From contig CANQOO010000005.1 in assembly GCA_947625515.1 (NCBI GenBank), positions 88,576 to 122,729 of the forward strand: a DNA stretch of 34,154 bases, given 5' to 3'. The notes below the pieces were generated by a model that saw only the letters and a program-made list of their open reading frames with translations, ran no database searches and was not told the DNA's origin. The position numbers and the translations under genes were made by a program. The DNA is from an uncultured Clostridia bacterium. Lineage in GTDB: Bacteria; Bacillota; Clostridia; Christensenellales; UBA1242. Each line of letters starts with the position of its first letter. Positions within the stretch are counted from its first letter, which is position 1. Shown one piece after another: positions 1 to 34,154 of the stretch.

Positions 1-3000
1 CGAGATAATTTCAAAGTAAATTTCCTTTGTCTTATAGTTTTCAGCATCTTTATCGATATAAATTGCTTTTGCCCTCATTCTGTCGGCTGTTATCTCTAAG
101 TCTCCATTTTCCCAAACAAAGCCGTCTGGGAGTTGAATTTCCGACAATTTTGTAACTTGATGGTCAAGCCGAATCGTTGCGTTGTTCACGCTCGGTTTTT
201 CTGCTTTTGAAATTGTAAATTCAAGTTCCTTTGTGCCTTTATAATCATTTATTCCAGTGACAATCACTTGCCCATCCCCTGCAAGTTTGTTGTTTTGATA
301 TTGCAATTCAAAATCTGTGTCAAGCAAGAGAGTGTAATCTCCATCTATAGCAATAATTTTCGGCTCTTTTTCTGTTCCGTCATAAACAAAAACATTTCTT
401 TCAAGTTTTAGAGTTATCGTTGAAATTTCCTTTGGCTCTTCCTTTTTTATGGTTATTTCAACTTGATATGTGTTGTAATTTATCTTATCGAAATATTCTG
501 CCCCTTCGATAATTATTTCAGAATCAATCTTTCTGTTTTGATTGTTCCAAGACCAGCCTTGTGGAAGTTTTATCATGCTCAAAACCGCAACTTTTCTTCC
601 AACTGTCATCTCTTCTTGTGGCATTTCTTTTGGATGGTCTGCCTTTAAAATTGTCAAAGTTGTGAAAAGTGTGAGTTCGTTGTAGTTTTTCGAAGAGAGA
701 AGCACAACTTTCACATCATATTCCCCAGCGTTTGTTGGTCTGATTTCGCTGTAACTATTTGACGTTTTAAGCTTATAATAAACCTTTGCGCCCTCTTTTG
801 GATTCGTGTTACTGTTAATCAAGATCTCAGTTGGATTTTGCCCATATTCATATGAAGCAACTGAGACCATTCCGCTTCCCTCTGCCTTTAATATGTCAAA
901 ATAAATTGTTACAGTGCCATAATAATTTTCTGAAAGCGAAGTTATGACAAGATATGCTTTGCCAGCGTTTTTGTTGTTAAAATAATCCACTTTATAATCA
1001 CCGTTTTTCATCAATTCATGTTCACTGTCCATAATAGTCACTTCCGGAGTAAATTCAAAGCCACTATAAACAAATCTATTTTTAGTTAAGGTTATTGAAA
1101 GGTCTTCTAAATTTTTTGGAATAGGTGCATCCGCACTTATTGAATTAAACACGGTATCGGATTTTACAATTATATTGCTGTTTGGCGAATATGTTACATT
1201 GTTCGCAAACCACAAATATCCATTGTTAAGCATAGGTGCAGAAACAGATGCATTATATTTACAATTTTGCTGTGCTATAATTTCGCCGTTGTTTTTAAAC
1301 ACGACATATAAATATCCTTCATAAATTGCCAAGATAGACTTGTTTTCGGTTATTTCCACAAATGTGCCTGTATTATAAATTTTCTCATCAATTAGCCAAC
1401 CTAAAACATTGTTTACACCCTCTTTTTGTGGTAGATAAACTTTCCTTGGAGAGATTTCTTCTTCTTTTTCACTCTTAAGATAAATCCATTTAATTTTGAG
1501 TAAATCCGCTAATGTGACATCAAAAATCATATCGCCTTTTACTTCAAATTTTTCGCCATAACTATAACTCTTGCCACCATGTTCAGTGAAAGTTTCGGGA
1601 TATTTATCATCTAATATGAAAAGACTTCCGTCAAGCGTCAACATATCACCTCTTTCAACTTCCTTGTCAATTTCCTGTCCGTTGCAATAAAATTTTAGTG
1701 TGCATTTGTCATTGCCAATATAAACTTTTCCATTTTCGAGTCTAAAAGTGTTATCATCCATATTATTCAATTTTGCCAACACTTCATCTGAAATTTCAAA
1801 ATTTTCACTTTCAAAAGCTGGTATATCTTTCTCAAGCTCAGAAAAATCAAATGTCACTTTTTTGTTGCCAACAACTGAAAACATCCCATTGCAAAGAGTA
1901 ATGGTTTTTGAACTGTAAAGGATTCCCTCTAGATGACAATCGGCATAAATTTTAATATCTCCAGCACTTTCTTTAACGGCGATTGCGTCTGTTTGCAGCG
2001 TATTTAAAGTGGTGTTTTTTATGATTAAGTGCTGACCAGAGTTGTGGCAAACGGCAGTGCCACTCTTTGCCCTGTTGCCATCAAAAACGCAATTTGTGAT
2101 GTTTAGATTTTCGCAAGATGCCATGATCGCCCCGCCTGAGTTGCTTGAAAAATTGTTTGCAAAAACGCAGTCATCAAAACTAACATTTACAGTATTGTTT
2201 ATATAAATTGCTCCACCATTTGCACCTCTTAGATTTTCAAATTCACAATTTTTGAAGGTGATATCTCCTCTGTTCATCGCATAAAGCCCACTTGTATTGT
2301 GAGTGTTGCTGTTTCTAAAATATGCATTTTCAATAAACAAATCTCCATTTCCACTTGTCCTAATAAATGCCATTTGCCTACTGAGATTATTCCCTTCAAA
2401 AATTATTTTTGCATTCGGTTTTCCAAGTATTTTAAGAGTGGCAGTGTTGTCTCCATTTGCATAAATAATTTCTTTTGTTTTTGCAAACATTATAATGTTG
2501 TGATTAACGCTGTCATCAACCGTTATCGTGATATTTTTGTTGTATATGTGAATTCCCTCTTCACGGACATCGTCCAAAAGTTTAATTACATCATTACTTG
2601 CAGCGTCATTAATTGCTTGTGAAAGGGATGTATAGGTTCTTCCATTAAGCGAACAAATTTTATTCTCACTTGTTGTTGCACTTTTTTCTTCACTTGGTTT
2701 TGAAGTTCTAAAATAAATATCATAGGCAATCGCCTTAAATTTTGGACTTCCGACCATATCTAAAACGATGCAGTTGCTGTAAGTAAAACCCACAACCTTG
2801 TTTGTTGTTGTGTCGAGAATTTCATAGCCCAAAAGCCTAGAATCGTCAAAATCTTTTAGTTTGATTGTATATTGATTTCCATCTTTGAAGACACTTAAAA
2901 TTTCACAACTTTGAGTGCCATCAAAAAGAGTGTCTATCTCATCTGTAAGTGACAGCCCCTTGCGTGCAAGATTTTCATACGTTTGTGCATTTTGATACCA

Positions 3001-4689
3001 AAGTTTTGGCATGAAATCTCGTTGAATTTCATTATCCAACTCCGCCTGTTGCATGGCTTGTAAGAAATATTGCGATGCACTTTCTTCTTTAAAAGCATTG
3101 TTTGAGATATATGCTTTATATCCCCAGCGTTCGAAATAATATGAAAGGTCAATCCCCGCCGCAATCGATGACAAAAACACCATTTTTTCCGTTGACGACA
3201 TCATGTTATTTACCGAACGATTTCGATAGAGATTTTGAAGACGTGGCCAAAAGCCTGGGAAAGCCGCTTCCAAATACCACCAAAGAAAATAGTTTTTTCT
3301 TTGATCATCTGTGTGAAAGAAAGGAGTTTTTGCCGTATCATCATTGACAAGATGATTAAAGGTTTCTTGCGTGTGATCATGAGTTGGTGCGTCACTTGGG
3401 ACGGCCCCTTTAAACAAATTCATTTCTGCATATTTTGCATACATATTGTTTGTTGTTTCGGTTATTTCAAGCTCGGATGTGTCAAGCATATGTCCTATCT
3501 CATGGGCAAATCCCCAATCTCTGCTCATTGCTTCCGTTCCGTCTGCAACATAAACCGCAATATCTTCCCACAAACTTCCTTTGTAAATTCCCACATGGTC
3601 ATTGCCTGCATATGCCCCAGCGCCTTCCAGATTTTGTGTATCACGAATGTTGATGTTTAAATGTTCGTTAATTTCTCTATAGTCAGGATCATCTGCATTG
3701 AAAGTCACGCCGGAATATTCTAAAAGCATTCGCATATAGTTATCCCAACTTATAAGATTGTCATTCACACTGTGGCCATTAGTCACATATTCTTTATAGC
3801 ACGCCGATGCGGCAATTGTGAAATAAACATGATCGGCAACAAGTTCCGTCATATCAAACATTCTTGATTTATTGCTTTGATAGTTTTTGTAATATTCCGT
3901 TAAATTTTGCAGAAACAAAGCTTCATCTTCGCCCTTTTTGTAAACTGGGTAAAAGTCACCGCCCTCTATGTAAACTTTCACATCCCCTTGCATATCGTGC
4001 GTTCGTGGGTTTGAAAGATGAATAGCCCCTCCATGCACCACACTTTTGCTGTAACCAGGTTTTTCTGTCACTAAATCCGGTACTTCAAAAACATTTTTCC
4101 CATTTAAAATAGGCTTTTCAAACTTAAAACTATTGCTAGATCCCTCAAACTGAGTGAAAACCACATATGGGCGATAATTATCACTTTCGCACTCCATATA
4201 AATTGTGATTTTGTCATTGGCGTAGGCATATATACCCGTTGGTTGTCTGTCAGAGCCAAATCGTTTCATATGCATATCATATTGACAATAATTCCTTATA
4301 GTGCCATATTGAGTGAGTTTGTTTAATGCATCATCTAGGGTTGAAAATTCTCTGTGCGAATCAAACCTAACTTCACCTTTAACAACTTTTTTGGCACGTT
4401 CAAAATCTTCTTTGTTGTAAGAATCGAGATTTTTGACAGATTCTTCATATGCCTCGATTTTTTCAATAGAATTGTATTTTTGCTTAACACTTGTTTGTGT
4501 ATAATCTTCAAATAAATTATCTATCGTCAGTGGACCGGAATTAGTTTCACTCGCCTCGCTTATGATTGTTTCATTTGTGACAGCATAAACAGGCTGAGTT
4601 TGAAAACGTAGTCCAAAAAATATTCCTATTGCCGATAGCAGTAGTAAACAACTCATGTAAAATAAAAATTTTGATTTTTTATTCTCCAT
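1..4689 (-). CDS. Large secreted M60-like metallopeptidase with beta-helix and Ig-like repeats (C-terminus outside window)
   Basis: The reading frame stays open for 1563 codons from ATG 4689 to base 1, so the C-terminus is missing. Residues 1-36 form a signal peptide (MENKKSK, hydrophobic core, cleavage near VYA). Around residues 385-415 is a zinc site WGFAHEIGHMLD followed by ETTNN; this HExxH-plus-downstream-Glu layout resembles the M60/enhancin gluzincins, many of which cut mucin-type glycoproteins. Residues about 690-900 are right-handed beta-helix repeats (GGAIY, GGAIM, CEFENL, CVFDGN). From about 1170 onward there are at least two Ig-like units of the type VYSG...LMKNGDYKVDYFNNKNAGKA...YYGT, common in Clostridial surface proteins. 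The role as an exported host-glycoprotein peptidase is inferred; the substrate is unknown. Codon use is visibly more A/T-rich than in the housekeeping genes. A wall anchor would lie beyond the window. Confidence 0.8.
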   Translation of the reverse strand, partial: MENKKSKFLFYMSCLLLLSAIGIFFGLRFQTQPVYAVTNETIISEASETNSGPLTIDNLFEDYTQTSVKQKYNSIEKIEAYEESVKNLDSYNKEDFERAKKVVKGEVRFDSHREFSTLDDALNKLTQYGTIRNYCQYDMHMKRFGSDRQPTGIYAYANDKITIYMECESDNYRPYVVFTQFEGSSNSFKFEKPILNGKNVFEVPDLVTEKPGYSKSVVHGGAIHLSNPRTHDMQGDVKVYIEGGDFYPVYKKGEDEALFLQNLTEYYKNYQSNKSRMFDMTELVADHVYFTIAASACYKEYVTNGHSVNDNLISWDNYMRMLLEYSGVTFNADDPDYREINEHLNINIRDTQNLEGAGAYAGNDHVGIYKGSLWEDIAVYVADGTEAMSRDWGFAHEIGHMLDTSELEITETTNNMYAKYAEMNLFKGAVPSDAPTHDHTQETFNHLVNDDTAKTPFFHTDDQRKNYFLWWYLEAAFPGFWPRLQNLYRNRSVNNMMSSTEKMVFLSSIAAGIDLSYYFERWGYKAYISNNAFKEESASQYFLQAMQQAELDNEIQRDFMPKLWYQNAQTYENLARKGLSLTDEIDTLFDGTQSCEILSVFKDGNQYTIKLKDFDDSRLLGYEILDTTTNKVVGFTYSNCIVLDMVGSPKFKAIAYDIYFRTSKPSEEKSATTSENKICSLNGRTYTSLSQAINDAASNDVIKLLDDVREEGIHIYNKNITITVDDSVNHNIIMFAKTKEIIYANGDNTATLKILGKPNAKIIFEGNNLSRQMAFIRTSGNGDLFIENAYFRNSNTHNTSGLYAMNRGDITFKNCEFENLRGANGGAIYINNTVNVSFDDCVFANNFSSNSGGAIMASCENLNITNCVFDGNRAKSGTAVCHNSGQHLIIKNTTLNTLQTDAIAVKESAGDIKIYADCHLEGILYSSKTITLCNGMFSVVGNKKVTFDFSELEKDIPAFESENFEISDEVLAKLNNMDDNTFRLENGKVYIGNDKCTLKFYCNGQEIDKEVERGDMLTLDGSLFILDDKYPETFTEHGGKSYSYGEKFEVKGDMIFDVTLADLLKIKWIYLKSEKEEEISPRKVYLPQKEGVNNVLGWLIDEKIYNTGTFVEITENKSILAIYEGYLYVVFKNNGEIIAQQNCKYNASVSAPMLNNGYLWFANNVTYSPNSNIIVKSDTVFNSISADAPIPKNLEDLSITLTKNRFVYSGFEFTPEVTIMDSEHELMKNGDYKVDYFNNKNAGKAYLVITSLSENYYGTVTIYFDILKAEGSGMVSVASYEYGQNPTEILINSNTNPKEGAKVYYKLKTSNSYSEIRPTNAGEYDVKVVLLSSKNYNELTLFTTLTILKADHPKEMPQEEMTVGRKVAVLSMIKLPQGWSWNNQNRKIDSEIIIEGAEYFDKINYNTYQVEITIKKEEPKEISTITLKLERNVFVYDGTEKEPKIIAIDGDYTLLLDTDFELQYQNNKLAGDGQVIVTGINDYKGTKELEFTISKAEKPSVNNATIRLDHQVTKLSEIQLPDGFVWENGDLEITADRMRAKAIYIDKDAENYKTKEIYFEIIS

Positions 4690-4696
4690 ATATATT

Positions 4697-4725
4697 ATTA
4701 TAGCAAATTTATATTATTAAATCAA
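4697..4725 (-). promoter_or_regulatory. Sigma-A type promoter of the M60-like gene, placed for a leaderless transcript
   Basis: On the minus strand, TTGATT (4725-4720), a 17-nt spacer and a perfect TATAAT (4702-4697). Only seven bases lie between the -10 box and the ATG at 4689, so transcription should start at or next to the start codon. No Shine-Dalgarno sequence precedes the ATG. The signal peptide begins directly at this ATG, which supports the start. Confidence 0.6.
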
Positions 4726-4781
4726 ATAGGATGCACAAAAAAGGTCGTTTTATTTCTAACGAGCAAGTATCTTTTTATTGT

Positions 4782-5348
4782 TTATGGATAAAGTCTTCCG
4801 TTGTCATTCCATTCGCCATACATGATGTTCTTTTTAGTGTTTTCAATAAACTTGTTTAATCTTGCCTCATAAACACCTAAATCTCTCTTTTTCATAATTT
4901 GTATAGTGTCAAGCCTAACTCTTTTGTATAGGTCAGGGAAGTTTTGAAAATTTTTCCAAACCTCTTTGTCTTTTTTTAATCTTGCAAGGATTTCATCTTC
5001 AATCTTAAAACTATCTTTTGGAATAAGCCTTCTGCCAGCTTCGGTCATCTTGCCCAAACCTTCCATTCGTTTGCATCGTTCTTTATTTAACTCTGACCAC
5101 AAACTCCTTTTTTTGCGTGGAGCAAATTTTTGAGCCGTAATACCGTTTGTTATTTTTTTAGTTGTGCTGTCAATCCAGCCAAAGCAAAGTGCTTCTTCCA
5201 CAGCGTCAACATACCAAAAATTATTGTCGTCTTGCGGCCTACCACGCTTAACAATAACCCAACATTCTTTTTCTGTCGCGTGATTTTGTCCAAGCCATGC
5301 TCGAAATTCATCTCTGCTTTTGCCTGTACGTAATTTTTTTATTTCCAT
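4782..5348 (-). CDS. YdeI/OmdA (OmpD-associated) family protein
   Basis: A 188-residue soluble protein. The N-terminal part (RTGKSRDEFRAWLGQNH, ECWVIVKRGR, VEEALCFGWIDS, APRKKRSLWSELN) matches the YdeI/OmdA family pattern, including the EALCFGWIDS signature and the RKKRSxWSxxN block. The C-terminal half (KDSFKIEDEILARLKK, WKNFQNFPDLYKR) is the usual helical extension. Biochemical function is not established for the family; some members are linked to stress or peptide resistance. No signal peptide or membrane segment. It lies just upstream of the M60-like gene on the same strand, 92 nt apart, but that gene has its own promoter. No clear Shine-Dalgarno precedes the ATG. It is inside the segment bounded by the tRNA-Thr fragment, so it is probably element cargo. 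Confidence 0.8.
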   Translation of the reverse strand: MEIKKLRTGKSRDEFRAWLGQNHATEKECWVIVKRGRPQDDNNFWYVDAVEEALCFGWIDSTTKKITNGITAQKFAPRKKRSLWSELNKERCKRMEGLGKMTEAGRRLIPKDSFKIEDEILARLKKDKEVWKNFQNFPDLYKRVRLDTIQIMKKRDLGVYEARLNKFIENTKKNIMYGEWNDNGRLYP

Positions 5349-5402
5349 TTACATAGTTTTAGGCAGTTCAACATCGTTTTAGTTCACTCAAAATGGCATA
5401 AT

Positions 5403-5443
5403 TGTTGTCAACTGTTGTCAATATTTTCAATTTTTTGACAACA
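5403..5443. repeat. TGTTGTCAA direct and inverted repeats near the attachment-like site
   Basis: TGTTGTCAA occurs at 5403-5411 and 5413-5421 in direct orientation and as TTGACAACA at 5435-5443 in inverted orientation. Copies 2 and 3 could form a 9-bp stem. They lie about 85-125 bp from the tRNA fragment at 5527, the kind of position where arm-type recombinase or excisionase sites sit in integrative elements. They also precede the YdeI-family gene and could instead be an operator. Function is inferred. Confidence 0.4.
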
Positions 5444-5526
5444 CTTTTTCAAATTGATTGCCAAATCGCTTTAATTATGGTATATTTAGAAGCATAGAAC
5501 ACAACCCTTTGTTATTGTGTTTTTGT

Positions 5527-5572
5527 CTTGGTAAGGCGGAGGTCACGGGTCCGATTCCCGTCATCAGCTCCA
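5527..5572 (+). pseudogene. 3' fragment of tRNA-Thr(GGU): probable attachment-site duplicate
   Basis: The fragment begins at the anticodon loop (TTGGTAA, anticodon GGT) and runs through the 3' anticodon-stem strand GGCGG, a T-arm with stem ACGGG/CCCGT, the acceptor strand CATCAGC, discriminator T and an encoded CCA. The 5' half is absent: upstream bases cannot form the acceptor, D-arm or 5' anticodon strand. A clean 3' fragment starting at the anticodon loop is what tyrosine-recombinase integration into a tRNA gene leaves at the far end of the inserted element. The orientation implies that the element lies to the left, with the intact tRNA-Thr outside this window. Confidence 0.75.
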
Positions 5573-5574
5573 GT

Positions 5575-5601
5575 AAAAAACTTGCAGTAAGCAAGTTTTT
5601 T
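5575..5601 (+). terminator. Rho-independent terminator behind the tRNA-Thr fragment
   Basis: CTTGC-AGTAA-GCAAG hairpin flanked by six A and six T, starting three bases after the encoded CCA. It is the native 3' terminator that belonged to tRNA-Thr. The tRNA-Leu locus has an equivalent terminator. Confidence 0.8.
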
Positions 5602-5980
5602 GTTTTGCTTTGCAAAACAGCAAACTTCGTTTGCACTGGAGCTTTCAGCGTTCGCATACGCTCACTGAACAGCTCCAAAGGTGTGCATTAAACAAGTTTT
5701 TTTGAGTTGCAAAACGGCAAACTTCGTTTGCACTGGAGCTTTCAGCGTTCGCATACGCTCACTGAACAGCTCCAAAGGTGTGCATTAAACAAGTTTTTTT
5801 GAGTTGCAAAACGGCAAACTTCGTTTGCACTGGAGCTTTCAGTGTTCGCATACGCTCACTGAACAGCTCCAAAGGTGTGCATTAAACAAGTTTTTTTAAG
5901 TTGCAAAACAGCAAACTTCGTTTGCACTGGAGCTTTCAGCGTTCGCATACGCTCACTGAACAGCTCCAAAGGCGTGCCTC
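5602..5980 (+). repeat. 97-bp tandem repeats of a three-hairpin unit carrying the tRNA-Thr 3' end
   Basis: Four units; the last three begin near 5691, 5788 and 5885, an exact 97-bp period, and differ by only a few bases. The first (5602-5690) diverges at its 5' end. Each unit has a hairpin (GTTTTGC/GCAAAAC in unit 1, decayed in the others), then GCAAAC-ttc-GTTTGC, then a long hairpin with outer arms TGGAGCT/AGCTCCA and inner GTTC/GAAC. The 3' arm AGCTCCA equals the tRNA-Thr 3' end and the 5' arm is its complement. There are no unique spacers, so this is not a CRISPR array. The last copy abuts the start of a broken gene. Confidence 0.85.
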
Positions 5981-6007
5981 GTTATCAAAAGTTTGTTGTG
6001 TGGTCAT
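5936..6007 (-). pseudogene. Start of a gene cut off by the repeat array
   Basis: Immediately after the stop codon of the HExxH gene, an AAGGAG site five bases before ATG 6007 opens a frame beginning MTTQQTFDNEARL. After about 13 codons it runs into the 97-bp repeat and stops at codon 24. The strong ribosome site and 19-nt spacing from the upstream stop look like a second operon gene whose body has been lost or replaced. It could instead be a real 23-residue peptide, but the last ten codons are repeat sequence. Identity of the lost gene is unknown. Confidence 0.5.
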
Positions 6008-6026
6008 AAAAACTCCTTAAAAATTC

Positions 6027-7442
6027 TTAATGTCCAGCTTCAACGCTTTTTGAAGAACCGCCAAATAGTCCCCTTGATGATGACATATCAAGCATCTTGC
6101 CCCAATTATCAAAATATCTGCCATCCTTAATAATAACTGATTTAGCACCAAGTGGCTCATGTAACGTGGCAAATTCAGAATTAGAAAAGTCAATATTACA
6201 ACTTTTAAATTCGGCAATAATGTCATCACTCATTTTTTGAAACTTTGAAATTTGCATATTTGGGCCCATTAATGCTGTGTTAATAAAATACTTATTTGTG
6301 CCATCATCAACAACAGCATAATCACACGAGGAATCTCTAAATGTTTGGTATTTTATATTTTTTAATTTTATATTTGGATTTTCAAGCAATATTTTTTTGA
6401 ACAACGCATATACAGCGGCTTCCACATTTGAATGCTCTTTTTCCGTCTTATTGCCCAACAATTCCAAACTCAAATCTTTTTGTAAATTCATCATTAACGC
6501 ATACAATCTATGATCAACAGTTGACTCGCCATTCAAAGAACGATGCTTTATCAACATATTCATAAATTGATTGACACTCTCATCTTGTGCCAAATCTTTT
6601 TCGTTAAATTCTCGATTTTTATACTTGTTTTTTAACAAAGTGGCAAACATTTTGCATGCTGTCTCATATCTTTTCTGAACATCATGTTGTGCAACAAATT
6701 TGCTATAAGCAGGGATTTGTCCTTCTTCAGGAAACACATCATCAAAAATTGCTGCCTTGCCAAACACTTCATTGAAATTATTTCTAAAATTATTGCCGTC
6801 GAACAACTTTGCTTGCAGCAGTTGCTGTCCAAACAAGAAATCATAAATTCGTCCAAGATTGTTAAAATCTTGATATCCAATGCCGATGCAGTCAACGTAA
6901 TCATACTCACCGGCAAATCTTTCTTTGATTCTCTCCCCCGACAAAACAATCCCTTCGTGTTTAAGTAATTGATTTGCATAAAATTCGGTCATTATCTCTT
7001 CAAGAAGATCGCCTTCATAAAAAAAAGTATCATTTCCAGGAAAAAAGAGCATCGCCCCTCTATTCAAGCCAGTCCTTTTAGAATATGTAGAATTTATTGT
7101 ATCCTTATCCACTTCCACATGCTCAGAAATTGCATGAAAAAGCTCGTGATATAGAGCCACCTTCAAAATCTGTTTTGAATTCTTATATTTAGAGCTTATA
7201 ACTATTTGACCAGCTGCAGGAATCCATGCAGCACTCACATCTTTAGAACACGTTAATTTTGCATTAGTGTCATCATCAAAATAAATGCCATGAACGCCTT
7301 TTAGTCTTGCTTTTAAGGTTTGTTCATCAATTACTTCGCCATCAACTTGCAATGCTGTGTTTGCAAATTGTTCCATTTCCTCTACAAATTTTGCATCTGT
7401 ATTATTTAAAAGTTCTGGTGCAAAATCATTTTTCGTTATCAT
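6027..7442 (-). CDS. Unrecognised cytoplasmic protein with a zincin-like HExxH motif
   Basis: A 471-residue protein that I do not recognise as a named family. Residues 97-105 read LYHELFHAI, a HExxH zinc-binding pattern, and residues 148-159 EEIMTEFYANQL could supply the third (Glu) ligand, as in minimal zincins. No signal peptide or membrane helix, so it should act inside the cell or be exported by a dedicated route. The C-terminal half (about 200-471) is alpha/beta with no motif I know. The start is ATG 7442, preceded by AGGAG about 11 nt upstream; the frame stays open further upstream but only offers TTG without a ribosome site. It is A/T-rich like the adjacent island. A truncated gene follows 19 nt downstream. 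Confidence 0.6.
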   Translation of the reverse strand: MITKNDFAPELLNNTDAKFVEEMEQFANTALQVDGEVIDEQTLKARLKGVHGIYFDDDTNAKLTCSKDVSAAWIPAAGQIVISSKYKNSKQILKVALYHELFHAISEHVEVDKDTINSTYSKRTGLNRGAMLFFPGNDTFFYEGDLLEEIMTEFYANQLLKHEGIVLSGERIKERFAGEYDYVDCIGIGYQDFNNLGRIYDFLFGQQLLQAKLFDGNNFRNNFNEVFGKAAIFDDVFPEEGQIPAYSKFVAQHDVQKRYETACKMFATLLKNKYKNREFNEKDLAQDESVNQFMNMLIKHRSLNGESTVDHRLYALMMNLQKDLSLELLGNKTEKEHSNVEAAVYALFKKILLENPNIKLKNIKYQTFRDSSCDYAVVDDGTNKYFINTALMGPNMQISKFQKMSDDIIAEFKSCNIDFSNSEFATLHEPLGAKSVIIKDGRYFDNWGKMLDMSSSRGLFGGSSKSVEAGH

Positions 7443-7575
7443 GATTAACTTTTCTCCTATTAATTTGCTAGTTTTTAGTAGGTTAAATGTTTCCCAGCCC
7501 AGTTGCAAATTGAGTTCAATTCGCAAATCATCCGCAAGTGCTTGCTGAATTTATCGCATGCAATATCCTAAAATT

Positions 7576-7584
7576 ATTATAACA
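7576..7584 (-). promoter_or_regulatory. Extended -10 promoter of the HExxH gene
   Basis: On the minus strand, TGTTATAAT (extended -10 TGn plus perfect TATAAT at 7581-7576). No good -35 box is visible, as is common with extended -10 promoters. It predicts a leader of about 125 nt before ATG 7442. It diverges from the promoter of the lipid kinase about 100 bp away. Confidence 0.5.
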
Positions 7585-7660
7585 TATACTTTCAAATGTT
7601 TTGCACTTATTCTTGCAATTTTTTTTAAAAATCTCCATTTTTGCGAATTGAATTTTTGTT

Positions 7661-7689
7661 TTGACTTTTGTGTGGTTATATGATAATAT
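7661..7689 (+). promoter_or_regulatory. Promoter of the lipid kinase gene, placed for a leaderless transcript
   Basis: TTGACT (7661-7666), 17-nt spacer, TAATAT (7684-7689). Six bases separate the -10 box from ATG 7696, so the mRNA should begin at or next to the start codon. There is no Shine-Dalgarno sequence. An alternative -10 (GATAAT, 7682-7687) has a 15-nt spacer and gives nearly the same start. Confidence 0.55.
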
Positions 7690-7695
7690 TTTCAT

Positions 7696-8601
7696 ATGAA
7701 ATGTGTGTATATCTACAATCCCGCAAGCGGCAAGCAAAAGAGCGAAAATTTGCGAAATTATGTGGTTGAGCAGCTGAAAGAAGTCTTTGAAGTTGTGACT
7801 GCTCGGCCCACTCAAAAAGCTGGCGATGCCACCATTTTTGCTCGCGAAGCCTGCGGAGTTTTTGATGTTTTGGTTGTTTCTGGCGGCGACGGAACGATGA
7901 ATGAGGTGATAAACGGCATTGCTCAGCAGCCCGTTCGGCCGAAGATTGGATATATTCCCACCGGCACGACCAACGACCTCGCACATTCGTTGAAAATTCC
8001 AAAAAAAGTTAAAAAAGCGGTGGAAATTATCAAAAAAGGCGTTTCCACCACACATGATATTTTCCGTGCAAATGACAAATTTGGCATCTACGTGTGTGCT
8101 TTTGGGCTTTTCACCGGCACAAGCTATCAGTCCTCGCAAAAAGACAAAAAACGATTTGGCAGGCTGGCTTATTTCAAAAGCGGCGTGAAAGAACTTTTTT
8201 GCTCAACGCCTTTCCCACTTGCAATCAAGTATGACGATGTCACACTGACCGGCAATTATGTGCTTGGCGTTTTGGCAAACAGCAGATATGTTGCGGGATA
8301 TAAAATCAACAAAATGGCAAATTGCAATGACGGATTTGTGAACGTGATTCTGCTGAAAACAAGTGCCTCAAAACTCATCACGCCAACTTCACTTTTCCGC
8401 GTTTTTCGTGCATTTTTATTTGGCATGAATTCGCTGCATCGGAACAAAAAATGCATTCTTCTCAAACTTAGCAAGTTTCATGTGGACATCCCACAAAAAA
8501 CCGTTGTCAATCTCGATGGGGAAAGAGGGCTGAATGGCCCTTTTGATTTTGAAGTGCTTCCGCAGCATGTAGAAATTTTTGTTAGAAAAAATAAAAATTG
8601 A
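7696..8601 (+). CDS. Diacylglycerol kinase family (YegS/DgkB-like) lipid kinase
   Basis: A 301-residue protein of the DAGK catalytic family. Residues 5-13 (YIYNPASGK) are the N-terminal nucleotide-binding strand; VVSGGDGTMNEVINGI near residue 60-75 is the signature GGDGTxNEV loop; YIPTGTTNDLA near 90-100 is the second conserved loop; NLDGE near 275 completes the lipid-kinase C-terminal domain. Family members phosphorylate diacylglycerol or related lipids at the inner membrane face, recycling diacylglycerol from lipoteichoic acid synthesis to phosphatidic acid (DgkB) or acting on undefined lipids; which applies here cannot be told. The start is fixed because the conserved strand begins four residues in. 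Monocistronic, followed by an A-rich spacer and a terminator hairpin. Confidence 0.88.
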   Translation: MKCVYIYNPASGKQKSENLRNYVVEQLKEVFEVVTARPTQKAGDATIFAREACGVFDVLVVSGGDGTMNEVINGIAQQPVRPKIGYIPTGTTNDLAHSLKIPKKVKKAVEIIKKGVSTTHDIFRANDKFGIYVCAFGLFTGTSYQSSQKDKKRFGRLAYFKSGVKELFCSTPFPLAIKYDDVTLTGNYVLGVLANSRYVAGYKINKMANCNDGFVNVILLKTSASKLITPTSLFRVFRAFLFGMNSLHRNKKCILLKLSKFHVDIPQKTVVNLDGERGLNGPFDFEVLPQHVEIFVRKNKN

Positions 8602-8945
8602 ATGAGAATGGCAAACGGCTCCAACGAATTTCTATATGCTTAAATAATCACAAAACAAATTGAAATTATTTAAATCAAAAACAAAGATAAAAAAGATGAT
8701 TAAAAACACAAAAAAAACATGAACGCATTTTAAATGTTAGCATAAGCATAAAAACGATGTTAAAAACCAACAAAAAAAATAAAAAAATGCAGAAACACGC
8801 GAAAAACACGCCATTTTTGCATTTTTTATTTTATTTCAACGCAAATCAATAGACATATAAATATAATTCACACATAACAACATAATTTAACGCTGTTGAT
8901 TTCTTTAAGCAGCAACATTTTTAGAGGTGTCAAATTCAAATTCTG
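8602..8945. other. A-rich intergenic spacer between convergent genes
   Basis: No gene is seen. The first 180 nt on the plus strand are very rich in A with few T runs, followed by the inverted repeat at 8783-8828 and then A/T-rich sequence up to the stop of the DUF362 gene. The same arrangement follows the collagen-like gene that ends at 15097. Confidence 0.6.
8783..8828. terminator. Bidirectional terminator, repeated element copy A
   Basis: A perfect 10-bp stem AAAAAATGCA/TGCATTTTTT encloses a loop containing two CACGC-like words (ACACGC, ACACGCC). A close relative stands at 15246-15293. Both lie between convergent genes, so they probably terminate both transcripts. Confidence 0.6.
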
Positions 8946-9836
8946 TTAATCCAGCGAAATCAATTCATATTCACGGACGCCCAAACCAAGTTGTTGTGCG
9001 GCCTCCACGGTGTGAATACCATGCCGAGAGTCCATCCTCTCAACAAGCGATTTCTTTCCAGGGTCGGTTGAATTTTTGACAGCGTCATAGCAAGCTTGGT
9101 CAAGAGCCACAGGGTCAAGCGAAGCAAAAATTCCAATGTCCGCCATCTCAGGTTCTGGCGGGTGGGCATCACAGTCACAGTTGACGGAAAGTCGGTTTGC
9201 GACATTGATGTATGCCATATTTTTCGGCCCCACAAAGTCAATCACCGCCTTGCACGCGTCTGCCATGCTCTCCAAAAACGCATCCTGGTCGTTTTGAAAA
9301 AGCGACGCCATCATGGTGTCTGGGTCTTTGGTCGCCCCGACAGAATGAATGTAGGCTTTTCCATTTCTTGAAGCAACGCCAATGGCAACATTCTTCAACG
9401 CTCCGCCGAAGCCGCCCATTTGATGCCCCTTGAAGTGAGAAAGCACCAGCATGCTGTCATAATTTTTCAGATGCTCGCCAACAATATCCACTGGCAGACG
9501 AATGCCGTTTTTAACAGGCAGTTCCATCTCGCCAAATTCGTCCATGATGTCACACGGTGCGATGTCCAAAAATCCGTGGTCCTTGATTGCCTGCCAATGA
9601 TTTTGCGGGTCAAATCTTTTCCCACGATACGCTGTGAGGCACTCAATAATTGTGCCGTCCAATTTGTTCACCAAGCCCTTGATAAGGTTTGGATTTAAAA
9701 AGTTATGTCCGCCCGGCTCGCCGGTGGAAATTTTCACCGCCACTTTGCCAGGAAGTTGCACGCCCAAAGCGTCATAGATGGCCATGAGCGACTGCGGAGT
9801 TATTTCTTTGGTAAAATAGACTTTTGATTTTTTCAT
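8946..9836 (-). CDS. DUF362 domain protein
   Basis: A 296-residue soluble protein covering a whole DUF362 domain. The hallmark block SHFKGHQMGGFGGALKNVAI is near residues 133-152, followed by GVASRNGKAYIHS. Other recognisable parts are VAVKISTGEPGG near the N-terminus and the C-terminal DPVALDQACYDAV. Many DUF362 proteins carry an added ferredoxin domain; here there is none, only NCDCDAH near residue 220. The biochemical role of the family is not settled. ATG 9836 has an AAGGA site about ten bases upstream. It follows the flavodoxin gene by 54 nt on the same strand, so the two are probably co-transcribed, which hints at a redox link. Confidence 0.85.
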   Translation of the reverse strand: MKKSKVYFTKEITPQSLMAIYDALGVQLPGKVAVKISTGEPGGHNFLNPNLIKGLVNKLDGTIIECLTAYRGKRFDPQNHWQAIKDHGFLDIAPCDIMDEFGEMELPVKNGIRLPVDIVGEHLKNYDSMLVLSHFKGHQMGGFGGALKNVAIGVASRNGKAYIHSVGATKDPDTMMASLFQNDQDAFLESMADACKAVIDFVGPKNMAYINVANRLSVNCDCDAHPPEPEMADIGIFASLDPVALDQACYDAVKNSTDPGKKSLVERMDSRHGIHTVEAAQQLGLGVREYELISLD

Positions 9837-9890
9837 TTTTCATATATCCTTTTAATTTTTACATTTTTCAAAATACGTCCATGTGATTTT

Positions 9891-10412
9891 TCATTTTTTC
9901 ACACATCCTTTTGCCCATTCGGCAATTTTATTTTCTGATTTTTCCACTTTGCAGCCTCGAATTTGCAGCCCGTCCAAAATTTTTGCCCCACTGCAACATT
10001 TCTGAACATCGGTCAAACTGTGACCAAAGCCGCTGCCCTCATGGGTGGCAAACGGAGCGACCTTTTTCCCTTGAAAATTCAATTTTTCAAGTTGAGTGAA
10101 CATCGCCATTGGCATCGTGCCCCACCAAATTGGATAGCCCACAAAAATTGTGTCATATGCCGAAATGTCCGCAAGCTGCTTTTTAAGTTCCGGCCGCAAG
10201 TTTTGATGTAGCTCTTCCTTCGCCACATCGCAGCAAGCATAGTAGCCATTTGGATATTCCTTCACAGCCTCCACCTTAAAAAGTTCACCGTCCACCGCCT
10301 TTGCAATATGCTCCGCAAAAATTTCCGTGTTCCCCTTTTCAAGTTGCTTCAAACCGTCGTCAAAATAATTCTCACCAGTATGAGAAAAATAAATAATCAA
10401 ACTTTTGCCCAA
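9891..10412 (-). CDS. Flavodoxin family protein (flavodoxin_4 type)
   Basis: A 173-residue flavodoxin. LIIYFSHTGENY at the N-terminus is the FMN phosphate-binding loop; FVGYPIWWGTMPMAMFTQLE is the isoalloxazine-binding region; PFATHEGSGFG is the second flavin loop. Members transfer electrons or reduce small substrates through bound FMN in the cytoplasm. The start is chosen as TTG 10412: AAAGGAGG ends eight bases before it, whereas the ATG at 10433 lies upstream of that ribosome site and has none of its own, and the TTG start puts the conserved strand at residue 3, as in the family. It precedes the DUF362 gene in a likely two-gene operon. Confidence 0.85.
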   Translation of the reverse strand: MGKSLIIYFSHTGENYFDDGLKQLEKGNTEIFAEHIAKAVDGELFKVEAVKEYPNGYYACCDVAKEELHQNLRPELKKQLADISAYDTIFVGYPIWWGTMPMAMFTQLEKLNFQGKKVAPFATHEGSGFGHSLTDVQKCCSGAKILDGLQIRGCKVEKSENKIAEWAKGCVKK

Positions 10413-10650
10413 CTCCTCGCCCTCCTTTAACATTTTGTTTCATAAAAAGTGTAACATATTTACCCAAAATTCCAAAATAATTTATGAATTTTCCGCTTTG
10501 CAATCTTTTCTTACATTTACAGTTTTTATATTTTTTTCAGAGAATTTTGCAAATTTCACGTCTTTTCTTGGGTTTTTAAAACTTTTCGCCTTATACTGCG
10601 TTTTTTATGATTTGTTTTTTTATGATTTGATTTTTGACAAATTTTATTTT

Positions 10651-13476
10651 TCACATTTTCGAATTTAAATGCTGCTGGATGTTATGGAAATTTGCCCATG
10701 GGTCTTTTTTGCTAAGTCGCTCCAACGCCGCATGAAGGTCGATGTCGGCTGGGGCAATTTTGTCAAGTTCGCTCCAAAAGATTGGGCAAGAAACTTTTGC
10801 TCCCGGCCTTGCACGAAGTGAATACGGTGCAACGCTTGTTGCCGTGCGTGTGTTTCGCATAAAATCAATAAAAATCTTGCCTTTTCGGTTGTTTTTCCGA
10901 ATGTTGGTGGTGTATCGCTCCGGATATTTACTTTCAAGCAGGTGTGCAATTTTTTCCGAAAAATCGTGGAAATTTTTCCAGTTTGCCGCTGGTTGAAATG
11001 GAACGCACACATGATAGCCTTTTCCACCGCTCGTCTTCAAAAAACTGACAAGATTAAGTTTGTCCAAAACTTTTTTCAAATCCTTCACCCCCTGCCTAAC
11101 CTTTTGCAAATCCAAATTTTTGTCTGGGTCGAAGTCGAAAACCATGTAATCCGGCTTTTCAAGGGTGCGGACGTGGCTGCCCCACATGTGAAATTCCAAA
11201 GTGCCAAGTTGGACTTGCTCCAAAAGCCCCTGCTCGTTTTCGACGGCAAAATATTCCCCCTTCTCGCCCTCGTCGTTTGTGACAATAACCTTTGTAATTC
11301 CCACCCGTTCTGCCGTTGGATGTTTCTTGTAAAAGCCCTGCAAAAGCGTGTTATGGCAACGCACAACGCTTAAAATTCTTCCCTTGACAAACGGAAGCAT
11401 GCGGGAGGAAACGCTGGCATAATATTGTGCAACATCCTCTTTTGTCACCCTCGGTTTTTTGAATAGGATTTTGTTGGGATGAGAAATTTCAATCCCACAA
11501 ATGCAAGAAGTTGCATTTTTTGCGGTTTTTTTGCGGCTTTTTGCAAAATTTGTTGCATCATTCTCATCTATCATTTTGTGGCTTTCAATTATTTCACCAA
11601 CTTTTTTGCCGTTTTTTTTGCCAGTTTTGCCTCCGCTTTTTGCAACAGTTTTATCACTGATTTTCTTGTCAATTTCCCCAACATTATGTTTTCCAACTTT
11701 GTTGTTAGACTTATCAATTAAATTCTCTTTCAACCTTTCTTTTGAATTTCCCTCAGAGTTTTCTCTTGGCACTTCAAGCACAACTTCTTGTGCTGTTTTA
11801 TCTTCCCGAAGCCCCTTAAAGCTCGCCTGTCTCAAAACGCCATCTTTTGTCACTTCCGCAAACTGAATTTCTGCAACATATTTGGGTTTAAGCCAAAAAA
11901 TTTTGGTCTTTTTATGCTCCTCACGAATGGCACTCCACATTGTTTTTTTTGTAATTAAAATTTCAATATTTTGCTCGCTAAAAGGGCTTTTTTTGCAAAT
12001 TATTGGATGAAATTTCTTTAATAAAATTTTCGACTCATGCTCGTCAAATCCGGTGCCACATTTGCCAGCATATCTAAACTGGTCATTGTCATAATATCCC
12101 AAAATAATGGCACTGAGGTCTTTTTTATCCGACTGCAAAAAGCCGCCAATCACAAATTCCTGTCGTCTATAACATTTGATTTTCAGCCAGTCATCGTTAC
12201 GCACGCCCGCATATTTTGAATCTCTTCTTTTTGCCACCACACCTTCAAGTCCCATCTTTTCCACTGCCTTAAAAAACTTTTTGCCGTCCCCTTCAAAATG
12301 CTCAGCATATTTCAAATTGGGATAAAATTCTTCGTTCTCTTGCCAAAAATCGTGCAAAATTTGCTTTCTCTCCACAAGCGGCAACCTTCGCAGGTCTTGC
12401 CCATCCAACGCAAGAATGTCGAAAATCATGTATATTGCTGTGTCCGTTTTTCCGCTTCTCATAAAATTTTGCAACGCCTGAAAATCCGGTCTGCCACCCT
12501 CGTCAGGGACAATTATTTCCCCGTCCAAAATCAGAGAATGCCCATGTGCCATCTTTTGAACCTGCTGAGAAATAACTGAAAATTTTTCCGAAAAATCGGT
12601 TTGATTTCGAGTTATAAGTCTCACCTTCCCAGCCTGAGCAAAAGCAACAATGCGATAGCCGTCATATTTTACTTCAAAAACATAGTCCTCTCCGCTCGGG
12701 ACAACGTCTGCAAGTGTGCACAACTGCACATCCACATCTTGGAACGGATTTTTTGGAACGCTCTTCCTTGAAGAATTTTTTAAAACATCAGAACTTTTAT
12801 TTGAGAAATCTTTTGAAACATTTTTGCTCTTTTTTAGCTTGATTTTTTGCAAATTTCCCGCATTTTCGCCCGTTTTTGTTGCATTTTTGTTATTTTTACC
12901 AATTTTAATTTTTGCATTGCTGGCGATTTCTTGCATTGTTCTGCCCGTTTTAACGCTTGTGACAAATTCTTCAATTCCGGGCGAATTTTGGGCAAATTCA
13001 TCCAGCTCCTTGATAAGCAGCCAATTTTTCTCCTCTTTCAAACGAACCAACGCCCACCTTCCCTTTAATCTTGAACCGAACAAGACAAATTTAAGCGAGC
13101 CGCTTTTAAGTCCTTTCGAAAAACTGCCAATTGGCTGGAAAGTGCCAAAGTCCCACAGCATCACCGTGCCGCCGCCATATTCGCCTTCCGGAATTATGCC
13201 CTCAAAATCGGCATATTCCAGCGGATGGTCCTCCACATGCACTGCAAGCCTTTTGTCACGCGGGTTAAAAGACGGGCCTTTAGGGACAGCAAAAGAGATA
13301 AGCACGCCTCTCCACTGCAAACGCAGGTCATAATGGTCATGACTGGCAAGATGGTGTTGAACAGCGAAAATATATTTCCCGCCGTCAGGACCTTTTGCCT
13401 TTGCGTTGTCATTTCCAACAGGTTCGCTTGTTTTCAAAAAATCGCGTTTTTTGCGATATTTTTGCAATTTTTTCAT
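10651..13476 (-). CDS. ligD: Multidomain ATP-dependent DNA ligase D (phosphoesterase-ligase-polymerase)
   Basis: A 941-residue protein with all three LigD domains. Residues about 1-165: 3'-phosphoesterase (HDHYDLRLQW, HVEDHPLEYADFEG, GEYGGGTVMLWD). After a Lys/Asn/Ser-rich linker, about 245-540: ATP-dependent ligase with nucleotidyl motif EVKYDGYRI (Lys near 270), LDGEIIV and GVVAKRRDSKY. A second Lys-rich linker of about 90 residues leads to the archaeo-eukaryotic-type primase/polymerase (about 655-941) with VFDFDPDK and KTSGGKGYHV. LigD works with Ku in non-homologous end joining, for example in spores, where only one chromosome is present. Ku, often adjacent, is not in this window. ATG 13476 has GGAG nine bases upstream, better than the upstream in-frame TTG. 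The Lys/Asn linkers are unusually long. Confidence 0.95.
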   Translation of the reverse strand: MKKLQKYRKKRDFLKTSEPVGNDNAKAKGPDGGKYIFAVQHHLASHDHYDLRLQWRGVLISFAVPKGPSFNPRDKRLAVHVEDHPLEYADFEGIIPEGEYGGGTVMLWDFGTFQPIGSFSKGLKSGSLKFVLFGSRLKGRWALVRLKEEKNWLLIKELDEFAQNSPGIEEFVTSVKTGRTMQEIASNAKIKIGKNNKNATKTGENAGNLQKIKLKKSKNVSKDFSNKSSDVLKNSSRKSVPKNPFQDVDVQLCTLADVVPSGEDYVFEVKYDGYRIVAFAQAGKVRLITRNQTDFSEKFSVISQQVQKMAHGHSLILDGEIIVPDEGGRPDFQALQNFMRSGKTDTAIYMIFDILALDGQDLRRLPLVERKQILHDFWQENEEFYPNLKYAEHFEGDGKKFFKAVEKMGLEGVVAKRRDSKYAGVRNDDWLKIKCYRRQEFVIGGFLQSDKKDLSAIILGYYDNDQFRYAGKCGTGFDEHESKILLKKFHPIICKKSPFSEQNIEILITKKTMWSAIREEHKKTKIFWLKPKYVAEIQFAEVTKDGVLRQASFKGLREDKTAQEVVLEVPRENSEGNSKERLKENLIDKSNNKVGKHNVGEIDKKISDKTVAKSGGKTGKKNGKKVGEIIESHKMIDENDATNFAKSRKKTAKNATSCICGIEISHPNKILFKKPRVTKEDVAQYYASVSSRMLPFVKGRILSVVRCHNTLLQGFYKKHPTAERVGITKVIVTNDEGEKGEYFAVENEQGLLEQVQLGTLEFHMWGSHVRTLEKPDYMVFDFDPDKNLDLQKVRQGVKDLKKVLDKLNLVSFLKTSGGKGYHVCVPFQPAANWKNFHDFSEKIAHLLESKYPERYTTNIRKNNRKGKIFIDFMRNTRTATSVAPYSLRARPGAKVSCPIFWSELDKIAPADIDLHAALERLSKKDPWANFHNIQQHLNSKM

Positions 13477-13566
13477 ATATTTCTCCAATTTTAAAGTTAA
13501 TTTTGACTTCTCTTGTTTGTTTGAAGTTTCATTTGCCCTAACATAATCTTCTTCAAATTGTGCTCA

Positions 13567-13655
13567 AAATTTCTCCGAAATTTTAAAAATTTGATATTAA
13601 ATTTTTTTCAAATTTCTTTTCCAAATTTCTTTTCAAATTTGTATTTACAAAATTT
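13567..13655. repeat. Phased AAATTT tracts upstream of the collagen-like gene
   Basis: AAATTT recurs at about 13567, 13578, 13587, 13599, 13610, 13623, 13635 and 13650, a spacing of 9-15 bp averaging about 12. Runs phased near the helical repeat favour intrinsic curvature. The stretch lies between the divergent ligD and collagen-like genes, where no other gene is visible. It may just be A/T-rich drift. Confidence 0.35.
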
Positions 13656-13723
13656 TCCTAAGAAGATTTTCCCCAAAAGTATGACTTTAAAAACCGACAC
13701 AAACATTATTTTGCAAAATTTAA

Positions 13724-13729
13724 TATAAT
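13724..13729 (+). promoter_or_regulatory. Possible -10 box of the first collagen-like gene
   Basis: TATAAT 39 nt before the ATG, but no recognisable sigma-A -35 box 16-18 nt upstream. A spore-surface gene would be expected to use a mother-cell sigma factor, and I see no clear sigma-E or sigma-K box, so this call is weak. The ribosome site AAGGAG (eight bases before ATG 13763) is clear. Confidence 0.3.
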
Positions 13730-13762
13730 GATATTAAGCCATTCTAATGTAAGGAGAAAGCA

Positions 13763-15097
13763 ATGTTTAGAAAACGCGATTGCTGCTGCAACCCACAAGA
13801 TAATTTTGGAGTTACCCTTTCAGGTTCCTCGCTCACATCTGGCAGAGTTGGCCCACCGGGGCGAACAGGAGAAACAGGTCCCACAGGCCCGCAAGGAAGG
13901 ATTGGCCCCACCGGCCCGACAGGTCCAACTGGACAGATAGGTCCAACAGGCCCACAGGGCTTGACCATCATTGGCCCAACCGGTGCCACAGGCCCGACAG
14001 GTCCGCAAGGCATGATTGGTCCCACGGGTGCAACCGGTCCTGCCGGTCCGCAAGGTCCTGCTGGCGGAATAGGTCCAACAGGAGCCCCCGGCGGTGGAGA
14101 ATTTGCCATTGGCGTGGTGAACACAATCCCTTCAAACGAGGATGCAAGCGTGAATGTGACCTACAACGGCAACAAATCCATTTTCAATTTCAACATTCCA
14201 CGTGGTGAAACGGGTGCCGTCGCCCCGTCTGAGACCATTGTTGTGCAAAGCACCCACACCATCGAGCCGTCCCAGAACGCTTTTGTGCAAGACAGTTTTG
14301 TCGGAAATGTGCATTATTTGGAATTTTACATCCCTCAGGGTGTGCGTGGTGCCACAGGTGAGACTGGCGAGCCGGGCGTTGAGGGTGCACAGGGCGTTCA
14401 GGGTCTGCAAGGTCCTCCGGGTGCACAAGGGCCAAAAGGGCCTCAGGGCGACCGCGGTCCTGCCGGGCAAAATGGAGAGATTGGCCCACAAGGCCCGCAA
14501 GGAGTGCAGGGTCCTCCCGGTGAGCGTGGTCCGCAAGGCCCAAGAGGTGAACAAGGCGAGCGTGGTCCGCAAGGGGCAACTGGCCCCTATCAAATTAAGT
14601 CGGCATTCATCCTTTCCTATGCCGAAGCCGGCTATTTGTATGAAAACGACGGGCTGCAAATCAACTCTGGTGCCCGCTTGCCGCTGATGAGAGTGGAAAC
14701 AAACTATGGCAACATTGTGTCCATAAATCAAAACGGCATCACCTTCAACGAAACAGGAGTTTATCAAATCACGTTTGTCACAAGCGGACGCGTCCAAATG
14801 ACACATTCAAATTTTGACTCCGGCACTGATTTTGTGGCGATTGGCTTTCGCGTGACGGGCTCAACGCAAATTTTGGCGGCAGCGAACTCTTGGTCCATCG
14901 AGCAAGCACCAAAAACACTGTATGGTCAAGGCGTTTTTGTGGTGGACGACACAAGCAAAGTGTATGAACTTGTCAATCTGCAAAAAAAGCCTGTCTACAT
15001 CTACGGTTGCGACATCACCCAATCCATCACCGATTCTTATTTTGCCAGCACACTTCTGACCATCATCATCACAAAACTTTCTCCGTCAGTGACATAA
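13763..15097 (+). CDS. Collagen-like (BclA-type) surface protein 1
   Basis: A 444-residue protein without a signal peptide. The N-terminus is Cys-rich (RKRDCCCNP), followed by a Gly-X-Y collagen stretch dominated by GPT/GPQ/GAT triplets (about 29-112) with one break, GLTIIGPTG. Then come two related 35-45 residue modules ending FNIPRGETG and FYIPQGVRG, a second collagen stretch of different composition (GPQ, GER, GEQ; about 195-272), and a C-terminal globular domain of about 170 residues, probably a C1q/TNF-like trimer head. Such proteins form trimeric filaments on spore exosporium (BclA family); lack of a signal peptide fits assembly from the mother-cell cytoplasm. The second collagen-like gene is convergent and 371 nt away. 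Spore location is inferred from the family and the presence of spoIVA. Confidence 0.88.
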
Positions 15098-15245
15098 ATT
15101 GCAAAAACATAATTTTCTTCACAAAAAAAATATAAAACAATGTTAAAGCGTTTAAGAACATTTGTAAAAAAAATAGACAAAACAAGTAAACATTTCATTA
15201 AAATAACGCACAAAAGCAAAATATAAACGCGAAAAAATATTAATT

Positions 15246-15293
15246 AAAAAATGCAAAAAACACGCAAAAACACGGCTTTTTTGCGTTTTTTTT
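15246..15293. terminator. Bidirectional terminator, repeated element copy B
   Basis: GCAAAAAA/TTTTTTGC stem (15253-15260 with 15277-15284) enclosing CACGC and CACGG words, flanked by A runs on the left and a long T run on the right. It shares arrangement and words with the element at 8783-8828. Confidence 0.6.
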
Positions 15294-15432
15294 ATTTTCA
15301 TAAATTATTTTCTTTATGAGAAAAAAGTTTGTGTGTTTCTTTGTTTTTGTGAAATTAAACTTTTTGCAATTTTTACTATGTTATTGCGTTTTTGTAATCA
15401 TTTTGTTTTTTATTTTGCAACTAATTATGTAT

Positions 15433-15462
15433 GAAAAAGATAGGCCAAACCTATCCTTTTCT
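15433..15462 (-). terminator. Terminator of the second collagen-like gene
   Basis: Minus strand: GGATAGG-tttgg-CCTATC followed by T5, with A-rich bases on the other side, beginning six bases after the stop codon at 15469. Confidence 0.8.
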
Positions 15463-15468
15463 TGGGCA

Positions 15469-16350
15469 TTAGAGAAGTTTTACCAAAGTGATGCTGTTTG
15501 CTGGGTCTGTTCCTTGAATTGGTGTGAACCCATTTGTTGAGCCGCTGACAAGTTGATAAGATTCTCCGCCCGCTGCGTTGATGACTGTGGAGCCACTCAA
15601 AAACGCTGTGCCAGTGGTCGCTGCCACTGAATTTTGTGATGCACTGGAACCAAGCGGTGTGCCTGCCTGAGCAGTGTTGACAAATTCCACAACAATCTGC
15701 TGTGGAGTGGCACCATTTGTGATGCCGACATGCCACATAACCAAATATGTGCCTGCCTCGTTCACGGTGATGGTTCCGTCGCCTGTGCTTAGGCTGATTC
15801 CACTGGATTCAACATCGGTGTCAAACACAAAAGCGTTGCCTTCGTTAAGTTCGCTTCCGCCGCCTGCCGTTGCCACCAAATATGCCGGTGTGATGACAGG
15901 AGTGTCTCCAGTCGGACCCTGAGGGATGTTGAAGGTGAGTTCAACATTTCCTTCTGCCGTCGTTTGAGCCGTGACAGAAGCGTCGTCACCTGGGTCAAGA
16001 GTGTTTGTTCCGGCAACAGTGATTGTTGGAGTTGCACCTGTCGGGCCGGTTGGACCTGTTGGACCTGTCGGACCGATTGGACCTTGCGGGCCGGTTGCAC
16101 CTGTTCCTGTTGGGCCTTGCGGACCAGTTGGGCCAGTTGGGCCAATAATGCCAAAGCCAGTTGCACCAGTTGGACCTTGCGGACCAGTTGGGCCGGTTGG
16201 GCCGATAGGTCCCTGCGGGCCGGTTGCACCTGTTGCACCAGTTCTTCCCACAGGGCCAACAGGGCCTTGCGGGCCAGGAGTTGTCACATAGATTGGCGAA
16301 ACACCTTGAAATGGACGTCTGCAACCGCAGAAAAAGTTGTTTTCGTTCAA
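15469..16350 (-). CDS. Collagen-like (BclA-type) surface protein 2
   Basis: A 293-residue protein. The N-terminus again has a short Cys motif ([10 protein letters not shown]), no signal peptide, then a Gly-X-Y region of about 80 residues rich in GPT/GAT/GPQ with one break GFGIIGPTG, like the break in protein 1. A module PGDDASV...[11 protein letters not shown] leads to a C-terminal head of about 125 residues (VDT-type beta strands, [12 protein letters not shown], ending SITLVKLL) resembling the BclA C-terminal domain. The start is TTG 16350, preceded by AAAGGAGG seven bases upstream; no ATG is better placed. Expected role: trimeric filament of the exosporium or outer spore surface, by family inference. 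It is convergent with protein 1 and related to it in N-terminus, collagen type and FNIP module. Confidence 0.88.
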
Positions 16351-16429
16351 AGCTTAATCCTCCTTTGAACCTCCTCCCCCTTAAAGTAGGCTCAAATACA
16401 TTTTATGGAAATTTCAATTTTTTGCCATT

Positions 16430-16456
16430 AAAAAAACACCAAAAAATGGTGTTTTC
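16430..16456 (-). terminator. Terminator downstream of pnp
   Basis: Minus strand: AACACCA-tttttt-GGTGTT followed by a T run, 39 nt after the pnp stop. It also separates pnp from the second collagen-like gene. Confidence 0.75.
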
Positions 16457-16494
16457 TTGTTTTCTATTATGGCATTGTCTTTTCCAGTCAAATT

Positions 16495-18624
16495 TTATTC
16501 CTTATGCGAAGAGTGCAATTTCGCATTTGCTTCTTTCTCTTCCTTTGGAATGATTCTGCGAAGGTCAATTCTGCCTCTTTCGTCAACTTTTATGACTTCA
16601 ACTTCCACCTTGTCGCCAATCTTGACAACATCTTCCACCTTGTCAACATGTCTGTTGGTGAGTTTGGATATGTGAATCATCCCCTCTTTGCCGCCGCCAA
16701 GGTCAACAAACGCACCCGAGGTGATTATGCGGACAACTGTGCCGTCATACACGTCGCCAACCTCAACATCCTCAACGATGGAGAGGATGATTTTTCTGGC
16801 TTTTTCGTTCATTTCAGCGTCAATGCCCGAAACAAAAACAGTGCCGTCATCTTCAATGTCAATCTTCACGCCAGTTTCGTCAATAATCTTGTTGATGGTC
16901 TTTCCGCCAGAACCAATGACATCTTTAATCTTGTCGCGGTCAATGGTGAAGGTGATGATTTTTGGAGCATACTGCGAAAGTTGCGGCCTTGGCTCACTGA
17001 TGCAAGCAAGCAGTTTGTCCATAATGAACATTCTGCCGATTTTTGCTCTTTCAAGGGCTTCGGTGAGAATCGCCTTGTCGATGCCCTTAATTTTGATATC
17101 CATCTGAATTGCCGTCACGCCTTTTGCCGTTCCGGTCACTTTAAAGTCCATGTCGCCCAAGAAATCTTCCAGACCTTGAATGTCGGAAAGAACGGCAACC
17201 TTGCCGGATTTTTCGTCCTTAATCAATCCCATAGCAATTCCGGCAACAGGAGCGGAAATTTTGACGCCGCCGTCCATGAGTGCCAATGTGGAGCCGCACA
17301 CGCTGGCCATTGAGGAAGAGCCATTTGATGACAGCACCTCGCTGACAATTCGCAGTGCATATGGGAACTGAGATTCGTCAGGAATGACAGGTTCAAGTGC
17401 ACGCTCTGCCAATGCCCCATGGCCAATTTCGCGACGGCCGGTGCCCTTAATCATCTTTGCTTCGCCGGTTGCATATGGTGGCATGTTGTAGTGATGCACA
17501 TAGCGGTTCACTTCTTCATCATCCAAGCCTTCAAGTTTTTGAATGTCGCTGACCGTGCCCAAAGTCAGGCAGGAAAGCACCTGTGTTTCTCCGCGAGTGA
17601 ACACTGCCGAGCCATGCACACGTGGCAGAAGCCCAACTTCGCACCAAATTGGACGAATTTCATCCAGTTTTCTTCCGTCAGGACGCACACCGTTCTCAAT
17701 GATATGAGCACGGACTTTTTCTTTCTTAACCTTGTAAAGCACATCGCCAATTTCGCGTTGCATATCCGGATAAGTTTCCGCAAAGTGAGCCAAAATGTCC
17801 GCTTTGGCTTCCTCTTCGCGGGCTTCGCGTTCGTGTCGGTCAAATGTATCCAAAACGTGGTCATACAATTTGTCGGCATATTCTCGCACATCTTTTTCCA
17901 GTTCCTCTGGAATGACATAATATTGAATTTTCGGATTGACAGGCTTGCCAATTTCCGCCTTGATTTTTTTAAGTTCGGCAACAATTTTCTTGATTTGCTC
18001 AAATGCACACATAATGGCATCCAAGAAAATGTTTTCCGGCACTTCTTTCGCCCCGCCTTCAATCATCAAAACGGCCTCATCCGTTCCGCTGACAGTGAGG
18101 GAAAGTTCGCTTCTTTCGCGTTCTTCCTGATTTGGATTGATGACAAATTTGCCGTCAACAAGCCCGACAGCAACCGAGCCTGTTGGCCCAAGGAACGGGA
18201 TGTCCGAAATCATCAACGCAAAAGATGAGCCAAGCATTGCAAGTGGCTCTGGGCTGACGTCCGGGTCGATGGAAAGGGCGGTTGCCACAACAACAACATC
18301 GTGGAAGAAGCCCTTAGGGAAAAGCGGTCGCAGTGGGCGGTCGATGAGTCGCGAAACAAGGATGGCCTTATCGCTTGGCCTGCCCTCGCGTTTTTTGAAT
18401 CCGCCTGGGATTTTGCCGATGGAATACATTTTTTCTTGATATTCCACCGAGAGCGGGAAGAAATCCTGCCCCGGTTTTGGCTCGTCACTCATTGTCACGT
18501 TCACCATCACAACGGTGTCTCCGCAGCGAACGAGGCAAGAGCCATTGCTTTGTCCGCACAGTTTGCCGGTTTCAAAAATGATATCTTTTCCGGCAACATT
18601 GATCACGTATTTTTTGTAATCCAT
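16495..18624 (-). CDS. pnp: Polyribonucleotide nucleotidyltransferase (PNPase)
   Basis: A 709-residue protein of normal length. Order: RNase PH domain 1 ([40 protein letters not shown]), linker helices, RNase PH domain 2 ([66 protein letters not shown]), KH domain ([18 protein letters not shown]) and S1 domain ([28 protein letters not shown]). It degrades RNA phosphorolytically from the 3' end as a trimer. A perfect AGGAG site precedes ATG 18624. It follows rpsO on the same strand, the classic order, but 350 nt apart with a terminator between, so it probably relies mainly on its own promoter. Confidence 0.98.
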
Positions 18625-18657
18625 AAAAAACTCCTGTAAAATTTTTCAATCTAAGTT

Positions 18658-18685
18658 ATTTTAACACTTTCGCTTAAAAAAACAA
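18658..18685 (-). promoter_or_regulatory. Possible pnp promoter
   Basis: Minus strand TTGTTT (18685-18680), 16-nt spacer, TAAAAT (18663-18658), about 34 nt before the start codon. Moderate match in A/T-rich sequence, supported by the terminator between rpsO and pnp. Confidence 0.4.
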
Positions 18686-18739
18686 AATGTTTTGTTGAAA
18701 GTTCCAACTTTTAGCATAAGTTTGTTAAAATTCAGCCTT

Positions 18740-18932
18740 GTCATTCTGCATTTGCCAAGCAAAATCTCTCATTGGACTGCCTTGAGAGTCCGAATCTGCC
18801 AGTCAAAGTCTTTTCCTATTCAAATTCTCTGGCTTATTGAGATTTCTTCCGTCCTCCTCGCTCCCGTCAGAATGACAGGTGTTTCATCTTTCTTGTCCTC
18901 TTCGCTCCCGCAAGAATGACAGGTGTTTCATC
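18740..18932. repeat. GTCATTCTG-type intergenic repeat element with duplicated end
   Basis: GTCATTCTG at 18740-18748 is inverted as CAGAATGAC at 18868-18876, enclosing a smaller hairpin GGACT/AGTCC (18774-18791). The right end is duplicated 44 bp further on: about 36 bp around CTCGCTCCCG...GAATGACAGG at 18853-18888 recur at 18896-18932 with few changes. The sequence resembles the widespread bacterial family of repeats reading GTCATTCTGA...GAAGAATCTC. It occupies the rpsO-pnp intergenic region. A non-autonomous mobile or REP-like element is likely. Confidence 0.55.
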
Positions 18933-18936
18933 ACAA

Positions 18937-18972
18937 CAAAAAAAGGGAGAAAAACTTTCCTCCCCTCTTTTT
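18937..18972 (-). terminator. Terminator of rpsO
   Basis: Minus strand: GAGGGGAG-gaaagtttt-TCTCCC followed by seven T, directly after the rpsO stop at 18975. Confidence 0.75.
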
Positions 18973-18974
18973 TG

Positions 18975-19235
18975 TTATTTCACTTCGCGAATGTTAAGCT
19001 CTTTGATAAGTTTTCTGTAAGCCTCGATGTCGCGATTTTTCAGATATTGCAAAAAGCCCTTGCGTTTTCCGACCATCATCAAAAGCCCGCGGCGAGAGTG
19101 ATTGTCTTTCTTGTTGGTTTTGAGATGTTCTGTCAAGTGGTTGATGCGTTCTGTGAGAAGTGCAACTTGAACTTGAACGGAGCCGGTGTCATTTTCGCTT
19201 TGCTTAAATTTTGCGATAATTTCTTGCTTTTCCAT
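18975..19235 (-). CDS. rpsO: 30S ribosomal protein S15
   Basis: An 86-residue protein of near-normal length (usually 88-89). Recognisable blocks: [24 protein letters not shown], then [24 protein letters not shown], and the C-terminal [10 protein letters not shown]15 binds the central domain of 16S rRNA early in 30S assembly. The start is ATG 19235, with GGAGA six bases upstream; the in-frame TTG four codons earlier overlaps the ribosome site and is unlikely. Long leader with a stable hairpin (19330-19378) suggests autogenous control, which is common for rpsO. It precedes pnp as in most bacteria. Confidence 0.97.
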
Positions 19236-19329
19236 CGTATTCTCCAATTTTGCAATTTGTTTTTGACGAAATTGGCAGTTTAAATTTTAAATTTTCAACC
19301 GCTTCCGCAAGAACAAATTTTTTCCTATT

Positions 19330-19378
19330 CCAAAAGACGAAGCAGAGGGTCTGGACGTCCGCAGCACTGCGTCTTTGG
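19330..19378 (-). promoter_or_regulatory. Structured rpsO leader, candidate S15-binding RNA
   Basis: In the leader between the promoter and rpsO, minus-strand CCAAAGACG can pair with CGTCTTTTGG to close a stem that contains further pairing (CGCAG/CTGCG, GGACGTCC). The leader is about 150 nt. S15 leaders in other bacteria bind S15 and shut off translation; the precise known consensus is not demonstrated here. Confidence 0.4.
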
Positions 19379-19393
19379 TCAATCGACGAGAGG

Positions 19394-19422
19394 ATTATAT
19401 CACACGTGAACAAAAAATGCAA
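19394..19422 (-). promoter_or_regulatory. Promoter of rpsO
   Basis: Minus strand TTGCAT (19422-19417), 17-nt spacer, perfect TATAAT (19399-19394). Predicted start near 19387, giving a leader of about 150 nt. Confidence 0.75.
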
Positions 19423-19706
19423 GAGTTTTTGCACAAATTTCCAAAATTTCGCCGCACAAATGTGGAATTTTAAGCAAAACTTTGCCAAATTTCACTCCAC
19501 CAAGAATTGAATTTTGTGGCCAACATTCGCAAAAATCCAAAATTTTCGCAAAACATTCGCGTTTTGTGTAGATTTCATGCAAAATTCAAAAATGCTTCAC
19601 GCATATTTTTTTTCACCCCCCCTCCGCAAATAAAGCGTTTCTTGGCAAATTTTTGCACATTTTGCCGACAAAAGTGCGAATTTGGCGAACTTTTTCACGA
19701 TACCTC
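19423..19706. other. Intergenic A/T-rich spacer
   Basis: Between the rpsO promoter and the promoter of the DUF285 protein gene. Only A/T-rich sequence with several CGCAAAA words and a short poly-C run (around 19615-19622). No gene or RNA is supported. Confidence 0.5.
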
Positions 19707-19736
19707 TTGACAAACATTCCAAAATATGATTAAAAT
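19707..19736 (+). promoter_or_regulatory. Promoter of the DUF285-repeat protein gene
   Basis: Perfect TTGACA (19707-19712), 18-nt spacer, TAAAAT (19731-19736). A GGAGG ribosome site lies about five bases before ATG 19787. Confidence 0.6.
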
Positions 19737-19786
19737 ATGACAAGTCGAGTTATTTAATTAATTTTAATATACTAAGTGGAGGGAAA

Positions 19787-21550
19787 ATGGCTGAGGAAGA
19801 AAAACCTGTCAAAAAAATGACGACAAAACGAAAAGCTATAATTTCCATTATTTGTGCATTTGCAATAATTTTGATTCCAGTCATGTCAGTTGGCGTTGTT
19901 TTTGCGGCACGAAACGCAAATGTTGGCAGCGGGTTCACAACCACCTACACGGCAAAAAATGTTGAGGCCATTGTCTCCGGGGCATACAAAACCTCCACCA
20001 CTGCGGAAAAGTCGCTTGGCAGTCTGACTTTTTCCAAAACCGAAACGGATGCAAGCCAATCTTTTCAAAAGCCAGATGTTGAACTTTCTGGACCGGACGA
20101 CTATCTTGAATTTCACTACACCATTCAAAACACTGGCGTGAACGGATTTGCCGTCAACATGTCGTTGGACAAATTTGGCAACAATAGTTTTTCTGTGAAA
20201 TATTCCTCTTCCTTCCGCCAAACAAGTGCCGCACAGCCTGAATATGACTGCACCAAAGCCGGACTGAAATTTTTGTATGTCACCCCAGTCGGCACCGAGA
20301 AGGGCTTTTTGGACATTGGGGTGAGGATTAAGGTGATTGACGAGACAATCTTGTCAAGCGACCTGGGAAGTTTTTCCTTCCAGCTTGACGGCACAGCAAA
20401 AGAGCCAAAATTCTCCACGCTCAGTGACGGCTCAACAGTTAACAAACTCATCAAAAACACATCCAACGCCGTCGCGACAGACACTTCCGTAAAATCGGTC
20501 ACTTTTGGCACAATGAGTGAGCCGGGAGTGTTTATGGTGAATGGCAAAAATGTCATCGACGGCGTCTTGCCTGTCAGTGCAACAAATGAATCAAACGCCG
20601 TATCGTCGGATGGCCACACAAACATATATCGCGTGCCTACATCAAGCGGAAACGAATTTGATGTCTATATCCTCGCCGACCCAGAATATTTCGTTTCGCT
20701 CAACCCAATCTCTTCATCCATGCTGCGAGGGCTTTCAAACGCAACAAGCATCCGCGGTCTCAGTGAAATTGACACCTCCCGCGTCACGAACATGGATTAT
20801 ATGTTTTACAATCTTTCCATCGCAAATGAACTGGATATTTCTTCTTGGGACACCTCGCTTGTCACAAACATGTCATCCATGTTCAGAGGTTGCTCAATGC
20901 TGGACAATTTGGATTTAAGCGGTTGGGATGTCTCTTCCCTGACCAACGCCTCTCACATGTTTGAAGATTGCCAAAAACTTGCCTATCTCAACCTCATCGG
21001 CTGGGACACATCTCGCCTTCAAGACATGACGGCAATGTTTAAGAATGCTCACCTTGAATTTGTTGCATCCTCCTCAATGGGTGTTAAAGGGCTTGAAAAT
21101 TTAAACACTTCCTCCGTCACATCCATGAAAGAATTGTTTTATGGAAATGGTGACTTTGGAATATGGAAGGATGAAAACAGCCAAGCTCTTGAAGAGGCAT
21201 TTGAAGTGCTAAGTCGTTGGGACACACACAATGTGCAAGACATGTCATATATGTTCAATCAGTGTTTTTCAGGGACTGGCACAACGCTTGACATATCTGG
21301 TTGGGACACCAGCAATGTTGTCAATATGACTTTCATGTTCGGAAGCTGCCAGGGATTGGCAACTGTTTATGTTGGAAGCAGATGGACGACAGCAAATGTT
21401 GCAAAAAGTGACGGAATGTTTGCATTTTGCCACAACCTTAAAGGCGGAAATGGGACAAAATGCAATGGGGATATAATTGAAGGTGTCGAAAACGCCCGCA
21501 TTGACGACCCAGACAACGACAAGCCAGGCTACTTCACAGCAAAAGGCTGA
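19787..21550 (+). CDS. Exported surface protein with DUF285 (BspA-like) repeats
   Basis: A 587-residue protein. Residues 1-17 are charged and cytoplasmic (AEEEKPVKKMTTKRK), 18-43 a hydrophobic signal or anchor segment ending near VFAA. Residues about 48-205 form a beta-rich module (TTTYTAKNVEAIVSG, DYLEFHYTIQNTGVNGFAV, NSFSVKYS, LDIGVRIKVID, SFSFQLDG) that is also present in the protein encoded at 28885-30492. From about 300 to the end are DUF285 repeats: NMDYMFYNLS...LDISSWDTSLVTNMSSMF and similar, typical of gut and Mycoplasma-type adhesin-like proteins, ending DKPGYFTA as many of them do. No LPxTG or C-terminal membrane helix. Function (adhesion or surface display) is inferred from the repeat family only. 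Confidence 0.85.
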   Translation: MAEEEKPVKKMTTKRKAIISIICAFAIILIPVMSVGVVFAARNANVGSGFTTTYTAKNVEAIVSGAYKTSTTAEKSLGSLTFSKTETDASQSFQKPDVELSGPDDYLEFHYTIQNTGVNGFAVNMSLDKFGNNSFSVKYSSSFRQTSAAQPEYDCTKAGLKFLYVTPVGTEKGFLDIGVRIKVIDETILSSDLGSFSFQLDGTAKEPKFSTLSDGSTVNKLIKNTSNAVATDTSVKSVTFGTMSEPGVFMVNGKNVIDGVLPVSATNESNAVSSDGHTNIYRVPTSSGNEFDVYILADPEYFVSLNPISSSMLRGLSNATSIRGLSEIDTSRVTNMDYMFYNLSIANELDISSWDTSLVTNMSSMFRGCSMLDNLDLSGWDVSSLTNASHMFEDCQKLAYLNLIGWDTSRLQDMTAMFKNAHLEFVASSSMGVKGLENLNTSSVTSMKELFYGNGDFGIWKDENSQALEEAFEVLSRWDTHNVQDMSYMFNQCFSGTGTTLDISGWDTSNVVNMTFMFGSCQGLATVYVGSRWTTANVAKSDGMFAFCHNLKGGNGTKCNGDIIEGVENARIDDPDNDKPGYFTAKG

Positions 21551-21624
21551 GGAATTTATCAAAAAGAAGTTTTCACAACGGAAAAAAGTTGTGCTTTAAA
21601 AAAATTACAAAAGTTGCGACTTTA

Positions 21625-21655
21625 AAAAAATGACATCTTTGCGATGTCTTTTTTA
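21625..21655. terminator. Bidirectional terminator between the DUF285 gene and hemZ
   Basis: GACATC-tttgc-GATGTC (21632-21648) flanked by seven A and six T. It sits between convergent genes and can serve both. Confidence 0.85.
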
Positions 21656-21767
21656 TTATATTTTTTTTGCAATTTCCAGAATTTATAAAGCGTGGATTTA
21701 TGCATTTTTTAACAAATTTTCCGCATTTCCACAATTTCGCCGCAATTTCTCCATTTCTTTAATTCTT

Positions 21768-23177
21768 TTAACTGAAAAACTGGACTTTTTTGGCAATCAT
21801 TTCGTCAATGCGAGCGATGTAGTCTTGGATAAATTTGCAGTTTGGCAGGCGTTCGATGCGGTTCTGGATGTTGAACACGCGTTTGGAAATTGCCCCTGCC
21901 CCAAGTGCAATCACCGAGGAGGTGTCCTCCATGCTGTCGATGTTGAAGATGCAAACATTGTCATCGCGGAAGAACCCGACATTTTCCAGCCCGCCCACTT
22001 GATGCTTTTGACGATACATATAATATGGCTTATATCCGTTTTCCAGCAATGTTTTTTCGGCATACTCCACCATGCGGGTGATGTCGTCCTTAAATTTCAC
22101 CTCCTCCCCGCGAATTTGCGAGGCGTTTTTCACCGACAAGGTGTGCAGGGTGATGTTCTGCGGATAAAGTTCCAAAAGCGTGGCGATGGTGCGTTTGAAA
22201 ATGCCCAATCTTTCGCCAGAAAGCCCCGCAATGATGTCCATGTTCACCACAAAATCTTCCTTCATGGCAAGCATGTAGGCGTCAAACACCTCTTTGTTGG
22301 TGGATTTTCTGCCAATCCGCTTCAATGTCGCTTCGCAAAATGTCTGCGGATTGATGGAAATTCGCGTCACTCCGTGTTTTTTCAGGATGGCAAGTTTCTC
22401 CGCCGTGATGGTGTCCGCACGCCCGCACTCCACAGTGAATTCGCTGACGGGATAGTTGATTTGCGACAGCAGCCGTTCAAGCTGCTCGGTCGTCAACACC
22501 GTTGGCGTGCCGCCGCCGATATAGATGTTTCGCACGATGTAGGAACGCTCATCAATCACTTTTTTCATGGCGTCAAGTTCTTTCAAAACGCAGTCCACAT
22601 ATTCATCCACCCGCCCCGAAACCGCTTTCAGTTCGCTGGAAATGAAGGAGCAATAGTTGCACCTGGTCGGGCAGATTGGGATATTGATGAAAAGGTCCAC
22701 AAGTTTGTCGTTTTTGATGACACCTTTCTGATTTTGCAAAATTTGCGTGACCAGCCGTGCCTTGTCGCCCGAAACGTGATAGTCCCGCACCAGTGTTTCG
22801 GAAATGAGGTGCGGCTTCACCTCGCCGCGTTCCACCAAATCTCTTGCAAACTTTGTTGGTCGCACGCCGGTCAGCGAGCCCCACGGCAGACTTTTTTTGG
22901 TCTTCAAAGTCAAAATTTCATACAGTTGATTTTTAAAAAACCTCTTGACAAGGCTCTTCTCACGAAGAACGTCCAAATTTGGTGGCAGCAAAAGCGTTTT
23001 GCCAAACTGCTCTTCCGGCATGTCAGGCTGTTGCAGTGAAAACATGCTGGAAATGTTGTTGCCCGCACGCTCAAAAGTGTGACGGATGGCATATGGACAT
23101 TCCTCTTCGTCAAAAAAGAGGTTCACAATGTCCTGCAAGTCATTTGCAAATTCTTCACTGCTGCATTCAATTTTCAT
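21768..23177 (-). CDS. hemZ: Oxygen-independent coproporphyrinogen III oxidase-like radical SAM protein HemZ
   Basis: A 469-residue protein. The N-terminal region (CPYAIRHTFERAG, LPWGSLTGVRPTKFARDL) is specific to the HemZ subfamily. The radical SAM cluster motif is INIPICPTRCNYC, with cysteines near residues 169, 173 and 176, followed by NIYIGGGTPTVL, VECGRADTI and RISINPQTF. HemZ-type proteins are annotated as anaerobic coproporphyrinogen dehydrogenases, though activity of the subfamily is debated. The start is ATG 23177 with GGAG eight bases upstream; an in-frame TTG lies in the ribosome site. It is the last gene of the recJ-rel-hemZ group, 125 nt after rel. Confidence 0.9.
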   Translation of the reverse strand: MKIECSSEEFANDLQDIVNLFFDEEECPYAIRHTFERAGNNISSMFSLQQPDMPEEQFGKTLLLPPNLDVLREKSLVKRFFKNQLYEILTLKTKKSLPWGSLTGVRPTKFARDLVERGEVKPHLISETLVRDYHVSGDKARLVTQILQNQKGVIKNDKLVDLFINIPICPTRCNYCSFISSELKAVSGRVDEYVDCVLKELDAMKKVIDERSYIVRNIYIGGGTPTVLTTEQLERLLSQINYPVSEFTVECGRADTITAEKLAILKKHGVTRISINPQTFCEATLKRIGRKSTNKEVFDAYMLAMKEDFVVNMDIIAGLSGERLGIFKRTIATLLELYPQNITLHTLSVKNASQIRGEEVKFKDDITRMVEYAEKTLLENGYKPYYMYRQKHQVGGLENVGFFRDDNVCIFNIDSMEDTSSVIALGAGAISKRVFNIQNRIERLPNCKFIQDYIARIDEMIAKKVQFFS

Positions 23178-23302
23178 CTTCCGCTCCAAAAACTATCTTT
23201 TCCATTTAAAATTATTTTTTTTAAAACTATTTTGCTTCGTTTTTCTTACAATGCATTATTTTTTAAATTTTTGTTATTTCAAAAAATTTTTTTTCGTCAA
23301 GC

Positions 23303-25414
23303 TCACTCGCTTCGCTGAACACTTCGCACGCCTTTCACATTCTCAAACGCTTTCATCATGCCTTCCAGTTCCGTCTTGTTGGAAATTTGCACAACCACTT
23401 CAAAAACAAGTTCGTCCTTCACAATCTTAAAGCCAAACCCTTTCAACTTGCCCTTTTGCTCTCTGGCAAGATTGGAGATGTTGTTGATGACTGTGTTTGT
23501 GTTGTCCGCAAAAATTTTGATGACCGCCACAAAGTCGGACACCATGCTGCTTTGCCACTCCGCCCGAATCAGCCGCTCCGGCTCAAGATATTTCAAATTT
23601 TGGCAGTTAGACCTGTGAATGGTCACACCGCGTCCGCGAGAAATATATCCCATGATGTCATCCCCAGTCACCGGGCTGCAACAGCCAGCATATCTGATAA
23701 GCAGCCCGCTGTCGCCGTCCACCAAAATGCCGTCCTTGTTCTTTTTCACCGTGATGACATGCGGCGAAAGTTCGCCTGGGTTGTTTTTGTTATATTGGTT
23801 CACCAGCCGCCCAACAACCTGCCCTGCGTTAATGCTGCCCGCACCAATGCCGGCATACAGCGTGTCGAGGTCGTCCATCATCATATTTTTTGCGATGTCC
23901 AGAAGATATTCTTCCTTCATCACCTTGGTGATGTTCAAATTTCTTGCCCGCACCGCCTGCTCCAGGATTGTCTTGCCCGTTTTGATGTTTTCATCTTTCA
24001 GTTCGCTGCGGAAAAACGCACGAATTTTCGACCTCGCACCCGACGTTTTGACGTGCGAAAGCCAATCTCTGGATGGCCCCTTGCTGTTTTGATTGGTCAA
24101 AATTTCCACAGTGTCGCCATTTGAAAGCTCTGTGGTGATTGGCACAAGTTTGCCGTTCACCTTGCCGCCAACGCAGAAGTTGCCGATGTCGCTGTGGATG
24201 GCATATGCAAAATCAATCAAACTTGCCCCAAGCGGAAACTCCAACACCTTGCCCTTTGGCGTTTGGACAAAAATGCTTTCGCCATATAGGTCAGTTTTAA
24301 GCGTTTCCAAAAATTCTTCCGCAGAAACATCGTCCGCAGAATCCAAAATTTGCCTAAACCACGAAAGTTTTTGGTCAAACTTGTTCCTCTCGCGAGATTT
24401 TTCTTTATAAATCCAGTGTGCTGCCACGCCATATTCGCTTGCTCGATGCATGTCGAAGGTGCGAATCTGAATTTCAAGCGGCCTATTGTTGTCCGCCACG
24501 ATTGTGGTGTGCAAACTTTGATATCCGTTCGGCTTGGGATTGGCGATATAGTCCTTCACCCTGCCGGAAATTGGCTTGTAGATGGCGTGAATCTTGCCGA
24601 AAACGGCATAGCAATCTTCCACCGTTGGCACAAGCACCCTCATTGCCAGAAGGTCATACACCTTGCCGAGCGTGATGTTCTTCTGGACCAGTTTTTTATA
24701 CACGCTTGAAAGGTGCTTCTGACGCGATTGAATTTCCCCTTCAATGGAAAGTTCTTGCAAAATCTGCTCCAATTTCTGCCGCGTTATGGCAAACTGCTTT
24801 TGATTAGCCTCAGTTTGCATCAGGGCGTCATTTTTCAGTTCATTAAACGCCTCTGGTTCAAGAAGTTCAAAGCATGTGTCCTCAAATTCGTTCTTAAAAT
24901 AAGACAGCCCCAATCTTTCCGCAAGCGGAGCAAAAATGTCACTGACCATCTGCACAAAACTTCGCTCTGGCTCCGTCATCGGGTTTTTTATCAGTTTCAG
25001 GTCAAACAAAATGGTGGCAAACTTGATGATAACCACTCGCATATCTTGGCAAATTGCCACAAACATGCGTCTTATCTCTTCCGCCTCGCCACTTTTTGTC
25101 AGTGTGCTGACATCTTTGAGAATGGTGAAAATTTCAAAGAGTTTTTGCTGACTTTTTGTCAGTTCTTTCTTCAAATTGTCCGCACCCGCCACGTTGACTT
25201 TGGAATATTGAAAAAGCACATATGCCACAAGCACTTCGTCTTGAATATGAAATTTCACCATCGTCCGAACGACGGTCAAAAATCGTGCAAAATTGATGTC
25301 CTCCACAAGGGCAATTTCGCAAATTTTCTTTTCTTTTTCGCTCAGCCCAAAATTTTGAATAATCTCGCTTAAAACTTCTTCTTTTTTAGGCTGCACAATA
25401 TCATCAATTCTCAT
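23303..25414 (-). CDS. Long RSH (RelA/SpoT) (p)ppGpp synthetase with degenerate hydrolase domain
   Basis: A 703-residue RSH protein with the full long architecture. The synthetase domain looks intact: SRQKHLSSVYKKL (about 220-232), YDLLAMRVLVPT, GRVKDYIANPKPNGYQSLHT and LEIQIRTFDMHRASEYGVAAHW. TGS domain (SIFVQTPKGKVLEFPLGAS), zinc-finger/helical region (GCCSPVTGDDIMGYISRGRG) and C-terminal ACT domain follow. The N-terminal hydrolase domain keeps RRMFVAICQDMRVVIIKF, but the HDVVEDT block is absent and the usual ADRLHNMRT reads ATILFDLKL (about 133-141), so ppGpp hydrolysis is probably lost. The gene starts inside recJ (ATGA overlap 25411-25414), so translation is coupled. Firmicute Rel is normally bifunctional; a separate hydrolase would be needed elsewhere. 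Confidence 0.92.
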   Translation of the reverse strand: MRIDDIVQPKKEEVLSEIIQNFGLSEKEKKICEIALVEDINFARFLTVVRTMVKFHIQDEVLVAYVLFQYSKVNVAGADNLKKELTKSQQKLFEIFTILKDVSTLTKSGEAEEIRRMFVAICQDMRVVIIKFATILFDLKLIKNPMTEPERSFVQMVSDIFAPLAERLGLSYFKNEFEDTCFELLEPEAFNELKNDALMQTEANQKQFAITRQKLEQILQELSIEGEIQSRQKHLSSVYKKLVQKNITLGKVYDLLAMRVLVPTVEDCYAVFGKIHAIYKPISGRVKDYIANPKPNGYQSLHTTIVADNNRPLEIQIRTFDMHRASEYGVAAHWIYKEKSRERNKFDQKLSWFRQILDSADDVSAEEFLETLKTDLYGESIFVQTPKGKVLEFPLGASLIDFAYAIHSDIGNFCVGGKVNGKLVPITTELSNGDTVEILTNQNSKGPSRDWLSHVKTSGARSKIRAFFRSELKDENIKTGKTILEQAVRARNLNITKVMKEEYLLDIAKNMMMDDLDTLYAGIGAGSINAGQVVGRLVNQYNKNNPGELSPHVITVKKNKDGILVDGDSGLLIRYAGCCSPVTGDDIMGYISRGRGVTIHRSNCQNLKYLEPERLIRAEWQSSMVSDFVAVIKIFADNTNTVINNISNLAREQKGKLKGFGFKIVKDELVFEVVVQISNKTELEGMMKAFENVKGVRSVQRSE

Positions 25415-27750
25415 TTTCGCTCCGATGTTTTTTTGAAAAGTGAAAGTTTGTTGAAAAGTTTAGATTCCGCAAGGTCCCGCTTCACATTTGGCACTTGAAT
25501 AATCTGCAATAGGGCATCTTTTTTGACCTCAATCAGCCCAAGTTCCTGAAAGACCAAATATGCGGCATAAAAGGTGTCAAAAGACATTTTGCCCCGCAAT
25601 TTGTTGGAGAAAATGTCAAAGACGGAATAAAATCTGCCATTTTTTGCCGTAAGCGTCTTAAACGCCCGCCCAAACGCCTCTCGCGACAAATCCAAGTTGC
25701 CAAATCTGCCAAGGTCGTCCTCTCGGTCAATCGGCATCAAGATTTCGGCGTCCGTCACGCGATTAAGCTCGCTCACAAAATTCTCGTCCAAACAAGGCGA
25801 AAGAAAAACAATGCGGCTGAAATTTTTTGCCCAGTTCACGCCAATCGGTGAAAGCAGCAGGCTGTTGAAGCCCACGCAATCCTCGTTGAAAATCCCCACA
25901 TGAAAGAGGTTTTCTTTGGAATATCCCCGCAAGAAATTGACAAAATCATATGCCGAATATGTGACAAAAGCAGTGCCAAAGACGCTTTGCGACGCCACAA
26001 AATCCACCAATTTTTCTTTTGGATAGAGTGCAAATTTGGCGGGACGCTGATGCTCAAACTGCAACTGCCCAATTTGGACAGGATATGTGAACATATGTGC
26101 GTCCGGCACAATGAAAGTACCCATGTCAAAGTCGCCCACCACACCGTTGCTTGCACCCTGCAACTCAAAGATGAAAGATTTATATCTTGCAAATTTCAGT
26201 TCATTAAATCTTTTGGCAAAATTGAAATAAATAAGTTTCAAGTCGCCAATCTTGACGTCGCAGTGCTGCGGAGCATATTTTCGCGGCGTAATCTCCACCT
26301 CTTCTGCGGAGATTTTAAAACGCGGCCTTGGGTTGTCGCACCCGACAGGCTCCAAAAGTTCAAGTTCCTTCAAAAATTCGGGCGTAAGATTTTCGTTTTT
26401 CACTTCAAGGTCATAATATTTTATTGGAATGAACACCTCATCATTCACATGCTCGAAAACAAAAGCGTTCACGCGGGCACAAAATTCTTCATATTTTTCT
26501 CTCTTCAAAGTCAAACCCGCCGCCATTGTATGACCGCCAAAAGTTTCCAAAATGTCAGACAAAGAGGACAAAATCTCATGTATGTTGATGTCTGCAATGC
26601 TTCTGCCAGAGCCGTGCAGTGTCCCGTCCACCTGGGCAAACAAGAACACCGGTCTGCCATATTCTTCCACCAATCTTGCACACGCAATGCCCAAAATGCC
26701 CTGGTCCCACACCTTTGAGGCAAGGCAAATCACACGCGTCTTTGAAAGGTCCATTTTCTTGATGGCTTTTTCGCAATCGTCCATCACCTTGGCGGAAAGT
26801 TCTTGGCGGCGTGCGTTGTGCTGTTTGATTTTTTCCAAATATTTTTTCACCTGCACAGGGTCCTCGCTCATATAAAGAGCAAGGCTATCCTTGGCATCGC
26901 CCATCCTGCCAGATGAGTTTATTTTTGGGGCAATCTTGAAGGCAATATCTGTGGAATTTGGATTGGACAGCGACACATTGTTCTCTTTAAAAAGTTGTTT
27001 CAGCCCATATGGCAATTTGTCAAAACACTTGAAGCCGCGTTTGACAATGTTTCGGTTTTCCCCCGTCAAAGAAACGATGTCCGCAATGGTGGCAATGGCA
27101 GCAATGGGCAAAAATTCTTCCGCCTTCTTCTGCCCAAGAAGAGCCTCGCTGATTTTGTATGCCATCCCGGTGCCACAAAGTTCTCGAAACGGATATTCTT
27201 GCCCCTCAATTTTTGCGTTCAGCACAATGGTGTCCGGCAGCACCTCAGGGATTTCGTGATGGTCGGTGACAATCACCTCAATTCCGATTGACTTGGCATA
27301 TTCCACCTCGGCAGCACAAGAAATCCCGCAGTCCACAGTGATGATAAGGTCGGGCGAAAACTGTTTGGCAATTTTGTCCAGCACCTGGCAGGTCAGCCCG
27401 TAGCCATCCACATAGCGGTTTGGCAGATAGAAATCCGCATCAATGCCCAGTTTTTTAAGTGTTTTAAGCATAATTGCAGTCGCCGAAATGCCGTCCACAT
27501 CATAGTCACCGAAAATCAACACGCGGTCACCCATTTTTTTTGCAAGTTCAACACGCTGGCAAAGTTCCTTCATCCCGCGAATGAGAAACGGGTCCAAAAG
27601 CGTGCCGAGAGAAAGATATGCCGCCACCTCTTCTTTGGTGGAAAGCCCACGCGAGCAAATCAAATACATCGTCTGCGAAGAAATGCCAAATTCTTTTGCG
27701 AGGTCGTCCACAAAAGCGGCATTTTTGTTAAAAAATTTCTTAAAAATCAT
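25411..27750 (-). CDS. recJ: Single-stranded-DNA-specific exonuclease RecJ
   Basis: A 779-residue protein. DHH domain motifs: VLIFGDYDVDGISATA (about 78-92), VDCGISC, VTDHHEIPE (about 161-169), FKIAPKINSSGRMGDA. DHHA1 domain: GSGRSIADINIHE and FGGHTMAAGLTL near 400-425. The C-terminal 200 residues are the OB-fold and extra domain seen in Firmicute RecJ. It degrades single-stranded DNA 5' to 3' in recombination and repair. The start is ATG 27750; no good Shine-Dalgarno is seen (weak GGG), and the in-frame TTG two codons upstream is no better. First gene of a recJ-rel-hemZ group. Confidence 0.95.
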   Translation of the reverse strand: MIFKKFFNKNAAFVDDLAKEFGISSQTMYLICSRGLSTKEEVAAYLSLGTLLDPFLIRGMKELCQRVELAKKMGDRVLIFGDYDVDGISATAIMLKTLKKLGIDADFYLPNRYVDGYGLTCQVLDKIAKQFSPDLIITVDCGISCAAEVEYAKSIGIEVIVTDHHEIPEVLPDTIVLNAKIEGQEYPFRELCGTGMAYKISEALLGQKKAEEFLPIAAIATIADIVSLTGENRNIVKRGFKCFDKLPYGLKQLFKENNVSLSNPNSTDIAFKIAPKINSSGRMGDAKDSLALYMSEDPVQVKKYLEKIKQHNARRQELSAKVMDDCEKAIKKMDLSKTRVICLASKVWDQGILGIACARLVEEYGRPVFLFAQVDGTLHGSGRSIADINIHEILSSLSDILETFGGHTMAAGLTLKREKYEEFCARVNAFVFEHVNDEVFIPIKYYDLEVKNENLTPEFLKELELLEPVGCDNPRPRFKISAEEVEITPRKYAPQHCDVKIGDLKLIYFNFAKRFNELKFARYKSFIFELQGASNGVVGDFDMGTFIVPDAHMFTYPVQIGQLQFEHQRPAKFALYPKEKLVDFVASQSVFGTAFVTYSAYDFVNFLRGYSKENLFHVGIFNEDCVGFNSLLLSPIGVNWAKNFSRIVFLSPCLDENFVSELNRVTDAEILMPIDREDDLGRFGNLDLSREAFGRAFKTLTAKNGRFYSVFDIFSNKLRGKMSFDTFYAAYLVFQELGLIEVKKDALLQIIQVPNVKRDLAESKLFNKLSLFKKTSERK

Positions 27751-27785
27751 ATACAAATACCCAAATTAAACAATTTTTCATTTTG

Positions 27786-27814
27786 ATTATATCACCAACA
27801 ACCTTTCAAATCAA
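27786..27814 (-). promoter_or_regulatory. Promoter of recJ-rel-hemZ
   Basis: Minus strand TTGATT (27814-27809), 17-nt spacer, TATAAT (27791-27786). Predicted leader about 30 nt before ATG 27750. The degenerate 13-14 bp array begins directly upstream of the -35 box. Confidence 0.7.
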
Positions 27815-27819
27815 AACAA

Positions 27820-27954
27820 AATTCATAAAGTAAATTTGGATAAGAGAAAATTGTTAAAAGAAAATGACCGAAAAAATTTTGTCAAGAAAATTTGTCACAA
27901 CAATTTGTCAAATAATCTGCACAAGATAATTTGCCCAAGATAATTTATTGAAGT
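27820..27954. repeat. Degenerate tandem array of about ten 13-14 bp units
   Basis: Units begin near 27820, 27833, 27847, 27861, 27875, 27888, 27902, 27914, 27928 and 27942. The best ones read AATTTTGTCAAGA, AAATTTGTCACAAC, AATCTGCACAAGAT, AATTTGCCCAAGAT and AATTTATTGAAGT. A rough consensus is AATTTGTCAAGAT. The first four units are poor. It fills the space upstream of the recJ promoter, before the tRNA-Leu promoter. It may be a protein-binding array or just decayed satellite sequence. Confidence 0.45.
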
Positions 27955-28021
27955 ATGTTGAGAAACTTTCGAAGAAAAACAAGAGAAACGTTGATAAAAA
28001 TAAAAAATTTTTGCAAAACGC

Positions 28022-28050
28022 TTGCAAAACGCCGTGGAATATGATAAAAT
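28022..28050 (+). promoter_or_regulatory. Promoter of the tRNA-Leu transcription unit
   Basis: TTGCAA (28022-28027), 17-nt spacer, TAAAAT (28045-28050). The predicted start near 28057 leaves about 178 nt of transcript before the tRNA, which contains three strong hairpins. Confidence 0.6.
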
Positions 28051-28071
28051 GAATTCACTAAGTTGGCATGA

Positions 28072-28208
28072 CACTCCGCTTTTTTGCTCTTATGGCAAAA
28101 CGAGCAAGAGTGCATCTTAAAATCGAGCCCCCGAAAATGCCTGTCATTTTTGGGGATAAGGAGCAAACGAGCGTCAAAGCGATACTTTTTGCCATTTATT
28201 GGCAAAAA
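28072..28208 (+). ncRNA. Candidate structured RNA or leader upstream of tRNA-Leu
   Basis: Three hairpins: a two-part stem CACTC...TTGCTC with GAGCAA-GAGTG (28072-28112); CCCC-g-AAAATG with CATTTT-t-GGGG (about 28129-28155); and TTTTTGCC with GGCAAAAA (28186-28208). No coding frame is convincing. No T-box, SRP or 6S signature was recognised. It could be a tRNA precursor leader or an independent small RNA processed from the same transcript. Confidence 0.4.
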
Positions 28209-28234
28209 TGAGCCACCAGCGAAGTTTGCGACGT

Positions 28235-28320
28235 GCCGAAGTGGCGGAATGGCAGACGCACGGGACTCAAAATCCCGCGAGGGCAACTTCATGAGGGTTC
28301 GACCCCCTCCTTCGGCACCA
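28235..28320 (+). tRNA. tRNA-Leu (anticodon CAA)
   Basis: 86 nt with encoded CCA. Acceptor stem GCCGAAG/CTTCGGC, D-arm with TGGCGGAATGGCAGACGCA, anticodon stem CGGGA/TCCCG with loop CTCAAAA (anticodon CAA, reads UUG), a long class II variable arm (GAGGGCAACTTC), T-arm GAGGGTTCGACCCCCTC, discriminator A and CCA. The long variable arm confirms a class II tRNA. Confidence 0.97.
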
Positions 28321-28321
28321 G

Positions 28322-28347
28322 AAACTTTGCTTCGCAAAGTTTTTTTG
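28322..28347 (+). terminator. Terminator of tRNA-Leu
   Basis: AAACTTTGC-ttc-GCAAAGTTT followed by a T run, two bases after the encoded CCA. Same position as the terminator behind the tRNA-Thr fragment. Confidence 0.85.
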
Positions 28348-28421
28348 TTTTTTCAAAACAAAAACGCACAGCATCCGCTGTGCCCTGGTGCCGACGTTCG
28401 CTCCGCTCACTGAACGGCACC
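28347..28421 (+). repeat. Hairpin train behind tRNA-Leu whose last arm copies the tRNA 3' end
   Basis: Hairpin GTTTT/AAAAC (28347-28359), hairpin GCACAGC/GCTGTGC (28366-28383), then CTGGTGCCG (28385-28393) and CGGCACC (28415-28421) as outer arms with inner GTTC/GAAC around the core CGCTCACT. CTGGTGCCG is the exact 9-nt complement of the last eight tRNA bases plus the first trailer base. The tRNA-Thr fragment has the same order of elements with arms matching its own 3' end. Confidence 0.75.
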
Positions 28422-28540
28422 CACATTCATCCCACTTATTTCATGCCTGTCGACTTGGAGTTTGTTTACAAATTTTATTAAAAATTTTAATAAAACAGGT
28501 CAAAAAAAGTTGAAATTGGTCAAGAAATGTTGAAAATCGC
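28422..28540. other. A/T-rich spacer with a 23-bp palindrome
   Basis: Positions 28473-28495 are a perfect A/T palindrome (TTTTATTAAAA on each side of one A), bracketed by CCTGT/ACAGG. It may be a weak terminator or an operator upstream of the next promoter. No gene is seen. Confidence 0.4.
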
Positions 28541-28570
28541 TTGATATTTGTCATTAAGATGATTTATAAT
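28541..28570 (+). promoter_or_regulatory. Promoter of the DUF6273-like surface protein gene
   Basis: TTGATA (28541-28546), 18-nt spacer, TATAAT (28565-28570). It implies a leader of about 310 nt before ATG 28885. Confidence 0.6.
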
Positions 28571-28604
28571 AATCTAGGCAAAGAGTTTTCTTTTGTCGTT
28601 AAAC

Positions 28605-28790
28605 GAATGTCGAAAAAGACGACCGCTGGCAAATACATATCGGCAAAACAAGCACCGAATGCATGGCGTACAAAAGCGTATGTGTTTCAAGAGTGTGTCA
28701 ACAAAAAGACGCATATCGGCAAGATGAGTCGGCAAATGCACATCGGTCAAGACATGTCGTCAAACGCACATCGCAAAATGCGAATGGCGT
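28605..28790 (+). repeat. Degenerate repeats in a long 5' leader
   Basis: Four related words: GGCAAATACATATCGGCAAA (from 28628), AGACGCATATCGGCAAGA, GGCAAATGCACATCGGTCAA and GTCAAACGCACATCGCAAAA, within about 160 nt. The region is rich in ATG and CGG words. Frames are open across part of it but lack ribosome sites, so it is treated as noncoding leader. Confidence 0.4.
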
Positions 28791-28884
28791 CAAGCAATGA
28801 AAGTTGTAACAGAAGGAAACTTTTCGTCTGCACCGCTGTTTGCAGTGCAAAATTGTTCAGAAAAAACTCATTTGGAGAAAGTTT

Positions 28885-30492
28885 ATGGGCACAAGAAAAA
28901 AATTTTGGGTAGGTTTTGGTGCATTGGCAATGATTGCCGTGATGACATTCACGTCCATTGGTCTGACATGGGCTGCTGTGACGTTGAATGTGAACAGCGA
29001 ATTTTCGGTTTCATACACTGCAAAGAAGGTGAATGCCATTATTTCTGGAAAATACATCACCGGCAGCACATCCGGAAGTCTTGGTGAAGACCTGACATTT
29101 TCGGCGGACACGAAAGACACAACAAAGGCATTTGCCAATGTGCCGGTTGTTAAGTTTGTAAGTGCCACCGACTTTTTGGAGTTGCAATTCACCATTCGCA
29201 ACACTGGCGAAGACGGTTTTGGCGTAAAATTGTCCCTCACTGGTGCTGAGGACAGCAATTTCAGCGTGAAATATTCCAAGTCATATCGCTCCTCCACCGC
29301 CACACCTGCCACATTTGGTGCGGAGAACGGCAAAAGCAGCCTCAGCAATATGTATGTCACCTCTGTCACCACCGCAAAGAGCGTTTTGGACATTTCGGTG
29401 AGGATTTCGGTTATTGACGCTTCCATTTCTGGTCGAATTGACGGCAATTTCAATTTTGAACTTGACGGCCTGGCAGAGCCACCGCAAGACATCTATGACG
29501 AAGACCTTGGCATCTTTGTGGAAGAGCATGTGACCAACATGTTCCAGATGATTTCTGGCGACACCACCATCACCCCAACCGACATTTCCAAACTTGACAC
29601 ACTTGCAACGCAGACGCAGGACGCCGAGCAAATCCGCCAGAACTATTCCAACTATCTTGAAAAAACTTCCGCTTCCGCAGCAGGTGTTGCCTCCGCCCAA
29701 GCCACCACCATCGTGGACAACGTGACACTTGAAATTGGCGGCTTAACCTGGAGTGCAGTCTATCTTTCCAAATCCAAGTCCGGAGACACCATCCTCACCC
29801 TGTGGCTGACAGATTCATCCGAATTGAACGGCTTATTTAAATCCGACACAGAAAAATTTGATCGTCAGGGAACATCAAATTGGGCTTGGACAACCTTTGA
29901 TTATCCCTATGGCCCACTATATGCAAATACCTACGGCAACTCATACATAAGCAGAGTTATATTAAACAATGCAGGTATTTGTGATCAAAGTCGATATGGT
30001 GGAACACCTATAGTGCAGAATCCAGAACATGCTTTTGCAGCATTCACTATGAGCAAGACTGAAGCCCCAGATGACGAACTTTACGACATGATTGTCACGC
30101 CTTCCGAAATTTCGTGGCAAGAGAGCGGCACAAGTGAATTTAGCTCCTATCATAACGAATTTTGGACAGAAACCTATGAGGCCAACTGGGCACAAAATCC
30201 AACTATATGGAAGGATGATAAATTATGGCTGCCTTCATTGTATGAAACGGGTGATGGTAGAGTCGTTGGTGGAGCAGGATTTTGGAACCTTCATTATAGG
30301 CAACGTGATAACTGTACATACATGTGGCTTCGCACTGGGGATAATAACACAAGTTCAGACACTCAAGGAGGCTGCATATTAAGACTTACCCCATGGGGAG
30401 GAACAACCGCTACTTATTTCACCGCTTCTTGTGCCGTTCGCCCGGCATTCCACCTGAACTTGACAAAGATGGCGGCAGCAATGAAGGGTTAA
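28885..30492 (+). CDS. Exported surface protein: shared N-terminal module plus DUF6273-like C-terminal domain
   Basis: A 535-residue protein. Start ATG 28885 has TTGGAGA nine bases upstream; further upstream in-frame codons lack a site. Residues 1-28 are a signal peptide (GTRKKFWVGFGALAMIAVM...LTWAA). Residues about 32-200 (FSVSYTAKKVNAIISG, DFLELQFTIRNTGEDGFGV, NFSVKYSKSYRS, LDISVRISVIDASI, NFNFELDG) match the module of the 19787-21550 protein. From about 285 on is a domain with IGGLTWSAVYLSKSKSGDTILTL, a WLPS/YMWLRTG core and a final AVRPAFHLNL, the pattern of DUF6273-like domains in Clostridial exported proteins. No sorting signal. Codon use in parts of the C-terminal domain is more A/T-rich than the rest. 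Function unknown. Confidence 0.78.
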   Translation: MGTRKKFWVGFGALAMIAVMTFTSIGLTWAAVTLNVNSEFSVSYTAKKVNAIISGKYITGSTSGSLGEDLTFSADTKDTTKAFANVPVVKFVSATDFLELQFTIRNTGEDGFGVKLSLTGAEDSNFSVKYSKSYRSSTATPATFGAENGKSSLSNMYVTSVTTAKSVLDISVRISVIDASISGRIDGNFNFELDGLAEPPQDIYDEDLGIFVEEHVTNMFQMISGDTTITPTDISKLDTLATQTQDAEQIRQNYSNYLEKTSASAAGVASAQATTIVDNVTLEIGGLTWSAVYLSKSKSGDTILTLWLTDSSELNGLFKSDTEKFDRQGTSNWAWTTFDYPYGPLYANTYGNSYISRVILNNAGICDQSRYGGTPIVQNPEHAFAAFTMSKTEAPDDELYDMIVTPSEISWQESGTSEFSSYHNEFWTETYEANWAQNPTIWKDDKLWLPSLYETGDGRVVGGAGFWNLHYRQRDNCTYMWLRTGDNNTSSDTQGGCILRLTPWGGTTATYFTASCAVRPAFHLNLTKMAAAMKG

Positions 30493-30597
30493 GCCGAGGG
30501 ATGTTAGTCGCCCAAAAGTTGCGATTCATTCTTCAATTCAGCGAATAATACGATACTTGAAAAATTTATAAAATCACTTAAAATTCAAACAAATTTC

Positions 30598-30625
30598 AAA
30601 AAGTCCGATTTTTCGGGCTTTTTTC
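30598..30625 (+). terminator. Terminator after the DUF6273-like gene
   Basis: AAAAAGTCCG-attttt-CGGGCTTTTTT hairpin with T run, 106 nt after the stop codon. Confidence 0.8.
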
Positions 30626-30672
30626 TTGCAAATTTTTAATTCGTTTTTTCGTCTTTTTTTGCTGCAAACCCC

Positions 30673-30701
30673 TTGAAATTTGTCTTTATGTGTGATATAA
30701 T
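30673..30701 (+). promoter_or_regulatory. Promoter of the GT2 glycosyltransferase gene
   Basis: TTGAAA (30673-30678), 17-nt spacer, TATAAT (30696-30701), 28 nt before ATG 30730. Confidence 0.75.
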
Positions 30702-30729
30702 TTGAAAAATAAATCGCTTGGAGATTATC

Positions 30730-32154
30730 ATGGCAATTTTCAATCTTATTCTTGACAACATCAACACCGTCCTTTGCACCATTGTGGGCATTGCGTTTTC
30801 GTTTCAGCTGATATACACCCTGCTTTTCTTCCTGCCCGCACCAAAATATCCGCAGGCAAAGCAAAAGCACAAAGTGGGCATCATCATCTGTGCAAGAAAC
30901 GAGTCGGCAGTGATTGGCATGACCCTGCAAAAGATGCTTGAGCAGAACTATCCAAAAGACAAGTATGAAATTATTGTTGTGGCGGACAACTGCACCGACA
31001 ACACTGCGGAAATTGCCCGCTCTTTTGACGGGCAGGTGCGTGTGCGTGCCATTGAACGCCACGAGCCAGACAAGAAAAAATGCAATATTGGCTGGGCACT
31101 TAACTATGCCTTCAAGCAGTTGATGCCAGAAATTGACAATTTTGAATTTTTTGTTCGATTCGACGCCGACAGTCTGCCGGACACGGAATATCTCAACAGA
31201 ATGAATGACGCCTTCGAGAGCGGTGTCATGGTGGCAAGAGGATATAATCACGCCTCCAACCTCACCCAAAATCTCATCTCAGGCGTGTCCGGACTGTGGT
31301 ATATTCGCGACAACCGCTTCAGTTGCCAGGCACGTGCCGCCCTGCACACCGACACTTTTCTGCTGGGCAGCGGCATGATGTTCGCCGCAAAAGTCATCAA
31401 GGACGGCGGCGGCTGGCAAGCCACCTCTTCCAGCGAGGACACCGATTTCACCATCTGGAACATCGACCACAAAAACAAAATCAAATATGTGCCGGACGCT
31501 GTGCTGTATGAGGACCAGCCTTCCACACTGAACAACGTTTTCCGCCGCAACATCCGCATGGGCAACAGCCTCCACAAATTGTTTTGGCAGAAGGGCTGGC
31601 TGTGCCTTGGCAAATTCTTCACAACGTTCAGATATTCATATCTTGACATGTTCCTCAACCTCTTGTTCATCCCAATCGCCGTTTTGTGCTGCTTGTGGTT
31701 CCCGGCTTATTACATCTACAAAATCATCTTCGATGCCGCTGTCGGCAATATGGCAGAACTTTCCTCCATCCTCACCACCATCGCCATCATCCTTGTCTGT
31801 GCTTTCCTGATTCCATTCATCGCTCAGGCGTTTTTGGTGTTTGCCCTCGACCGCAAAAAAATTGGCGTTCCGTTCAAAAAGCTGTGGCCGACCATGCTTG
31901 CTTTCCCAATGTTTATGATAATCTATGCCATCAGCATCGTGATTGGCGTGTTCAGCAAGCCGCAGTGGAAACAAATCACCCGAAATGTTGCATTCCTCAC
32001 TGAGGGTGCCCAAGAAAAGCCGCGTGCAAAGCGTAAAAAGAAAGAGACCGCCAAGCAACCCGCGGGTGCGTTTGTCCCAACAAAACGCCTGGCGTTGCAA
32101 AGCCTCAAAAAACATGCCGTCTTGAAGCTTGCAAGATATCCAATCAAGATGTGA
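30730..32154 (+). CDS. Membrane-bound family 2 glycosyltransferase
   Basis: A 474-residue protein. One N-terminal membrane helix (about 8-32), a cytoplasmic GT-A domain, then about three C-terminal helices (near 300-335, 345-370, 385-405) and a basic tail (RAKRKKKETAKQ). GT2 motifs in order: VGIIICARNESAVIG, EIIVVADNCTDNTAEIA, FFVRFDADSLPDTEYLN (DxD), SSEDTDFTIW (catalytic ED) and NVFRRNIRMGNSLH (the QxxRW-like block). This layout is that of processive or single-addition GT2 enzymes that build surface polysaccharides at the cytoplasmic membrane face. The product cannot be told. Start ATG 30730 has TTGGAG seven bases upstream. It is monocistronic between two terminators, next to two exported protein genes. 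Confidence 0.88.
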   Translation: MAIFNLILDNINTVLCTIVGIAFSFQLIYTLLFFLPAPKYPQAKQKHKVGIIICARNESAVIGMTLQKMLEQNYPKDKYEIIVVADNCTDNTAEIARSFDGQVRVRAIERHEPDKKKCNIGWALNYAFKQLMPEIDNFEFFVRFDADSLPDTEYLNRMNDAFESGVMVARGYNHASNLTQNLISGVSGLWYIRDNRFSCQARAALHTDTFLLGSGMMFAAKVIKDGGGWQATSSSEDTDFTIWNIDHKNKIKYVPDAVLYEDQPSTLNNVFRRNIRMGNSLHKLFWQKGWLCLGKFFTTFRYSYLDMFLNLLFIPIAVLCCLWFPAYYIYKIIFDAAVGNMAELSSILTTIAIILVCAFLIPFIAQAFLVFALDRKKIGVPFKKLWPTMLAFPMFMIIYAISIVIGVFSKPQWKQITRNVAFLTEGAQEKPRAKRKKKETAKQPAGAFVPTKRLALQSLKKHAVLKLARYPIKM

Positions 32155-32266
32155 AAAAAATTCACGCGACTGCAACCTTCGCAGACTCAAATTGCAAATT
32201 TGCGAAGGTATCACAGAAATTTTCAAAAATATTAATTACTTACATAAAAAGTTTTTTAAAAGAATT

Positions 32267-32298
32267 TAAAAAAGCCTCTTCAAAAGAAGAGGTTTTTT
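32267..32298 (+). terminator. Terminator of the glycosyltransferase gene
   Basis: AAAAAGCCTCTT-caaa-AGAAGAGGTTTTTT, a strong hairpin with T run about 115 nt after the stop codon. Confidence 0.9.
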
Positions 32299-32307
32299 CA
32301 ATTTTGT

Positions 32308-32433
32308 TTTCACATCTAGCCGCCTGCTCTTGCCGTTAGTTGTCACAGTAGGATGTCAATCGCTTTGCCGTTTGTTTTCACATTAAGACGCCGCTTTTGC
32401 CGTTTGATCGCTGCATGATACCGCCATTTATTG
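32308..32433 (-). repeat. Three decayed tandem copies of the spoIVA 3' end
   Basis: Read on the minus strand, the sequence after the spoIVA stop repeats a unit of about 33-35 nt with ACGGCAA...TGA. Three copies end in ATGTGA, ACTGTGA and ATGTGA, with the TGA complements at 32378, 32343 and 32310. They resemble the spoIVA ending AACGAGGGCAAGGGCGGAG...TTGTTGTGA. In register they would encode tails such as NGKSGVLM and NGKAIDILL, next to the true tail NEGKGGVLCILL. Confidence 0.5.
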
Positions 32434-33909
32434 TCACAACAAGATGCAAAGCACTCCGCCCTTGCCCTCGTTGACAATTCTGCCCAAAGTTTTTCTCATT
32501 TTGCGTTGTGCGTCTGCCGGCATGGAAACAATTTTGGAGCCAATGCTGTCGTCGATCAGCGAGAAGAGGCTCTTGCCAAAAAGGTTGGTCTCCCAAATGC
32601 CCTCTTTGTCCTCAAATCGCTCCGCCAAATATGCCACCAAATCCTGGCTCTGGCTTTCGCTGCCCACCAGCGGCGTCACCTCTGTTGCAACGTCCACCTT
32701 GATGATGTGCAAACTTGGTGCTGTCGCCTTGATTTTCACGCCAAACTTGCCGCCTTGCTTGACAACCTCAGGCTCTTGCAAAACATATTCATCCTGACGC
32801 GGCACCACCACGCCATATCCGGTCTGCTCCACTTCGTCAAGAGCGGTTTTCAGCTTGTCATATTCCTGTTTTGCCACCGAAAGATTTTTCATAAGCGAAA
32901 CAAGCGAGAAGTCGTCCGTGATTTCCATTCCACACTCGTCCGAAAGAACCCTGTAGAACAAATGTTCCTTCGGCACAACGTTAAACTTAATCACGCCCTC
33001 GCCCATCTCAATGCCAGAGAATGTGATGGGGTCAAAACTGTCGCTTTCCGTAAAGACAATCGTGTCTTTTTTCGCGTCGCCAATCTTGCGGACCTCGTTG
33101 GCGAATTTTTTGATTTCGTCCACAATCTCGCAAATGATTGGACTGGAATAGGAAAGTGCCTGAATCCATTTTGGCATCGCCACCTTGATGCTTTTCACTG
33201 GAAAATCCAGCAGAACTTTTTCAAAGATTTTATCAACGTCCTCTTCCTTCATGGCAGCGACGTTCATTGCCAGCACCTGCGTGCCATATTTTTCCTGCAA
33301 ATTTTGTGCCAACTTCTTGCTCTCCGCCGAAGTTGGATTTTTGCAGTTAAGCACCATCACAAACGGCTTGCCGCACGCCTGCATTTCCGCCACAACACGC
33401 TCCTCGGCGGCAACATAGTTTGCCCGCTCGATGTCCGTCACACTGCCGTCTGTGGTCATCACAATTCCGATTGTGGAGTGGTCTTCAATCACTTTTTTTG
33501 TGCCAAGTTCCGCCGCCTCTTCAAACGGCATCTCCTGGTCGCTCCACGGCGTCTTGACAAGACGCGGCTTGTCATTTTCTGTCACGCCCATCGCCCCGCT
33601 GACAAGATATCCCACACAGTCAATCATCCGCACTTTCAGTTTCACGTTCTCCGCAACGCAAATCCCCACCGCCTCGTTCGGCACAAAACGTGGCTGAGTT
33701 GTCATCACGGTCTTTCCGTCCGCACTTTGAGGCAGTTCATACTCCGCCCGGTCACGCACATTTTTGCTTTCAATGTTTGGCAGCACCAGTTTTTTCATAA
33801 ACTCGGAGATGAATGTGGATTTTCCCACCCTCACTGGCCCAACCACGCCGACATATATGTCCCCGTTAGTGCGGGTTTTAATGTCCTCATAAATTTGATA
33901 TTTTTCCAT
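32434..33909 (-). CDS. spoIVA: Stage IV sporulation protein A (spore coat basement-layer ATPase)
   Basis: A 491-residue protein, the usual length of SpoIVA. The N-terminal NTPase domain has a Walker A loop GPVRVGKST (residues 24-32), the conserved YELPQSADGKTVMTTQPRFVP block (about 57-77), DCVGYLVSGAMG, and NCKNPTSAESKKLA. The central and C-terminal regions (SDECGMEITDDFSLVSLM, TGYGVVVPRQDE, ending GKGGVLCILL) match the family throughout. SpoIVA binds and hydrolyses ATP, polymerises on the mother-cell face of the forespore membrane and is required for coat and cortex assembly. A GGGAGG site precedes ATG 33909 by seven bases. A sigma-E-like -10 box lies upstream. Its presence shows that the organism has the endospore programme. 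Confidence 0.97.
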   Translation of the reverse strand: MEKYQIYEDIKTRTNGDIYVGVVGPVRVGKSTFISEFMKKLVLPNIESKNVRDRAEYELPQSADGKTVMTTQPRFVPNEAVGICVAENVKLKVRMIDCVGYLVSGAMGVTENDKPRLVKTPWSDQEMPFEEAAELGTKKVIEDHSTIGIVMTTDGSVTDIERANYVAAEERVVAEMQACGKPFVMVLNCKNPTSAESKKLAQNLQEKYGTQVLAMNVAAMKEEDVDKIFEKVLLDFPVKSIKVAMPKWIQALSYSSPIICEIVDEIKKFANEVRKIGDAKKDTIVFTESDSFDPITFSGIEMGEGVIKFNVVPKEHLFYRVLSDECGMEITDDFSLVSLMKNLSVAKQEYDKLKTALDEVEQTGYGVVVPRQDEYVLQEPEVVKQGGKFGVKIKATAPSLHIIKVDVATEVTPLVGSESQSQDLVAYLAERFEDKEGIWETNLFGKSLFSLIDDSIGSKIVSMPADAQRKMRKTLGRIVNEGKGGVLCILL

Positions 33910-33932
33910 ATAAACCTCCCATGGTTCACCAT

Positions 33933-33958
33933 ATCGTATGTCGCCAAGGCGGAAGATA
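33933..33958 (-). promoter_or_regulatory. Candidate sigma-E promoter of spoIVA
   Basis: Minus strand CATACGAT (33940-33933) fits the sigma-E -10 consensus; TATCTT (33958-33953), 12 nt upstream, is a poor -35 match. spoIVA is sigma-E dependent in Bacillus, which supports the call. It predicts a leader of about 20 nt. Confidence 0.4.
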
Positions 33959-34004
33959 GAACGCCAGCAAGAATTTTCCTTGCCTTTTTATTTTTTAAAA
34001 ATTT

Positions 34005-34058
34005 AAAAAATCAAAAATTTTTCTGAAAATTAAAAAATCAAAAATTTTTCTAAAAATT
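34005..34058. repeat. Tandem 27-bp A/T-rich direct repeat
   Basis: Two adjacent copies (34005-34031 and 34032-34058) of a 27-bp unit of the type AAAAAATCAAAAATTTTTCT plus seven bases, differing at one base (G/A). Upstream of spoIVA, in otherwise low-complexity sequence up to the window end, where no gene is seen. Confidence 0.65.
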
Positions 34059-34154
34059 CTAAAATTTGGCAGAAAATGGGGCAAAAAGGGGTGAAAATGG
34101 GCAGTTTTTGCCTAAAATACGCCCTAAAATGGCAAAAATCTAAAAAAAATGAAA

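Follow-up and report, generated by a model that had tools for sequence, protein, structure and literature searches.

The closest described relatives of the structures reported here are the tRNA-linked repeats (TLRs) of Escherichia coli, which include rtT/rttR behind tyrV (Egan and Landy 1978 and Rudd 1999, both as cited in PMC8144298). The accessible text of PMC8144298 lists 22 TLRs at ten loci of strain K-12, each of which ends in 18-19 bp of the gene upstream. Three TLRs behind 5S genes give rise to Hfq- and CsrA-binding RNAs, and the group as a whole is said to lack a general function (PMC8144298). The word 'inverted' is absent from the main text of PMC8144298; an inverted arm may already be on record in the 1978 and 1999 papers. 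A second point of comparison is provided by the small inverted triplications (SIT, or DUP/INV/DUP) of yeast and cancer genomes, about 148/160/148 bp in size, which the accessible part of PMC13334657 ascribes, spacer included, to replication errors, and whose hairpins are handled by SbcCD when put in E. coli. Two other candidates were set aside on the accessible parts of their sources: the TRIP1 repeats, which are unrelated, and a paper on tRNA-fragment annotation (PMC9897764), which is about attR-type fragments and not about units of the present kind. Our literature searches found no description of these units, which is not proof of absence.

The locus compared with these systems lies in a window, the whole stretch of 34,154 nt that was analysed, which is a piece of contig 5 of the 1.11-Mb, 80.7% complete genome of an uncultured, gut-type Clostridia bacterium. 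The RecJ-like protein of the window is 77% and 83% identical to its counterparts in two metagenome-assembled genomes (MAGs) named 'uncultured Clostridia bacterium'. A preliminary description had reported that the same order of hairpins recurs behind tRNA-Leu and behind a tRNA-Thr 3' fragment, and that the outer arms of the last hairpin match each its own tRNA. Both sequence and folds agree with that order (Table 1). The arm matches likewise stand out from shuffled sequence, as the Leu arm is the reverse complement of 10 nt of its own tRNA end (CTGGTGCCGA), one trailer base included, which was reached in 1 of 5000 dinucleotide shuffles, and the Thr arm is a 9-nt reverse complement of its own tRNA, reached in 2 of 5000. 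The folding energies are -48.5 for the Leu train, against -24.7 +/- 3.2 in 300 shuffles, and -42.0 for the Thr train, against -23.2 +/- 3.2 (300 shuffles). The core CGCTCACTGAAC occurs at three loci of the genome, the two trains and the intact tRNA-Thr(cgt) at C5:34568-34640, where the arm matches 9 nt of its own tRNA end (7 of 5000 shuffles). It was also correctly noticed that the last hairpin copies the tRNA 3' end; the best structure for the Leu train, however, has this inverted arm paired to the tRNA's own 3' terminus and not to the shorter downstream copy. Behind the orthologous tRNA-Leu(caa) in two named MAG contigs there is only a terminator-like hairpin. At the gathering threshold, Rfam matched tRNA alone in the whole window, and at E <= 0.1 eight loci gave tRNA, two matches below the gathering score, and nothing else.

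Some neighbours of the Leu train deserve mention. The hairpin module that ends at the tRNA-Leu 5' end belongs to a family, GGGNNCCC..GAAAA...AGGAGCAAACNAGC...GTTTGCGACG, seen at window positions 28125-28234 and at loci L187, L235, L125 and L181, and standing in tandem at about 103-106 bp in two relatives. Elsewhere the window encodes a LigD-type protein (10651-13488) with ligase, primase-polymerase and phosphoesterase domains, so that end joining may exist in this small genome, and two proteins that by eye are collagen-like, with Gly-X-Y repeats (13763-15097 and 15469-16350).

Table 1. Features of the Thr and Leu regions, in window positions. A and B denote the paired strands of a single tRNA arm, a prime marks an inverted copy, and C5 is contig 5.
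Feature	Position	Strand	Basis
Right part of the 12.6-kb integrated element (C5:81539-94101)	1..5526	.	gene content, repeats
tRNA-Thr(ggt) tail, anticodon loop to CCA, attR-like remnant	5527..5572	+	identity to C5:81464-81538
First Thr unit: terminator-like hairpin, hairpins, inverted arm, hairpin, direct tail	5573..5677	+	sequence; fold
Inverted arm ACTGGAGCT of the first Thr unit	5635-5643	+	
Direct tail AGCTCCA of the first Thr unit	5671-5677	+	
Three more tandem Thr units, 97-bp spacing	5678..5968	+	184-nt stretches 97% and 96% identical to the first
Hairpin module CCCCCGAAAA...AGGAGCAAACGAGC...GTTTGCGACG, ending at the tRNA-Leu 5' end	28125..28234	+	resembles sequences near other tRNAs in relatives
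tRNA-Leu(caa), CCA encoded	28235..28320	+	ARAGORN; Rfam RF00005
Terminator-like hairpin and T run, directly 3' of tRNA-Leu	28322..28346	+	by eye; fold
GTTTTTTCAAAAC hairpin (GTTTT/AAAAC)	about 28348..28360	+	sequence; fold
GCACAGC/GCTGTGC hairpin (GC hairpin)	28366..28383	+	sequence; fold
B', inverted copy of the tRNA-Leu 3' end, CTGGTGCCG	28385..28393	+	sequence; shuffle test
Inner GTTC...GAAC hairpin, core CGCTCACT	28396..28415	+	sequence
B, short direct copy of the tRNA-Leu tail, CGGCACC	28415..28421	+	sequence

The Thr train proves to be more than the single series of hairpins first described, as it consists of four tandem units, in which ACTGGAGCT starts at 5635, 5732, 5829 and 5926 and the tail copy AGCTCCA at 5671, 5768, 5865 and 5962. 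The fragment in front of it is indeed a tRNA tail, and it can now be identified as an att-type remnant of tRNA-Thr(ggt), with 82.6% identity over 46 nt to the intact gene 12.6 kb upstream on the same strand. The 12.6-kb element between them comprises C5:81539-88575 (locus L051) and window positions 1-5526, and its left end, outside the window, encodes a KilA-N protein and a broken tyrosine integrase, the two pieces of which adjoin the intact tRNA-Thr(ggt). Further products of the element are a regulator of the Cro/C1 type and two very large proteins (981 and 1608 aa), the genes for which have a common 300-nt stretch (84%) at their 3' ends, and a 32-nt direct repeat (88%) lies near both of its ends. 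The intact tRNA gene, the broken integrase and the direct repeat near both ends together identify the Thr tail as the attR, or far end, of an old integrated element. The likeness to an attL/attR pair, in which a tail repeats the intact tRNA directly with an integrase between the two, applies to the fragment at 5527-5572 alone and not to the hairpin units behind it; by their position beyond the attR tail, these units probably predate the element. At tRNA-Lys(ctt) of genome G022 the order is tRNA, a 7.7-kb element with a PF00589 integrase, an attR tail, and then a unit with an inverted T arm and a second tail copy.

Some further observations concern integrases. Elements of 7.7-9.9 kb with PF00589 integrases lie in the anticodon loop of tRNA-Lys(ctt) at L249, L250 and L251 (genomes G010, G030 and G022). 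The genome of the window has four PF00589 matches: two pieces of the one broken integrase, one match beside a tRNA-Ile, and a 364-aa protein that by eye we take for the housekeeping Xer, Pfam calling it only a phage integrase. The match beside tRNA-Ile(gat), at C2:157989-158381 (locus L048), about 440 bp from the tRNA and near the contig end, perhaps marks a further tRNA-integrated element. None of the four matches in this 80.7% complete genome could be assigned to an integron integrase.

How widespread are the hairpin units? In the genome itself, 36 of the 37 tRNAs have downstream sequence, and the tails of Arg(acg), Lys(ttt), Lys(ctt), Glu(ttc), Leu(caa) and Thr(cgt) score best against their own downstream DNA. 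Those of Arg(cct) and Leu(tag) also beat all others, though without a visible unit; Glu(ctc) looks by eye like Glu(ttc), yet its own tail did not beat all others. The trains behind other tRNAs have quite different hairpins. Of 211 tRNAs from nine genomes of the genus, 21 beat all 60 controls in the direct comparison and 17 in the reverse one, where about 3.5 were expected. We also searched 294 tRNA loci of the genus for a tail copy of at least 13 nt within 500 nt, a threshold passed by four of the tails named above, and for an inverted copy of at least 9 nt in between, with one random other-isotype tail per locus as the control. A second tail copy was present in 39 of the 294 (control, 1 of 294), and an inverted copy of the same tRNA preceded it in 31 of these 39 units, where 2.5 were expected, leaving eight units without one of that length; in reading these counts it should be borne in mind that the set comes from related species that are not independent, that most of its 44 tRNA-Lys(ctt) and 34 tRNA-Leu(caa) loci were fetched on purpose, that some stretches were picked for partial tRNA copies, and that the two named MAG loci are included. 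When Lys(ctt), Leu(caa) and the hand-picked stretches are left out, the tail copy is found at 14 of 213 loci, with an inverted copy in 12 of those. The trains are thus not confined to the two tRNAs at which they were first noticed, and in most units elsewhere an arm matches the adjacent tRNA as well. In nine other genera of the family, the best 30 loci of each search gave a tail copy in 6 of 59 (control, 0), three units having an inverted copy of at least 9 nt (0.4 expected), of which one, L308, is no better than controls. In other families of the class, the best 30 loci of each search gave 2 of 60, both with an inverted copy (0.4 expected; control, 0). The tRNA-Lys(ctt) units occur in many of the species looked at and are missing from others, and tandem copies are seen not only in the four Thr units but also at Lys(ttt) and Leu, where there are cases of at least two. 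The feature is real and beyond chance at many tRNAs of the genus, with single cases in other clostridial genera and families.

In the notation of Table 1, a typical downstream unit reads, by eye, tRNA - terminator - B' (hairpins) A' - A (hairpins) B to CCA - terminator. Units at Lys, Glu, Leu, Ser and Tyr use the T arm, whereas those at Ile, two at Met and one at Leu use the anticodon arm. In some Leu units B'A' is an unbroken inverted T arm of 14-16 nt, and the Leu and Thr units of the window are reduced forms, B' - hairpin - B, with a B of 7 nt. Tail copies of 16-23 nt, which make up 24 of the 39 (16 of these 24 being Lys), start in what we take, by standard tRNA numbering, to be the T loop; other copies have their start in the anticodon region or the D region. 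Units upstream of a tRNA gene are mirrored, so that a 5' head copy split in a loop is followed by an inverted arm and then by the intact tRNA, and they are present at 19 of 252 loci (control, 1), with the inverted arm in 9 of the 19 (0.5 expected). The earlier suggestion, a palindromic element with tRNA 3' ends as its insertion sites, is therefore only partly right, as the breaks lie in T, anticodon and D loops and there are mirror units at 5' ends. Moreover, of the 38 units with sequence there (one of the 39 has none), 25 have after the tail copy a terminator similar to that of the tRNA, which points to local duplication more than to the arrival of a foreign element. Because the terminators are alike in these 25, it appears that tail and terminator are usually duplicated together; in the other 13 the second terminator differs by the threshold used, and exchange within arrays could have homogenised terminators.

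The hairpins are partly conserved. By eye, Lys units across species have a common GGCCATTCG...CATAACG, and their hairpins keep the pairing while the letters change; a MAFFT alignment of the Lys units misaligned the closing arms. The hairpin pattern GGGNYCCCNGAAAA gave 12 matches in five of the six genomes searched, and 11 of the 12 lie in loci that contain a tRNA gene and measure no more than 3 kb. At L054:1509-1838, behind tRNA-Arg(acg), a 109-aa ORF with a weak DUF4406 match below the cut-off stands between two units, the second of them degenerate, and is possibly a gene carried between repeats.

Do the arms really follow the neighbouring tRNA, as the preliminary description held? The interior of 14 tRNA-Lys(ctt) units, for which the tail copy had been the sole basis of selection, agrees better with its own tRNA than with exchanged ones, to a degree reached by 27 of 20000 permutations. 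In seven tRNA-Leu units, five Leu rows having been left out by hand, the fit is not significant (1901 of 20000). None of 20000 permutations reached the fit of 31 units, a partly circular result, as the units had been selected for their own inverted match. The sequences support arms that follow the neighbouring tRNA, and for Lys this is demonstrated.

How do the clostridial units compare with the E. coli TLRs? With neighbouring tRNA genes masked, eleven K-12 stretches gave a tail copy in 13 of 50 tRNA/5S rows, one arg row reaching the unit of the next arg gene, so that there are 12 distinct K-12 units, 11 behind tRNA genes and one behind 5S. The unmasked comparison gave 23 rows, of which 11 were kept and 12 dropped as the next tRNA gene (Leu 2, Gln 2, Ala 1, Val 2, Gly 2, Met 2 and one arg). 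The inverted T arm and split second copy of the clostridial units are plain in 4 of the 12 K-12 TLRs, tyrT, tyrV, lysQ and lysV, with exact inverted T arms of 10, 10, 13 and 13 nt. These four and argV are the 5 of 11 in which the inverted arm fits its own tRNA better than all other-isotype controls; in the other six units behind tRNA genes it does not beat them, and the 5S unit has an inverted match of 6 nt only. The E. coli Lys, Arg and Tyr units have, by eye, a common hairpin core. Like TLRs, the clostridial units stand directly behind the tRNA in one to several tandem copies (those of Thr behind a displaced attR tail). As to the end of the repeat, which equals the upstream gene over 18-19 bp in E. 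coli, the genus has a tail copy of at least 13 nt at 39 of the 294 loci, 16-23 nt in 24 of these, and the Leu and Thr units of the window have one of 7 nt only. The hairpin sequences, on the other hand, seem by eye unrelated to those of E. coli, and in the clostridia the tail breaks also fall in the anticodon and D regions and mirror units occur at 5' ends. The clostridial trains appear to be TLRs in a new lineage, with an anatomy also found in part of the E. coli set.

What process might build such units? The account we favour, to which we would give an even chance of being correct, is that each unit of these TLRs is a duplication-inversion-duplication of the tRNA gene's own DNA, produced via template switching at the tRNA arms; here the birth mechanism of the units, like their function, is what we infer. 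Replication would meet the self-complementary arms of the tRNA gene, and two template switches would give birth to a unit, which would consist of an inverted arm and then a second direct copy, split in its loop by hairpins and running to the CCA. A second terminator would often be copied as well, and mirror units would arise upstream of tRNA genes. Unequal exchange between tail copies would then raise the number of units, which might keep step with their tRNA by recombination with it and by hairpin-templated correction; the interrupting hairpins would let the palindrome survive. Some units may later gain RNA roles of the kind reported for E. coli rrA/rrB/rrF. Like the SITs, so far as the accessible part of their description goes, 31 of the 39 units run direct - inverted - direct and include a spacer, as do 9 of the 19 upstream units in mirror form; the inverted part differs in being only about 10-20 nt here, tied to tRNA arms and kept over species. 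A process driven by the folded gene would fit with breaks that fall in T, anticodon and D regions, with units that lie on either side of tRNA genes and at a 5S gene, and with arms made to each tRNA. Of the mechanisms named in the preliminary description, a copying mechanism is the better one. Template switching does not explain the hairpins in the loop of the second copy; they are present in the units looked at and by eye partly conserved, for which pure accident does not account. Among the loci compared we found neither a birth event nor an exact before/after pair.

An alternative that we consider unlikely, while granting it some weight, is a structured trailer RNA, made by read-through past the first terminator, whose inverted arm would pair with the tRNA end or its copy and which would affect processing or act as a small RNA. 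The best Leu fold does pair the inverted arm with the tRNA 3' end, and most Lys units fold into multi-branched structures that are closed by B'/B and carry conserved motifs; nevertheless, the antisense strand folds more stably than the sense strand in 11 of 15 Lys units, a terminator-like hairpin precedes the units looked at, and no Rfam family but tRNA scored above the gathering score in the eight loci. Stems under selection in a sense-strand RNA should show more G-U than A-C. We counted these pairs in the 31 units with an inverted arm, omitting the other 8 of the 39, and took unit hairpins past the first 30 nt. Unit hairpins gave a G-T to A-C ratio of 6:9, and arms gave 18:14. Over the first 45 nt, terminators had 68:12 (Fisher p 0.0005 versus unit hairpins), and tRNA hairpin stems had 18:9, from which the units do not differ significantly (p 0.12); whole units with their terminators gave 16:8, and all these counts are small. 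Because the unit hairpins show no sense-strand wobble preference, copying at the DNA level is favoured, weakly to moderately, and a trailer RNA acting on processing, as first proposed, is less supported. Stable DNA triloops of the GNA type, which might betray a folded bottom strand, numbered 10 bottom versus 3 top among the 29 triloops in units, but terminators lean the same way, with 7 versus 1 among 39.

One might think instead of folded attachment sites, that is, of cassettes with small genes or none that tyrosine recombinases put into tRNA loops. In integron attC and CTXphi attP hairpins, a core site is rebuilt from paired arms that enclose unpaired or extruded segments, and by analogy the stems B'/B and A'/A might rebuild the tRNA core site in single-stranded DNA. 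We regard this, too, as unlikely, while giving it some weight. Many breaks do fall in the T loop or anticodon loop, which Williams is reported to have named in 2002 as the usual places of integrase crossover; elements with a PF00589 integrase occupy these tRNA-Lys genes, where the copied tail begins in the anticodon loop, and also tRNA-Thr; and one Arg unit is followed by an ORF and a second, degenerate unit. Against this, only four PF00589 matches, none of them recognised as an integron integrase, occur in the incomplete genome, the terminator is usually duplicated with the tail, and D-region breaks, 5' mirror units and a unit at an E. coli 5S gene are all seen. The arms, moreover, change with each tRNA, which would be needless for one enzyme. 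A bolder reading, to which we likewise assign a low probability, makes of all TLRs one widespread class of element that rewrites its arms, via folding of single-stranded DNA, to match the adjacent tRNA arm: a hairpin element, before or behind the gene, that customises itself and is copied or recombined at tRNA loops. Its plan would have been overlooked since the first E. coli case, that of 1978. Could the units be no more than plain tandem duplications of tRNA tails, with hairpins by chance? Tandem arrays with near-identical terminators are indeed common; but the frequency of the gene's own reverse complement and the own-tRNA fit of the Lys units make this very improbable.

Template switching at the folded arms of tRNA genes is thus the reading that we carry forward. 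That a clostridial genus and some of the E. coli TLRs have a plan in common, an inverted arm and a split second copy, makes of these repeats a class with a testable origin, and the clostridial and E. coli loci offer many natural units for its study. For annotators, the lesson is that fragments of tRNA tails or heads near tRNA genes need not be att sites. The plan itself suggests that tRNA genes may drive local rearrangement via their own folded arms, growing tails by copying error.
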